Origin: Streptomyces rapamycinicus NRRL 5491
GTDB lineage: Bacteria > Actinomycetota > Actinomycetes > Streptomycetales > Streptomycetaceae
Assembly: GCF_024298965.1 (NCBI RefSeq)
Contig: NZ_CP085193.1
Location: forward strand, 1,550,001 to 1,614,000
DNA length: 64,000 nt
Direction: 5' to 3'
The notes below the pieces were generated by a model that saw nothing but the letters and a program-made list of their open reading frames with translations, made no database searches and was not told where the DNA came from. This document shows, in pieces, positions 1-64,000 of the stretch. Made by a program: the position numbers and the translations under genes. How positions within the stretch are numbered: position 1 is the first letter of the stretch; every line of letters starts with the position of its first letter.

Positions 1-374
1 CGTTCGAGCGGACGCTGCTTCAGGTCTACACCGCCCCGGGCCGCACGGTCCGTCCCGTGCTGATCTACTGGGGCCCGCCCGGGCTCACCGGCGAAACCTT
101 CGGCCGTGATCTGCTGATCTCCGCGATCGGCGGAGACGGCCGGGTCACCACCCGCTTCCGCTGGAACGGCACCGTCATGGCGGCCGTGACACCCGAGGAC
201 GGCACGGCCACCCGGACCCCGCTCCCGGACGGCGCGGCCACCGGGCCCCCCGTCCCGGGTGAGGGCGCGGCCGCCCGGACCGCCGACCCCGGCGCCGCAC
301 CGGAGGCCGTGCCGAGCAGCACCGGCGCAGCCGCGGACACGGGTACCCGTACGGAGACGAGGACGACGCGATGA
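1..374 (+). CDS. C-terminal part of an unidentified protein upstream of a two-component system (5' truncated)
   Basis: The reading frame is open from base 3, so the gene begins outside the window. About 60 structured residues (with an LIYWGPPGLTGETFG stretch) are followed by a roughly 60-residue tail rich in Ala, Thr, Pro and Gly that looks disordered. The stop codon overlaps the ATG of the response regulator (ATGA), so the genes are probably co-transcribed. In Streptomyces the CseB/CseC pair is preceded by the lipoprotein gene cseA, but nothing visible proves this is a CseA relative. No family was recognised. Confidence 0.55.
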   Translation, partial: FERTLLQVYTAPGRTVRPVLIYWGPPGLTGETFGRDLLISAIGGDGRVTTRFRWNGTVMAAVTPEDGTATRTPLPDGAATGPPVPGEGAAARTADPGAAPEAVPSSTGAAADTGTRTETRTTR

Positions 375-1132
375 CCACCGCCTTCACCCCGCCCGGCCCG
401 GGCTCCCCGACCGAGGCGCATCTGCTGCTCGTCGAGGACGACGAGGTGATCCGCAATACGGTGCGGATGGCCCTGGAGCGGTACGGCTTCACCGTGTCCA
501 CCGCGGGCGACGGCCTCACCGGGCTGGAGATCTTCCGGGAGAGGCAGCCCGATCTGCTGCTGCTGGATGTGATGCTGCCCGAACTGGACGGCATCGGACT
601 GTGCCGCCGGGTCCGCGAGTTCAGCCTGGCGCCGATCCTGATGATGTCCGCGCGCGGTGACTCCCTGGACGTGGTCTCCGGTCTCGAGGCGGGCGCCGAC
701 GATTATGTGATCAAGCCGTGCGAGAGCGCGGTCCTGGTGGCCCGTATCCGCTCGCTGCTGCGCCGCGCCTCCTTCACCCCCGTGGCCCGCGCCTCGCGCG
801 CCGAGGCGCGCGGCGGGGCTCCGGAGGCGGATGGCGCGGCCGGTCCCGACACCCTCGTCTTCGGCGATCTGACCATCGACACCCGCGGGATGGAGGTGCG
901 CCGCGCCGGAGAGCCGCTGGCCCTGACCCCCACCGAACTGCGGATGCTGCTGGAGTTCGCCGGCTCGCCCGGTGTGGTGCTGGAGCGCCGTACGCTGCTC
1001 AGCCGGGTCTGGGACCACGCGTGGCAGGGCGACACCCGTGTGGTCGACCTCCATGTGCAGCGGCTGCGGGCCAAGATAGGCGCCGAACGGATCGAGACGG
1101 TCCGCGGCTTCGGCTACAAGCTGCGGCGCTGA
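371..1132 (+). CDS. OmpR/PhoB-family response regulator (CseB-like)
   Basis: This is a DNA-binding response regulator of 253 aa, expected to be phosphorylated by the kinase encoded next to it. The receiver domain covers about residues 15-135, with an acidic pair at LVEDDE, the phospho-acceptor Asp66 in LLLLDVMLPELDG and the conserved Lys in DDYVIKP. A linker of about 30 residues rich in Ala and Arg leads to a C-terminal winged helix (LTPTELRMLLEF ... VVDLHVQRLRAKIG). The ATG overlaps the preceding stop, and the kinase starts 2 bases after the stop, giving a tight operon. Overall the sequence resembles CseB, the envelope-stress regulator that works with CseC. It may be a paralogue, because no sigE-like gene is adjacent in the window. 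Confidence 0.9.
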   Translation: MTTAFTPPGPGSPTEAHLLLVEDDEVIRNTVRMALERYGFTVSTAGDGLTGLEIFRERQPDLLLLDVMLPELDGIGLCRRVREFSLAPILMMSARGDSLDVVSGLEAGADDYVIKPCESAVLVARIRSLLRRASFTPVARASRAEARGGAPEADGAAGPDTLVFGDLTIDTRGMEVRRAGEPLALTPTELRMLLEFAGSPGVVLERRTLLSRVWDHAWQGDTRVVDLHVQRLRAKIGAERIETVRGFGYKLRR

Positions 1133-1134
1133 CG

Positions 1135-2445
1135 ATGACGCTGAGATGGCGGATAGTCGCCCTGGTCGCGGCGGCGACCTGTGCCGCCGCGGCCGCGGTG
1201 GGCGTGCTGGTGCACCACGCCTCGCGCGACCGCGAACTGTCCCAGGCGCGTGACGGGGCGCGGACCACGCTCGACCGCGCCGCGGTCATCTACGCCCGCA
1301 CCGGCGCCGTCCAGGGCTCCGGGGCGGTGCTGGACGCGCCCGGGCTCCCCGGGGATCTGCGGCGCCTGGTGGAAAAGGGCCACCAGGGCACCGAGTTCAC
1401 CACCGGCCCGGGCGGGCCCGCGATGTGGGCGGCCCGGCCCGCCGATGACCAAGTCCTGTCCGTACGCCTCGACATGAGCACCACGATGCGCGACATCGGC
1501 GCGCTGGACACCAACATCATCCTGGCCGGGCTGATGACCACCGCCGTGGTGCTGCCGCTGGGGGTGCTGACCGCCGAGCGGATGAGCCGGCGGCTGCGGC
1601 TGGCGGCGGCCACCGCGCGGCGGATCGCGGCCGGGGACCTGGACGCCCGGATCTCCCCCGCCACCCGCCCGCACGACGAGATCGCCGAGATCTCCGGGGC
1701 CGTGGACTCGATGGCCGCCGCGCTGCAGGAGCGGCTGCTCGACGAGCAGCGGTTCACCGCCGATGTGGCGCATGAGCTGCGTACTCCGCTGATGGGTCTG
1801 GTCACCGCCGCCGAGTTGCTCCCACCGGGCGAGGCGGCCGGGTATGTGCGCGACCGCGTGCGGGTGCTGAGCACGCTGGTCGAGGATCTGCTGGAGATCT
1901 CCCGGCTGGACGCGGGGGCGGAGGAGGCCGATCTGTCTCCCTGCCCACTGGGGCCGGTGCTCGAGGAGGCCATCGCGGGCACCGGGCTGCCGGCGCGGCT
2001 GCGGACGGGCGCGGCGGAGGACACCGGGCAGCGGGACTGCGAGGACACCGGGCAGCGGGACGTCGCGGACGGCCCGAAGGTGTGGACGGACCCCCGCAGG
2101 CTGACCCGTATCGTCGCCAATCTCGTGGTCAACGCCCATCGCCACGGCCGCGAACCGGTCGAGGTGACGGTGGCGGCGGACGGCCGTACCGTGACGGTCC
2201 ACGACCACGGCACCGGCTTTCCGGACGATCTGCTGGAGAAGGGCCCGCAGCGGTTCCGCACCGGGGTCCGGGAGCGGGGCCGGGGCCACGGCCTCGGGCT
2301 GACCATCGCGGCCGGCCAGGCTCAGGTCATCGGCGCCACGCTGGAGTTCGGCAACGCGCCGGACGGCGGGGCGGTCGCCACACTGCGCCTGCCCGAGCGG
2401 CCCGAGCGGCCCGAACCGCCGGAGCCCGGACCGATACACGGCTGA
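1135..2445 (+). CDS. HAMP-domain sensor histidine kinase (CseC-like)
   Basis: This is a membrane sensor kinase of 436 aa that should phosphorylate the adjacent response regulator. An N-terminal membrane segment (about residues 6-26) is followed by an extracytoplasmic region of about 90 residues. A second membrane segment (about 124-144) leads into a HAMP linker, and the H-box FTADVAHELRTPL contains His213. The ATP-binding domain shows the N-box (IVANLVVNAHRHG), the G1 box (HDHGTGFPD) and the G2 box (GHGLGLTIA). The ATG two bases after the regulator stop was chosen because upstream starts would lie inside that gene. A perfect tandem duplication lies between the H-box and the N-box. The proline/arginine-rich C-terminus contains RPERPERPEPPEP. 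Confidence 0.9.
   Translation: MTLRWRIVALVAAATCAAAAAVGVLVHHASRDRELSQARDGARTTLDRAAVIYARTGAVQGSGAVLDAPGLPGDLRRLVEKGHQGTEFTTGPGGPAMWAARPADDQVLSVRLDMSTTMRDIGALDTNIILAGLMTTAVVLPLGVLTAERMSRRLRLAAATARRIAAGDLDARISPATRPHDEIAEISGAVDSMAAALQERLLDEQRFTADVAHELRTPLMGLVTAAELLPPGEAAGYVRDRVRVLSTLVEDLLEISRLDAGAEEADLSPCPLGPVLEEAIAGTGLPARLRTGAAEDTGQRDCEDTGQRDVADGPKVWTDPRRLTRIVANLVVNAHRHGREPVEVTVAADGRTVTVHDHGTGFPDDLLEKGPQRFRTGVRERGRGHGLGLTIAAGQAQVIGATLEFGNAPDGGAVATLRLPERPERPEPPEPGPIHG
2017..2064 (+). repeat. 24-bp tandem duplication inside the histidine kinase gene
   Basis: Two in-frame copies of a 24-base unit (2017-2040 and 2041-2064) encode EDTGQRDC and EDTGQRDV at about residues 295-310. They differ only in the last codon. 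The repeat sits between dimerisation and ATP-binding elements and may be a length-variable stretch. Confidence 0.9.
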
Positions 2446-2583
2446 TACACCGTCGAGCGGAAGTCGAGACCCGGCCGAGTCCCCGCCGAGACCGCCCGTT
2501 GCGGTTCCGAAGATCTTCGCTGAGGAGGATGGCGCCGACCCGCGCGAAACCTCGCGGACGGGATCGACGGAGGAGCAATCGGC

Positions 2584-4464
2584 ATGGCAGGTCCCCTGAC
2601 GGCACTACGCGTACGGTTCACACCGGACTCGGAGCAGACGCCGCGGGACACCAGACCCCCGGGCCGGCGGCGCGGAGCGAGGGGACGCGGCAAGCGGAAG
2701 CGCACCGGCATCCGGCGGTTCTTCACCTGGCGGAAGCTGCTCGCCTATGTGGCCGGCCTGTGCGCGCTGCTGACCGGGGCGTTCACGGTGCTCTACTACT
2801 CGATCGACATCCCCAAGGCCAACGCCCAGGCGAAGGCGCAGAGCAACGTCTACAAGTTCAGCGACGGCAAGATCCTCGCCCGCACCGGCGAGATCAACCG
2901 AGAGATGGTCACCCTCGACCGGGTGCCCACCGGTGTGCAGCACGCGTTCGTGGCGGCCGAGAACAAGTCCTTCTACAAGGACTCCGGCGTGGACCCGATG
3001 GGCATCCTGCGGGGGCTGGTCAACACCGCGACGGGCAAGGGCACTCAGGGCGGCTCGACCATCACCCAGCAGTACGTCAAGAACTACTACCTGAGCCAGG
3101 AGCAGACCGCCACGCGCAAGATCAAGGAGCTGGTGATCTCCCTCAAGGTCGACCAGCGCAACTCCAAGGAGGACATCCTCGCGGGGTATCTGAACACCAG
3201 CTACTTCGGCCGCGTCGCCTACGGCGTCCAGGCCGCCGCCCGCGCGTACTACGACAAGGACGTGGACGACCTCACCGTCGAGGAGGGCGCGTACCTCGCG
3301 GCGCTGGTGCAGGCCCCCAGCCAGTACGACTGGGCCGTCGCGAGCCCCAAGGCGAAGCGCCTGGTCACCCGGCGCTGGAACTACGTCCTGGACAACATGG
3401 TGGACATGCACTGGCTGGACCCCGCGGAGCGGAAGCGGATGCGCTTCCCCGTGCCGGTGGCCCCCGAGCCCGCCCCCGGTCTCGGCGGACAGGCCGGGTA
3501 TCTCGTGGACGCGGCCCGCAACGAGCTGATCGCCTCGGGCGTCAGCGAGCAGGAGCTCGCCGCGGGCGGCTGGACCATCACCCTCAATGTCGATCCGGCC
3601 AAACAGCGGGCGCTGGAGGAGACGATGCACCAGGGCCTCGACGGCTCCGCCAAGGGCAAGCGGGCCCGTGCGGACGCGGCCGCCACCCAGGGCGGCGCGG
3701 TGTCGGTGGACCCGAGGAACGGGCGGATCGTCGCGCTCTACGGCGGCCGTGACTACACCCGGCACTATCTGTCCAACGCGACCCGCGGCGACTACCAGGT
3801 GGGCCCCGTCTTCGAACCGGTCTCCACCGCCGCGTCCCTGGACGCCAAGATGCGGGACGGGGCCACCGCCGGGGGGCTGCCGGAGGTCAAGCGCACCGCC
3901 GGGGCGCTGGGCATGGAGACCGACGGCGGCGGCTTCGCCACCAAGGAGTCGGTGGGGCTCGGGCTGATGGGTTCGAGCCCGCTGAGGATGGCCGGTGTCT
4001 ACGCCTCGTTCGACCACGAGGGCAAGCGGGTCACCCCGAGCATCGTGAAGTCCGCGCGGCGCGGCGACGAGACGGCCGGGCCGCCGAAGGCGGTGGGCGA
4101 CCGGGCGATCGCCCCCGCGGCCGCCCAGCTGATCACCCGGAGCCTCATCGAGGACGGCGGAGCGACCGCGGTACGCGCCGTCAAACGGCCCTCGGCGGGC
4201 AAGGGCGGGATCTCCGACGACAAGAGGGCGGCCTGGTACGTCGGTTACACCCCGGATCTGGTCACCGCGGTCGCCCTCTTCGGCGAGGACGCCAAGAAGC
4301 GGAAGCAGATCCCCTTGACGGACGCCCGTGTCCAGCGGGTCGCCGAACTCTGGAGCCACTACACCGGCCAGGCGCTGGGCGACGCGCCCCCGGCCTGGTT
4401 CGACTTCGGCCCCGGGCCGGGGGCGGTTCCGGTCCCGAGGCAGACGGGGCCTACCGGACGGTGA
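2584..4464 (+). CDS. Class A penicillin-binding protein with intact glycosyltransferase and degraded transpeptidase motifs
   Basis: This is a 626-aa cell-wall synthase. A basic cytoplasmic N-terminus and a membrane anchor (about residues 52-72) precede a GT51 glycan-polymerising domain (about 90-260) with the catalytic Glu126 in AAENKSFYKDSG, GGSTITQQ (156-163) and the ILAGYLNTSYFG helix. The C-terminal domain is a recognisable but shortened transpeptidase. The position of the usual GSTFKP active-site motif reads GPVFEP (407-412), losing both Ser and Lys, and the KTG box reads KGG (540-542). The protein is therefore probably a glycan polymerase with a non-catalytic transpeptidase fold. The ATG has a clear GGAGGAG ribosome-binding site 8 bases upstream. 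It lies 138 bases after the CseC-like kinase, which may control it. Confidence 0.88.
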   Translation: MAGPLTALRVRFTPDSEQTPRDTRPPGRRRGARGRGKRKRTGIRRFFTWRKLLAYVAGLCALLTGAFTVLYYSIDIPKANAQAKAQSNVYKFSDGKILARTGEINREMVTLDRVPTGVQHAFVAAENKSFYKDSGVDPMGILRGLVNTATGKGTQGGSTITQQYVKNYYLSQEQTATRKIKELVISLKVDQRNSKEDILAGYLNTSYFGRVAYGVQAAARAYYDKDVDDLTVEEGAYLAALVQAPSQYDWAVASPKAKRLVTRRWNYVLDNMVDMHWLDPAERKRMRFPVPVAPEPAPGLGGQAGYLVDAARNELIASGVSEQELAAGGWTITLNVDPAKQRALEETMHQGLDGSAKGKRARADAAATQGGAVSVDPRNGRIVALYGGRDYTRHYLSNATRGDYQVGPVFEPVSTAASLDAKMRDGATAGGLPEVKRTAGALGMETDGGGFATKESVGLGLMGSSPLRMAGVYASFDHEGKRVTPSIVKSARRGDETAGPPKAVGDRAIAPAAAQLITRSLIEDGGATAVRAVKRPSAGKGGISDDKRAAWYVGYTPDLVTAVALFGEDAKKRKQIPLTDARVQRVAELWSHYTGQALGDAPPAWFDFGPGPGAVPVPRQTGPTGR

Positions 4465-4800
4465 GGGCGGCGGCGAGGCCGCCGGAGAGGGCCGCGGCCC
4501 CGAGGAGGCAGGTCAGCAGCAGCCGGCGGCGCAGCGTCCGGTAGACCTCCTGGTACTCGGCCCGCAGCTGCTCGCAGCGCCGCACCACCGTGCGCAGGGT
4601 CTGCTCGGTGACGGCCAGCTGGTCCTGGAGGTAGACCCGCTCGACCTCCGCCCGCTGGGCGGAGGTCAGCCAGTCGAGCCGCCCGGTGAGGCGGCGGGCC
4701 CGCTCCCGGGCCGCGTCCCGCTCGCCCTGCAGCAGCAGATAGCCCTCGATCTGGTTGATTCCGGCGGCGATACCGGGGGGCTCGGCGGCTCTGGCCATAC

Positions 4801-4804
<4 letters not shown>
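4451..4804 (-). CDS. Small coiled-coil membrane protein downstream of ctaD
   Basis: This protein of 117 aa has no family I recognise. A long charged helical region (about residues 20-90, with repeated Glu/Arg/Leu/Gln patterns such as [20 protein letters not shown]) suggests a coiled coil. It is followed by one hydrophobic segment ([20 protein letters not shown]) at the C-terminus, fitting a tail-anchored inner-membrane protein. The GTG start overlaps the ctaD stop (GTGA), and an ATG two codons in is an alternative. Translational coupling suggests a role with the oxidase subunit, such as assembly or stability, but this is inference from position. Its 3' end overlaps the convergent PBP gene by 14 bases. 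Confidence 0.7.
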
Positions 4805-6460
<1,656 letters not shown>

Positions 6461-6465
<5 letters not shown>

Positions 6466-6574
6466 GATCCAAAGGTGTCCGGCACCCCGTGGATCGTCAC
6501 TCCGACGGCCGGTCAAGATTTCCCGCTCCGGGGTGTGATGATCTGAGGCGTGCCGGACACCTTCGGATCATGAG
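6461..6574. repeat. 25-bp inverted repeat spanning the start codons of the divergent ctaD and ECF sigma genes
   Basis: The arm at 6461-6485 is the reverse complement of the arm at 6550-6574 with 24 of 25 bases matching (one T/C change). The arms are separated by 64 bases. Each arm ends in GATCATGAG, so the ATG of ctaD (6465-6463) and the ATG of the sigma gene (6570-6572) occupy the same place in the repeat. The shared part extends about 20 bases upstream of each ATG and has no AGGAGG-like element. It may be a shared operator or a shared translation-initiation element. Confidence 0.9.
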
Positions 6575-7166
6575 CACCGACGACGCCTTCGACGACGCCT
6601 ACCGTGAGCATTACTGGGCGGTCAGCCGTTTCGTGGCACGGCGGCTGGACGGCCAGGCATGGGAGGTCGAGGAAGTGGTCGCCGAGGTGTTCTCGGTGGC
6701 CTGGCGGCGCCGGGCCGAACTGCCCGAGTCACCCCTGCCGTGGCTGTACGGGGTGGCCCGGCACTGTCTGGCCAACGCCGTGCGCGGCAAGGGCCGTTAC
6801 CGCAGACTGCTGGCCAAGCTGGGCCATCACGAGGTGACGCGCGATGGGCGCACCGTGGCGAGCCCGGACGCGGAGCGGCCGGGCTCCTGGGTGCTGGAGG
6901 CGCTGTCCCGGCTCGCCGAGGCCGACCAGGAGGTGCTGCGGCTGACGACATGGGAGGAGCTGACCGTCGAAGAGCTCGGCACCGTGCTGGGGTGCGGCCG
7001 GTCCGCCGCGGCGATGCGGCTGCACCGGGCACGGCGGCGGCTTCGGGAGCAGATAGAGACCCTGCGCCGGGACGACCGGGTCTCAGCGGGGTGCACGAGC
7101 GGCAAGGGCGACAAGGCCCGTAGCGCTGACGGGGCCGGCAAGGCCCACGAGGATGGACACGCATGA
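6570..7166 (+). CDS. ECF-type RNA polymerase sigma factor
   Basis: This is an alternative sigma factor of 198 aa. Region 2 (about residues 8-80) includes FDDAYREHYWAVSRFVARR and the PLPWLYGVARHCLANAVRG helix. Region 4 (about 110-165) has the helix-turn-helix LTVEELGTVLGCGRSAAAMR followed by LHRARRRLREQ. A 30-residue tail follows region 4. The ATG lies in the inverted repeat shared with ctaD. Its stop overlaps the ATG of the next gene, a membrane protein of the class often paired with ECF factors. Divergence from an oxidase subunit suggests control of respiratory or redox genes, which is inference. Confidence 0.9.
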   Translation: MSTDDAFDDAYREHYWAVSRFVARRLDGQAWEVEEVVAEVFSVAWRRRAELPESPLPWLYGVARHCLANAVRGKGRYRRLLAKLGHHEVTRDGRTVASPDAERPGSWVLEALSRLAEADQEVLRLTTWEELTVEELGTVLGCGRSAAAMRLHRARRRLREQIETLRRDDRVSAGCTSGKGDKARSADGAGKAHEDGHA

Positions 7167-8140
7167 CCGACGAACTGGATCTGCTCCGCGAGGCCAACCC
7201 CGTGTCCGCCGGCACCGGCCCCTGGCGGGACCGGCCGCTGGACGCGCGCGCCGAGCTGCTGCTGCGGCGGCTGCCGTCCCGGGACCGGGGGCGCCGGACC
7301 GTCCGACGCGTGATCTGGAGCCTGGAGGCCGTGGCGGCCGCGACGGTCCTCGCCCTCGCGCTGACCGTCTCGGGCACCCCTTCCTCCGCGGTGGCCGCGT
7401 CCAGACCAGTGCCGCTGGTGGCGCACGCCTCCCGGGCGGACGTATCGCTCGCCGAGATCGTCCGACGGGCGCGGACGGCGGCCGCGGAGTCCCCGGGGAA
7501 GAGCGAGCGGGGCAGCCATGTCCAGAGCTGGGCGCTGAGCATGAAGTCGGGCGAGGACCCGGTGACGCTGCCCCGGGAGTCGCTGACCAAGTGGAACGCG
7601 GACGGCAGCGGTTTCACGCTGGAGGTGGCCACCGATCCGCGCCATCCGGGCCGCCCGGTGATCGAGGACGGTCCGCCGCCGCGCACCGTCCACGAGGGCA
7701 AGGTGCTGAGCGAGGTGCGCTATCCCCCCGGTATCAACGGCGCCAACCAGAGCTACTTCGAGGATCCCCCGGCCGGTGCCTCCGCACTGCGCGAGTATCT
7801 CGCCGTCTGGTCCCCGGGCGCCGACCGTGACCCGGAAGAGCTGCTCTCGGCCATCGGGTCCTTCCGCTCGGTGTGGACCCCGGGTCCGCGCCACAGGGCG
7901 GACATCGTCACGCTGCTCTCCGGGATCGAGGGGCTTCGCCCGGCGGGCAGGGTCACCGACCGGCTCGGCCGGGAGGGGCAGGGGTTCCGGTTCACCAGCA
8001 CCCCCGGGGCCCGCTACCTGATCGTCCTCGACCCGGACGACGGCGGGGTGCTGGACATCGAGGAGACCTTCTCCCAGGACGATCCCGAGTACCGGGTGAA
8101 AGCGGGCGACGTGATGTCCTACACGGCCTACATCTCCTGA
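7163..8140 (+). CDS. CU044_5270-type membrane protein linked to the ECF sigma factor
   Basis: This 325-aa protein has a cytoplasmic N-terminus of about 50 residues (MTDELDLLREANPV ... RRLPSRDRGRR), a single membrane segment (about 53-75) and a large extracytoplasmic domain. That layout is typical of the CU044_5270 family, which sits next to ECF sigma genes in actinomycetes. The ATGA overlap with the sigma gene implies co-translation. It may act as a sensor or anti-sigma partner, although the N-terminus shows no zinc-binding ZAS motif (no HxxxCxxC), so the mechanism is unclear. Confidence 0.75.
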   Translation: MTDELDLLREANPVSAGTGPWRDRPLDARAELLLRRLPSRDRGRRTVRRVIWSLEAVAAATVLALALTVSGTPSSAVAASRPVPLVAHASRADVSLAEIVRRARTAAAESPGKSERGSHVQSWALSMKSGEDPVTLPRESLTKWNADGSGFTLEVATDPRHPGRPVIEDGPPPRTVHEGKVLSEVRYPPGINGANQSYFEDPPAGASALREYLAVWSPGADRDPEELLSAIGSFRSVWTPGPRHRADIVTLLSGIEGLRPAGRVTDRLGREGQGFRFTSTPGARYLIVLDPDDGGVLDIEETFSQDDPEYRVKAGDVMSYTAYIS

Positions 8141-8163
8141 CCACCGGCCACGGCGGGAGGGAC

Positions 8164-8193
8164 GGGCAGGAGGGACGCGGGCAGGAGGGACGC
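8164..8193. repeat. Two tandem copies of a 15-bp unit between convergent genes
   Basis: GGGCAGGAGGGACGC is repeated exactly at 8164-8178 and 8179-8193 in the 82-base gap between the convergent sigma-partner and glycosylase genes. A short CCACCGG/CCGGTGG pair flanks it (8141-8147, 8204-8210). It could help termination, but no U-tract is present. Confidence 0.7.
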
Positions 8194-8222
8194 GGCCGGG
8201 GTACCGGTGGCCCGGTCGGCCG

Positions 8223-9011
8223 TCAGGGGTCCTCACGCTGGCAGTGGGGGCACCACAGGCTGGTCCGCCCGGAGATCCGGCCGCGGCGCAGCGGATTGCC
8301 GCAGCGGGGGCAGTGCGGATCCGGATCGTCGCGCCGCCCGGTGAGCCAGTCCGGGTCGTCCGGCACCCGCCCCGCCCGTACCGAGGCGCGCAGCACCTCG
8401 CGCAGCGCGCTGTGCAGCTCATCGCGCTCGTCGTCGGTCAGCGCGTTCACCGGCCGCCGCGGATGGATCCGGGCGTGCCACAGGATCTCGTCGCCGAGCA
8501 GATTGCCGAGTCCGGCGATCACGGCCTGGTCGGTCAGGGTGGCCTTGACGCGTCCGCGCCGCCCTTCCAGCAGCCGGTCCAGATCGGCCCGGCTCAGCGA
8601 GAGCGCGTCCGGGCCCTGGTCGCCGATGATCCGGTCGATGTCGTCGTCGGTGGCGGCGAGCCAGATGCCCTGGAGTTTGCGCTGGTCCTCGTAGCCGAGG
8701 CGGTGGCCGTCGTCGAGGTCGAAGGCGACGCGCTGGAACCGGCCGGCCGGTTCGGAGTCCGCCCCGCAGACCAGCCGCCCGGTCATCCCGAAGTGGAGCA
8801 CGACGGTGGGCCCGTCGGTGGGGGCGATCAGCCACTTGCCGTGGCGGCGCGGTGCCGCGAAGCGGCGGCCCTTGAGGTCGCGCTTCAGCCGCTGCGCGGT
8901 CACCCCGTGCAGCACCCCCGGATCGGCCACCTCCGCCCGCTCTACGCGGTGGCCCTGGGCGCAGGAGGCGAGCGTCCGCCGGAACCCCTCGACGTCCGGA
9001 AGCTCGGGCAT
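8223..9011 (-). CDS. Fpg/Nei-family DNA glycosylase/AP lyase
   Basis: This is a base-excision repair enzyme of 262 aa. It begins MPELPDVEGFRR, giving the catalytic Pro2/Glu3 after Met removal. The helix-two-turn-helix segment shows LTDQAVIAGLGNLLGDEILW. A C-terminal zinc finger has CPRCGNPLRRGRISGRTSLW followed by CPHC. The sequence sits among actinobacterial Fpg/Nei proteins, and substrate preference (8-oxoG or oxidised pyrimidine) cannot be judged by eye. It stands alone between convergent and divergent genes. A second Fpg/Nei protein occurs at 37874-38740. Confidence 0.92.
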   Translation of the reverse strand: MPELPDVEGFRRTLASCAQGHRVERAEVADPGVLHGVTAQRLKRDLKGRRFAAPRRHGKWLIAPTDGPTVVLHFGMTGRLVCGADSEPAGRFQRVAFDLDDGHRLGYEDQRKLQGIWLAATDDDIDRIIGDQGPDALSLSRADLDRLLEGRRGRVKATLTDQAVIAGLGNLLGDEILWHARIHPRRPVNALTDDERDELHSALREVLRASVRAGRVPDDPDWLTGRRDDPDPHCPRCGNPLRRGRISGRTSLWCPHCQREDP

Positions 9012-9096
9012 AGCGTCAGGCTACGCCCGGGGCTTCCGTAGCGCGTTGTGGAGACCACCCCCGTTCGGGGGTCTTCATCGGATAAAGTACCCAATT

Positions 9097-10242
9097 ATGC
9101 GATTCATGCGCGCCGCCCCGGGGGTGAGCGGTCGCAGCCAGACGCTGTTCGCGATCACACGGTGTCTGCCGTTCCTGGTCCTGGCCGCGGTACTCAGCAT
9201 CGAGCTCTCCCCCGCGCACACCCTCTACACCGGCCCGCTGCTCTCCCCGGCGCCGGCGCTGGCGGCGGTGACCATGGGGCCGGTCGGCACCGTCGGGGTG
9301 GCGGTGCTGGCGGGCGTGGTCAGCGCGATCACCGCCATCCACAACGACGCCTGGGACACCCCGCAGGTGTACACGAATCTGCTGGCCCTGCTGGTGGTGG
9401 CGGTGGCGAGCGTGGCGACCAGCGCGGTGCGGGTGCGCCGGGACCGCGAGCTGGCCCATATCCGCCGGATCGCCGAGGTGTCCCAGAACGTGGTGCTGCG
9501 GCCGCTGCCCGCCCGGATGGGCGTGGTCAACACCGCCAGCGTCTATCTGGCGGCCGAGCGCGGTGCGCAGATCGGCGGGGACCTCTACGAGGCGATGTGC
9601 ACCCGCTACGGAGTGCGGCTGATCGTCGGCGATGTGCGGGGAAAGGGGCTGGCCGCGGTGCGGTCCGCCGCGGCCGTCGTGGGCGCCTTCCGGGAGGCGG
9701 TGCACTACGAGCGGGACCTCGCCGAGGTGATGCACCGCTGTGCGGCCGCGCTGGCGCGCGAGTACGAGTTGCTTGACCGCTCCCAGCTGCAGGATCCGCA
9801 GGAGCTCGAGGAGCAGTTCGTCACCGTGCTCCTCGCCCAGGTGACGGACGAGTCGCTGATCCAGCTGATCAACCGCGGCCATCCGCCGCCCCTGGTGATG
9901 CGCGGGCGCGAGGTGCGCTCCCTGGACCCGGCGCGCCCGCTGCCGCCGCTCGGCCTCGAGGAGTTCCTCCGCCCGCCCGCGATCGGCGTCGAGGCCTTTC
10001 CGTTCCTGCCCGGTGACCGGCTGTTGCTGCACACCGACGGGGTGGTCGAGGCCCGCAACAACGACAACGAGTTCTTTCCGCTGCACCGGACCATGGAGTC
10101 GCTGGACTGCGCCACCCCGTCCGAGTACCTGGACGGGCTGCGCCACGCCCTGGTCCAGCACACCGAGGGACGGCTGGCGGACGACGCGGCCATGGTCCTC
10201 ATCGAGCGGGACGTCGGCGGCCCGGACCGGCCGTTCCGCTGA
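9097..10242 (+). CDS. Membrane PP2C/SpoIIE-type serine phosphatase
   Basis: This 381-aa protein has three hydrophobic segments in the first 115 residues (LFAITRCLPFLVLAAVLSIE, the GPVGTVGVAVLAGVVSAI region and LLALLVVAVASVATSAV), then a PP2C phosphatase domain. Metal-binding motifs are visible: GAQIGGDLYEAM, RLIVGDVRGKGL and DRLLLHTDGVVEARN. Such proteins dephosphorylate anti-anti-sigma partners or sense signals through the membrane region, and no anti-sigma gene is adjacent. The ATG at 9097 was chosen because the following residues begin the conserved region. A longer in-frame start would run back into the divergent glycosylase. Confidence 0.88.
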   Translation: MRFMRAAPGVSGRSQTLFAITRCLPFLVLAAVLSIELSPAHTLYTGPLLSPAPALAAVTMGPVGTVGVAVLAGVVSAITAIHNDAWDTPQVYTNLLALLVVAVASVATSAVRVRRDRELAHIRRIAEVSQNVVLRPLPARMGVVNTASVYLAAERGAQIGGDLYEAMCTRYGVRLIVGDVRGKGLAAVRSAAAVVGAFREAVHYERDLAEVMHRCAAALAREYELLDRSQLQDPQELEEQFVTVLLAQVTDESLIQLINRGHPPPLVMRGREVRSLDPARPLPPLGLEEFLRPPAIGVEAFPFLPGDRLLLHTDGVVEARNNDNEFFPLHRTMESLDCATPSEYLDGLRHALVQHTEGRLADDAAMVLIERDVGGPDRPFR

Positions 10243-10552
10243 GCCGGTCGCGCCACCCGCCGAGCCGGTCGTGCCAGGGCGCCGTACATCCGCCGTACCG
10301 TCCGCCGGTGTTGGCCGCTTCGGCATGGGTTGACGCCCTCGCGGAGCGCGACGAGACTGTCAGGGACGGTCACGATTGTCAGCGCCCACCGTGCGGAACC
10401 CCCGCTCAGATGGGTCATCGGCCCCGGCTCGTTGACAGGCAACCCTTCTCCCGCGACGGGGTGCCCCCGGGTGACGACCAGGTTCCGTCGGCGTGGACGG
10501 GACAAGCGCGGTCTCGCTGCCTCGCGAGCCCCCGATGATGGGATCGGTGGAG
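10243..10552 (+). other. Intergenic region before the leader peptide, with possible promoter elements
   Basis: About 310 bases without a credible gene. A TTGACG at 10330-10335 followed 17 bases later by GAGACT (10353-10358) could be a weak promoter toward the leader peptide. A consensus TTGACA occurs at 10432-10437 without an obvious -10. TGTCAG occurs twice, at 10358-10363 and 10377-10382, as a direct repeat. None of these is proven. Confidence 0.35.
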
Positions 10553-10693
10553 ATGCCCAGGACCGACAGCCACGGGGACGGCGCCCTCCGGCGTCCCCGT
10601 CCGTTGTCCCCGCTCCGCCGGCTCCACCTCCTGACCAGACGGCTGCACATCGATCTGCTGCGCATCTGCAGCGCCTCCAGTCCAGCTCTCTGA
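10553..10693 (+). CDS. Putative leader peptide of the LTRRLHIDLLR type
   Basis: This ORF of 46 aa ends in HLLTRRLHIDLLRICSASS plus PAL and the stop. The pattern Arg-Arg-x-His-(I/V)-Asp-Leu-x-Arg-x-x-(S/A)-Ala, often with a Cys near the end, is that of short actinobacterial leader peptides found upstream of sulphur and thiol metabolism genes. One TGC codon lies seven codons from the end of the sense sequence. The ATG at 10553 is preferred, though ATGs at 10535 and 10538 are possible. A hairpin followed by T residues lies at 10814-10841, between this ORF and the GST-like gene, so translation of this peptide may control read-through. The function is inferred. Confidence 0.6.
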   Translation: MPRTDSHGDGALRRPRPLSPLRRLHLLTRRLHIDLLRICSASSPAL

Positions 10694-10813
10694 GTCGGCT
10701 CGAGTCGACACGGTCACCGAGCGCGGTCCCGCGCCGCCGGGGGCCGGGTGTGTCCCGGCACCGTCCCGGCTGGCGCCCCGCGCGGGCTTCCCTTCCGTCG
10801 CGCCATCGGCGCC

Positions 10814-10841
10814 GCCCCGACCGGCGGTGGCCGGGGCTTTT
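10814..10841 (+). terminator. Hairpin plus T-tract: candidate attenuator before the GST-like gene
   Basis: GCCCCG (10814-10819) pairs with CGGGGC (10832-10837), extended inward by CC/GG around a short loop with one mismatch, and TTTT follows at 10838-10841. It lies 12 bases before the ribosome-binding site (GGAGAG) of the gene starting at 10862, the position expected for an attenuator rather than an end-of-operon terminator. Confidence 0.55.
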
Positions 10842-10861
10842 CGTCACTGCCTTGGAGAGCC

Positions 10862-11707
10862 ATGTCCGAGACGTTTCCGGTCAGTTCAGGTCCTGCCGCT
10901 CTTCTCGACCCCGACCCCTGCTCGCCCCGACCCCTACTCGCCCCGCCCGCGCCACCGCACCGCTTCCGCAGCCGCATCGGCGTCGACCTCGCCGGTGGCT
11001 TCTATCCGGTGCCGCATCGCTATCGGCTCTATCTCTCCGCGAGCTGTCCGCTCTCACTGCGCGTCTCCATCACCCTCGATCTGCTCGGGCTGCGGGACAC
11101 CGTGGCCACCACCCTCGTCGGGCTCCCGGACGACACCCCCGAGGCGTACGCCGCGCTGCGCGGGGCCTACGAGGCCACCTGGCACCGCTACGGCGGACCG
11201 GTGGACGCGCCCGCGCTGTGCGACCGCTGGACCGGACGTGTCGTCAGCAATCACACGCCCGACATCCTGCGCGACCTCGCCGGCCATCTGAGCGACGACC
11301 ACGGAACCGGAGGCCCCGCGCTGCGCCCGGCGGCCCTCGCTACCGACATCGACGCCCTCCGGGACCTCATCGACGCGGACATCATCCACGCCGCCCGGCA
11401 GGCGGGGACGGCAGCCGGGGTGGAGTGCCGGGAGGCGGCGCTGGAGCGGCTGCTGACCGCCCTCGGCCGGTTCGACCGCGGGCTGACGGCCGCGCCGTAC
11501 GCCCTGGGCGAGGAGCTGACCGCCGCCGATGTGGACCTGTGGGTGGCCCTGGTACAGCTGGACACCGAGCACCGGCTCCTCCTGGACGCCGACGCGGCCG
11601 ACCGGGTCTCCCGCCATGGGCAGCTGCGCGCCTATGTACGGCGGCTGCACGCCCACCCGGCCTTCCACACCACGCTTCCGGAGGCCCTCCAGGACGAGAT
11701 GTCCTGA
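10862..11707 (+). CDS. Glutathione S-transferase fold protein (Xi-class/ECM4-like, divergent)
   Basis: This 281-aa protein resembles glutathionyl-hydroquinone reductases. The N-terminal thioredoxin-like half contains FYPVPHRYRLYLSASCPLSL, where Xi-class enzymes have a CPWAHR active site. Here one Cys (about residue 62) remains but the WAHR part does not. The C-terminal helical half (about 150-280) has FDRGLTAAPYALGEELTAAD, the GST-like hydrophobic core. Actinomycetes use mycothiol, so the thiol partner would differ from glutathione. The ATG has GGAGAG upstream. It is preceded by a leader peptide and a hairpin, suggesting attenuation control linked to thiol or sulphur status. Confidence 0.7.
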   Translation: MSETFPVSSGPAALLDPDPCSPRPLLAPPAPPHRFRSRIGVDLAGGFYPVPHRYRLYLSASCPLSLRVSITLDLLGLRDTVATTLVGLPDDTPEAYAALRGAYEATWHRYGGPVDAPALCDRWTGRVVSNHTPDILRDLAGHLSDDHGTGGPALRPAALATDIDALRDLIDADIIHAARQAGTAAGVECREAALERLLTALGRFDRGLTAAPYALGEELTAADVDLWVALVQLDTEHRLLLDADAADRVSRHGQLRAYVRRLHAHPAFHTTLPEALQDEMS

Positions 11708-11758
11708 GCGGGCGCCGAGGTGCCCGGAGAGGACGTCCAGGTGTCCTGAGAGGACGTC
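11696..11758. repeat. Three tandem 21-bp repeats between convergent genes
   Basis: Units at 11696-11716, 11717-11737 and 11738-11758 share the pattern GAGGTGTCC...GAGGACGTC with a few changes. They cover the last codons and stop of the GST-like gene and most of the gap to the LysR gene. Each unit contains AGGAC/GTCCT complementarity, so the array can fold and might serve as a bidirectional transcription barrier. Confidence 0.8.
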
Positions 11759-11769
11759 ATGGCGAGCCG

Positions 11770-12711
11770 TCAGGCGGCGGCTCGGGGCCAGTCGTCCAGG
11801 CTCTGGTGGTGGCGCACCGCCTCTGCCAGCGCCCCCATCCCGAGGTCGATCAGCGGGTTCCGCAGGCTGCCCCGGCGTACGCAGGTGAGGATCCGCCGCG
11901 TCGGCATGTTCTCGCCCGCCACCGGCACCCGCGCCACCTCCTGGCCCGCCGGGCCCTCGGCCAGCCGTGGGATGAGCGACACGCCCAGCCCGTTCCCGAC
12001 CAGCGACCAGACCGCCGACCAGTGGGTGGCGGCGTGCACGATCCGCGGTGAGAACCCGGCCGCCGCGCACAGCATCCGCACCCGCTGGGCGTGGTCGCAG
12101 GTGCCCGGGTCGGCGACGATCCAGTCCTCGGCCGCCGCGTCCTCCAGCCGCACCGACACCGCCCCCGCCAGCCGGTGGTCGGCGGGCACGAGCATGATGT
12201 GCGGCTCCTCCAGCAGGGGGGTCTGCTCGAACCGCGCGTCATCCGGCGGCGGCCCACCCTCGATGGGTTCCACGACCGCGAGATCCACCTCGCCCGCCAC
12301 CAGCAGGTCCATGCTCTCCTCGGTGTCGCACTCGCGCACCTGCACCAGCAGGTCGGGGTGGCTGCGCCGCAGCCGCCCGGCCGCCGGGGCGATCAGGCCG
12401 CTGATCGCGGTGGTGAAGCCCGCGATGCGCAGCGGTCCGGTCATGCCCGCCCGGTAGGACTCCAGCTCCGCCTGCGCCTCCTCCCACCGGGCCAGCAGCG
12501 CGTCGGCGTGCTCGATGAGCAGGCGCCCGGCCGGGGTCAGCCGGACGCCGCGGCCGTGCGGCTCCAGGAGCGGGACCCTGAGCTCGCGCGCGAGTTCGCG
12601 CATGTGGTGGGAGACCGCGGACGGGGTGAGGTGCAGGGCCTCGGCGGCCGCGGTGACCGTGCCCTGTTGGCGCACCACCCGGAGCATATGAAGCCGGCGC
12701 AGGTCAATCAT
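11770..12711 (-). CDS. LysR-family transcriptional regulator
   Basis: This is a regulator of 313 aa. The N-terminal winged helix (residues 1-60) starts MIDLRRLHMLRVVRQQGTV and has the recognition region LHLTPSAVSHHMRELARE. The C-terminal substrate-binding domain (about 90-300) is of the periplasmic-binding-protein fold. The ATG at 12711 fits the standard LysR N-terminus better than the one five codons upstream. A TTGCAC/GTGCAA inverted repeat lies just upstream, between it and the divergent zinc-ribbon gene, and is a likely binding site. The ligand is unknown. Confidence 0.9.
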   Translation of the reverse strand: MIDLRRLHMLRVVRQQGTVTAAAEALHLTPSAVSHHMRELARELRVPLLEPHGRGVRLTPAGRLLIEHADALLARWEEAQAELESYRAGMTGPLRIAGFTTAISGLIAPAAGRLRRSHPDLLVQVRECDTEESMDLLVAGEVDLAVVEPIEGGPPPDDARFEQTPLLEEPHIMLVPADHRLAGAVSVRLEDAAAEDWIVADPGTCDHAQRVRMLCAAAGFSPRIVHAATHWSAVWSLVGNGLGVSLIPRLAEGPAGQEVARVPVAGENMPTRRILTCVRRGSLRNPLIDLGMGALAEAVRHHQSLDDWPRAAA

Positions 12712-12720
12712 GAAATTATT

Positions 12721-12748
12721 TTGCACACATGACCCGGAAAACGTGCAA
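12721..12748. promoter_or_regulatory. Inverted repeat TTGCAC-N16-GTGCAA, candidate LysR operator
   Basis: Perfect 6-base arms at 12721-12726 and 12743-12748 sit 10 bases upstream of the LysR start and 37 bases upstream of the divergent small gene. The place and symmetry fit autoregulation plus control of the neighbour. Confidence 0.5.
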
Positions 12749-12784
12749 TAGACCTCAACGGTCGTCCGGCGTCATCCTGCTGCC

Positions 12785-12958
12785 ATGAACACCGACACGC
12801 ACACCATCGTTTCCCGGCACACCACCAGCGAGGGCATCGTGGTCTGGAGCCGCTGCGCCTGCGGACGGCTCCAGATGGTCCTGGTCCCCTACGGCACCGG
12901 CGGCAAGGGAATCGCCGCGGGCGGACATGACTTCCAGTGCCCCCGCTGCGGCCGTTAG
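12785..12958 (+). CDS. Small zinc-ribbon protein (57 aa)
   Basis: ATG to TAG encodes 57 residues with two cysteine pairs: CAC at residues 24-26 (in WSRCACGRLQM) and CPRC at residues 52-55 near the C-terminus (FQCPRCGR). Four cysteines separated by about 26 residues can make one zinc ribbon. No known family was recognised beyond this. It is divergent from the LysR gene, with a candidate operator in the gap, so it may be a target of that regulator. It could bind nucleic acid or serve as a metal-binding partner, and nothing visible decides between these. Confidence 0.65.
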   Translation: MNTDTHTIVSRHTTSEGIVVWSRCACGRLQMVLVPYGTGGKGIAAGGHDFQCPRCGR

Positions 12959-12992
12959 CGCCGCTCGGCGCCGCGGTGGCGCGGCCCGGCGC

Positions 12993-13736
12993 TCAGGAGA
13001 GCGCGGCCCGCGCGTCGCCGAACTCGCCCATCGCCCCGGCCACGATGGCCTCCAGGCGGGCGTGGTGGGCACCGCGCCAGTAGACCCGCTCACAGACCGT
13101 GCAGCGAGCGAAGACGTCGTACGTACGCCGGGTGCCGTGCCGCAGCTCCTCCCGGACCGACTCCTTGTCGGCGTCCTCCAGCGGGCCGTTGCAGGCGGTG
13201 CAGCGGGTCCAGGGAGCCAGGCTGGGGGTGAACCGGCCGAGGACGTCGCGCAGTTGTTCATCCGGGCGGTCGCTGTAGACATACGCCCCGGCCCACAGCT
13301 CGCGGCGGCGCAGCAGCCCCCGGTCGCGGGAGAGCAGCACCCGGTGCTGGGCGGCGGAGCGCGCGGCCAGCTCGGGGTCGCCGATGTCCTCGCTCTCGTA
13401 CGCGGCGTCCACGCCCAGCAGCCGCAGCCGCCGCGCGAGCGTGCCCAGGTGCACATCGAGCAGGAAGCGCAGCGGCGCGCCCGGCACCCGCTGCGGGCGG
13501 ACGACCGGCTGGACCTCCACGGTCTCCCCCGCGCCCGGCACATGCGAGACGGCCGTCTCCTCGCCGTTCACCAGCAGCCTGCCCACCTCGGTGAGCGGCA
13601 CCCCCAGCGACTCGACCACATGGCCGAGGGTGGAGACGCCGTCGGTGGCGACGGCCGTCCGGGGGCGGCGCCGCTCGGGAACGGCGAAGAATCGCAGTTC
13701 GGGGGCGAGGCTGAGATGGATCTCGGGTCCATTCAC
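12993..13736 (-). CDS. Mut7-C family protein: ubiquitin-like domain plus PIN-like RNase and zinc ribbon
   Basis: This 247-aa protein has an N-terminal ubiquitin-like beta-grasp region (about residues 1-85). It is followed by the Mut7-C domain (about 90-240) with the acidic active-site pattern RFLLDVHLGTLARRLRLLG, the LLSRDRGLLRRR segment and a zinc ribbon of two CxxC pairs (RCTACNG ... ARCTVCERVYWRG). The family is a predicted PIN-like ribonuclease. The in vivo substrate is not known. It is transcribed alone. Confidence 0.88.
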   Translation of the reverse strand: MNGPEIHLSLAPELRFFAVPERRRPRTAVATDGVSTLGHVVESLGVPLTEVGRLLVNGEETAVSHVPGAGETVEVQPVVRPQRVPGAPLRFLLDVHLGTLARRLRLLGVDAAYESEDIGDPELAARSAAQHRVLLSRDRGLLRRRELWAGAYVYSDRPDEQLRDVLGRFTPSLAPWTRCTACNGPLEDADKESVREELRHGTRRTYDVFARCTVCERVYWRGAHHARLEAIVAGAMGEFGDARAALS

Positions 13737-13829
13737 ACCGCCAGCATGCCAGGCGGCCCCGGCCCGGGGCGACGGCCATTCGGGACCACGTGGCCGGCTC
13801 GGGAAGGAGCGGGCGGGCGGGCCGGGGCG

Positions 13830-14699
13830 TCACTCCTGCGGTTCGGCCGCCTTCGCCCGGTCGCGGTGCCGCTTGCGGCGCCAGGCCACCATCCGCAGAT
13901 AGTCCTCGTGCAGCACCCGCCCGACGAGCGCACCGCCGAAGACCACGAAGCCGACGCCGACCAGCCAGGACTGGACGACCAGGACGGTACCGACCGGGCC
14001 GTAGGAGACCGTGCTGGAGGCGATCAGCGGGGAGAACACCAGCTGGGAGAAGACCCGCAGCCCCAGCAGCCCGATGCTGGTGGCCAGCGCGCCGGGCAGC
14101 AGGGCGCCCCAGCTGATCCGCCCGCCGAGCAGCAGCCGCTGCGACCACCAGAAGAACAGCACCGTGCCCAGCACCGCCACGAGCACCCGGGAGACGCCGG
14201 GCTCCAGATGGGCGGAGAGCAGCAGATAGCAGATCAGCACCACGAGCCACACCAGATGGCGCCAGACGGTGTGCCAGCGGCCGGCCGGCAGCTCCCACAC
14301 CTTCTCGTAGCCGACCTGGAGCACCGTGCCGAAGCGCAGTCCGAAGATGGCGAGCGTGGCCAGACCGAAGGCGGTGGTGGACTCCAGCGCCTGCTTGGGC
14401 GGGGCGAACAGCCGCTGCACCTCGTCCCGCGAGGTCGAGGTGAGCCCGAGGCCCTCGGCCAGCCACTGGGCGAAGCCGAGCCGGTTCACCGGATCGGCCG
14501 CGGCGACCACGATCAGCAGGGGCACCAGGGTGAGAAAGCCCAGGGCGGCGAAGCCCATCGCGCGGTGCAGCAGCTCGAATTCGCTGCCCCGGCGCCATCC
14601 GCGTCCGATCGCGGACCGGTCGAAGGCGTCCTCCAGCCGCTGCCACCAGGACCAGGACCTGGGCCCTCGGGAGCCGGACGCGGTCCGATTCTCGGACAT
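13830..14699 (-). CDS. YihY/BrkB-family inner-membrane protein
   Basis: This 289-aa integral membrane protein has about six hydrophobic helices (for example FAALGFLTLVPLLIVVAAAD, LVWLVVLICYLLLSAHL, LPGALATSIGLLGLRVFSQL and VLVVQSWLVGVGFVVFGGAL). The family was once called ribonuclease BN but is now regarded as a membrane protein of uncertain role. The ATG at 14699 follows a GGGGAG ribosome-binding site by 5 bases. A GTG two codons earlier is less well placed. The C-terminal tail is basic (WRRKRHRDRAKAAEPQE). Confidence 0.85.
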   Translation of the reverse strand: MSENRTASGSRGPRSWSWWQRLEDAFDRSAIGRGWRRGSEFELLHRAMGFAALGFLTLVPLLIVVAAADPVNRLGFAQWLAEGLGLTSTSRDEVQRLFAPPKQALESTTAFGLATLAIFGLRFGTVLQVGYEKVWELPAGRWHTVWRHLVWLVVLICYLLLSAHLEPGVSRVLVAVLGTVLFFWWSQRLLLGGRISWGALLPGALATSIGLLGLRVFSQLVFSPLIASSTVSYGPVGTVLVVQSWLVGVGFVVFGGALVGRVLHEDYLRMVAWRRKRHRDRAKAAEPQE

Positions 14700-14837
14700 A
14701 CCCACTCCCCTACTCGCGCCACCGGCTCGACCTGGGCAGTGCCGTCCAGGCTACTCGGGGTGGTGACGTTCCGCCGGGACTCCCCCCGGAACGGGTGTGC
14801 GGCGCCGGGGCCGCCGCCGGTGCCCGCTCGGCGGGCC

Positions 14838-15698
14838 TCACGCCGTGGCCATGACCGGGGCCCCGCTGTCCGCGTCGATGACGCTGACCCGGACGGCGGG
14901 CTCAGGCACCGTGTCCAGGCTGGCCCCGGCGTCCACCGCGAAGAGCACCAGCACCGGCCGCGCGGCCGGGCCGCCCCCGTACACCCCGGCGAACTGCAGG
15001 ATGCGCCAGCCGCCGTCGTCCCAGTGGTCCAGCAGCGCGGAGCGCACCACACGGGAGACGCTCTGCCAGGCGCGCGAACGCTCCAGCAGTTCGACCGTCG
15101 CGGCGACCGGGACCGCCGTCCGCGCTCCGGTCGCGGCGAGCGGATGCCCGGTGAACCGCAGCCGCAGCCGGCGCAGCGGCATCCGCCAGCGGCGGTCGGG
15201 ATCGGCGGAGAGGGCCGTCAGGGCCGCCGCCGCGGCCAGGACCAGGCACAGCGCCGCGGCCGGACGGCGGCCCGCCGCGGTCCACCAGGGCTGCTGGGCC
15301 AGGGCCGCCGCGACCCCGCCCGCGAGGACCGCGGCGGCCCGGACGAAGGCGCGCCAGGTGAGGGGGGCGTCCGGCCGCGCCGTACAGCCGCAGGAGGAGC
15401 CGGGCGCGGCGGCGCGGGCGTAGCCGAGGTAGCCGAGGAAGCCCGCGCCGAGGAGGGTGGCCGCCGCCCCCGGGAGCCAGGTGAGGGGCGGTGCCAGCAG
15501 CGCGGCGGCGAGGAGGAGTTCGACCGCGCCGAGGACGCGGAGGGCGAGCGCGGCCCGGCCGCCGTCACGCAGCAGCCGCGCGAGCGCGGTACGCGGCGCC
15601 TGCCGGGCGGCGCCCCGGCCGAACAGCTTGCTCGCACCGGCCGGCCCGAGCACCCCGGCGAGCACCAGCGGGGCGAGGTCGCGGACCAGGGCGCTCAC
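14838..15698 (-). CDS. MauE/DoxX-type redox-associated membrane protein with an extra C-terminal domain
   Basis: This 286-aa protein has about five membrane helices in residues 5-195 and a CxC pair (Cys103, Cys105 in GSSCGCTARPD) in a loop. This is the arrangement seen in MauE-like proteins, which support disulphide formation in secreted cysteine-rich partners such as the methylamine dehydrogenase light chain. A further 90-residue domain (about 195-286), not part of the basic MauE unit, follows. The GTG start overlaps the stop of the Tat-exported protein gene (GTGA). Upstream in the same operon lies a protein with 16 cysteines, the obvious candidate client. Confidence 0.75.
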   Translation of the reverse strand: MSALVRDLAPLVLAGVLGPAGASKLFGRGAARQAPRTALARLLRDGGRAALALRVLGAVELLLAAALLAPPLTWLPGAAATLLGAGFLGYLGYARAAAPGSSCGCTARPDAPLTWRAFVRAAAVLAGGVAAALAQQPWWTAAGRRPAAALCLVLAAAAALTALSADPDRRWRMPLRRLRLRFTGHPLAATGARTAVPVAATVELLERSRAWQSVSRVVRSALLDHWDDGGWRILQFAGVYGGGPAARPVLVLFAVDAGASLDTVPEPAVRVSVIDADSGAPVMATA

Positions 15699-16330
15699 CG
15701 CCGCCTCCCGGCGCCGGGGGCGACCGCGACCCGGACCAGGTCCACGGAGCCGTCGGACGGCCGCCACGCGCCCAGCACCTGGGCGCTCTGCCCGATGGTG
15801 AGCCGGGACAGATCGGCGGTGGGCGAGGCGGTGCCGTACGCGGCGCTGGTGGTCTCCGCCATGAGGTTGCCGACGATCTCGTGCTGCCCGTGGGCGAGGT
15901 GCAGCCGGGTCTTCTCGATGCCGCGGATGGTGGCGTGGAGGTTCACGATGTTGACCCACACCGCGTCGGCGGCGAGGGTGCCGTCGGGCAGGGGGACGCC
16001 GCGGGCGTAGAGGCCGTCGCCGGTCTCGATGTCGGCCGCGGTGGTGGCCCGGGCCTTCCAGACACTGGTGGCGCCCGTGACCCGCACCCGGGAGTGGTCG
16101 CCGTAGGAGCCCGCGACCGCCAGGACATCGTCGTTGATCGCGGTGATCCGCCCCTCGGCGAAGGCGCTCTCGGCGACCGCGGGGTCCAGGGGGCGTATGG
16201 GCGCGGCGAAGGCGGCGTCGGCGTCCACGGCGCCCAGGGCGGTCGCCCCGACGACGGTGGCGCCGTGGAGGGCGGCGGTGGTGAGGAAGCGACGGCGGTC
16301 GAGGGGATCGCCGGTTCGGTACGCGCTCAT
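15695..16330 (-). CDS. Tat-exported beta-rich protein of unknown function
   Basis: This 211-aa protein has a twin-arginine signal: LDRRRFLTTAALHGATVVGA, then a likely cleavage near DADAAFAAP. The mature part (about residues 45-205) is rich in short Val/Thr/Gly stretches (GRITAINDDVLAVAGSYGDH, VTGATSVWKARATTA), fitting one or two small beta-barrels of the DUF5666/OB-like kind. No catalytic motif is apparent. It lies 13 bases after the cysteine-rich gene and overlaps the MauE-like gene by 4 bases, so all three should be co-expressed. It could act as the Tat carrier for the cysteine-rich protein, which has no signal of its own. Confidence 0.7.
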   Translation of the reverse strand: MSAYRTGDPLDRRRFLTTAALHGATVVGATALGAVDADAAFAAPIRPLDPAVAESAFAEGRITAINDDVLAVAGSYGDHSRVRVTGATSVWKARATTAADIETGDGLYARGVPLPDGTLAADAVWVNIVNLHATIRGIEKTRLHLAHGQHEIVGNLMAETTSAAYGTASPTADLSRLTIGQSAQVLGAWRPSDGSVDLVRVAVAPGAGRRR

Positions 16331-16343
16331 GGCCGGGCCCGCC

Positions 16344-16766
16344 TCATTCGAAGATGGAGACCGGCAGGGTGCCGGAGCTCAGGCTGCCGATGGCGGAGAA
16401 GGCGGCGGGGGTGAGGTCGATGACCCGGTTGGTGCGGCAGACCCCGTCGCAGCAGGTGGACTCGGAGCAGAAGCCTCGGGTGCGGGGGCCGCAGTCGCTG
16501 ACGGTGACACAGACGCTCGCGCCCGAGCAGTCATGGCGCACCTTCATCACCGAGCCGCAGCCGCGCCGGGGTATGTCCTCGCCGCACAGGTCCGGCCGGG
16601 TGATGTCCCAGCACGCCTTGGAGGCGTTGGGCCAGGCGGCCTGAAGGGCGCTGGACCGGCAGGTGCCGCACGCGCCGCCGCCCGCGGAGGCGCACGGACC
16701 CCAGGCGCTGCCACAACAGAACCAGGTGGCCTCGCCGTTCCAGAGCTTGGTCGATCCGCACGCCAT
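16344..16766 (-). CDS. 16-cysteine double-psi beta-barrel-like protein
   Basis: This 140-aa protein has 16 cysteines, enough for eight disulphides. The N-terminal GEATWF, the middle GACGTC and CGSVMKVRHDCSGASVCVTV segments, and the C-terminal IDLTPAAFSAIGSLSSGTL follow the order of expansin/RlpA/barwin-like double-psi beta-barrels, with the terminal DLTPAAFSAIG being very typical. Streptomyces papain-inhibitor proteins share this fold. The ATG at 16766 has GGAGG 8 bases upstream. It starts MACGSTKLWNGEATWF and has no signal peptide, which is odd for a disulphide-rich protein. It is first in an operon with a Tat substrate and a MauE-like protein. Confidence 0.72.
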   Translation of the reverse strand: MACGSTKLWNGEATWFCCGSAWGPCASAGGGACGTCRSSALQAAWPNASKACWDITRPDLCGEDIPRRGCGSVMKVRHDCSGASVCVTVSDCGPRTRGFCSESTCCDGVCRTNRVIDLTPAAFSAIGSLSSGTLPVSIFE

Positions 16767-16858
16767 GGCACTGTCCTCCCGGCCTCGGTCCCGCCCTCGG
16801 AGCAGCACCATCATCCGCGGGGCCGGGCGCGGTCGCCACGGGAAGGCGTCCGGTCGGA

Positions 16859-16931
16859 GTCCTCACAACCGCTCGGCGATGCGCCGGACTCCGTCCGTCG
16901 AGGCGACCGTCGCGGTCCTCACAACCGCTCG
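16859..16931. repeat. 17-bp direct repeat at the end of the thiolase gene
   Basis: GTCCTCACAACCGCTCG occurs at 16859-16875 and 16915-16931. The second copy covers the thiolase C-terminal codons ERL and stop. In the first copy the same reading gives RIAERL and stop, so it looks like the end of a lost, related or duplicated coding sequence. The 152-base gap 16767-16918 holds nothing else. Confidence 0.6.
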
Positions 16932-18076
16932 ACGATCGTGACGTTCGCCTGACCGCCCCCCTCACACATCGTCTGCAGGCCGTAGCGGCCTCCGGTGCGC
17001 TCCAGTTCGTGCAGGAGGGTCGTCATCAGCTTGGCGCCGGTGGCGCCGAGCGGGTGGCCCAGGGCGATGGCGCCGCCGTTGACGTTGACCCGCCCGGGGT
17101 CGGCTCCGGTCTCCTTCAGCCAGGCCAGGACGACGGGGGCGAACGCCTCGTTGATCTCGACCAGGTCGATGTCGCCGATGGTCAGCCCGGTCTTCTTCAG
17201 CGCGTGCGCGGTCGCCGGTATGGGCGCGGACAGCATCCGGATCGGGTCCTCGCCGCGCACCGACAGATGGTGCACCCGGGCGCGCGGGGTCAAGCCGTGC
17301 TCCCGTACGGCCTGTTCGGAGGCGAGCAGCAGGGCCGCGGCGCCGTCGGAGACCTGGGAGGAGAGCGCGGCGGTGAGCCGCCCGCCCTCGATGAGCGGCT
17401 TGAGCGCGGCCATCTTCTCCAGGCTGGTGTCCCGGCGCGGTCCCTCGTCCACCGCGACGTCCCGGAACGGGACGGTCTCGCGGTCGAAGCGGCCCTCGTC
17501 GATGGCGCGCAGCGCCCGCTGGTGCGAGGCCAGCGCGAACTCCTCCATGGCCTCGCGGCTGATGCCCCACTTCTCGGCGATCAGCTCGGCGCCGTAGAAC
17601 TGGCTGACCGGCCGGTCGCCGTAGCGCGCCCGCCATCCCTCCGAGCCCGCGAAGGGTCCTTCGGTCAGCCCCAGGGGCGCGCTGGCCTTGCCGCTGGCGA
17701 AGCCGATGGGCACCATCGACATGTTCTGCACGCCGCCCGCGACCACCAGGTCCTGGGTGCCGGAGAGCACCGCCTGGGCGGCGAAGTGCAGGGCCTGCTG
17801 CGAGGAGCCGCACTGCCGGTCGACGGTCACGCCCGGGACCTCCTCCGGGAGCCCGGCGGCCAGCCAGCAGGTGCGCGCGATGTCCCCGGCCTGTGGGCCC
17901 ACGGTGTCCAGACAGCCGAAGACGACGTCCTCGACGGCGGCCGGGTCGGCGCCCGAGCGCTCCATCAGCGTGCGCAGGACATGGGCGCCGAGATCGGCGG
18001 GGTGGACGGAGGCGAACCCGCCCTTCCGCCGCCCCACCGGCGTCCTTACCGCTTCCACGATGTATGCCTCGGGCAT
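16919..18076 (-). CDS. Acetyl-CoA C-acyltransferase (thiolase)
   Basis: This 385-aa thiolase would cleave 3-ketoacyl-CoA to acetyl-CoA and a shortened acyl-CoA. The nucleophile Cys89 is in VDRQCGSSQQAL. The second half carries the catalytic His/Cys region (NVNGGAIALGHPLGATGAKL and MCEGGGQANVTIVERL). Full family length. The start MPEAYIVEAVRTPVGR is typical. It is downstream of a TetR regulator and a truncated SDR on the same strand, and near acyl-CoA dehydrogenases. Together with the P450 at 27619 this resembles a steroid or terpenoid side-chain beta-oxidation set (FadA5-like role), which is inference. Confidence 0.92.
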   Translation of the reverse strand: MPEAYIVEAVRTPVGRRKGGFASVHPADLGAHVLRTLMERSGADPAAVEDVVFGCLDTVGPQAGDIARTCWLAAGLPEEVPGVTVDRQCGSSQQALHFAAQAVLSGTQDLVVAGGVQNMSMVPIGFASGKASAPLGLTEGPFAGSEGWRARYGDRPVSQFYGAELIAEKWGISREAMEEFALASHQRALRAIDEGRFDRETVPFRDVAVDEGPRRDTSLEKMAALKPLIEGGRLTAALSSQVSDGAAALLLASEQAVREHGLTPRARVHHLSVRGEDPIRMLSAPIPATAHALKKTGLTIGDIDLVEINEAFAPVVLAWLKETGADPGRVNVNGGAIALGHPLGATGAKLMTTLLHELERTGGRYGLQTMCEGGGQANVTIVERL

Positions 18077-18111
18077 GGCAGCTCCTTGAGGTCCCTCAGG
18101 TCATGACGGTC

Positions 18112-18816
18112 TTACGGCCTTTGTGTCTTTCGTTGTGCGGTCTCGACGTGTCTGTTCTGTCCTTCTCGCGGAGTGATGCCGTCCAGGACCATCGACAGAT
18201 ACTGGCGGGCGATCTCCTCGGGGCTGTGCCGGCCGCCCGGCCGGTACCAGGAGGCGGCGACCCACACCGTGTCGCGCAGGAACCGGTACGCCAGCCGGAC
18301 GTCGAGGTCGGCGCGGAAGGCCCCCTCGGCCACCCCGCGCTCGAGCGCGCCCAGCCATGCCCGCTCGAATCTCCCCTGCGAGTCGGCGAGATAGCGGAAG
18401 CGCGGCTGAGTGGACAGGTGTTTGGACTCCTTCTGGTAGATCTCGACGGCGGCGCGGTGCCGGTCGATCTCCCGGAAGGACTCGGTGACGAGTGCCTCGA
18501 CGGTCTCCCGGGGGCCGAGTCCGGCGCCGAGCACCTCGTCGTACCCGGTCCAGAGCTCGTTCAGGAAGGTGGAGAGGATCTCGTCGACCATCGACTCCTT
18601 GGAGTCGAAGTGGTAGTAGAGGCTGCCCGCGAGCATGCCCGCCTCGTCCGCGATCCGGCGGACGGTGGTCGCGTTGTACCCCTGGGCGGCGAAGACCTCC
18701 GCCGCGGTCGAGAGCAGTTCGCGCCGTCGCTCGGGGGACGGGGTCACGGTCGTCTTCTTCTCGCTGTTCTTCGCACTGTTTCCGGTGGAAGCGCGGTTCC
18801 TGGTGGAATTCGGCAC
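18112..18816 (-). CDS. TetR-family regulator (KstR2-like)
   Basis: This 234-aa repressor has its helix-turn-helix in residues 35-80 (LLSTAAEVFAAQGYNATTVR, DEAGMLAGSLYYHFDSKESM) after a charged 25-residue N-terminal extension. The C-terminal ligand domain is of the type associated with acyl-CoA effectors in KstR2-like and other lipid-catabolism regulators. It lies between the truncated SDR and the thiolase, all on the minus strand, and probably controls this set. The effector is unknown. Confidence 0.85.
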   Translation of the reverse strand: MPNSTRNRASTGNSAKNSEKKTTVTPSPERRRELLSTAAEVFAAQGYNATTVRRIADEAGMLAGSLYYHFDSKESMVDEILSTFLNELWTGYDEVLGAGLGPRETVEALVTESFREIDRHRAAVEIYQKESKHLSTQPRFRYLADSQGRFERAWLGALERGVAEGAFRADLDVRLAYRFLRDTVWVAASWYRPGGRHSPEEIARQYLSMVLDGITPREGQNRHVETAQRKTQRP

Positions 18817-18831
18817 GTTCCCATTCTCGCC

Positions 18832-19362
18832 TCATGGGTGCTGGCTGCTCACGGACACCGTCCCGCCCGTCATGTACGACGAGTAGCCGCTGGCCAGGAA
18901 GACGATGACGTTGGCCACCTCCCAGGGCTCGGCGTACCGGCCGAAGGCCTCGCGCTCGGTGAGCTCGGCCAGCAGTTCGGGGGTGGTGACCTTCACCAGA
19001 TGCGGATGCATGGCCAGGCTCGGCGAGACCGCGTTGACCCACACCCGGTACGCGGCGGCCTCGACCGCGGCGCAGCGGGTGAGCGCCATGACGCCCGCCT
19101 TGGCCGCCGCGTAGTGGGCCTGACCGGCCTGGGCGCGCCAGCCGACGACCGAGGCGTTGTTGACCACGACCCCGCCGTGGCCGTCGGCCTTCATCCGGCG
19201 CAGCGCGGCGCGGGCGCAGCGGAAGGTGCCGTTCAGGGTGACGTCGATGACCTTGTCCCACTGTTCGTCGGTCATCTCCGTCAGCAGGGCGGTGCCACCG
19301 AGCCCGGCGTTGTTGACCACCGCGTCCAGCCGTCCGTGGCGACGGTGGCTGGCCGCGCACAC
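18832..19362 (-). pseudogene. Short-chain dehydrogenase lacking its N-terminal Rossmann half
   Basis: 176 residues match the C-terminal two-thirds of a classical SDR: VVNNAG, the catalytic Ser region (VVNNASVVGWRAQAG), YxxxK as YAAAK, and a normal end (VANVIVFLASGYSSYMTGGT). The NAD-binding TGxxxGIG segment and about 80 N-terminal residues are absent. The homology starts at about 19350, just where a divergent acyl-CoA dehydrogenase, also lacking its start, begins. The GTG at 19362 therefore only follows the junction. It is most likely a non-functional remnant left by a deletion. Confidence 0.8.
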
Positions 19363-20328
19363 ACCCGCCGCGCCCCTCCCCTCCCTGGAGACCGCCGAGG
19401 GTTTCGCGGCGCACCGCGCCTGGGAGCGCGCCCTCGCGGCCGGCCGCTGGTCGGCGGTGACCTGGCTCGAGGAGTACGGCGGCCGGGGCGCGTCGGTGAT
19501 CGAGAGGCTGCTGTTCGAGGAGGAGTACTACGCGGCGGGCGCGCCCGGCCGGGTGAGCCAGAACGGGATCAGCCTGCTCGCCCCCACCCTCTTCGAGCAC
19601 GGCAGCGCCGAGCAGCGCGCCCGGATCCTGCCGCCGATGGCGCGCGGCGAGACGATCTGGGCCCAGGCGTGGTCCGAACCCGAGTCGGGCTCCGACCTCG
19701 CCTCGCTGCGCTCCACCGCCCGCCGCGCCGACGGCGGCTGGCGCCTGAGCGGACAGAAGACCTGGTCGTCCCGGGCGGCCTTCGCGGACCGGGCCTTCGG
19801 CCTGTTCCGCAGCGACCCGGCGGCGGACGCACCGCACCGGGGGCTGACGTATCTGATGTTCGCCCTGGACGCGCCCGGTGTGACCGTGCGCCCCATCGGC
19901 CGCCTCGACGGCAAGCCCGCCTTCGCGGAGCTCTTCCTGGACGAGGTGTTCGTCCCCGACGAGGACGTCATCGGCGAGCCGGGGCAGGGCTGGCGCATCG
20001 CGATGGGCACGGCGGGCAACGAGCGCGGGCTGACCCTGCGCAGCCCCGGCCGGTTCACCGCGGCGGCGCGGCGCCTGGTGGCGCTGTGGCGGGAACGGGC
20101 GGACGAGGCCGGGAGCGAGCCGGGGATCGAGGCGGCCGCGCGACGGCCCTGGACCTGCTGGGCCCCCACGGCGAACTGTCCGATGCCGCCGACGACCCGG
20201 ACGCGCCCGGCCCGTGGTCCGACGGCTACACCTTCGCCCTGGCGGGCCCGATCTCCGCGGGCACGAACGAGATCCAGCGCGGCATCATCGCCGAGCGGCT
20301 GCTGGGCCTGCCGAAGGGGCGCCGGTGA
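19346..20328 (+). pseudogene. Acyl-CoA dehydrogenase remnant: lost start and frameshifting internal deletion
   Basis: From about 19346 the frame reads RRWLAAHTPAAPLPSLETAE and continues through the normal ACAD body (WAQAWSEPESGSDLASLRST; LSGQKTWSSRAAFAD; VIGEPGQGWRIAMGTAGNER). Near 20135 the normal sequence breaks. The end of the family (TALDLLGPHGELSDAADD ... AGTNEIQRGIIAERLLGLPKG) continues in another frame to 20328, and about 40-45 residues usually present between these parts are missing. The first N-terminal residues and any start codon are also absent. Because the shifted frame stays open, it fuses formally to the next gene, but this is not a credible product. Confidence 0.8.
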
Positions 20329-20410
20329 GGGTGACGGGTCCGTGGCCGCGGCCGAGGCGGTGCGCCCCGTGGCGGGTGACGAGCCCATTGGCCGACGAGA
20401 GGGCGCTCGG

Positions 20411-21475
20411 ATGAGGTTCATGCTGGATCAGGCGCAGACGGACTTCGGCCGCACCGTGGACCGGATGCTCGGCGGCGCCGACACGCCGCACGCCATCCGG
20501 GCCTGGGGGCGCGGCGAGCACGCGCCGGGGCGCGCGGTGTGGGGGCGGCTCGCCAACACCGGGGTGACCGGGCTGGCCGTACCGGAGGCGTACGAGGGCG
20601 TCGGGCCACTGCCCGTCGAGCTGGGCGTGGCGTATGTCGCGGCGGGGCGGCACGCCGTGCCGGGGCCCCTGGCCGAGACGGCCGCCGCCGCGGTGCTGCT
20701 GGCCGCGCTCGCCGAGGGCGGCACGGCGCGGACCGGTCAGGTGGCCGAGGGCTGGCTGCCCCGGATCGCCGACGGGCGGGCGCCGGTGACGCTCGCGGCG
20801 GCCGACGGCGGGCCGTACGCGCTGGACGCGGACGCCGCCGACGCCGTCTTCGCCGTCGCGGGCGAGGAGCTGTGGCTGGCCCCGGGGCACGGGCCGGTCC
20901 AGCCCTCGTTCGACCCGGCCCGCCGGCTGGCCCGGCCGCTGCCCGGCGGTGAGTTGCTCGCCCGGGGCCCGGCCGTGGCCGCGGCCGCCGCGCGCGCCGC
21001 GGACTGGGCCGCCTTCGCCACGGCCGCGCTGTCGCTCGGCACCGGGCTCGCGCTGGTGGAGCGCACCGCGGCGTACGTCGGGCAGCGCATCCAGTTCGGC
21101 CGCCCGATCGGCTCGTTCCAGGCGGTGAAGCACCGGCTGGCGGACGCGCTCATCGGCCTGGAGTTCGCCCGGCCGCTGCTGTACGGGGCCGCGGTGGCGC
21201 TCGCGTCGGGGTCCACGGGCGGCGCGCTCGTGTCGGGACCCGCGGGCGGCGCGCTCGCGTCAGGGTCCACGAGCGACGCCCGGGCGGAGGTCGCCGCGGC
21301 GAAGGTGGCCACCGGCGCCGCCGCGTACGCGGCGGCGCGCACCGCCCTCCAACTGCACGGCGCGCTCGGCTGCACCGACGAGTACGACCTCTCGCTGTGG
21401 ATCCGCAGGGCCCGCGCCCTGCGCTCCGCCTGGGGCTCCCCGTCGGTTTGCCGCGCCCGCGTCCTCGCGCCCTGA
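20411..21475 (+). CDS. Acyl-CoA dehydrogenase family protein (short, partner-type subunit)
   Basis: This 354-aa protein has an N-terminal helical domain (MRFMLDQAQTDFGRTVDRML), a middle beta domain and a C-terminal four-helix domain (GQRIQFGRPIGSFQAVKHRL; ALQLHGALGCTDEYDLSLWI). Its size and divergent middle region resemble the second subunits of heteromeric steroid-type acyl-CoA dehydrogenases encoded as pairs, and its predecessor at 19346 is the expected partner. As that partner is broken, this protein may be idle. An in-frame 27-bp triple repeat adds a Gly/Ser/Ala-rich insert at about residues 263-289. The ATG at 20411 was chosen by the start of homology. Confidence 0.75.
   Translation: MRFMLDQAQTDFGRTVDRMLGGADTPHAIRAWGRGEHAPGRAVWGRLANTGVTGLAVPEAYEGVGPLPVELGVAYVAAGRHAVPGPLAETAAAAVLLAALAEGGTARTGQVAEGWLPRIADGRAPVTLAAADGGPYALDADAADAVFAVAGEELWLAPGHGPVQPSFDPARRLARPLPGGELLARGPAVAAAAARAADWAAFATAALSLGTGLALVERTAAYVGQRIQFGRPIGSFQAVKHRLADALIGLEFARPLLYGAAVALASGSTGGALVSGPAGGALASGSTSDARAEVAAAKVATGAAAYAAARTALQLHGALGCTDEYDLSLWIRRARALRSAWGSPSVCRARVLAP
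21197..21277 (+). repeat. Three 27-bp tandem repeats within the acyl-CoA dehydrogenase gene
   Basis: Units at 21197-21223, 21224-21250 and 21251-21277 encode ALASGSTGG, ALVSGPAGG and ALASGSTSD. They form a flexible insert between C-terminal helices not expected in this family. Confidence 0.85.
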
Positions 21476-21533
21476 CCGGTCTTGATCCATGCTGTATCGA
21501 CCCGTCAGTGAGCGAACAGCGAGGTATGCGCGG

Positions 21534-22538
21534 ATGCACCGGCCCCGGCCCACCCTGGAGAGCGTGGCGCGGCGCGCGGGTGTCTCGCGCGCCACCGTCT
21601 CCCGTGTCGTCAACGGCTCGACCAAGGTCGGTGAGGACAGCCGTGAGGCGGTCCTGAGCGCCATCCAGGAGCTGGGCTACATCCCCAACCAGGCGGCCCG
21701 CAGCCTGGTCACCCAGCGCACCGACTCCTTCGCGCTGGTGCTCCCCGAGGAGCCGGGCCGGGTCTTCTCCGACGACCGGTTCTTCCCGGGCGTGGTGCGC
21801 GGGGTGAGCCAGGAACTGGAGGCCGCGGACAAGCAGCTGGTGCTGATGATGGCCCGCTCCGCCGCCAGCCGCGACCGCATCGAGCGCTTCGCGCTGGCCC
21901 GCCATGTGGACGGGGTCATGGTCGCGTCGATGCACGGCGCCGATCCGCTGCCCGCCGCGCTGGCCCGGATGGGCATCCCGGTGGTCTGCAACGAACGGGT
22001 GCCGGGCCCGGCGTCGCCGCCGTACGTGGGGGTGGACAACGCGGCGGGCGCGGCGCTGGCCGTTGAGCATCTGATCCGCTCCGGGCGCACCCGCGTCGCC
22101 ACGGTCGCGGGCCCGCAGGACATGGTGGCCGGGATGGACCGGCTGTCGGGCTACCGGGCGGCGCTGGACGGGGCGCGGCTGGCGGCGCATGTCGCGGTCG
22201 GGGACTTCACCCAGGAGTCGGGGGCGGTCGCGATGCGGGAGCTGCTGGACCGGGAGCCCCGGCTGGACGGGGTGTTCGTGGCCTCCGACCTGATGGCGAT
22301 CGGGGTGCTGCGGGCGCTGCGCCTGGCGGGCCGGCGGGTGCCGGACGACGTGGCGGTGGTCGGCTTCGACGACATAGAGCCCGCGCGCTACACCGAACCC
22401 CCGCTGACCACCGTGCGCCAGCCGATAGGCGGCATCGGCCGTCGGCTGGCCCGCCAACTGCTGCGCCTGACCGCTGGAGAGAGCATCGAACCGGCGCTGG
22501 TCCTCCCCACGGAGCTGGTGATCCGCGAATCGGCGTAG
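21534..22538 (+). CDS. LacI-family transcriptional regulator
   Basis: This 334-aa regulator has its helix-turn-helix at residues 6-30 (TLESVARRAGVSRATVSRVV), the hinge helix NQAARSLV, and a complete periplasmic-binding-like effector domain ending TELVIRESA. The ATG at 21534 was chosen as the nearest to the HTH. Earlier in-frame starts add a non-conserved leader. It would repress genes until an inducer, often a sugar, binds. The target is unknown. It is separated from the convergent paaX gene by a strong hairpin. Confidence 0.9.
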   Translation: MHRPRPTLESVARRAGVSRATVSRVVNGSTKVGEDSREAVLSAIQELGYIPNQAARSLVTQRTDSFALVLPEEPGRVFSDDRFFPGVVRGVSQELEAADKQLVLMMARSAASRDRIERFALARHVDGVMVASMHGADPLPAALARMGIPVVCNERVPGPASPPYVGVDNAAGAALAVEHLIRSGRTRVATVAGPQDMVAGMDRLSGYRAALDGARLAAHVAVGDFTQESGAVAMRELLDREPRLDGVFVASDLMAIGVLRALRLAGRRVPDDVAVVGFDDIEPARYTEPPLTTVRQPIGGIGRRLARQLLRLTAGESIEPALVLPTELVIRESA

Positions 22539-22548
22539 CCGGGCGCGG

Positions 22549-22577
22549 GGCGGCGTCTCCGGCTGAGGGACGCCGCC
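22549..22577. terminator. Bidirectional hairpin terminator between lacI-like and paaX-like genes
   Basis: GGCGGCGTC (22549-22557) and GACGCCGCC (22569-22577) form a perfect 9-bp stem with an 11-base loop, between two convergent genes. No T-tract is present, as is common in Streptomyces. Confidence 0.6.
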
Positions 22578-22581
22578 GGGG

Positions 22582-23325
22582 TCAGCCGCCGCCCGCGTAC
22601 CGCGGCAGCCACGCCCGGAAGTCGCGTTCGAAGGCGTCGTAGCGGCGGCGCAGCTCCGCACCCGGCCAGCCCTCCGGCAGGAGCCGGCCGGGGAGGACGG
22701 GGTCGGCGAGGAGGTGGCGGAGGGCGGCGGCCGCGACGGTGAAGCGGTCGGCCGGTTCCGCCGCGCCGTCCAGCGCCGCGCCGAGCAGCCGGGCCTGGTG
22801 TGCCCAGCCGTCCAGGTCCCACAGGCGCGCGGCGAGCTCGGCCGGATCGCCCTCCGGCGCGCCGGTGAACCAGCCGCACTGCCCGGCGGCGACGTCCGGG
22901 CGCGGGTGGACGAGATTGGCGGGGCGCATCCAGGTGCCCTCGCGCAGCTCGGCCAGGCGCAGGGTGGCCATGGCCTGGCGGAGGGCGGCGCGCTCGGCCG
23001 CCTCGCGCCGGTCGGAGGTGACGATCGCGATCTCCCAGGCGCCGTCCCAGCGGCGGGTGCGGGGGGCGCGGCTCTCGTCCTGTCGCGCCTGGCGGGCCAG
23101 CAGCCGGTCGGTGAGCCGGTAGGTGCCGCCGCTCTGCTCCAGGTCACCGGCGGCGACCATGCGGGTGAGCGCGACCCGGATGGTGCCCTCGGCGGTGCCG
23201 AAGAGCGCGCCGACGCGCACCAGGGCGCGGGCGGGCAGCTGGGGCGGGTGCAGGCCCAGCAGGGTGCTGAGCACGACCGAGCGCGCGGTCAGCGGCCGCA
23301 GGGTGAGGGTTCCGGTGTCGTCCAT
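22582..23325 (-). CDS. PaaX-family repressor
   Basis: This 247-aa protein has an N-terminal winged helix (about residues 10-85: LTARSVVLSTLLGLHPPQLP, AEGTIRVALTRMVAAGDLEQ), the PaaX central region (RTRRWDGAWEIAIVTSDRRE) and a C-terminal domain. PaaX proteins repress phenylacetate or related acyl-CoA catabolic genes and respond to an aryl-CoA. It is divergent from an acyl-CoA dehydrogenase gene, with a 10-bp palindromic arm pair in the shared promoter region, so that gene is the likely target. No paaA-K genes are in the window. Confidence 0.88.
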   Translation of the reverse strand: MDDTGTLTLRPLTARSVVLSTLLGLHPPQLPARALVRVGALFGTAEGTIRVALTRMVAAGDLEQSGGTYRLTDRLLARQARQDESRAPRTRRWDGAWEIAIVTSDRREAAERAALRQAMATLRLAELREGTWMRPANLVHPRPDVAAGQCGWFTGAPEGDPAELAARLWDLDGWAHQARLLGAALDGAAEPADRFTVAAAALRHLLADPVLPGRLLPEGWPGAELRRRYDAFERDFRAWLPRYAGGG

Positions 23326-23346
23326 GGTTACGCGAAACCCTATCCA

Positions 23347-23380
23347 TTACAGTTCTTCGTCGCGCATAATAGAAGTGTAA
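23347..23380. promoter_or_regulatory. Palindromic operator TTACAGTTCT-N14-AGAAGTGTAA
   Basis: Arms 23347-23356 and 23371-23380 match at 9 of 10 positions. The site sits in the 118-base gap between the divergent paaX-like and acyl-CoA dehydrogenase genes and contains a CATAAT that could be a -10 element (23365-23370). AT-rich bases here stand out from the surroundings. Confidence 0.6.
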
Positions 23381-23443
23381 GGCCCTGGGGATGTGAGCCC
23401 CGGTCGGGCCCGGGAGACCACCGCGAACGAGGAGATGTCTGCC

Positions 23444-25086
23444 ATGAGCGCTACGCACGAGGTCCTCAACCAGGCCCCGCCGCTCATCGGCTTCAGCACC
23501 GCGGACGACCCCGCCCTGCTGGAGGCCCTGCGGCGGCACGGCGGCGGCTGGGGCGAACAGGAGGTGCGGGACCTGGGCGCGCGGGCAGGTTCCGCCGAGG
23601 TGCAGGACTGGGCGCGGATGGCCGAGGAGCACCCCCCGGTGCTGCACACCCACGACCGCTTCGGCCACCGCGTCGACGAGGTCGAGTACCACCCCGCCTA
23701 CCACCAGCTGATGGGCGTCGCCGTGGAGAGCGGCCAGCACGCGGCGGCGTGGAGCGAGACCCGCCCCGGCGCCCATCTGGTGCGCGCGGCCAAGTTCTAC
23801 GCCTTCGCACAGGCCGAGCCCGGCCATGGCTGCCCGATCTCCATGACGTACGCGGCGGTCCCGGCGCTGCGCGCCGAGCCGGAGCTCGCCGCCGGGTACG
23901 AACCGCTGCTGACCGCCCGCACCTACGACTTCGGGCTGCGCCCGCCGCTCGGCAAGCGGGGCCTGATCGCGGGAATGTCGATGACGGAGAAGCAGGGCGG
24001 CTCGGACGTCCGCGCCAACACCACCCGGGCCGTCCCGGACGGCGAGGGCCGATACGTGCTCACCGGCCACAAGTGGTTCACCTCCGCGCCGATGAGCGAT
24101 GTCTTCCTGACGCTGGCCCGGACGGAGGAGGGGGTCACCTGCTTCCTGGTGCCCCGGGTGCTGCCGGACGGCAGCCGCAACCCGCTGCGGCTGATGCGGC
24201 TCAAGAACAAGCTGGGCAACCGGTCCAACGCGTCGGCCGAGATCGAGTACGAGTCCGCCCTGGCCTGGCGGGTCGGCGAACCGGGCCGCGGGGTGCGGAC
24301 CATCGTGGAGATGGTCAACGTCACCCGGCTGGACTGCGTCATCGGCTCGGCGGCGGGCATGCGGGCCGGGCTGCGGCAGGCGCTGCACCACGCCGAGCAC
24401 CGCCGGGCGTTCGGCGCCGAGCTGGTCGACCAGCCGCTGATGCGCAATGTGCTCGCCGATCTGGCGGTCGAGTCGGAGGCGGCCACCACGCTCGCGATGC
24501 GGCTCGCGTCCGCTCTGGACCGCGCCGAGGACGGGGACGAGAGTGAGGCGGCGCTGCGCAGGCTGGGGCTCGCGGTGAGCAAGTACTGGGTGTGCAAGCG
24601 CGGCGCCACCCACGCCGCCGAGGCCCTGGAGTGCCTGGGCGGCAACGGCTACGTGGAGGAGTCCGGGATGCCCCGCCTGTATCGAGAGGCGCCCCTGCTG
24701 TCGATCTGGGAGGGCTCGGGGAACGTCGCCGCGCTCGACGTGCTGCGCGCGCTGGGCCGGGAGAACGGCGCCCTGGAGGCGTTCCTGGCCGAGGTCGACG
24801 CCGCGGCCGGGGCGGACGCCCGGCTGGACGCGGCCGTGGACCGGCTGCGCGGGCTGCTGCCGCAGCTCACCGACCCCGAGCGGGCGCAGCTGCTGGCGCG
24901 CCGGCTGGCCGAGCAGATGACGCTGGTGCTGCAGGGCAGCCTGCTGGTGCGGTACAGCCATCCGGCGGTCGCCGACGCGTTCTGCGCCTCGCGGCTCGAC
25001 GGGGACTGGGGGCACGCCTTCGGCACCCTGCCGCCCGGCACCGACACCGGCCCGATCCTGGAGCGGGCCCGCCCGAAGGACGCGCG

Positions 25087-25090
<4 letters not shown>
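23444..25090 (+). CDS. AidB-like acyl-CoA dehydrogenase
   Basis: This 548-aa protein is longer than ordinary ACADs, as in the AidB group. The N-terminal region (residues 1-170) is followed by the FAD-binding core (GMSMTEKQGGSDVRANTTRA; LTGHKWFTSAPMSDVFLTLA; LKNKLGNRSNASAEIEYESA) and the C-terminal helices (ALECLGGNGYVEESGMPRLY with YREAPLLSIWEGSGNV). AidB binds DNA and protects against alkylation, and related proteins oxidise branched acyl-CoAs such as isovaleryl-CoA. The ATG at 23444 has GAGGAG 9 bases upstream. Its stop overlaps the GTG of an enoyl-CoA hydratase, arguing for a catabolic role here. Controlled probably by the divergent PaaX-like protein. Confidence 0.88.
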
Positions 25091-25914
<824 letters not shown>

Positions 25915-25922
25915 CCGGGGTG

Positions 25923-25960
25923 CTCGGCTGACCGGGGCGGGCCGCGCCCGGTCAGCCGAG
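25923..25960 (+). terminator. Strong hairpin terminator after the enoyl-CoA hydratase gene
   Basis: CTCGGCTGACCGGG (25923-25936) pairs perfectly with CCCGGTCAGCCGAG (25947-25960) around a 10-base loop, 8 bases after the stop codon. A 14-bp perfect stem is a robust terminator even without a T-tract. Confidence 0.8.
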
Positions 25961-26086
25961 CGCGCTTGAGGGGAATGTCCTCGGCTAAATCTCGATGCGC
26001 CAATGTCAGCACTGCCCATTCCCCTATTCGAGGGAATTCCGGTAGTCACACGGCTGGCGGGCGCCCGTTCGGCCGAATATCTCCTC

Positions 26087-26851
26087 GTGAAGCGATGGCA
26101 GCGCGTATGGCGTGCGGGGGTCCTGGCCACTGCCCTTGTCCTCACCTCGGCGGGGGCGACAGCCCTGGCCGACGAGGACGGTGACGGTCCGGCGACAGCG
26201 CCCGCCTCCCCTCGGCCGACGGCCGACACCCGGTCCCGGGCCGGGGGCCCGGACGACGGACCGCTCGCCTGGGTGCGGATCCGGATCGGTCCCGGCCTGT
26301 GTGTGTGCGTCGCCGCCTCGGCGGGCCCGGTCGGCCTCGTCGCCCGATACGGCTGGTGTCCCAAACCCCCCAAGCCGACTCCGACGCCGACCCCCACGCC
26401 CACGCCCACACCGACCACCCCTACGCCCACACCCACGCCGTCGCCGACTCCTACGCCCACCCCGACGCCGACGCCGTCCTCGACGCCCGCCCCCAGTCCG
26501 TCCGCCACGCCGAGCCGTACGCCCACACCGACCCCCACCCCCACGCCGCGGGCCCCCTCCCCCACGCCCGCTCCGCGGCTCCCCGCGCCGGGGCCCACCC
26601 GCGCGCCCGCGCTGCCGCCGCCCCCGCCCTCGCGCACCCAGCCTCCGGCCTCACCCCCCGCGCCGGTTCCCGCACCGACCAGGACCCGTGCCGTCGAGAT
26701 GCACGCGTATGAGAAGCCCGCGCGCAAGAAGCCCGACGACGGGACCTCCTTGGTCACCTTCACTCTGCTGCTCACCGCGCCCGCGGTCCTCGCGGCCGCC
26801 GCTCTCCGTCCGCGTTCGCGCTCCGGCGCGCGCGGCGGGCGGCGCGGCTGA
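26087..26851 (+). CDS. Secreted or membrane-anchored Pro/Thr-repeat protein
   Basis: From the GTG at 26087 the protein (254 aa) starts [21 protein letters not shown] and continues [11 protein letters not shown], a signal peptide with AxA cleavage. A small domain with CVCVAAS and WCPK follows, then about 100 residues of Pro-Thr repeats (26370-26690). At the C-terminus is one hydrophobic segment ([19 protein letters not shown]) and a basic tail, so the protein probably spans the membrane or wall. No LPxTG sortase motif is visible. It is likely a surface protein with a rigid stalk. The start is uncertain, as an ATG further upstream (26003) lies in the same frame. Confidence 0.65.
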
Positions 26852-26885
26852 CGGCCCACCGCCGAACCGCTTGGGAGGTTCACCC

Positions 26886-27656
26886 ATGCCCGAATGGCTG
26901 ATTATGACCCTGGTGATGGCCGGGACTTGCGCGGTCGTGGTGACCGGGGCGGTCCTCAACTCCCGCAGACTCGGGGAGGATGACGATCCGGACGAGACCC
27001 CCGATGTCCTCGACTACATGATCATGATGATCGGCGTGGTCTACGCGATCGTGCTGGGCCTGGCCATCGCCGGTGTCTGGGAGGCGCGCTCCGCCGCGCA
27101 GGACGGGGTCCGTACCGAGGCGCAGGCGCTGCACGAGGTGGCCGAGCGGGCGAGCGTCTACCCCCGCCCGGTGCGCGACCGCATCCGCGACGACGTGGAC
27201 ACGTATGTGGACCATGTGGTGCACACCGAGTGGAAGGTGATGCTCGACAAGGGCGAGCTCACCGACCGCGGCACCGAGCTGCTGACCACCCTGCGCCGCG
27301 ATGTCACCCTCGCGGCCCCGCACAACGACCTCCAGTCGCAGGCGTATCAGCCGATGGTGGATCAGGTGGCCGCCGTGGACGACGCGCGCGGCGCCCGGCA
27401 GCAGAGCGCGGGGTCCACCATGCCCCCGCTGGTCTGGTTCGGCCTGGTGCTCGGCGCGGCGCTGGTGATCGGGCTGGTCTTCACCCTGCAGATCCGCCGC
27501 TCGCCCCGGGAGCTGATGCTCGCGGTGATGTTCACCGCGCTCATCGTCTTCCTGCTCTTCCTGGTGTGGGACTTCGACGAGCCCTTCGGACGGTCGGTCG
27601 GCGACTCGACGACGGCCTTCACCGATCTGTTCCCCAGCGCACGGGGAGAGTCTTGA
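26886..27656 (+). CDS. DUF4239-type membrane protein
   Basis: This 256-aa protein has an N-terminal helix (WLIMTLVMAGTCAVVVTGAV), a second helix (YMIMMIGVVYAIVLGLAIAG), an extracytoplasmic domain of about 110 residues, then two more helices (PLVWFGLVLGAALVIGLVFT and the LMLAVMFTALIVFLLFLVW region). This layout is typical of DUF4239 (bestrophin-like) proteins of unknown function. GGGAGG precedes the ATG. Its 3' end overlaps the convergent P450 gene by 38 bases. Confidence 0.8.
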   Translation: MPEWLIMTLVMAGTCAVVVTGAVLNSRRLGEDDDPDETPDVLDYMIMMIGVVYAIVLGLAIAGVWEARSAAQDGVRTEAQALHEVAERASVYPRPVRDRIRDDVDTYVDHVVHTEWKVMLDKGELTDRGTELLTTLRRDVTLAAPHNDLQSQAYQPMVDQVAAVDDARGARQQSAGSTMPPLVWFGLVLGAALVIGLVFTLQIRRSPRELMLAVMFTALIVFLLFLVWDFDEPFGRSVGDSTTAFTDLFPSARGES

Positions 27657-28911
27657 GCCCGTTCTGGAAGTTGGAGGTGAGCCGCACCGGTTCACCGGCC
27701 CGGCGCAGCCCCGGCAGCCGGTCCAGGGCGGCGCGCAGCATGGCCCGCATCTGGACCCGGGCCAGATGCGCGCCCAGGCAGACATGCGGCCCGAAGCCGA
27801 AACTCAGATGGTCGTTGGGGGCGCGGGTGACGTCGAACCGGTCGGGGTCGGTGAAGACCGTCTCGTCGCGGTTGGCCGAGGCGTGGAAGACCACGACCTT
27901 CGCACCGCGCCGGATGAGCTGTCCGCCGAGCTCCACATCGCGGGTGGCGGTGCGCCGGAAGTCGATGACGGGCGGCCAGTAGCGCAGCATCTCCTCCACC
28001 GCGGAGCCGGTCAGCTCGGGCCGGTCGAGCAGCAGCCGCAGGCTCTCGGGGTGGTCGAGCAGGGTGAGCAGCCCGCCCGGGATGCCGTTGCGCAGCGTCT
28101 CGTTGCCCGCCACGGCGAAGAGGAAGAACATGTTCTCGAACTCGTCCCGGCTCAGCCCGCCCTCCCGCATCCGCGCCATCACACTGCCCGGCCGGGGCCG
28201 CTCGGCGAGTGCGTGGGCGTACGCGAACATATCGGCCAGGGCCTCGCGGGAGCGCGGGTTCATCGGCCGGCCGTCCGGGCGGCGCGGCGCCGAGGACGGC
28301 CGGTGGGCGAGGGCGGCGCGCCCGATGGGGCTCAGCTCCTCGCGGGCCGCGGTGGACAGTCCGGCGTAGTCGGCGTCCTGGTAGCCGATGACCCTGCCGG
28401 CCCAGTCGAACAGCAGCCGCCGGTCGCCCTCGGGGACGCCCATCACCTGGGCGAGGGTCCAGACCGGCAGATCGGCGGCGAGCTCCACGAAGTCGGCCTC
28501 ACCGCGCCCGGCCACGGAGTCCACGAGCGCCACCGCGCGCTCCTCGATGGCCGCCTCCAGCTCCCGTACGGCGCGCGGGGTGAAGGCCGCGGCGACGATA
28601 CGGCGGCTGCGGGAGTGGTCGGGCGGGTCCTGGTTGAGCATCATCGCCCGCACGAACTCCAGGTCGGCGGGCGTGTCGGGGTCGCGGATCTGGGTGGCCC
28701 CGAGGTGGGAGGAGAAGACCTCGGGGGTGCGCAGGACGTGTTTGACGTCGGCGTGCCGGAACACCGCCCAGAAGCCGGGGCCGGCCGGCCAGGCCCCGAC
28801 CGCGGGCTCGTCGATCCGGCAGACGGGGCGGGTGGCCCGCAATTCGCCGAACAGGGCGTACGGGACACCGGCGGTGTAGGTCTCGGGGAGGAACGCCTCG
28901 ACAGGGTTCAC
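27619..28911 (-). CDS. Cytochrome P450 (CYP124/125/142-like)
   Basis: This 430-aa cytochrome P450 has the I-helix motif FAVAGNETLRNG (AGNET is typical of the CYP124/125/142 sterol and lipid hydroxylases), the ExxR motif EEMLRYWPP, and the haem loop FGFGPHVCLGAHLAR with ligand Cys378. It would hydroxylate a hydrophobic substrate, such as the side chain of a sterol or methyl-branched lipid. No ferredoxin gene is adjacent. Its placement near thiolase, enoyl-CoA hydratase and acyl-CoA dehydrogenases supports a sterol/terpenoid catabolic role, which is inference. Confidence 0.92.
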   Translation of the reverse strand: MNPVEAFLPETYTAGVPYALFGELRATRPVCRIDEPAVGAWPAGPGFWAVFRHADVKHVLRTPEVFSSHLGATQIRDPDTPADLEFVRAMMLNQDPPDHSRSRRIVAAAFTPRAVRELEAAIEERAVALVDSVAGRGEADFVELAADLPVWTLAQVMGVPEGDRRLLFDWAGRVIGYQDADYAGLSTAAREELSPIGRAALAHRPSSAPRRPDGRPMNPRSREALADMFAYAHALAERPRPGSVMARMREGGLSRDEFENMFFLFAVAGNETLRNGIPGGLLTLLDHPESLRLLLDRPELTGSAVEEMLRYWPPVIDFRRTATRDVELGGQLIRRGAKVVVFHASANRDETVFTDPDRFDVTRAPNDHLSFGFGPHVCLGAHLARVQMRAMLRAALDRLPGLRRAGEPVRLTSNFQNGLKTLPVRWGTDR

Positions 28912-28983
28912 AGCCGAGACCGTACGGCGCCGCCCTCCGGCCCCGTCAAGACACCCCGCGCCGCCCCTTTGCCACCGGCACCC

Positions 28984-29835
<852 letters not shown>

Positions 29836-29941
29836 TGTCTCTCCTGTCGTACGGTGGCGCTCATGTCGCGGTCGCGGTGTCCTGGCACCGCGGTACGGGC
29901 CGGGTGATCACCGGACCGTCCCTGGCGCTAGCCTCGCAGAT

Positions 29942-30403
29942 GTGGTGGACAAACTCCCTCCGTCTTTTGAACGGGGAACCGACGGACCGAAGGTCATCGT
30001 GGCCGGACTGGACGGTTCCGAATCCTCCTGGCGCGCCACGGCCTACGCCGCCGGGCTGGCCAGACGCCAGAAGGCGCTGCTGGTCGTGGTCTACATCCAG
30101 CCGGTGCTGGCCGCGGGGGCGGCGCTCGGTGCCTCGGTGGCCGACACCACAGGTGAGGTGGCCGAGGAGCTGATGCGGGAGATGCGGGAGGCCACCGAGC
30201 GGCTGCGCGGGGTCTTCGAGGTGCGCTGGGAGTTCCACACCTTCCGGGGCGATCCGTACAACGGCCTGGCCCAGGCGGCCGATGAGCTGAAGGCCGACGC
30301 CGTGGTGGTGGGCGCGTCCGAGCAGGCCGGGCACCGTTTCGTCGGCTCGGTGGCCGTACGGCTGGTCAAGGCCGGGCGCTGGCCGGTCACCGTGGTGCCG
30401 TAG
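29942..30403 (+). CDS. Universal stress protein (UspA family)
   Basis: This 153-aa single-domain Usp protein has the first strand KVIVAGLDGSESSWRATAYA and the nucleotide-site region DAVVVGASEQAGHRFVGSVA followed by RLVKAGRWPVTVVP, close to the ATP-binding G-x2-G-x9-G(S/T) pattern. Start choice: GTG at 29942 or 29945, where homology begins. A longer frame from 29801 would overlap the divergent metallophosphoesterase. A dodecin gene follows 87 bases downstream, so both may belong to a stress/flavin set. Confidence 0.85.
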   Translation: MVDKLPPSFERGTDGPKVIVAGLDGSESSWRATAYAAGLARRQKALLVVVYIQPVLAAGAALGASVADTTGEVAEELMREMREATERLRGVFEVRWEFHTFRGDPYNGLAQAADELKADAVVVGASEQAGHRFVGSVAVRLVKAGRWPVTVVP

Positions 30404-30490
30404 GGGCCGCCCGTCCGGCTCGCGGAGCCCGGCGCGGTGAGGCACCGTGGGAGAAGCGAACGGACCACCCCACGGACCGGGGAGACTGCG

Positions 30491-30727
30491 ATGGCCCACA
30501 CCTACCGGGTGACCGAGATCGTCGGCTCGTCCTCCGAGAGCGTCGACGACGCGATCCGCTGCGCCATCGGCCGTGCCTCGAAGACGCTCCGGAATCTTGA
30601 TTGGTTCGAGGTCGGCCAGGTGCGCGGGCATATCGAGAACGGCCGGATCGCGCACTACCAGGTCGGGCTGAAGGTCGGATTCCGGCTCGAGGACCCCGAC
30701 GCCGGCTCCGGGGACCGGACCGGCTGA
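30491..30727 (+). CDS. Dodecin flavin-binding protein
   Basis: This 78-aa dodecin forms a hollow dodecamer that stores flavin or CoA-related ligands. The sequence MAHTYRVTEIVGSSSESVDD with the helix AIRCAIGRASKTLRNLDWFE and strand HYQVGLKVGFRL matches the family throughout, including the ligand-stacking Trp in LDWFEV. GGGGAGA precedes the ATG. It lies downstream of the universal stress protein. Confidence 0.93.
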   Translation: MAHTYRVTEIVGSSSESVDDAIRCAIGRASKTLRNLDWFEVGQVRGHIENGRIAHYQVGLKVGFRLEDPDAGSGDRTG

Positions 30728-30734
30728 CCCCGGC

Positions 30735-31802
30735 TCAGCCACGGGGCACGACGGTGGACAGCACGGACGGCAGCGGATACCAGTCGGCGGTCGCGAAGCT
30801 GGCGTGCCGGGCGGCGAGTTCGGACACCCGGTCCCGTGCCTGGGTCTCGGTGGGGTTGGTGCCGTCGATCGGGGGCGCCACGTTGTGCGCGTCCGTCATG
30901 ATCAGCAGGTAGTGGCGGTCGTCGTACCAGGCGGTGTCGATACCGCTGGCGACATACGTGGACGCGTCACCGTCGAAGAGCGCGAACCACGGCCGGAGGG
31001 CGGCGTCGGTGTAGCGGGTGCGCGGGTCGCCCGGGGCGGCGCCGTGGACGGCGGGGAAGGCGGCGGCCTGGCCGAGCTTCCCGGCGGCGGACAGGTCCCG
31101 CAGATGGGTGGCGTATTCGCGGTCGGTCCACAGCGTGTCGAGGGGGTTGTTCTCCTCGACCGTGCCGGGTATCAGCTCGACGATGAACTTGCCCGCGAGC
31201 GCCGAGCGGGACGGCCAGCCGCCCGCCCGGACCGCCTCGTCGAGGGTGGCGTGGCCGCCCACCACATCCGCCGGGCGCAGCACCGCGTCGCCCAGGGTGG
31301 CGCCGAGGAGGGCGTCGAGGTCGGCCGGGCCGCGCGCCTTCTTGCCGTTGAAGCCGTCCTTCATCTCCACCTTGACGAGGATGGGACGGTGCCCCGGATG
31401 GGCCTGGTGCCAGGCCCGCATGTCGGCGAGGCAGCCGGCCAGGCTCTGGTCGCGGGGCTTGGTGCGCAGCTCGTCCGGGCCCGCGGCGTTCTCGCAGTTG
31501 TTGTCGTTGCCGAGCGGGTTGGAGTGCGAGACCCGCCAGCCGGCGCCGAAGGCGTTGGTCCACACATCGAGTTCCAGGAGCGAGGCTCCGGAGTCCAGCG
31601 CGTCGGCGAGGTAGGGGTACTTGGCCTTCTCGTAGGCGTTGTGCACGCCCACCGAGGTGGTGGCGGAGTAGGACGGATCGTCCGTGGTGGCGGGCCGGGC
31701 CTCGGCCGGTGCCGTCAGACACAGTGCGGCGGCCGCCGCGGCGACCGCCACCGTTCCCGTGCGCCGGGCATGACCGCGCGCCGGACTCCCCACCCTGCCC
31801 AT
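30735..31802 (-). CDS. Secreted phosphatidylinositol-specific phospholipase C (Ca2+-dependent type)
   Basis: This 355-aa protein has a signal peptide (TVAVAAAAAALCLTAPAEARP) and a TIM-barrel PI-PLC domain. Visible features are VGVHNAYEKAKYPYLADALD with the first catalytic His, LLELDVWTNAFGAGWRVSHS with metal-binding acidic residues and the second His, and ILVKVEMKDGFNG. This pattern matches the calcium-dependent PI-PLC described from Streptomyces, which cleaves phosphatidylinositol outside the cell. It is convergent with the dodecin gene, only 7 bases apart. Confidence 0.85.
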   Translation of the reverse strand: MGRVGSPARGHARRTGTVAVAAAAAALCLTAPAEARPATTDDPSYSATTSVGVHNAYEKAKYPYLADALDSGASLLELDVWTNAFGAGWRVSHSNPLGNDNNCENAAGPDELRTKPRDQSLAGCLADMRAWHQAHPGHRPILVKVEMKDGFNGKKARGPADLDALLGATLGDAVLRPADVVGGHATLDEAVRAGGWPSRSALAGKFIVELIPGTVEENNPLDTLWTDREYATHLRDLSAAGKLGQAAAFPAVHGAAPGDPRTRYTDAALRPWFALFDGDASTYVASGIDTAWYDDRHYLLIMTDAHNVAPPIDGTNPTETQARDRVSELAARHASFATADWYPLPSVLSTVVPRG

Positions 31803-31990
31803 GTGTCCCCACCCTCGTCGATGTCCCGGCCAACTGGGCAGAAGCGTACGGGAGTCGCGTCATGGGTTACGAGCGGACATGGGTCACAGCGGTACGGGCC
31901 CGGCGGCGTGCTGCCGCTGGGCCCGTCTCATGTGCCGCGTCTCACACGGCTGGGCGTCCGAGGTCGTTCGGGGGCAAGGGGCGGGCCCCG

Positions 31991-33079
31991 TCAGGGCCGC
32001 TCCCCCACGCCGGTCGTCGCGGCCTCGCGCGCCCGTCCGCCGGGCAGCTTGGGGGCCAGCGGCGCGGTCTGGTCCATCCCGGTGCCGCGCCGCAGCCCGG
32101 TGAGGAACTCGTGGAGCGTCTCGACGGCGGTGTGCCGGGGCCGCCAGCCCAGTTCCTCCTGGGCGCGGGTGGTGTCCATCAGCGGGAGCCGCAGGGCGGC
32201 GTCGAACAGCTGGGGCGAGGGCGGCAGCAGATGCAGATGCCAGGCCGTGGCCATGGCCGAGCGGGCGGCGAAGCGCGGGATCCGCATCGTCCGCGCGTCG
32301 AGCAGCCCGGCCAGCGTCTCGCCGTCCACCGGCGGTTCGGCCGCGAGGTTGAAGGCGCCGCGCACCTGACGGCCGAGCGCCAGCCGGTACGCCTCGGCGG
32401 CGTCGTCGGTGTGCAGCACCTGGAGCCGCAGTCCGGGCAGGTCGAAGACGGCGGGCAGGAAGGTGGAGCGGACCAGCCGCCGGGGCACGAACGGGCCCAT
32501 GAACAGCCGGCGCTGCTCGGCCGCCGCCTCCTCCTTGAAGAGGAAGCCGGGCCGCATCCGTACCACCCGGACCTGCGGATGCTCCCGTTCGAAGGCGTCC
32601 AGCATCCGCTCCACATACGCCTTCTCACGGCAGTACGCGGCCTCCGGCCAGCCGTCGGTGGGCCAGGACTCGTCCACCGGGCGGCCGTCCTCGGGGCCGG
32701 GCGAGTAGGCGCCCACCGAGGAGGCGTACACCAGTACCGGCACCTCGGCCCGTGCCACCGCCTCGAAGACCCGCTTGCTGCCGAGGACATTGGTGTCCCA
32801 GGTGACGGCGGGCCGGTGGCTGGGCTGGATCAGCCAGGCGAGGTGGATGACCGCGTCGGCGCCCTCGAAGTGCCGTACGAGGTCGGCCTCCTCACCCGCG
32901 TCCCGCCCGATGTCCGCCCGTACCCAGGTGGTCTTCGGCGGCGACCAGCTGGGCACCCTGCGGGCGACGCCCACGATGGACTCGATGTCCGGGGCCTCGC
33001 CGAGCGCGCGGACGACGCTCGTACCGGCGTTGCCGGTGGCCCCGACCACCACCACGCGCATTCCGTGCTTGACACCCAT
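31991..33079 (-). CDS. NAD-dependent epimerase/dehydratase family protein
   Basis: This 362-aa extended SDR has the Rossmann motif VVVVGATGNAGTSVVRALG, YASSVGAYSPG, and Tyr/Lys as YCREK. The C-terminal region is specific for this subgroup (LGWRPRHTAVETLHEFLTGL). The substrate is likely a sugar nucleotide or similar, but no pathway can be named. The ATG at 33079 has GGAG 8 bases upstream, and an internal ATG at 33061 is possible. It is last in a minus-strand run with transketolase and NDH-2. Confidence 0.8.
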   Translation of the reverse strand: MGVKHGMRVVVVGATGNAGTSVVRALGEAPDIESIVGVARRVPSWSPPKTTWVRADIGRDAGEEADLVRHFEGADAVIHLAWLIQPSHRPAVTWDTNVLGSKRVFEAVARAEVPVLVYASSVGAYSPGPEDGRPVDESWPTDGWPEAAYCREKAYVERMLDAFEREHPQVRVVRMRPGFLFKEEAAAEQRRLFMGPFVPRRLVRSTFLPAVFDLPGLRLQVLHTDDAAEAYRLALGRQVRGAFNLAAEPPVDGETLAGLLDARTMRIPRFAARSAMATAWHLHLLPPSPQLFDAALRLPLMDTTRAQEELGWRPRHTAVETLHEFLTGLRRGTGMDQTAPLAPKLPGGRAREAATTGVGERP

Positions 33080-33119
33080 GAGTCCGCTCCTTCCGGCAGT
33101 GTCGTGTCCTCAGCCGTCC

Positions 33120-33180
33120 CGGTCTCAGCCCTGGTCCGGCCCTGGTTCCGGTCCCGGTCCTGGTCCCGGTCCTGGTTTCA
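33120..33180. repeat. CCTGGTCC/CCGGTCC low-complexity tract
   Basis: The 98-base gap between transketolase and the epimerase holds about seven degenerate copies of an 6-8 base unit such as TCCTGGTCCCGG. It may slow transcription or be a slippage-prone microsatellite. Nothing else is seen in the gap. Confidence 0.6.
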
Positions 33181-35013
33181 GCCCTTGCCGATCAGCTGCC
33201 GCGCGGCCGTGACGATCGCGTCCGCGTCGATTCCCGCGTCGCTCAACTGCTCCTCGGGGGTCGAGGAGGCCGGCATCATGCGCACCGCGAGCCGGATCAT
33301 CCGGGGCACCGGACGGCCGTCGCCAAACGCCTCGAGCACCGCGTCGCCCAGTCCGCCCTCGGGGTGGTGGTCCTCCACGGTGACCAGCCGGCCCGTCGCC
33401 TCGGCGGCGGCGCGCAGCGTCTCGGCGTCCACCGGCTTGAGCGAGTACAGGTCGATGACGCGGGCCGGGATGCCCTCCTGGGCCAGCCGGTCGGCGGCCT
33501 CGACGGCCTCGTGCAGGGTGACCCCGGCGCCGACCAGGGTGACCCGGTCGTCGTCGCCGGCGCGCACCACCTTGGAGCCGCCGATGGGGAAGCTCTCGGT
33601 GGGCGGGTAGATGACCGGCGTTCCGCCGCGGGTGGTGCGCAGATAGCGGATGCCGGACTGCTCCGCCATGGCCGCGGTCAGCTGGGCGGTCTGGTTGGCG
33701 TCACACGGGTAGAGCACCGTGCTGCCGTGCACCGCCCGCATGGCGGCCAGGTCCTCCAGGCCCATCTGCGAGGGTCCGTCCTCACCGATGGCCACCCCGG
33801 CGTGGGAGCCGATGAGGTTGAGGTCGGCGTCGCTGATGGAGGCCATCCGGATGAAGTCGTAGGCCCGGGCGAAGAAGGCCGCGAAGGTGGAGACGTACGG
33901 GTTCCAGCCGCGGGTCTGCATGCCGACGGCCGCGGCCACCAGTTGCTGCTCGGCGATGAAGAACTCGAAGTACCGCTCGGGGTGCTCCTTGTGGAAGTAC
34001 TCCAGCCGGGTGGAGTCGCCCACCTCGCCGTCGAGCGCCACCACATCGCCGCGGGCGGTGCCGACGGCGGCCACCGCCTCGCCGAACGCGTCACGGCTGG
34101 GCACCGAGTCGCCGGTGTTGTAGCGCGGCAGCGCCAGCGGGCCCTCGGACGCGGGCCGGGTGGGGGTCACCGAGGGCGGGCCGAGCACCGGTACGGCCAT
34201 GTTGCGTACGCCGCCGAGCTCGGCGATGGCCTCGTCCGCGTTCTTCAGCGGCTTGCCGTGCATGCCCTCGCGGTTCTCCACCGAGGCCACGCCACGGCCC
34301 TTCATAGTGCGGGCGATGATGGCGGTGGGGCGGCCGACGGTGGACAGCGCCTCGGCGTAGGCGCGGTCGATGGCCTCGATGTCATGGCCGTCGATCTCGA
34401 TGGTGTGCCAGTCGAAGGCGCGGATGCGCCGGGCGTAGGCGTCCAGGTCCCATTCGTGGCGGGTGGGCCCGCGCTGGCCGAGCCGGTTCACATCGATGAT
34501 GGCGGTGAGGTTGTCCAGCCGCTCGTAGCCCGCGTGCTCGAACGCCTCCCACATCGAGCCCTCGGCCATCTCGCTGTCGCCGCACAGCACCCAGACGCGG
34601 TAGGGCACATGGTCCAGCCGCTTGCCGCTCATCGCCGTGCCCACGCCGTACGGCAGGCCCTGTCCGAGCGATCCGGTGGCCACGTCCACCCACGGCAGCC
34701 GGGGGGTGGGGTGGCCCTCCAGCCTGCTGCCGCGCTTGCGGAAGGTGATGAACTCCTCGTCGCGGAGCGCCCCGGCCGCCTTGTACACCGAGTACAGCAG
34801 CGGGGAGGCATGGCCCTTGGAGAAGATCAGGTGGTCATTGCCCGGGTGTTCGGGCTGCTCGAAGTCATAGCGCAGATGGTTTCCCATCAGGACGGCCAAC
34901 AGGTCCGCCGCCGACATCGACGACGTGGGATGGCCGGACCCGGCGGCCGCGGCGGCGCGCACCGAGTCCACACGGAGCTGCTGCCCGAGCTCGCTGAGCT
35001 GTTCGTGTCGCAT
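33178..35013 (-). CDS. tkt: Transketolase
   Basis: This 611-aa thiamine-diphosphate enzyme would move two-carbon units in the pentose phosphate pathway. The TPP motif reads VLCGDSEMAEGSMWEAFEHA followed by IIDVN. Other signatures are SGHPTSSMSAADLLAVLM, FSKGHASPLLYSVYKAAGAL and GLEDLAAMRAVHGSTVLYPC. At 611 aa it belongs to the shorter, human-like type rather than the longer E. coli type, so it may be an accessory enzyme. The ATG has AAGGAG 4 bases upstream. It follows the NDH-2 gene by 17 bases. Confidence 0.92.
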   Translation of the reverse strand: MRHEQLSELGQQLRVDSVRAAAAAGSGHPTSSMSAADLLAVLMGNHLRYDFEQPEHPGNDHLIFSKGHASPLLYSVYKAAGALRDEEFITFRKRGSRLEGHPTPRLPWVDVATGSLGQGLPYGVGTAMSGKRLDHVPYRVWVLCGDSEMAEGSMWEAFEHAGYERLDNLTAIIDVNRLGQRGPTRHEWDLDAYARRIRAFDWHTIEIDGHDIEAIDRAYAEALSTVGRPTAIIARTMKGRGVASVENREGMHGKPLKNADEAIAELGGVRNMAVPVLGPPSVTPTRPASEGPLALPRYNTGDSVPSRDAFGEAVAAVGTARGDVVALDGEVGDSTRLEYFHKEHPERYFEFFIAEQQLVAAAVGMQTRGWNPYVSTFAAFFARAYDFIRMASISDADLNLIGSHAGVAIGEDGPSQMGLEDLAAMRAVHGSTVLYPCDANQTAQLTAAMAEQSGIRYLRTTRGGTPVIYPPTESFPIGGSKVVRAGDDDRVTLVGAGVTLHEAVEAADRLAQEGIPARVIDLYSLKPVDAETLRAAAEATGRLVTVEDHHPEGGLGDAVLEAFGDGRPVPRMIRLAVRMMPASSTPEEQLSDAGIDADAIVTAARQLIGKG

Positions 35014-35030
35014 TGTTCTCCTTCCAGGTT

Positions 35031-36356
35031 CTACCGGCGGTCGGCCGCCGCCCGGGCGGTCTGCGCGACTTCGGGCGACTCGGTGTCCAGCGGCACCGCC
35101 CAGGGCGGGACCATCCCGAGCTGTACCCCCTGGCGTGGCAGCACCGCGTCGAGCAGCCAGTCGGCGGCGACCCGGACCCGGTTCCCCGGCATCGCCATCA
35201 GGTGGTAGCCGCGGGTGACCGCGTTGGCGACCGGCCCGGACAGCGGGATGTGCAGCGGGTCCGCGGCCGCCTGCACCCCGCCGAGGTCGACGGTGAACCC
35301 GAGGTCGTGGTGTTTGTACGGCTTGGCGGTGCCGCGCCCGAGGGACGCCAGGACGTTGTGGCCGGCGACCTTCCCCTGCCGCTGGGCGTGCTGCGCGGTC
35401 ATCGGGGTGAACTGGCCCGGCCGGGTCAGATCGGGCACCGCGGCGGCGTCCCCGCAGGCCAGCACGTCGGGATAGCCGGGCACGGCCAGATACTGGTCGG
35501 CCCTCAGCCGGCCGCGTTCGGTCGGCACCCCGAGCTGCTCCACCAGCGGGTCGGGGCGCACCCCGACACACCAGATCAGCGACCGGGTGTCGACGAACTC
35601 GCCGTCGTCCAGCAGCACCCCCTCCGAAGTGGCCTCCTTGACCGAGGTGCGGGTGCGGACCTCCACACCCCGTTTGCGCAGCACCCGGTCGGCCGTGCGG
35701 GACAGCTTCTCGTCCAGCTCGGGAAGGACCCGGGGGGCGATGTCGAGCAGCATCCAGCGGGGCCGCGGCGCATCGCGCAGCGAGGTGTTCTTCCGCGCGA
35801 GCGAGTCGGTGAAGAGCACCCCGTGGGCGGCCACCTCGGTGCCGGTGTAACCGGCGCCGACCACCACGAAGGTGCGGCGGGCCGCCCGCTCCCGGGGGTC
35901 GGCGGCGGTGCCGGACATCTCGATCTGCCGGGTCATGTGGTCGCGCAGGTAGAGCGCCTCGGGCATGCCGCGGAAGCCGTGGGCGTGCTCGGCCACTCCG
36001 GGAATCGGCAGCAGTTTGTTGACGCTGCCCACGGAGAGGACGAGCCGGTCGTAATCCATCTCGCCGGACCGTCCGTCCGGGTCCCGCCAGGCGATCTTGC
36101 GGGCGTCCAGGTCGACGCCGTGCACCTCGCCCAGCACCAGCCGGACGTGCGGCAGGGTGCCGGTGAGGGAGACCGAGACACGCCGGGGTTCCAGGATCCC
36201 GGCCGCCACTTCGGGCAGCAGGGGCAGATACAGGAAGTAGTCATTGGGATTGATCAGGACGATGTCCGCCGCGCCGCGCAGGGTGCGGGAGAGCGTACGG
36301 GCTGCCTGATAACCGGCGAATCCGGCACCGACGATCACTATGCGTACTGGGCTCAC
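35031..36356 (-). CDS. ndh: Type II NADH dehydrogenase (FAD-dependent)
   Basis: This 441-aa protein has two Rossmann motifs, RIVIVGAGFAGYQAARTLSR (FAD) and TFVVVGAGYTGTEVAAHGVL (NADH), and VLACGDAAAVPDL in the C-terminal FAD site. It would pass electrons from NADH to menaquinone without pumping protons. The GTG at 36356 is preferred because the FAD motif starts right after it, and GGGAG lies upstream. A longer frame to 36416 is not conserved. It shares a strand and close spacing with transketolase. Confidence 0.88.
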   Translation of the reverse strand: MSPVRIVIVGAGFAGYQAARTLSRTLRGAADIVLINPNDYFLYLPLLPEVAAGILEPRRVSVSLTGTLPHVRLVLGEVHGVDLDARKIAWRDPDGRSGEMDYDRLVLSVGSVNKLLPIPGVAEHAHGFRGMPEALYLRDHMTRQIEMSGTAADPRERAARRTFVVVGAGYTGTEVAAHGVLFTDSLARKNTSLRDAPRPRWMLLDIAPRVLPELDEKLSRTADRVLRKRGVEVRTRTSVKEATSEGVLLDDGEFVDTRSLIWCVGVRPDPLVEQLGVPTERGRLRADQYLAVPGYPDVLACGDAAAVPDLTRPGQFTPMTAQHAQRQGKVAGHNVLASLGRGTAKPYKHHDLGFTVDLGGVQAAADPLHIPLSGPVANAVTRGYHLMAMPGNRVRVAADWLLDAVLPRQGVQLGMVPPWAVPLDTESPEVAQTARAAADRR

Positions 36357-36521
36357 ACGAATCTCCCGGGCATACGGGGCCAGGGAGCTCCAAGTGCCCG
36401 TGAGAGTCCGGACCAAACGTGGGGCCCGGCCGGCCCCGCCCCCGGGGCCGTGTTCCGGGGGCGGTTCCCGGCGGCGGTTCCCGGGGCGTCGGGGCGCGTG
36501 GGCCCCAGTGGCGCGGGTGCG

Positions 36522-37733
36522 TCAGCGGCGCCGGCGGGCCGTCTGCGCGTCGATCCGCTCGTCCCAGTCGATGCGGTAGCCGGTCAGCCAGTCCGAGGAG
36601 CCGTTGCCCGCCCGGTCCAGCTTGCGCGGCATGGTGACATCGCGCAGGGCGCGTGCCACGGGCCCCGGCGCCGTGCGGCGGGCCATGCCCGCGCCGGCCG
36701 CCGCGACCTTCTCGACCCGCTCCCGGCGCAGCGCCTCGTACGCGGCGAAGGCCGACTGGGGCGTGCGCAGATCGCGCAGGCATTTGGCGAGTACGACACC
36801 GTCCTCGATGGCCATCGAGGCGCCCTGTGCGGCGTTGGGCGCGCAGGCGTGCGCGGCGTCGCCGACGATGACCATGGCCTCCTCGGACCAGGTGGGGGTG
36901 GAGACGATGTCGTAGGCGGCGGTGGCCACGATGGTGTCGCCGGTGGCGCGCACCAGGTCGGCCGCGGGGGTGTTGTCCTCGGCGAAGAGCGTCAGCAGCC
37001 GCTCCCGCCACTGCTCGGAGGTGACGGCGGCGAGCTCGGCCTTGGACATCTCCTCGGCCGGGGCGTTGCAGAACCACCAGACCTCGCCGTCCGGGGCGGT
37101 GGTGCAGCCGAAGAACGCCTGCTTGCCGAAGATCATCGTGTAGGCGTCGGGGTCCGGGGGCGAGTCGGCGTCGCGGGTGTAGCCGCAGACGGTGTGCTGT
37201 CCGGTGTAGCGGGGCCGGGGCGCGGCCGCGTCGATGAGCCTGCGGACGAGCGAGTGGATGCCGTCGGCGCCGATCAGCATGTCGCCGACGGCGCGGCCGC
37301 CGTCCGCGAAGGAGCCGACGATCCGGCCGTCGGGGCTGGTGTGGGCGGCGAGCAGCCGCTTGCCGCCCTCGACGCGGACTCCGCGGCGCACCGCCTCCTC
37401 GCGCAGCACCCGGGCCAGGGTGGCGCGTTTGAGTGTCACGGAGCCGAGGCCACCGTCCTGCGATCCGGACATGGGGCGGTTGCCGAGCCGCTTGCCGGTG
37501 TTGCTGATGAAGTCGACGCGGCCGGCCGGGAAGGAGTTCTTCAGCACGGGTTCATGGGCGTCGATGGTGCGCAGTGCCTCCAGGCCGTTGGCTGCGACGA
37601 CGAGGAACGCACCGGCGTCGACGGCGTCCGTGGGGTACGTCTCGTAGACGACCGCTTCGATGCCGGCTTTCCGCAGGGCCATCGCGGTCACCGTGCCGGC
37701 GATGCCGCCACCGATGATCAGGGCTGTGGTCAT
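36522..37733 (-). CDS. FAD-dependent monooxygenase (PHBH family)
   Basis: This 403-aa flavoprotein monooxygenase has the GxGxxG motif ALIIGGGIAGTVTAMALRKA, the DG motif (LIGADGIHSLVRR) and the GD motif (VIVGDAAHACAPNAAQGASM). It resembles aromatic or polyketide hydroxylases including tetracycline-modifying types, and the substrate is unknown. The ATG at 37733 has GGAG upstream. It is the first gene of the minus-strand run 37733-31991. Confidence 0.88.
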   Translation of the reverse strand: MTTALIIGGGIAGTVTAMALRKAGIEAVVYETYPTDAVDAGAFLVVAANGLEALRTIDAHEPVLKNSFPAGRVDFISNTGKRLGNRPMSGSQDGGLGSVTLKRATLARVLREEAVRRGVRVEGGKRLLAAHTSPDGRIVGSFADGGRAVGDMLIGADGIHSLVRRLIDAAAPRPRYTGQHTVCGYTRDADSPPDPDAYTMIFGKQAFFGCTTAPDGEVWWFCNAPAEEMSKAELAAVTSEQWRERLLTLFAEDNTPAADLVRATGDTIVATAAYDIVSTPTWSEEAMVIVGDAAHACAPNAAQGASMAIEDGVVLAKCLRDLRTPQSAFAAYEALRRERVEKVAAAGAGMARRTAPGPVARALRDVTMPRKLDRAGNGSSDWLTGYRIDWDERIDAQTARRRR

Positions 37734-37873
37734 GGTGCTCCGTGACGTGGCGTGAGGTGTCGTGTCGTGGGGTTGCGACAGCACCATATGGCGGCCCGGA
37801 GCTCCCCGGGTCAAGAGCGGCACTTCAACTAACGGGCGCCGGGCGGCATTTGGGGCTGAACCCGGCAGCTAAG

Positions 37874-38740
37874 CTACTTGAGCAGCCGGGACAGCCGCCG
37901 GTCGGCGAGCGGCTTGCCGCCGGTCTGGCAGGTGGGGCAGTACTGCAGCGCGGAGTCGCGGAAGGACACCTCGCGGACGGTGTCCCCGCACACCGGGCAC
38001 GGCTGCCCGGCGCGGCCGTGCACCCGCATACCGCCGCGCTTCTCCCCCTTGAGGTCGGTGGCGGCCAGGCCGCGGGAGCGCTCGACGGCGGAGCGCAGCG
38101 TGGTGCCCATCGCCTCGTACACCCCGGCGATCTCCGCTTCGGTGAGGTCCGAGGCGAGCCGGTAGGGCGACATCCGGGCGGCGTGCAGGATCTCGTCGGA
38201 GTAGGCGTTGCCGATCCCGGCGATGACGCTCTGGTCGCGCAGCACCCCCTTGATCCGGTGGCGCACACCGCGCAGCAGCCCGGCGAACGCCTCCAGGGTG
38301 AAGGAGTCGTCCAGCGGGTCCGGGCCCAGCCGGGCGATCCCGGGGACCTCCCGCGGGTCACCGACCACGTACACCGCGAGCCCCTTGCGCGTCCCGGCCT
38401 CGGTGAGGTCGAAGCCGGAGCGCTCAGGACCGGCCAGGAGCAGCCGCAGCGCGAGCGGGCCCCTGCCGGGCCGGGGCGGGGCCTCGGGGAGCCCGTCCCG
38501 CCAGCGCAGCCAGCCCGCCTTGGCGAGGTGGACCACCAGATGGGGGCCGTCGGTTGCCAGGTCGAGGAACTTGCCGTGGCGGGACGCGGCCGTGACGGTG
38601 CGGCCCTCCAGCGCGCTCAGCGGCGGGGCGTAGGTCTTCAGGACGCTCACCGCGACGGGGAGGACGCGGGCGACCTCCCGGCCGGCGGCACGCTCGGCCA
38701 GGATCGCGCTGAGGGCCTCCACCTCGGGCAGCTCCGGCAT
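37874..38740 (-). CDS. Fpg/Nei-family DNA glycosylase (second copy)
   Basis: This 288-aa protein begins MPELPEVEALSAILAERAAG (catalytic Pro2/Glu3) and has the helix-two-turn-helix DQSVIAGIGNAYSDEILHAA. A C-terminal zinc finger has CPVC and CPTC around the beta-hairpin. It is clearly different from the copy at 8223, so the two probably differ in substrate. An 18-bp perfect inverted repeat lies upstream, between this gene and the divergent haem peroxidase. Confidence 0.92.
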   Translation of the reverse strand: MPELPEVEALSAILAERAAGREVARVLPVAVSVLKTYAPPLSALEGRTVTAASRHGKFLDLATDGPHLVVHLAKAGWLRWRDGLPEAPPRPGRGPLALRLLLAGPERSGFDLTEAGTRKGLAVYVVGDPREVPGIARLGPDPLDDSFTLEAFAGLLRGVRHRIKGVLRDQSVIAGIGNAYSDEILHAARMSPYRLASDLTEAEIAGVYEAMGTTLRSAVERSRGLAATDLKGEKRGGMRVHGRAGQPCPVCGDTVREVSFRDSALQYCPTCQTGGKPLADRRLSRLLK

Positions 38741-38774
38741 GCCACCAGTGTGCCGCAGGCCGGAGCGGAACCAC

Positions 38775-38822
38775 CCGGAGCGGTGCACCGGGTGACCGAT
38801 TCCCCCCGGTGCACCGCTCCGG
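38775..38822. promoter_or_regulatory. 18-bp perfect inverted repeat in a divergent promoter region
   Basis: Bases 38775-38792 are the exact reverse complement of 38805-38822, with 12 bases between. Each arm contains the palindrome CGGTGCACCG. The element is 35 bases upstream of the glycosylase start and 79 bases upstream of the catalase-like/peroxidase start. Because both genes point away from it, it is more likely an operator than a terminator. Confidence 0.7.
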
Positions 38823-38900
38823 GCTGCGGCCCCGCACACCCTCACTTAGCGTCTCATTTGTTCCTTATCGTCCCTGCCTGCCCCGTACGGAGCGTTCCCC

Positions 38901-41696
38901 ATGGTCGACACCGGACAGCAGTCCGTACGCAGCGAGGCGGCACGCGGCGGTGAGGTACGCCTGGGCGAGGCGGCGCGCGTGGACGAGACTGCGCGCCTGG
39001 GCGGGACGGCACGGCACGAGGTGGCGGGCGAGGCCGGAGACGCGGCGTACGAGGGCTATGAGGCATACGAGGGCGGCAGCCCCGAGGCCGAGTGGCTGCG
39101 CTTCCAGAAGCTGACACACGAGCTGATGCGGATGCGGCGGTACTCCGACGGCACGGACGGCTCGGGCGCCCCGCGGCCGCCGCTCGCCTTCCGCGGCGAG
39201 GCCGCGCTGGGCGTGGAGAACGCCCGGCTGCGGTTCCGTGACGACCTTCCACCGGAGCTGTGCGTGGGGTACGCCCGGCCGGGCGCCGAGTACCCGGCCG
39301 TGGTGCGGCTGGCCAGCGCGAGCGGCTCCGAGGGGTACGGCGCCACGCCCGATCTGCGCCGGCTGGCGGTGCGGGTCCAGGCCGGTCCGGAGGAGACCCA
39401 CGATCTGCTGGCCACCAGCTTCCCGGTGTCCCACGCCGCCGACGCGCATGAGTTCGTCGCCTTCGCCAAGGCCACGGCGGGCGCCGGGAGCACCGTGGAG
39501 AAGGCGTTCGGGCTCTTCGTCCGGCTGCCGCTGGCCGTCGGCTGGGCCACCGCCGACCGGATGCGCCGCAATATGCGGATCGCCACCCGCCACACGGTGG
39601 GTTCGCTGGCCCGCGAGACCTTCTGGAGCCGGGGCGCGATCCTGTGGGGCCCGGCCGGTCCGGTGCGCTACCAGCTGCGTCCGGCGCCCGGCGGCACCCC
39701 CGCGCCCCCGCCCGACGGCGGCGACCCCGAATATCTCCACCGAGAGCTGGCGATGCGGCTGTCCACCGGCGACATCGCCTTCGAGCTGTGCGTACAGCGC
39801 TATCTGGACGACCGCCGGACCCCCGTCGAGGACGGTTCGGTGGAGTGGCGGGAGAGCGACGCGCCGGTCGTCCCGGTCGCGGTGCTCACCGTGCCGTGCC
39901 AGGACCTGGACAGCGCCCGGGCCCGGTCGGCGGCCCGCCGGGTCGAACAGCTGGCGTTCAACCCCTGGCACACCACCGAGGAGTTCCGTCCGCTCGGCAA
40001 CCTCAACCGGGCCCGCAAGGCCGCGTACGAGGCCGCCGCGGCGCACCGGCTCGGCGTGCGCGCCCCCGCCGCCGAGCGGCGTCCCACCGCGCTGCTGCCC
40101 GTCCCGGTGCGCGCCGCCTTCGACCTGCCGGTGCGGGCGGCCTTCGGCCTGGTCGACCGCTGTGTGCCCTGGCATCGGCTGCCGGCGCCGCTGGGGCTGC
40201 TCAACCCGGCCGCGCTGGGCCGGACACTGCGCCGGTTCGGCCTCGTCGAGAGGGACGACGCACCCGGGGCGCCGCAACGCCCCGCCGCGGCCGGGGAGAG
40301 ACCGACGGTGGCGCGCTCGTACGACGGCCCGACGGGCGATCCCGGCGTGGCGCGGAGGGACGTGGCCGGGGCCGCCTCCGGCCGTGGTCCCGCGCCGTTC
40401 CACCGGCCCGATCTGATCCATGTGCCGCACCCCGCCACGGTCGCCGGAGAGCTGCTGCACCGGGACCGCTTCCGGCCCGCCACCTCACTCAATGTCCTGT
40501 CCGCCGCCTGGCTCCACTTCCAGTCCCCCGACTGGGTGGACGGCGCCTGCCACCGGTGGGACGGCTCGCGGACGTACGGCGGCGGGCCGCGCCTGGAGGA
40601 CGGCCATCTGCCGCTGGGCCCGGGCGGGGTGCCGCCGATCGGTGCGCCCGGCGGCTGGTGGCTGGGGCTCGGCGCCATGCACACGCTCTTCGCCCGTGAG
40701 CATGACGCGGTCCGCGAGGCGCTGCGCCGTACCCACCCCTCGATGAGCGGGGAGTCGGCGCACCACACGGCCCGGCTGGTGGTCTCCGCGCTGATCACCA
40801 AGATCCATACGGTGGAGTGGATCCCGGCGATCCTCGCCACCGGGATGAGCGACATCGGCTCGAAGACCAACTGGCAGGGACCGCCCGCCCATTGGCTGTC
40901 CCGGCTCGGCCTGTGGCTGTTCGAGGCGAGCGCGTCGGCGGGTCTACCCCGTGGCGTACCGGACCGCCCCGAGATGCCGTTCGCGCTCGCCGAGGAGTTC
41001 CTGGCGGTCTACCGGACGCATCCGCTGCTCCCGGACGACGTCGAGCTGTGCGACCACCGCCTCGGGCGGCGGACCCGGGCGCTCGGGTTCGACGAGGTGC
41101 GGGGCCCGGCGGCCGAGGCGGTGCTGCGCAAGACGGGGCTCGCCGACACCCTGTACTCCTTCGGCATCGCCCATCCGGGCGCGATCACCCTCAACAACTA
41201 CCCGTACGCACTGCGGCGCTTCGAGCGGGACGGCGAGCTCGTCGATCTGCCGGTGGTGGACCTGACGCGGGCCCGGCGGCGGGGCGTGCCCCGGTACAAC
41301 GACTTCCGGGCCCGGCTGGGCACCCCCCGGATCCGCTCCTTCGAGGAGGTGTCCCCCGATCCGGACACGGTCGCGCGGCTCGAAGCGGTCTATGGCTCGG
41401 TCAGTCAGATCGACACCACGGTGGGGCTGTACGCGGAGAACGAACCCGAGAGGTCCGGCTTCAGCGAGACGGCGTTCCGTGTGCTGCTGCTCATGGCCAC
41501 CCGGCGGATCCAGAACGACCGCCTCCTGACCGTGGACTTCCGGCCCGAGGTGTATACGCGGCTGGGGCTGGACTGGGTGGCGAAGTCCAGCATGACCTCG
41601 GTGATCCTGCGGCACTGCCCGGAGCTGGCCGGGGTGCTGCCGCGCGGGGCGGGTCCGTTCGCGCCCTGGCGGCCGGTGGCGCCGTCCCTGCCCTGA
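38901..41696 (+). CDS. Fusion of a catalase-like haem domain and an animal-peroxidase/alpha-dioxygenase-like domain
   Basis: This 931-aa protein has two parts. Residues about 60-390 resemble catalase-related haem proteins: EYPAVVRLASASG, DLLATSFPVSHAADAHEFVA, and a C-terminal AFNPWHTTEEFRPLGNLNRA followed by RKAAY, where the R-x-x-x-Y pattern gives a possible haem Tyr ligand. Residues about 500-900 resemble haem fatty-acid dioxygenases/peroxidases: SLNVLSAAWLHFQSPDWVDG, GAMHTLFAREHDAVREAL, and EEFLAVYRTHPLLPDD with the likely proximal His707. The position of the distal His in alpha-dioxygenases (FxxHDW) is Pro543 (FQSPDW). No signal peptide. An oxylipin-forming or peroxide-related role is possible but unproven. 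Confidence 0.78.
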   Translation: MVDTGQQSVRSEAARGGEVRLGEAARVDETARLGGTARHEVAGEAGDAAYEGYEAYEGGSPEAEWLRFQKLTHELMRMRRYSDGTDGSGAPRPPLAFRGEAALGVENARLRFRDDLPPELCVGYARPGAEYPAVVRLASASGSEGYGATPDLRRLAVRVQAGPEETHDLLATSFPVSHAADAHEFVAFAKATAGAGSTVEKAFGLFVRLPLAVGWATADRMRRNMRIATRHTVGSLARETFWSRGAILWGPAGPVRYQLRPAPGGTPAPPPDGGDPEYLHRELAMRLSTGDIAFELCVQRYLDDRRTPVEDGSVEWRESDAPVVPVAVLTVPCQDLDSARARSAARRVEQLAFNPWHTTEEFRPLGNLNRARKAAYEAAAAHRLGVRAPAAERRPTALLPVPVRAAFDLPVRAAFGLVDRCVPWHRLPAPLGLLNPAALGRTLRRFGLVERDDAPGAPQRPAAAGERPTVARSYDGPTGDPGVARRDVAGAASGRGPAPFHRPDLIHVPHPATVAGELLHRDRFRPATSLNVLSAAWLHFQSPDWVDGACHRWDGSRTYGGGPRLEDGHLPLGPGGVPPIGAPGGWWLGLGAMHTLFAREHDAVREALRRTHPSMSGESAHHTARLVVSALITKIHTVEWIPAILATGMSDIGSKTNWQGPPAHWLSRLGLWLFEASASAGLPRGVPDRPEMPFALAEEFLAVYRTHPLLPDDVELCDHRLGRRTRALGFDEVRGPAAEAVLRKTGLADTLYSFGIAHPGAITLNNYPYALRRFERDGELVDLPVVDLTRARRRGVPRYNDFRARLGTPRIRSFEEVSPDPDTVARLEAVYGSVSQIDTTVGLYAENEPERSGFSETAFRVLLLMATRRIQNDRLLTVDFRPEVYTRLGLDWVAKSSMTSVILRHCPELAGVLPRGAGPFAPWRPVAPSLP

Positions 41697-41802
41697 CCGC
41701 CGCACCCGGGCTCTTGGCGCGGACCGCACCCGACTGGACCGGTTTACCGACGCGCTATCGTGTGGCGGTCCACAGGGGACGGACACGGCGGGGAGCGGTG
41801 GC

Positions 41803-42584
41803 ATGGGCAGCGAGGCCGGGACGGAGCCGCCGCGGCGCGTCACCATCCGGGATGTGGCGGCACGGGCCGGGGTGTCCAAGGGCGCGGTCTCGCTGACCTT
41901 CAACGACCGGCCCGGGGTCTCCCGCGCCACCCGGGACCGCATCTTCGCCGCCGCCCGGGAACTCGGCTGGTCCCCCCATCTCTCCGCCCGGTCGCTGTCC
42001 AGCTCCCGCGTGGACACGGTCGGTCTGGCCATCGCCCGCCCGGCCCGGACACTGGGCCTCGAGCCGTGGTCCATGGAGTTCGTCTCGGGCATCGAGAGCG
42101 TGCTGGTCGAGCGGTCCTGCTCGCTGCTGCTGCGGCTGGTCCGGGATGTGCGCGAGGAGATCGCGGTCCAGGAGGCGTGGTGGCGGGGGCGGCAGATCGG
42201 CGGGTCCATCCTGGCCGATCTGCGGGACGGCGACCACGCGGTGCGCTATCTGGTGGCGCTGGGCCACCGCCGGATCGCCCGGGTGGGCGGCGCCCCCGGG
42301 CTCGGGCACACCACGATCCGCAAGGCCGCGTTCGAGGCCGCCATACGGGAGGCGGGGCCGGGCGGGGGCCGCACGGTGGCCACGGACTTCTCGGGCGAGG
42401 AGGGGGCGCGGGCCACCCGCGCCCTGCTGGCCTCGGCGGACCGGCCCACTTCGGCTACGGGGCCCAGGTGGCGCACCGCCTCTTCGAGGTCCTGGACCAG
42501 GCGGCCCCCCGCGCCCATCAGGCCCCCACCCCGGCGCTCACTCCGCGGGGCAGCACGGCCCCGCCGCGTCGGCGCGAGCCGTGA
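41803..42584 (+). pseudogene. LacI-family regulator with internal deletions and frameshift
   Basis: The N-terminal HTH is intact (TIRDVAARAGVSKGAVSLTF) and is followed by the hinge (LSARSLSSSRVDTVGLAIAR). After GGSILADLRDGD about 40 residues of the effector domain are missing, as the frame jumps to HAVRYLVALGHRRIARVGG. Near 42440, after LLASADRPT, more sequence is lost and the frame shifts. The normal end (FGYGAQVAHRLFEVLDQAAP ... LTPRGSTAP) is read in another frame to 42584. It therefore cannot make a normal effector domain, although a DNA-binding fragment could still be produced. It lies next to the PKS cluster edge. Confidence 0.75.
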
Positions 42585-42600
42585 CGCCCGTTGGCCACGG

Positions 42601-42652
42601 CCCGAACCACGACCCGTGAACGACGGCCCGAACCACGACCCGTGAACGACGG
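42601..42652. repeat. Exact 26-bp tandem duplication, followed by a 10-bp palindrome
   Basis: The same 26 bases occur at 42601-42626 and 42627-42652, between the LacI pseudogene and the ccr gene. A perfect palindrome GAACCGGTTC follows at 42671-42680 and overlaps the ccr stop. The stretch codes for nothing credible and marks the left boundary of the PKS cluster. Confidence 0.85.
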
Positions 42653-42678
42653 CCTGTGCACCGACCCGGTGAACCGGT

Positions 42679-44019
42679 TCAGTCCTGCCGAAAGCGGTTG
42701 ATGGCCGGGAGATGGCGCTCGCGCAGCTCCGGGTCGCGTACCCCCAGCCCCGCCTCCGGGGCCAGGCACAGCACGCCGACCTTCCCGGAGTGGCGGTTGC
42801 GGTGGACGTCCTGGGTGGCCGTGCCGACCGCCTCGAGCGGATAGACCCTGGAGAGCGTGGGGTGCACCATCCCCTTCTCGATCAGCCGGTTGGCCGCCCA
42901 TGCCTCCCGGTAGTTGGCGAAGTGGGTGCCGATGATGCGCTTGAGCGCCATCCACAGATAGCGGTTGTCGTACTCATGGCGGTAGCCGGACGTCGAGGCG
43001 CAGGTGACGATCGTTCCGCCGCGCCGCGCCACGTACACACTGGCGCCGAAGGTCTCCCGGCCGGGGTGCTCGACGACGATGTCCGGGTCGTCGCCGCCGG
43101 TGAGTTCGCGGATCCGGGACCCGAAGCGCTTCCACTCCTTGGGGTCGGGCGTGGTCGCGTCCTTCCAGAAGCGATAGCCCTCCTCGGCCCGGTCGATGAC
43201 CAGCTCGGCCCCCATGGAGCGGACGAGTTCGGCCTTGCGCCGTCCGGAGACCACGCACACCGGGATCGCCCCGCCGTTGACGGCCAGCTGGGTCGCGTAC
43301 GAGCCGAGGCCACCGGCCGCGCCCCAGATGAGGGTCACATCGCCCTGCTTCATCTGGGCGCCGTTGCGGGAGACGAGCTGCCGGTACGCGGTGGAGTTGA
43401 CCAGGCCGGAGGACGCGGCCTCCTCCCAGGTCAGGTGGGCGGGCATCGGCATCAGCTGGTTGGCCTTGACCAGCGAGAGCTCGGCGAGCCCGCCGTAGTT
43501 GGTCTCGAAGCCCCAGATGCGCTGCTCGGGGTCGAGCATGGAGTCGTCATGGCCGTCCGGTGAGCGCAGTTCGATGGACAGGCAGTGGGCCACCACCCGG
43601 TCGCCCGGCTTCCAGTGGCGCACCCCGGGTCCGGTGCGCAGCACCACACCGGCCAGGTCGGAGCCGAGCACGTGGTAGGGCTGGTCGTGGCGGGCCGCTC
43701 CGGGGTCGTCGGTGCGTGCGTAGCGCTCCAGGAAGCCGAAGGTCGGCAGCGGCTCGAAGATGGCGCTCCAGACGGTGTTGTAGTTGATCGCGCTGGCCAT
43801 GACCGCGATCACCGCCTCGCCCGGGCCCGGTTCGGGTGTGGGCACTTCGCGGATGTGGAGCGACTTCTGGGGGTCCTTGTCCTTGGTGGCCATGCCCTCG
43901 AACATCTCGGATTCCTCTTTGAGGATCACCGCGCCCCGATAGGACTCGGGAAGGTCCAAGGCGGCGAAGTCCGCGGCCACCGCGTTTTCTGCCAGCACGG
44001 CGCTGATGATGTCCTGCAT
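42679..44019 (-). CDS. ccr: Crotonyl-CoA carboxylase/reductase
   Basis: This 446-aa medium-chain reductase family enzyme converts crotonyl-CoA, CO2 and NADPH to ethylmalonyl-CoA (or longer enoyl-CoAs to alkylmalonyl-CoAs), a PKS extender unit. The CO2-pocket residues known from this family are visible: Asn81 in SAINYNTVW, Phe171-Glu172 in RIWGFETNYGG, and the His in IIGTHFANYREAW. The NADPH site shows LIWGAAGGLGSYATQLAVNG. GGAGG lies 7 bases before the ATG. It is the leftmost gene of the PKS cluster and suggests that at least one module (outside the window) uses an ethyl or longer extender. Confidence 0.93.
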   Translation of the reverse strand: MQDIISAVLAENAVAADFAALDLPESYRGAVILKEESEMFEGMATKDKDPQKSLHIREVPTPEPGPGEAVIAVMASAINYNTVWSAIFEPLPTFGFLERYARTDDPGAARHDQPYHVLGSDLAGVVLRTGPGVRHWKPGDRVVAHCLSIELRSPDGHDDSMLDPEQRIWGFETNYGGLAELSLVKANQLMPMPAHLTWEEAASSGLVNSTAYRQLVSRNGAQMKQGDVTLIWGAAGGLGSYATQLAVNGGAIPVCVVSGRRKAELVRSMGAELVIDRAEEGYRFWKDATTPDPKEWKRFGSRIRELTGGDDPDIVVEHPGRETFGASVYVARRGGTIVTCASTSGYRHEYDNRYLWMALKRIIGTHFANYREAWAANRLIEKGMVHPTLSRVYPLEAVGTATQDVHRNRHSGKVGVLCLAPEAGLGVRDPELRERHLPAINRFRQD

Positions 44020-44092
44020 GACATGTCCTCCGATGTACCGCTCCGGGCACTCTGTGTCCCGGAGGCTATGGCAGCGGCCACGATCCGAATAA

Positions 44093-44134
44093 CCCCTAGC
44101 TCCGCCCGGGTCGGCCCCCCTAGGTGCCCCCCTA
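44093..44134. promoter_or_regulatory. Three CCCCTA direct repeats upstream of ccr
   Basis: CCCCTA occurs at 44093-44098, 44117-44122 and 44129-44134, 24 and 12 bases apart, upstream of ccr and reaching into the stop codon of the 2,3-dehydratase gene. The same hexamer recurs three times before the deoxysugar operon (47523-47557), so it may be a shared activator site. Confidence 0.4.
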
Positions 44135-45538
44135 TACGGCCAGGGAGTGCAGACAGGCGATGAGCGTGCGGGCCTCGATGTTGACGTAATGGCTGTGGCG
44201 GATCAGGTCGAGCAGCTGGCGCACGGCCATCCAGCGGTAGTGCGGCGGCTCCTCGGGGACGGCGCTCATCTCCGTCTCCACGACCAGATAGCGGTTGAAG
44301 GCGTGGAAGAAGCGGCCGCCCTCCTCGGAGAGCACGGTGTCGAACCGCACCCGCTCGGCCGGTGCCTCCACCACCTCCTTGAGGAACGGCGGCGTGGCAC
44401 CCTCGGGCAGGTGGGTGTAGTTGCGCGGGGTGCACTGCACGGTGGGGGCCAGCTCCACCACGTCCGTGTAGCCGGGTTCGGCGCGGGCCTGGACCAGCAC
44501 ATGCGGCACCTTGTCGGCGTGGGCCAGCAGAAAGGCCGCCACGCCCGGTCCATGGGGCTCGATCATGGGCTGGGTCCAGCCGCCGACCTCACGGCCGCCC
44601 GCCGTCACGTCCACGGCCATCACGCTGAAGAAGCGTCCGCTCTCATGGGAGATGCGGTGGGCGTTGCGGTGCCAGCCGGTGGCCTCCCGCAGCGGTATCC
44701 GCTCGGTGGACACCTCGCGCTCGGTGCGCAGTCCGGTGATCCAGCTGAGGATGTCGGCGTCGCGGTGGAGCGTGTGCCGCCGCTGCCGCTCCGGCTCCGC
44801 CGTCCCGGGTGATCCGGCGGCCGGGAAGGTCTCCCCGGGGTCCAGCGGGGAGTGCGGCAGGCAGGCCAGGACGCTGCGCGCGTCCATGTTCACCAGGTCC
44901 TCCACGGCCAGCAGATGGTGCAGCTGGCCCAGCGTCAGCCAGCGGAACCCGTCGCGCACCTCGACGTCCGTCTCCGGCGCCACCTCGACCAGTATGTTGC
45001 GGTTGCGCTTGCGGAAGAACCAGCTGCCCTGCTCCGACTGGCGGACGTCGGCGAGCACCCGGTGCCGTTCCGTCCGCTGGAAGTACTCCAGATACGGCAC
45101 CGCCCGGCCCTTGTGCACCCGGGTGTAGTTGCTGCGGGTGGCCTGGACGGTGGGCGACAGCTGGAGCCCGCCGTGATTGCCCGGCTCCATCTTGGCCTGC
45201 ATCAGGAAGTGCGGTACGCCGTCGAAGTCCTTGACCAGGATGCCCAGGATGCCGATCTCCGGCTGGTGGAGGATCGGCTGGCGCCACTCCTCCACGGGCG
45301 CCCCCGGCATCCGCACCCGGATGCCCTCGACGGTGAAGAACCGGCCGGTCTCATGGACGAGGTTGTGGGTGTCCGGCGCGAAGTCCCAGCCGCGCATAGC
45401 CTCGAACGGGATGATCTCGATCCGGGACTCGTCGGCGTCGACGCGCTCGCGGAACCAGCGCTGGAAGTCGGCGAGCAGGGTCACCGAGCTGTCGACGGTG
45501 GCGGCGGAGCGGACCAGCCGCTGCTGGAGCGTGCTCAC
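44132..45538 (-). CDS. NDP-4-keto-6-deoxyhexose 2,3-dehydratase
   Basis: This 468-aa enzyme starts C-2 deoxygenation of a nucleotide sugar by removing water across C2-C3 (TylCVI/OleV/EvaA family). Its two internally related halves are each built as W-x-P...HFLMQAKMEPGNHGGLQLSP / HVLVQARAEPGYTDVVELAP followed by TVQATRSNYT / TVQCTPRNYT, the duplicated Nudix-like arrangement of this family. The GTG start overlaps the stop of the aldo-keto reductase (GTGA). The product would be the 3,4-diketo sugar taken by that reductase. The donor-forming genes (rmlA and rmlB types) are not in the window. Confidence 0.92.
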   Translation of the reverse strand: MSTLQQRLVRSAATVDSSVTLLADFQRWFRERVDADESRIEIIPFEAMRGWDFAPDTHNLVHETGRFFTVEGIRVRMPGAPVEEWRQPILHQPEIGILGILVKDFDGVPHFLMQAKMEPGNHGGLQLSPTVQATRSNYTRVHKGRAVPYLEYFQRTERHRVLADVRQSEQGSWFFRKRNRNILVEVAPETDVEVRDGFRWLTLGQLHHLLAVEDLVNMDARSVLACLPHSPLDPGETFPAAGSPGTAEPERQRRHTLHRDADILSWITGLRTEREVSTERIPLREATGWHRNAHRISHESGRFFSVMAVDVTAGGREVGGWTQPMIEPHGPGVAAFLLAHADKVPHVLVQARAEPGYTDVVELAPTVQCTPRNYTHLPEGATPPFLKEVVEAPAERVRFDTVLSEEGGRFFHAFNRYLVVETEMSAVPEEPPHYRWMAVRQLLDLIRHSHYVNIEARTLIACLHSLAV

Positions 45539-46521
45539 CACGCCCACGCCTCCGGTCCGGGGCCGCCGTTGCCGATCGGCGGGAACAGCCCGTCCAGTTC
45601 GGCCAGCACCTCGTCGGACAGCGTCAGCTCCATGGCCTTGAAGGCCCCCGTCAGCTGGTCCAGGCTGCGCGGCCCGATGACCGGCGCGGTGATGCCGGGG
45701 CGCCCCATCACCCAGGCAAGACCCACCTCGGCCGGGTCGGCGCCGAGGCCGTCGCACAGCTTCTCGTACGCGGCGACGGCGTCCCGGTGGACCTCCAGCG
45801 CCTGGGCGGCCCGGCCCTGCGCGGTCTTCATCGCGGTGCCCTCGGCCAGCTTGCGCAGCGCCCCGCTGAGCAGCCCGCCGTGCAGCGGCGACCAGGCGAG
45901 CACCCCGACCCCGTACCGCTGGGCGGCGGGGATCAGCTCCAGTTCGACATGGCGGGTGACGAGGTTGTACACGCTCTGCTCGGAGACGATGCCGAGGAAG
46001 TGGCGGCGGGCCGCGGCCTCCTGGGCCTCGGCGATGTGCCAGCCGGCGAAGTTGGACGAGCCGACGTAGCGCACCTTGCCCTGCCGGGTCAGTGTCTCCA
46101 TCGCCTGCCACACCTCCTCCCACGGGGCGTGGCGGTCGATGTGGTGCATCTGGAACAGGTCGATCCAGTCGGTGCCCATCCGGCGCAGCGAGTCCTCGCA
46201 GGAGGCGATGATGTGCCGGGCGGACAGCCCCGAGTCATTGGGCCAGTCGGTCATCGGGTTGAAGACCTTGGTGCCCAGTACGACCTTCTCGCGCCGGCCG
46301 CCGCCTTGGGCGAACCAGCCGCCGAGGAACTCCTCGGTGTAGCCCTTGTGTTTCTGCCAGCCGTACTGGTTGGCGGTGTCGATGAAGTTGACCCCGCGGT
46401 CCAGGGCGGTGTCCAGGATCGCGTGGCTCTCCTCGTCGCTCGCCCTGACCCCGAGGTTCAGGGTGCCCAGGCACAGTCGGCTCACCTTGAGGGCGGTGCG
46501 GCCGAGATAGGTGTACTGCAT
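45535..46521 (-). CDS. NDP-hexose 3-ketoreductase (aldo/keto reductase)
   Basis: This 328-aa aldo-keto reductase has the catalytic tetrad elements NFIDTANQYGW (Asp, Tyr), VVLGTKV (Lys) and DLFQMHHID (His), and the NADPH end region (VIGPRSLDQLTGAFKAMELT). Genes of this type, next to a 2,3-dehydratase, reduce C-3 of the 3,4-diketo intermediate in 2,6-dideoxysugar pathways (for example OleW, TylCII). It overlaps the 4-ketoreductase-like gene by one base (TGATG) and the dehydratase by four. Confidence 0.88.
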   Translation of the reverse strand: MQYTYLGRTALKVSRLCLGTLNLGVRASDEESHAILDTALDRGVNFIDTANQYGWQKHKGYTEEFLGGWFAQGGGRREKVVLGTKVFNPMTDWPNDSGLSARHIIASCEDSLRRMGTDWIDLFQMHHIDRHAPWEEVWQAMETLTRQGKVRYVGSSNFAGWHIAEAQEAAARRHFLGIVSEQSVYNLVTRHVELELIPAAQRYGVGVLAWSPLHGGLLSGALRKLAEGTAMKTAQGRAAQALEVHRDAVAAYEKLCDGLGADPAEVGLAWVMGRPGITAPVIGPRSLDQLTGAFKAMELTLSDEVLAELDGLFPPIGNGGPGPEAWAW

Positions 46522-47486
46522 CAGTGTCCTTCGGTACGGGCCGCCGCGGCAGCCGGTCGGCTCGAGGTGGCGGAGGCGGCCCACAGGTCGTGGAGGGATT
46601 CCTTGAGGGCCACCTTCGGCGACCAGCCCATGAGCCGCCGGGCGAGGCGGATGTCGGCCTGGGTCCAGCTGCCGCCCTTGCTGAGCACGGCGCCGCTCTC
46701 CTCGCGCACCAGGCCGGCGGGGACCTGGGAGGCGGCGATCAGCAGCCAGGCCAGTTCGCGCATGCTGAGGGCGTCGCCCTGCCCGATGTTGAGCACCCGG
46801 CCGGTCACCGGGCTGCTCGCGGCCAGCACCACGGCCTCGGCGACATCGCGGACGTCGACGAAGTCGCGCCGGTCGTCGACGAGGGTGACGGCGAGCGGAG
46901 CGTCCTCGGTGGTGTGGCGCAGCCGGTGGGCGAGCCCGCCGAGGAAGCTGCCCCGTGGGGTGCCGGGTCCGCACACGTTGGTGACGCGCAGCACGCAGCC
47001 GTCGATACGGCCCGCGTCGGCGGCGCCGAGGACGATCCGGCTGCCGACGAGCTTGGTGCGGGCGTAGGGGGTGCGGGGGGCGGTGGGGTGGTCCTCGGCG
47101 ATGGCCGTGCCGTCGGGGACGGGGCCGTACTCGTGCACCGAGCCCAGATGGACCAGGCGCGGCCGTCCGGGGAGGGCCGCGACGGCGTCCACCAGCCGGT
47201 CCACGAGCGGGATGTGCGAGGCCGTCATGCTCGCCTCGTCGCCCTCCCAGCTGTCGCCCGCGGCGTTGACGACGAGATCGGCGGACTGTGCTGCCCGGAC
47301 GATGTCCTCGCTCGGCGCGGATACCGCGTCAAGTGCCGAAAAGACGACTCCGGGAATGGGTTCGGCGGGTTTTCTCGCGATTGCCAGGACTTCATATCCG
47401 CGCTTGGCGAGAGCTCTGCAGATATGTCGCCCGATGAATCCGGTGCCGCCGATGACAACGGCCTGCCGATCTCGGATGTGGCCCAT
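46521..47486 (-). CDS. NAD(P)-dependent sugar epimerase/4-ketoreductase (deoxysugar)
   Basis: This 321-aa extended SDR has the Rossmann motif AVVIGGTGFIGRHICRALAK, DLVVNAAG, GSVHEYGPV, and Tyr/Lys as YARTK. It matches nucleotide-sugar 4-ketoreductases such as those ending L-2,6-dideoxyhexose pathways (for example OleU, TylCIV). The first gene of the three-gene deoxysugar operon. The ATG at 47486 fits the conserved N-terminus, and GGTGG precedes it. The stereochemistry produced cannot be judged from sequence by eye. Confidence 0.85.
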   Translation of the reverse strand: MGHIRDRQAVVIGGTGFIGRHICRALAKRGYEVLAIARKPAEPIPGVVFSALDAVSAPSEDIVRAAQSADLVVNAAGDSWEGDEASMTASHIPLVDRLVDAVAALPGRPRLVHLGSVHEYGPVPDGTAIAEDHPTAPRTPYARTKLVGSRIVLGAADAGRIDGCVLRVTNVCGPGTPRGSFLGGLAHRLRHTTEDAPLAVTLVDDRRDFVDVRDVAEAVVLAASSPVTGRVLNIGQGDALSMRELAWLLIAASQVPAGLVREESGAVLSKGGSWTQADIRLARRLMGWSPKVALKESLHDLWAASATSSRPAAAAARTEGH

Positions 47487-47522
47487 ATCGCCACCGTATT
47501 GGCGCCGCTTCGAGCGGAACAA

Positions 47523-47557
47523 CCCCTACCCTCGTCCACCCCTATCGGGCACCCCTA
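47523..47557. promoter_or_regulatory. Three CCCCTA direct repeats upstream of the deoxysugar operon
   Basis: CCCCTA occurs at 47523-47528, 47539-47544 and 47552-47557 (16 and 13 bases apart), 37-71 bases upstream of the sugar-operon start. Same hexamer as upstream of ccr. Possibly bound by a cluster regulator such as the neighbouring LuxR-type protein. Confidence 0.45.
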
Positions 47558-47578
47558 TCACGGCCGCGACCTGCGGTG

Positions 47579-48241
47579 TCATTCGAATAGATGTCGTTTA
47601 TGGGCCTCGCTGACCGCTGCCGCGCGATCCTTCACCCCGAGTTTCTCGTAGACATGCAGAAGATGCGTCTTGACGGTCGCCTGGCTGATGAACAATGCCG
47701 CCGCGGCCTGTCGATTCGTGGCCCCGTCCGCGATAAGCCGGAGCACTTGGAGTTCACGGTCACTCAGCGGGCCCTGGGTCGGTTTGCGGACCTGGCCGAG
47801 AACGCGTCCGGTGACCGCGGGCGAGAGGACGGACTGGCCCGAGGAGGCGGACCGCACGGCGCGGGTCAGCTCCTCGCGCGGGGTGTCCTTGAGGAGGTAG
47901 CCGGTCGCCCCGGCGGCCAGGGCGCCCATGACGTCGCCGTCGGTGTCGTAGGTGGTCAGCACCAGGATCCGGGCCTCCGGGTCGCGGCGCAGCAGCCGTT
48001 TGATGGCCTCCACCCCGCCCATCCGGGGCATGCGCAGATCCATCAGGACCACATCGGCCGGCTGCCGCTCGTACAGTTCGACGGCCTCGGCACCGTCACC
48101 GGCCTCGCCGGTCACCGTGAAGTCGGGGTCCCGCTCCAGCACCCCGCGCAGCCCGTCGCGGACCACGGGGTGGTCGTCGACGATCAGGATACGGATGGGG
48201 CTGGGGCCGGGGGTGTCGCCGCCATGGGTGTTTCCGCTCAT
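47579..48241 (-). CDS. NarL/LuxR-type response regulator
   Basis: This 220-aa regulator has a receiver domain (about residues 15-130) with VDDHPVVRDGLR, phospho-acceptor Asp68 in DVVLMDLRMP and Lys in YLLKDTPREE. It also has a LuxR HTH (about 150-215: LSDRELQVLRLIADGATNRQ, FISQATVKTHLLHVYEKLGV). The ATG overlaps the kinase stop (ATGA). Part of an ABC exporter/two-component operon and a likely cluster regulator or resistance sensor. Confidence 0.92.
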   Translation of the reverse strand: MSGNTHGGDTPGPSPIRILIVDDHPVVRDGLRGVLERDPDFTVTGEAGDGAEAVELYERQPADVVLMDLRMPRMGGVEAIKRLLRRDPEARILVLTTYDTDGDVMGALAAGATGYLLKDTPREELTRAVRSASSGQSVLSPAVTGRVLGQVRKPTQGPLSDRELQVLRLIADGATNRQAAAALFISQATVKTHLLHVYEKLGVKDRAAAVSEAHKRHLFE

Positions 48242-49500
48242 GCACCGGCTTCCTGGGGGATCACGGGGACGGCCGCGCTGATGGCGGTGCCCTCGCCACG
48301 GGCGCTTTCGATGTCCAACGTACCGGCGACCCGGCCCAGCCGGCGCCGCATCGCCACCAGCCCGAGGCCGTGGCCACCGGAGGTACCGGCCTCGGCCTCC
48401 GCGGCCGCGGGGTCGAATCCGACGCCGTCGTCGAGTACGTCGAGGACCACCACGTCCTCCATGTACGACAGGGTGATGCCCACCTTCGACGCCCGGGCGT
48501 GCTTGGCGATGTTGGCGAGGGCCTCCTGCGCCACCCGGTAGAGCGTGGCCTCCAGTTCGGCGTGGAGCGGGATGGCGGTCCCGGTCGTCGCGAACGCGAC
48601 CTTCGGCTCCCGCTCCTGCGACCACCCCTCGACCAGCGACTCCAGGGCGTCCGGCAGGGTCCGGGACTCCAGTTGCTCGGGGCGGAGCGCCTGGACCGAG
48701 CGGCGCGCCTCGGCGAGGCTGTCCCGGGCCAGGTTCTTGGCGGTGACGAGATGGCGGCGCCACACCTCGCGGTCGCCCCCGGCGTGTTCGGCGGCCTCCA
48801 ACTGCCGGATGATGCCGGCCAGCCCCTGGGCGAGGGTGTCGTGGATCTCCCCCGCCATCCGCTGGCGCTCGTCGAGCACTCCGGCCTCCCGCGCCTGGGT
48901 GATCAGCTGGGCGTGGAGTCCGGCGTTCTCGGTGAGCGCGGAGCGGAGTTCGGCCACGGTCCGTTTGCGCCGCTGGTGCTGTTCGTTGAGCCGGCTCGAC
49001 AGCAGGTTGATCCAGCCGATCACCACGGTCTGGAAGGCGATGGCGGCGAGATAGCCGACCACCGCGCCGGTCGTGGGCCCGGGGAAGCCGTCCGGCACGG
49101 TGTTGACGACGAACGAGGTGGCCGCCACGGACACCAGCGCCCAGACGGTCGGCAGCAGCACCAGCGCCTGGAGGAACCCGGTGGCGGCGAACAGCATGAA
49201 CACCTGGTCCCGCGCCATCAGCGCGGCGGAGAGGGCGAGCAGCCCGGCGAAGTAGACGGCGGTGCGCACCATGCCGTACGGCTGTCTGCTGCGGCGGCCC
49301 GTGGGCAGGGTGTAGGTGCCCAGGATCCAGGCGGCGGCCAGGACCGCGAGGCCGAGCGTGGTGAGCAGCCGCCGGGCCGGGGGCGGGCCGTGCACCAGGC
49401 TCAGGGCCGTGGACAGAAACAGCAGAAGGTAGGGCAGCCCTCCGAACAGGATGTCGGAGTGCCGCTCCCACCGTCCGCCGTCGTCCTTGGACGCGCTCAC
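48238..49500 (-). CDS. HisKA_3-type sensor histidine kinase
   Basis: This 420-aa kinase has about six N-terminal membrane helices (residues 18-165). The dimerisation/phospho-acceptor motif is MAGEIHDTLAQGLAGIIRQL with His220, and the ATPase domain has ALANIAKHARASKVG, LDVLDDGVGFDP and GHGLGLVAMRRRLG. It partners the LuxR-type regulator it overlaps. The many helices and short loops suggest that it senses a membrane-embedded ligand, possibly the exported polyketide. The GTG start is one base after the permease stop. Confidence 0.9.
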   Translation of the reverse strand: MSASKDDGGRWERHSDILFGGLPYLLLFLSTALSLVHGPPPARRLLTTLGLAVLAAAWILGTYTLPTGRRSRQPYGMVRTAVYFAGLLALSAALMARDQVFMLFAATGFLQALVLLPTVWALVSVAATSFVVNTVPDGFPGPTTGAVVGYLAAIAFQTVVIGWINLLSSRLNEQHQRRKRTVAELRSALTENAGLHAQLITQAREAGVLDERQRMAGEIHDTLAQGLAGIIRQLEAAEHAGGDREVWRRHLVTAKNLARDSLAEARRSVQALRPEQLESRTLPDALESLVEGWSQEREPKVAFATTGTAIPLHAELEATLYRVAQEALANIAKHARASKVGITLSYMEDVVVLDVLDDGVGFDPAAAEAEAGTSGGHGLGLVAMRRRLGRVAGTLDIESARGEGTAISAAVPVIPQEAGA

Positions 49501-49501
49501 C

Positions 49502-50239
49502 TCACTCCCAGCGGAACAGCTTGGCCGCGGCCGCGGTGGCGGCCACCGCGATCACTCCGAGGACGGTCAGGTGCAGCGTCTGCGGCCACTGGTTCTCCCA
49601 GGAGTCGCGCAGCGCCTGGAGCGCGGCGCCCAGCGGGGTGTAGTCGCCGATGGTGGACACCGTCTCCGGCAGATCCTCCTTGGGGAGGAAGGCGCCGCCG
49701 AAGAAGAGGCTGGGGAAGAGCAGGGACAGGCCCATCGCGGTGGCGGACTTGCTGCTCGGCGCCACGGCCGCGATCACCAGGCCGATGGAGAACAGCGCCC
49801 AGGTGCCCAGGACGAAGCTCGCCAGGAAGGCGGGGACGTCGCCGGGCAGTTTGGTGTCGAAGGCGGTCTTGCCGACGATGAGCACCAGCACCGCGGAGAC
49901 CGCCGCGGTGACCAGGTTGATGAAGAGCTGGGCGAGCAGCAGGTTCCCCGGGTGGATGGGGCTCGCGGCCATGCGCCGCAGGATGCCCTTCTCCCGGTAG
50001 GTCGCGAGGGTCGTGGGCAGCAGGTTGAGGGCCAGCATCGTCAGACACAGCGACATGGCCATCGCGGGGACGAACGCGGCCATCGACGCCTTGGTGGCGG
50101 CGTCGTCGTCGGACTTGGTGGTGACGAAGTGGAAGATGGCCAGCAGCATGATCGGCAGCGCGATGACGAAGAACACCGCGGTGGGATCGCGCAGGAACAG
50201 CTTGCTCTCGACGTAGGTGAGCTTGGTGCGCCCGGACAT
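49502..50239 (-). CDS. ABC-2 type transporter permease
   Basis: This 245-aa membrane protein has six hydrophobic segments (for example AVFFVIALPIMLLAIFHFV, LFINLVTAAVSAVLVLIVGK, GLSLLFPSLFFGGAFLPKED) and the YREKGILRRMAASPI motif typical of drug-export ABC-2 permeases. With the adjacent ATPase it would export a hydrophobic compound, probably the product of the cluster. It is followed directly by the kinase gene. Confidence 0.9.
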   Translation of the reverse strand: MSGRTKLTYVESKLFLRDPTAVFFVIALPIMLLAIFHFVTTKSDDDAATKASMAAFVPAMAMSLCLTMLALNLLPTTLATYREKGILRRMAASPIHPGNLLLAQLFINLVTAAVSAVLVLIVGKTAFDTKLPGDVPAFLASFVLGTWALFSIGLVIAAVAPSSKSATAMGLSLLFPSLFFGGAFLPKEDLPETVSTIGDYTPLGAALQALRDSWENQWPQTLHLTVLGVIAVAATAAAAKLFRWE

Positions 50240-50261
50240 GGCAGAAGTCTCCTCGGCGGCT

Positions 50262-51176
50262 TTAGTTGGCGGGCTTGGAGCCGGTCAGGGCCACGAAGGC
50301 GTCATCGAGACTCGCCTGCTCCAGGCGGAGTTCGTTCGCCACGATCTGATTGCGGGCCAGGACGGAGATCACGGCGTAGACGACATTGCCCTTGCCGACC
50401 ACCGTCACCTGGGACTTGGACCGGGTCACACTGCTCACCTCGGGCAGCGAGGTGAGCAGTTCGTCGTCCATCGGGACGGACGGTTTGAAGCGGATGATCT
50501 GCTGCTCGTCGACCCGGGAGACCAGGCCGGACGGGGTGTCGAGGGCGACGACCCGGCCGGATTCGATGATGGCGATCCGGTCGCAGAGCCGCTCGGCCTC
50601 CTCCATGAAGTGGGTGACCAGCAGTACGGTCACATCCTGCTCCCGGACCTTCTCGATCAGCTTCCAGGTCTCACGCCGGGCGTGCGGGTCGAGCGCGGTG
50701 GTCAGCTCGTCGAAGACGGCGATCCTGGGCTTGCCGACGAGGGCGAGCGCGATGGACAGCCGCTGCTGCTGGCCGCCGGACAGCGATCCGTACGCCGTGT
50801 CGGCCTTGCCGGACAGGCCCCAGTCCTTGATGAGCTCGCGCCAGTCGACGGGGTCGCGGTAGAAGGTGCTGTAGAGCTCGAGCGCCTCCCACACCTTCAT
50901 CTTGGGGGGCAGTTCGCTCTGCTGGAGCTGGATGCCGATGGACTCGCGCAGTTCGGCGAGGTCCTTGTCCTTCAGCGGGTCGAGACCCATCACGGAGATC
51001 TCGCCGCCGTCGCGCTTGCGCATGCCCTCGATGCACTCCACAGCGGTGGTCTTGCCCGCGCCGTTGGGGCCGAGGATGCCGAAGATCTCGCCCTCCTCCA
51101 CGGAGAAGGACACGTCCTGTACCGCCACGTGATTGCGGTACTCCTTGCGCAGGTTACTGACCTCGATCAGCGGCAT
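50262..51176 (-). CDS. ABC transporter ATP-binding protein (drug-export type)
   Basis: This 304-aa ATPase has Walker A GPNGAGKTT, the Q-loop (IQLQQSELPPKM), the signature LSGGQQQRLS, a Walker B where the usual catalytic Asp-Glu reads AVFDELTTALDP, and the H-loop VTHFMEEAERL. A C-terminal DrrA-type domain of about 90 residues follows. It is the first gene of the exporter/two-component operon. Self-resistance by export is the likely role. The upstream 163 bases carry several palindromes. Confidence 0.92.
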   Translation of the reverse strand: MPLIEVSNLRKEYRNHVAVQDVSFSVEEGEIFGILGPNGAGKTTAVECIEGMRKRDGGEISVMGLDPLKDKDLAELRESIGIQLQQSELPPKMKVWEALELYSTFYRDPVDWRELIKDWGLSGKADTAYGSLSGGQQQRLSIALALVGKPRIAVFDELTTALDPHARRETWKLIEKVREQDVTVLLVTHFMEEAERLCDRIAIIESGRVVALDTPSGLVSRVDEQQIIRFKPSVPMDDELLTSLPEVSSVTRSKSQVTVVGKGNVVYAVISVLARNQIVANELRLEQASLDDAFVALTGSKPAN

Positions 51177-51224
51177 CGGCCCGGGTCCTCCTCGCTTTTG
51201 TTCCTTCACTCTTCCACCGTAGGG

Positions 51225-51320
51225 AGCGGATATCCCCGGGGGATCGGCCCATCGGCCGCCCACCGGGCTGATCCTCCCTCCACCGACCGGCCGATCGGGC
51301 GCATCAACCGATCGGTGGAT
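51225..51320. promoter_or_regulatory. Palindrome-rich promoter region of the exporter operon
   Basis: Within the 163-base gap, ATCCCC-G-GGGGAT (51232-51244), CCGATCGG (51291-51298) and ACCGATCGGT (51307-51316) are perfect palindromes, with further partial copies (ATCGGCC) between them. Such an array is a reasonable place for the operon's own response regulator or a TetR-type repressor to bind. Confidence 0.45.
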
Positions 51321-51339
51321 GGGAGTACGCCGGGCCGGG

Positions 51340-53992
<2,653 letters not shown>

Positions 53993-53998
53993 CGTTCC

Positions 53999-56900
53999 TT
54001 ACTCTGATGCGGGGAGGGCGCCTGAAGCGGGGTGTACGGGCTTGTACGGGCTCGGGTCAGACGCCGTCGCCGGCAGTCGCTCCAGCCAGTCCTCGATCGC
54101 CTGGGCGGTGGGGAGGGAGTGGTCCTCCATCATGGTGAAGTGGTTGCCGCGCACATCGACGATGTCGTGCGGCAGCTCCCAGAAGGACCGCCAGTCGGGC
54201 AGTTCCTCCAGCTTCAGCGATCCGGTGGACAGCGGCTCCAGCGCGCGCACCAGGAGGGTGGGGGTCTCGATCGGCTCGGGGTCCCAGCCGCCGAAGAGGT
54301 TGAGGTACCAGCCCATGGCCGACAGCCGGGCGTCGTCCATGGTGACGAACACGCCCTCGCGCTCGGTCATCCCGTCCATGAGCGAGAGCCCGAACTGGTT
54401 GAGGATGCTGCTCTTGGGCACGTAGGTGTCCACCAGGACCACCGCGGTCGGCCGGATGCCCATCCGCTCCAGGTGTCCCGCCGCCGCGTGGGCGAACCAG
54501 CCGCCCGCCGAGGAGCCCAGGAGCACGACGGGCTGCCCGTCGGCGGCCTTCGCCACCGCCTCGGCCTGCGCGGCGACCACCGCGTCCGCCGTCTCCGGGA
54601 GGGGTTCACCGCGGCCGAAGCCCGGCAGCGCGAGCGCCGACACATCGCGCCGGCCCCGCAGTGAGGCCGCGAACCGCGCGTACTGGTGGATGCCCGCGAC
54701 CGCCAGGCACGAGGAGAAGCAGAACATGTGCTGCTCGGCCGGGCCCTTGCTGAGCCGGACCGGCATCGGCAGCTTCGCCAGCTCGGAGGTGGCGCTGAAC
54801 CGGGGCCGCAGCGCCGCCGTGGCGTGCAGCAGGTCGAAGATTTCCTTCCATTTCCCGGTCTCGAACGCCTCGGTGTACAGCGTGCTCAGCGTGGTGGACT
54901 CCCCCGCCGCGGCGGGCGCCGCGCCCGCGGGCGTCTGCTCGGACGGGTCCGGCTGCCGGGCCGCGGCCAGTTCGGAGCGGAGCCGGGCGGCCAGATCGGT
55001 GGGCGTCTCGTGGTCGAAGGCGAGGGTGGCGGGCAGCCTCAGCCCGGTGGCCGCGTTCAGCCGGTTGCGCAGCTCGACCGCGGTGAGCGAGTCGAAGCCG
55101 GAGTCCACGAACTCATGGGCCGGGCCGATGGCGGACGGGTCCGGGTGGCCGAGCACGGTGGCCACCTGCGCGCACACCAACTCCACCAGCACGGCGTCCT
55201 GTTCGGCCTCGGGCAGCGCGGCGAGCCGTTCCCGCAGCGCGGAGCCGCCGCCCGGCGAGCCACCGCGTGTGGTCGCGCCCGCCCGGCGTGCCGGTGTCCG
55301 CACCAGCCCGCGCAGCAGCAGCGGCACCGAGCCGGATCCGGCGCCCGCTCGCAGCGCCGCGAGGTCGATCCGCATCGGGATCAGCAGTGGGGTGTCCAGG
55401 GCGAGGGCGGTGTCGAGCAGTTCCATGCCCTGTTCCGAGGAGAGCGCGGCCACGCCCGAGCGGGCGGCCCCGGCCGTGTCCGCCGTCGCGGTCATCGCGC
55501 CGGCCTGCGCCCACAGCCCCCAGGCGAGGGAGTGGGCGGGCAGCCCTTGCGCCCGGCGGGCCTGTGCGAAGGCGTCGAGGAAGCCGTTGGCGGCCGCGTA
55601 GTTGCCCTGGCCCGCGCCGCCGAGTACACCGGCCGCCGAGGAGAAGAGCACGAACGCGGCCAGATCCAGCTCCCGGGTGGCCTCGTGGAGGTGGAGCGCG
55701 GCGTCGACCTTGGGCCGCAGCACCGTGTCCATACGCTCGGGGGTGAGCGAGGAGATCACTCCGTCGTCCAGCACTCCGGCGGTGTGGAACACCCCGGTCA
55801 GCGGATGGCCGGCGGGCACCTGGGCCACCAGGGCGGCCACGGCGTCCCGGTCGGCGGTGTCGCACGCCGCCACGGTCACGGTCGCGCCGAGCTCGGTCAG
55901 CTCCTCGCGCAGCCGCCCGGCCCCCTCGGCGGCCGGTCCCCGACGGCTGGTCAGCAGCAGATGGCGGACCCCGTGGCGGGTCACCAAGTGGCGGGCGAGC
56001 AGCCCGCCGAGGGTACCGGTGGCGCCGGTGATCAGCACGGTGCCCTCGGGGTCCAGCGCACGGGTGGCGCCGGTGGTGCCGGTCGCGCCCTGGGCGCGGG
56101 CGAGCCGCGGGGTGTGCGCCTGTCCGGCGCGCAGCGCGAGCTGCGGCTCCCCGGAGGGGAGGACCGCCGGGAGGGCCCGTACGGACTCCTCGTGCTCGTC
56201 GAGGTCGACGAGGGTGAACCGGTCGGGGTTCTCCGACTGCGCCGAGCGCACCAGGCCCCAGACGGCGGCGCCCGGCAGATCGGCGACCTCCGCGCCGGGC
56301 TCGGTCGCCACCGCGCCCCGGGTGACGAACACCAGCCGGGAGTCGGCGAACCGCTCGTCGGCCGACCAGTTCTGGGCCAGCTCCAGGGCGGTGCGCAGGG
56401 AGTCCCGCACCGCGTCGGCCGGTGCGCCGGGCCCGGCGGCGCAGGACACCAGGACCGCCGCGGGGGCGGCCGTACCGGCGTCGACGGCCGCGCCCAGCGA
56501 CTCCAGGTCCACATACGACTCCAGGTGGACCCCGGCCGCGAAGAGACTCTCGGTGACGTCCAGCCCGTCGTCGCCGACCAGCGCGGCCCGGGTCAGCGGG
56601 GCGGGCCGGCCTGCGCCCGTGAGCGCGGGCCAGTCGAGCTGGAACAGCGACTCGCTGCTCGCGGCGCGGGCGCCGCTGAGCTGATCGCCGGTCATCTTGC
56701 GCAGCAGCAGGCCCTCGACGGTGGCCACCGGACGGCCGGTGGGGTCGGCCACCGCGAGCGCCACGGTGTCCTCCCCGGCCGGGGAGATCCGCACCCGCAC
56801 CTCGTCGGCCCCGGCGGCGTGCAGCGACACCCCGGTCCAGGAGAACGGCAGCCGCCCCTGCGCCGTCCCGGGGTCCTCCCCGGCGAAGAGGGTGCCGAGC

Positions 56901-59900
56901 GCGATGCCGTGCAGGGAGGCGTCGAGCAGCGCCGGGTGGATCCCGTACCCGGCGGCGGCCGGCCGCTGCTCCTGGGCCAGCCGCACCTCGGCGAACACCT
57001 CGTCGCCGCGCAGCCAGGCCGCGCGCAGCCCCTGGAACGCCGGGCCGTAGCCGAAGCCGCCCGCCGCGTACCGCTCGTACATGTCGCCGACGTCGAGTTC
57101 GGTGGCGTCCGCCGGAGGCCACGCGGTCAGCTCGGCGGGGGCGCCCGGTGTGGCGGTGGCGAGCGCGCCGGTGGCGTGCGGGGTCCACGGCTCGCCGAAC
57201 CCGGCGCCCTCGGGGCGGGAGTGGACGTTCAGCGGGCGCCGTCCGCTCTCGTCGGGTTCGCCGACCGTCACCCGGAGGGTGAGCGCGCCGCGCGCGGGGA
57301 GGATCAGCGGCGCCTGGAGGGTCAGCTCCTCGACCTGGTCGCAGCCGACCTGGTCACCGGCCTGGATGGCGAGCTCGAGGAAGGCGGTGCCGGGGAAGAG
57401 GACCGTGCCGGAGACGGCGTGGTCGGCCAGCCAGGGCTGGGCGGCCAGGGACAGCCGCCCGGTGAGCACCAGGCCGTCGCTGTCGGCGAGTTCCACGGCG
57501 GCGCCCAGCAGCGGATGCCCGGCCGGGCCAAGACCCGCCGAGGTGACATCGCCCGCCCGATCCGAGCCGTCCAGCCAGTAGCGCTGCCGCTGGAAGGCGT
57601 ACGTGGGCAGCTCGACCCGGCGGGCGCCACGGCCCGCGAACACCTGCTCCCAGTCCACCGCGCCACCGTGGGCGTGCACCCGGCCCACCCCGGCCAGCAG
57701 CGACTCGGCCTCGCCACGGTCCTTGCGCAGCAGCGGGACGAACGCGGCGGCGTCGGGATCGGCGACGCACTCCTGCCCCATCACGGACAGCACACCGGAC
57801 GGGCCGACCTCGACATAGCGGGTCACGCCCTGGTCCTCCAGGAACCGCACCCCGTCCCGGAACCGCACCGGCCGCCGCACATGGCGCACCCAGTACTCGG
57901 GCGAGCTCAGCTCCTCGGCGACCGCCTCGCCGGTCACATTGGACACCACCGCGATCCGGGGGGTGGCGTAGGTCAGCTCACCGGCGACCTTGGCGAACTC
58001 CTCCAGCATGGGGTCCATCAGCGGCGAGTGGGCGGCGACGCCGACCCGCAGCCGCTTGCTCTTGCCGCCGACCGCGTCCGCGATCCGCAGGACGGCCTTC
58101 TCCTCACCGGAGATCACCGTGGCGGCCGGGCCGTTGACCGCGCCCAGGGACACCTGGTCCTCCTCGCCCGCCAGATGGGGCAGCACCTCGGCCTCGGCGG
58201 TCCGCAGCGAGACCATCGCGCCTCCGGCGGGCAGCGCGTCCATCAGCCGGCCCCGGGCCGCGACCAGCGCACACGCGTCCTCCAGCGAGAACACGCCCGC
58301 CACATGGGCGGCCGCCAGTTCGCCCACCGAGTGGCCGACCAGGAAGTCCGCGGTCACGCCCCAGGACTCCAGCAGCCGGTACAGCGCCACCTCGACGGCG
58401 AAGAGACCGGTCTGGGTGTAGAGGGTCCGGTCGAGCAGTTCGGCGTCCTCGCCGAAGACCACGTCGCGCACCGCGTGCCCGACATGGCCGTCCAGGTGGC
58501 GGTCGAGCTCGGCGCAGACGGCGTCGAAAGCGGCGGCGAAGACCGGGAAGGCGGTGTGCAGGGCGCGTCCCATGCCGAGCCGCTGTGCGCCCTGCCCGGT
58601 GAACAGGAACGCCGTCTTGCCCGCACCGGCCACCGCCCCGGGGGTGACGCCGGAGGCCAACTGGTCGAGTTCGCCCAGCAGTTCGGTACGGTTCGATCCC
58701 ACGACCACGGCGCGGTGGGCGAAGGCGGAGCGGGTGAGCGCCAACGAGTAGCCGATGTCCGCGGCGGACGGCCCGGACGCGCCCGCCACGTAGGACCGCA
58801 GCCGCGCGGCCTGGGCCCGCAGGGCCTCCTCGGTCCGCCCCGACAGCGGCCACGGCACCAGGTCGGACGACACGGCGGCGGGGGCGGCGGCGGGCGCGGT
58901 GTCCGTGGGTGTCTCGTCAGCGGGTGTTTCGTCGGCGGATATTTCGTCCGCGGCCTCCTCGGCGGGGGCCTGTTCCAGGATCACATGGGCGTTGGTGCCG
59001 CTGAATCCGAAGGCGGACACGGCGGCGCGGCGCGGCCGTTCTGCCTCCGGCTCGGGCCATGGCCGGGCCTCGGCCAGCAGCCGTACCGCGCCCGACTCCC
59101 ACTCCACGTTGGGCGTCGGCTCCTCGGCGTGCAGGGTCTTGGGCAGCACGCCGTGGCGCAGCGCCAGCACCGTCTTGATGACCCCGCCGACGCCCGCGGC
59201 GGCCTGGGTGTGGCCGATGTTGGACTTCAGCGAGCCGAGCCACAGCGGCCGGTCCTCGGGGCGGTTCCGGCCGTAGGTGGCGAGCAGCGCGCCCGCCTCG
59301 ATGGGGTCGCCGAGCGGAGTGCCGGTGCCATGTGCCTCGACCGCGTCCACATCGGCCGGGGTCAGCCCGGCGTCGGCCAGCGCCTGCCGGATGACGCGCT
59401 GCTGGGAGGGGCCGTTGGGGGCGGTGAGCCCGCTGCTGGCGCCATCCTGGTTGGTGGCGGAGCCCGTGACGACGGCGAGCACCTGGTGGCCGTTGCGCCG
59501 CGCGTCCGACAGCCGCTCCACGAGCAGCATGCCCACGCCCTCGCCCCAGCCGGTGCCGTCGGCGGACGCGGCGAACGCCTTGCAGCGGCCGTCGGAGGCG
59601 AGCCCGCGCTGGCGGCTGAAGTCCACGAAGGCCACCGGTGTGGACATCACCATCGACCCGCCGACCAGGGCCAGGGAGCACTCCTGCCGGCGCAGCGCCT
59701 GCGCGGCGAGGTGCAGGGCCACCAGCGAGGACGAGCAGGCGGTGTCCACGGTGACCGCGGGTCCTTCGAGACCGAAGGTGTAGGCGATACGGCCGGAGGC
59801 GATGCTGCCGGAGCCACCGCTGCCGACGTACCCCTCGACATCGTCGGGCACCTGGCGCAGCCGGGTCGCGTAGTCCTGGTACATCACGCCCGCGAAGACG

Positions 59901-60349
59901 CCGGTGCGGCTGCCGCGGAGCGTGGCCGGGTCGACCCCCGCGCGCTCCATGGCCTCCCACGCGGTCTCCAGCAGCAGCCGCTGCTGCGGGTCCATGGCGA
60001 GGGCCTCGCGCGGGGAGATGCCGAAGAACGCGGGGTCGAAGTGGTCGGCGTCGGTGACGAAGCCGCCTTCGCGCGCGTAGCTCGTCCCCGGCTTGTCCGG
60101 GTCCGGGTCGTACAGGGCCTCCAGGTCCCAGCCCCGGTCGGCGGGGAACCCGGTGACCGCGTCACGGCCGTTCGCCACCAGTTCCCACAGGTCCTCCGGC
60201 GAGGCCACGCCACCGGGGTAGCGGCAGGCCATCCCGACGATGGCGATGGGCTCGTGGTCCTTTGCCTCGGCCTCCTGGAGGCGCTGGCGAGTGCGGTGCA
60301 GATCCGTGGTCACTCGCTTGAGGTAGTCGCGGAGCTTTGCCTCGCTCAC
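53999..60349 (-). CDS. Type I PKS, terminal module: KS-AT-DH-KR-ACP-TE
   Basis: This 2116-aa protein begins with an N-terminal docking helix (residues 1-30). Domains: KS (about 34-455; Cys205 in [35 protein letters not shown]), AT (about 560-880; Ser674 in [10 protein letters not shown], with VAAHS at 771-775 where malonyl ATs have HAFHS), and DH (about 930-1210; His977 in [19 protein letters not shown]). Then KR (about 1380-1660; LDD motif, Tyr1584, B-type), ACP (Ser1754 in GFDSLTAVE) and TE (about 1830-2095; Ser1947 in GSSAGG, LVDTYVP, GNHFTM). No ER. It should make an alpha,beta-unsaturated thioester and release or cyclise the chain. GTG start. Confidence 0.95.
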
Positions 60350-60387
60350 CGTTTACCGCCCATCTCTGTGAATTCCAACTCCGTGTA

Positions 60388-63300
60388 CTACAGGCCGAGT
60401 TCGTTCTCGATGAAGTCGAAGATCTCGTCGTCCGAGGCGGCGTCGATGCGGCCGGCGACCGCGTCCTCCGCGTCCTCCGGGCCCTGGCCGAGCCGTTCCA
60501 GCAGGTCCTGCAGACGCGAGGCGAGCGTGGTGCGCGCCTCGTCGTCGGCGGCGACCTCGGCCAGGTTGCTTTCCAGGGCGTCGAGTTCCGGGAAGGTCAT
60601 CGACGCGGCGGTGAATGCCTCCGGGGCGATCTCCGCTTCCAGGTACGCGGCGATCGCCGTGGAGGTGGGGTAGTCGAAGAGCAGGGTCACCGGCAGGCGC
60701 CGGCCGGTGGCCTTGCCGAGCTGGTTGCGGAGTTCGACCGCGGTGAGCGAGTCGAAGCCGAGGTCCAGCAGTCCGCGCTCCGCCTCGACGGCCGCCACCG
60801 ACTCGAAGCCCAGCACCCCGGCCACGGTGGTGCGGACCAGGTCCAGCAGGAACCGGCCACGCTCGGCGTCCGGCAGGCTCGTCAGATGCTGCTTGAGCCC
60901 CTCGGGCCGCGCGGGCGCGGCCCCGGCTCCGGCGGCCGTCCGCCGGGCGGGCCTGGTGGCGGGCGCGGCCCTCACCAGCCCGCGCAGCAGCGCCGGTACG
61001 TCACCGGGCCGTGCCCCGAGCCCCGCGGCGTCCAGCCGCATCGGCAGCACGACGGCGGTGTCCACGGCGCGTGCGGCGTCGAACAGCCCGGCGCCGTCCT
61101 CGGAGGAGAACGGGACGATGCCACCGCGCGCCAGCCGGTTCAGATCGGCGCCCGCCAGCTTGCCGGTCATCTCGCTGCGCTGGGCCCACAGCCCCCACGC
61201 GTGTGACTGGACGGGCCGGCCCTGGGCGCGGCAGTGCTGGGCGAAGGCGTCGAGGAAGGCGTTGGCCGCCGCGTAGTTGCCCTGGCCCATTCCGCCGAAG
61301 GTGCCGGCGATGGAGGAGAACAGGACGAGCGCGGACAGGTCCAGATCGCGGGTCAGCTCGTGCAGAGTGAGCGCGGCGTCGACCTTGGGCCGCAGCACCG
61401 TGTCCAGCCGCTCGGGGGTGAGCGAGGAGACCACACCGTCGTCCAGGACGCCCGCCGTGTGCACGACGGCCGTCAGCGGATGTGCGGCGGGGACGGTGGC
61501 CAGCAGCGCCGCCAGCGCCTCCCGGTCGGCCACATCGCAGGCGGCGAGGGTGACCCCGGCGCCCAACTCCGCCAGCTCCGCACGGAGTGCGGCCACGCCC
61601 TCGGCGTCCGGGCCACGGCGGCTCGTGAGCAGCAGATGCCGCACTCCGCCCTCGGCCACCAGATGGCGGGCGATGACCCCGCCGATGGTGCCGGTGGCCC
61701 CGGTGACCAGCACCGTGCCCTCGGGGTCCCAGGCGGGCGGGGCGGTGTCGGGGACGGGGGTGGTGGTGAGCCTGGCCACCGCGATGTCGCCCTGGCGCAC
61801 GGCGAGTTGTGGCTCGTCCAGGGCGAGCGCGGCCGGCAGGGCGAGCGCCGACTCCTCGTGCTCGTCGAGGTCGACGAGCACGAACCGGCCGGGGTTCTCC
61901 GACTGCGCGGAGCGCACCAGGCCCCAGACGGCGGCGTGCGCCAGATCGGGCACGTCCGCGCCGGGCGTGGCGGCCACCGCGCCCCGGGTGATGAACACCA
62001 GGCGGGAGGCGGCGAACCGCTCCTCGGTCAGCCAGGCCCGGAGCAGCGCCAGCGCCCGGTGGGTCGCGGCCCGAACGGCGTCGGCCACGCCCTGGGGGTC
62101 CGGTGCGCAGGGCACCAGTACGGTGGCGGGCACGGCGGCCGGGTCGGCGGGCAGCGCCTCCAGGTTCGGGTATGTGCGCACATCGAGTCCGACCAGCTTG
62201 AAGTCGTCGTCGCCGAGCAGGACCCAGTGCCCGGAGGGTTGTTCGGGCGTGGTGGCGGAGGTGTCGGCGGCCACCCAGTCGAGCCGGTAGAGCGAGTCAC
62301 CGCCGGTGGCGGCGTCGCCGAGCCGTTCGGGCCGCTTGCGCAGCACCAGCGATTCGACGGTGGCCACCGGCCGCCCGATGGTGTCCGCCACGGTCAGGGC
62401 CACCGTGTCGGTGCCGCTCGGCGTGAGCCGCACCCGTATCTCACCGGCCCCGGAGGCGTGCAGTGTCACCCCGGTCCAGGAGAACGGCAACCGGCCCTCG
62501 TCCGCCTTGAGCATCGGGCCGAGCGCGATGGTGTGCAGCGCGGCGTCCAGCAGGGCGGGGTGCAGTCCGTAGCCGGTGGCGGCGGACTGCTGCTCCTGCG
62601 CCAGCCGTACCTCGGCGAACACCTCGTCGCCGCGCAGCCAGGCCGCGCGCAGCCCCTGGAACGCCGGGCCGTAGCCGAAGCCGCCCGCGGCGAACCGCTC
62701 GTACAGGTCCTCGACCTCGATCGGCTCGGCGCCCGGCGGCGGCCACGTCCCGCCCAGGTCGTACGAACCCTCGGCGGCACCGTCCGCCAGCACACCCGTG
62801 GCGTGCCGGGTCCACGGCGGCTCACGGTCCGCGTCCTCGGGGCGGGAGTAGACGTTCAGGGCGCGCCGGCCGTCTTCCTCGGGCGGGTCCACCACCAGTT
62901 GCAGGGTGACGGCGCCACGCTCGGGCAGGATGAGCGGCGCCTGAAGGGTCAGCTCGTCGACCCGGCCGCAGCCCACCCGGTCCCCGGCCTGGACCGCGAG
63001 TTCCAGGAACGCGGTGCCGGGGAAGAGGACCACACCGGAGACCGCGTGGTCGGCCAGCCAGGGCTGGCCGCGCGTGGACAGCCGCCCGGTGAGCACCAGG
63101 CCGTCGCTGTCGGCGAGTTCGACGGCCGCGCCCAGCAGGGGGTGCCCGCCGGCGCCGAGACCGGCCGAGGCCACATCGCCCACGGTGGCGGGCGCGTCCA
63201 GCCAGTAGCGCTGCCGCTGGAAGGCGTACGTGGGCAGCGCCACCCGGCGGGCGCCACGGCCCGCGAACACCTGCTCCCAGTCCACCGCGCCACCGTGGGC

Positions 63301-64000
63301 GTGCACCCGGCCCACCCCGGCCAGCAGCGACTCGGCCTCGCCGCGGTCCTTGCGCAGCAGGGGGACGAACGCGGCCGCGGTGTCGGCGTCGGTCTCGGTG
63401 TCGGCCTCGGCCAGGCACTCCTGGCCCATGGCGGAGAGCACGCCCGCGGGGCCGAGCTCGACGAAGCGGGTCACATTTCGCTCGGCGAGGAAGCGGATGC
63501 CGTCCCCGAAGCGCACCGCCCGGCGGACGTGGCGCACCCAGTACTCCGGCGTGCACAGCTCCTCGCCCGCCGCCTCACCGGTGACGTTGGAGACCACCGC
63601 GATGCGCGGCGCGGAGTAGCCGATCCCGGCGGCCACCGTGGCGAACTCGGCGAGCATCGCGTCCATCAGCGGCGAGTGGAAGGCGTGGGAGACGGTGAGC
63701 CGCTTGCTCTTGGCCCCGGTCGCTTCCGCGATCCGCAGGACGGTGCCCTCGTCACCGGAGATGACGGTCGCCCGCGGCCCGTTGACCGCCGCCACGCTCA
63801 CCCGGTCCTCGTGGCCTTCGAGATGCGGCAGCACCTCGGCCTCGGCCGCCTGGAGCGACACCATCGCACCGCCCTCCGGCAGCGCCTGCATCAGCCGGCC
63901 CCGGGCCGCCACCAGCGCACAGGCGTCCTCCAGCGAGAACACCCCGGCCACATGGGCGGCCGCCAGCTCGCCCACCGAGTGGCCGACCAGGAAGTCCGGT
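60388..64000 (-). CDS. Type I PKS, end of the penultimate module: AT-DH-KR-ACP plus docking domain (runs off the right edge)
   Basis: The frame is open to base 64000, so the N-terminal KS part lies outside. Visible domains: AT, cut near [10 protein letters not shown] at the edge, with [12 protein letters not shown] (malonyl-type); DH with [11 protein letters not shown] and [10 protein letters not shown] with [12 protein letters not shown] and [11 protein letters not shown] (B-type); and ACP with [14 protein letters not shown]. The C-terminus carries helices and the acidic end [14 protein letters not shown], a docking domain that fits the N-terminal helix of the next PKS. No ER. It should add a malonyl unit and leave a double bond, which becomes the gamma,delta position after the last module. 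Confidence 0.95.

Follow-up and report, generated by a model that had tools for sequence, protein, structure and literature searches.

A three-gene Streptomyces cassette that may fold and export a cysteine-rich double-psi barrel protein

Introduction

The Tat pathway carries folded proteins, and the bacterial cytoplasm is reducing. Some proteins are exported along this route as hitchhikers, as in the tyrosinase pair MelC1/MelC2. Tat hitchhiking is by now established (PMC10924467) and is also treated in PMC4273604. The Tat machinery prefers folded cargo, and PhoA as well as antibody fragments needed prior oxidation, whereas some cargo does not (PMC6708511). MauE proteins have been noticed together with Cys-rich precursors in RiPP candidates of Streptomyces, among proteins of less than 100 aa (PMC7794033), and a DoxX-type protein belongs to lasso clusters (PMC9266682, PMC7168211).

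The DNA analysed here, called the window, is a stretch of 64,000 nucleotides from Streptomyces rapamycinicus NRRL 5491 (contig NZ_CP085193.1, positions 1,550,001 to 1,614,000), whose genome is a single contig of 12.47 Mb. It includes three adjoining genes, named D, T and M, of a kind that recurs in soil actinomycetes; they point to a dedicated folding-and-export unit. The system seems undescribed: a sequence-only reading that preceded this analysis knew of none of this form, and none was found in the literature as covered by titles and abstract openings, most subscription papers and bioRxiv lying outside that coverage.

Results

Genes and proteins of the cassette

The features of the cassette are the following, all on the minus strand of the window.

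16774..16780, minus strand: Shine-Dalgarno-like GGGAGGA of gene D, read from the sequence
16344..16766, minus strand: gene D, 140-aa double-psi barrel protein with 16 Cys and without signal peptide (open reading frame and Pfam)
15695..16330, minus strand: gene T, 211-aa protein with a Tat-type signal and two predicted OB folds
16202..16330, minus strand: Tat-type signal region of T (about residues 1-43), with RRRFLT, an uncharged stretch and A-x-A
14838..15698, minus strand: gene M, 286-aa MauE-type membrane protein with a C-terminal soluble domain
15384..15392, minus strand: codons of the conserved CGC motif of M (residues 103-105), predicted at the cytoplasmic face from charge distribution
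14838..15197, minus strand: C-terminal domain of M (about residues 168-286), predicted cytoplasmic from charge distribution

The sequence-only reading had described D as a double-psi barrel protein of this length and Cys content without signal, T as bearing a twin-arginine signal (RRRFLTT) and M as a MauE-like protein with a CxC loop, and the three descriptions hold, including the spacing of the genes. Gene D starts with the ATG at 16766, and the GGGAGGA site lies seven bases upstream. Its product matches DPBB_1 (PF03330) with a whole-protein score of 31.5 bits, above the curated Pfam cut-off of 28.8, and stays far under the cut-offs of RlpA (TIGR00413, 11.4 bits for 82.15) and of expansin EXLX1 (NF041144, 11.9 bits for 100). 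The AF2 model of D has a mean pLDDT of 87.4, and its fold is matched by PA4485, loosenin, kiwellin, expansins and the papain inhibitor of Streptomyces. In a PDB sequence search, the best match reached only E 0.032. Two Asp residues, D91 in DCGP and D117 in IDLT, align with Asp positions of PA4485. In public records, near relatives of D are named 'septal ring lytic transglycosylase RlpA family' or hypothetical, and Streptomyces violaceusniger, S. iranensis and S. endocoffeicus encode it at 99% identity.

T starts 13 bases after D and contains no Cys. Its sequence includes LDRRRFLTTAAL and DRRRFLTT. The match of T to DUF5666 (PF18914) is 23.2 bits, under the curated cut-off of 27, and its near relatives are called 'cell wall protein' in public records. 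Among 36 T proteins, the RR pair is kept in 36/36 and the uncharged run spans 13-23 residues by simple counts, and an A-x-A occurs somewhere in residues 21-90 in 36/36, a loose test as these proteins are Ala-rich. By such counts, T shows the twin-arginine motif, the uncharged core and the A-x-A of a putative Tat substrate.

M overlaps T by 4 bases and matches MauE (PF07291) with 48.6 bits, above the cut-off of 27. It is 94% identical in S. iranensis, and its near relatives are recorded as 'MauE/DoxX family redox-associated membrane protein'. The CGC motif, in the context SSCGCT, is found in 76/77 M proteins of at least 150 aa, the remaining one being unreadable at that place. Five hydrophobic segments appear in the average over 30 M proteins. 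For its C-terminal domain, no Pfam family was detected, nor a second copy in its own genome.

Across 30 cassette M proteins, K/R residues number about 7 in loop 1, about 4 in the CGC loop and about 5 at the start of the C-terminal domain, with nearly none in the other loops, which sums to about 16 in these three parts versus about 1 in the outer parts. Membrane proteins obey the positive-inside rule, and the CGC loop and the C-terminal domain are placed in the cytoplasm because K/R concentrate there. The inward orientation of the CGC loop is a prediction and, together with the export, a weak point of the scheme.

Elsewhere in the genome, near 11.96 Mb of its contig (C1), a second MauE protein of 84.4 bits (L200:3710-4327, minus strand) lies beside a 69-aa open reading frame with 10 Cys and no Pfam family (L200:4489-4698, minus strand), an arrangement that resembles the MauE/Cys-rich pairs among the RiPP candidates.

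Conservation and co-variation of the cysteines of D

The Cys columns of D were counted over 192 sequences, that of the window among them. Fourteen columns are near-invariant: twelve are Cys in every sequence reaching them, position 105 is Cys in 191/192 and position 110 in 190/192. Given these near-fixed columns, the cysteine-rich character of D is not due to chance.

C3 and C84/86 behave as a pair, both present in 101 sequences, both absent in 89 and discordant in 0 of the 190 compared, with five changes in each trait. This clean table uses a narrowed definition (Cys before residue 7) after two incomplete sequences were dropped. A broader first count, accepting any Cys before residue 17, gave 101 sequences with both, 81 with neither, 9 with the N-terminal Cys only and 1, a fragment, with the other only; the 9 carry their Cys at position 11 or 13. 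No co-variation was seen between C43 and C136 (9 sequences with both, 19 and 19 with one). Because C3 and C84/86 were gained or lost together, a disulphide between them is favoured, and this pairing, beside 14 other near-fixed Cys, would be more readily explained by disulphides than by a metal site.

Outside Streptomyces, many D proteins have a 15th Cys, which makes their number odd and corresponds to residue 136 (L065, L068, L073, L075, L078, L080) or to residue 43. It may be a free thiol or engage in an intermolecular disulphide.

Co-occurrence and distribution of the cassette

The sequence-only reading had staked its proposal on the co-occurrence of the three genes in other genomes, which was indeed observed. 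A profile search with D gave at least 164 confirmed genome loci, of which the best 80 were kept, hence a sample leaning to near relatives. In these best 80, T and M stand beside D in 80/80 and the order D-T-M on one strand is found in 80/80; the T match is split over two frames in one locus and M is cut by the contig end in four. The 80 loci are distributed over Streptomyces, Actinacidiphila, Amycolatopsis, Kibdelosporangium, Nonomuraea, Sphaerisporangium, Kribbella, Plantactinospora, Catellatospora, Phytomonospora and other taxa.

The cassette is sparse. D is present in 21/295 genomes of the genus, the genome of the window included, and strong T matches (E 2.4e-88 or lower) occur in exactly these 21, each time adjoining D. 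In the class sample, strong D and strong T share the same 5/394 genomes, while the phylum sample of 396 genomes holds strong D in the window's own genome alone, besides two weak matches (E 4e-4 and 5e-4). With a profile covering both M domains, M was found in 25/25 D-positive genomes (the 21 of the genus and 4 further ones of the class), in some as fragments, versus 0/31 D-negative genomes of the genus. Across the samples searched, D-T-M is all-or-none.

Several weak matches were set aside. Five of the 26 T matches in the genus sample (E 2e-4 to 4e-4) lie in frames of 942-1146 aa and reach at most profile positions 4-89; these, and 9 of the 14 T matches in the class sample, were not counted as T. 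Eight of the 13 D matches in the class sample were also weak: seven coincide with the fusion protein described below, and the eighth is in a genome outside the fusion sample.

When frames of at least 90 aa were compared around 40 of 81 loci chosen for diversity, no family besides D, T, M and antisense frames occurred in more than 8 loci, and one family present in 8 of the 40 is an antisense frame in M. Over 74 loci, the three proteins show correlated pairwise distances (r 0.94, 0.89 and 0.90; 0.72-0.79 among the streptomycete ones), as would be expected of shared descent. Since the three genes co-occur and their distances correlate, the cassette is inherited or moved as one unit. None of 36 viral pattern matches encodes a relative, and the sole plasmid matches, for D and for the fusion, fall in one 11.85-Mb Nonomuraea record filed as plasmid. 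Scans for promoters and terminators found none and are uninformative in this genome.

A T-D fusion in Streptosporangiaceae

Two D-positive genomes possess a second M-like gene, adjoined by a 312-320-aa protein whose first part is T-like and whose last part is D-like. One such locus reads as follows.

L146:5856-6818, minus strand: T-D fusion protein
L146:4994-5851, minus strand: its own M, following the fusion

The T-like half aligns with the T profile at E 7e-6 and a probability of 84% (hhalign), with T HMM scores of just 7.1 and 1.0 bits, so that the T part appears as the weaker identification by the single-profile HMM; the D-like half gives E 2e-4, a probability of 47% and about 25 bits with the D HMM. 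No family for the fusion protein was found in Pfam (both proteins scanned) or in NCBIfam (one scanned). Because 3393 bases of one of the genomes are 100% identical to Nonomuraea deserti, the family concerned is taken as Streptosporangiaceae, as the collection draws it; Nonomuraea gerenzanensis also carries the fusion. At E 1e-3 the fusion is present in 105/110 Streptosporangiaceae genomes, in 103 of them below 1e-30. M adjoins it in 30/30 best-scoring loci and in 20/20 regions chosen for spread, together 46/46 distinct genomes of the 105.

The M proteins linked to the fusion retain the C-terminal domain, as those of the cassette do, and show CGC in 30/30, with about 15 K/R in the parts assigned to the inside versus about 1.4 outside. 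The fusions have N-termini of the DRRRVLAAAALGR type, with RR in 30/30, and an uncharged run of 7-9 residues versus 13-23 in T. Mean hydropathy (best 15-residue stretch within the first 60 residues) fails to separate the fusions (0.27-1.86, median 1.33) from T (1.29-1.83). Since its uncharged run is so short, the fusion is probably no ordinary Tat substrate and seems devoid of a usable signal core. It has 9 invariant Cys plus one more in 27/30, and, compared with D, Ala takes the place of D91 and Glu that of D117.

A sigma-factor family lies upstream of the fusion, mostly on the opposite strand, in 19/20 regions; the sigma genes of the first two fusion loci, which were the two scanned, belong to the SigE family (TIGR02983). 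A P-loop ATPase-like gene (L147:3938-5224, plus strand) ends near the fusion-M operon on the opposite strand, and a related frame occurs in 14/20 regions; in NCBIfam, it obtains a weak orc1/cdc6 match alone.

Discussion

The genomes display an all-or-none cassette, a T-D gene fusion, conservation of the signal, of CGC and of the Cys, and one Cys pair gained or lost together. The reading preferred here, at a probability of about 0.45, is that D-T-M is a dedicated folding-and-export cassette in which M handles disulphides at the inner face before D is exported by Tat on T. The D-T complex, the export, the redox chemistry, the cytoplasmic side of action and the final function of D are what we infer, by the following steps. 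D would be synthesised without signal and acquire its fold at the cytoplasmic side of the membrane. There, M may dock this client through its C-terminal domain, and its CGC pair may form or sort disulphides, seven to eight of which would hold the double-psi barrel. D would then attach to T by way of the tandem OB domains, and both would leave as a folded pair through Tat on the signal of T. The exported D could be a hardened wall- or glycan-binding protein, or an inhibitor, of the expansin/RlpA fold.

Hitchhiking would be the simplest reading since a Tat-type signal is found on T and none on D, and the need of some Tat cargo for prior disulphides would be met if the CGC of M faces inward. The sequence-only reading had proposed that D rides with T, and this gains strong, indirect support from the T-D fusion, which suggests that both work as one body, and from the signal kept in T. 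The involvement of M in disulphide formation, suggested at the same time, agrees with the co-variation of C3 and C84/86, whereas oxidation of an exported partner on the outside sits badly with a CGC loop predicted inside.

A more far-reaching version, which we hold to be doubtful, is a pre-export disulphide system in which the inward CGC of M oxidises the signal-less D at the inner face and Tat exports it folded on the tandem-OB T, while in Streptosporangiaceae client and partner, fused, would form a single protein, core to that family, non-exported and still using its own M, so that the inner-face chemistry would be the older function. Indeed, if retained inside, the fusion with its own M could represent the older inner-face arrangement.

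The sidedness of M also bears on the rival explanations. Export might come first, reduced D crossing with T or alone and an outward CGC of M making the disulphides outside. Part of the Tat cargo does cross without disulphides (PMC6708511), and MauE has been speculated to aid disulphide formation in the beta subunit of methylamine dehydrogenase (PMC7794033); the K/R counts of both M groups (about 16 versus 1 and about 15 versus 1.4) assign the CGC loop to the inside, and this order of events appears unlikely. Were the CGC and the C-terminal domain of M inward as predicted, a D that stays in the cytoplasm, reduced or metal-binding, could also work with M at the inner face, T being exported separately and merely co-regulated. 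The missing signal of D, the short uncharged run of the fusion and the odd Cys counts of many relatives speak for such a D. The pairing of C3 with C84/86 beside 14 near-fixed Cys would suit disulphides better, T keeps a Tat-type signal and is fused to D elsewhere, and the solved fold relatives of D, namely expansins, kiwellin and the Streptomyces papain inhibitor, are secreted proteins, which leaves a cytoplasmic D as improbable as export in the reduced state.

Finally, D could resemble the substrate of a peptide natural product pathway, modified by M and further enzymes with T as a carrier, as in RiPP clusters. Three candidate RiPP families of Streptomyces have mauE homologues and precursors with at least 8 Cys (PMC7794033), a DoxX-type protein belongs to lasso clusters (PMC9266682), and the genome of the window has its own second MauE beside a 10-Cys frame. 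At 140 aa, however, D is a folded domain that is confidently modelled as a barrel, the MauE/RiPP survey covered proteins under 100 aa (PMC7794033), and no further conserved gene surrounds the cassette in the 40 loci compared, all of which makes this explanation very remote.

Should the folding-and-export reading hold, D-T-M would offer a natural and compact case of how disulphide-rich proteins are readied for Tat, with the fused form found across a whole family as its internal comparison. The poorly understood MauE proteins would gain a client, a partner and a question of sidedness, and a common function would be assigned to three protein families that have no known one.

Comparison with known systems

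Known Tat hitchhiker pairs, such as the subunits of hydrogenase and formate dehydrogenase or PaoABC, consist as here of one partner with a twin-arginine signal and a co-encoded one without. Unlike them, D is Cys-rich with disulphide-like co-variation, the operon adds the dedicated membrane thiol protein M, and complex and co-export are putative. With MauE/MauD of methylamine dehydrogenase, the cassette shares a membrane protein that has a MauE domain and is encoded beside a Cys-rich client; M differs by its extra C-terminal domain, and a comparison by protein family of the flanks of 40 of the 81 loci shows no other conserved one.

The lasso proteins SviE and HumE (DoxX family) and the MauE RiPP candidates likewise combine a product that is Cys-rich or bears disulphides with a small membrane protein of the thiol type, whereas the client is here a 140-aa barrel accompanied by a Tat-signal partner, with no conserved peptide-modifying gene in the 40 compared flanks. 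The fold of D is that of the expansin, RlpA, kiwellin and papain-inhibitor barrels, from which D is distinguished by the lack of a signal peptide, by a Cys-rich N-terminal stretch and by 14-16 Cys.
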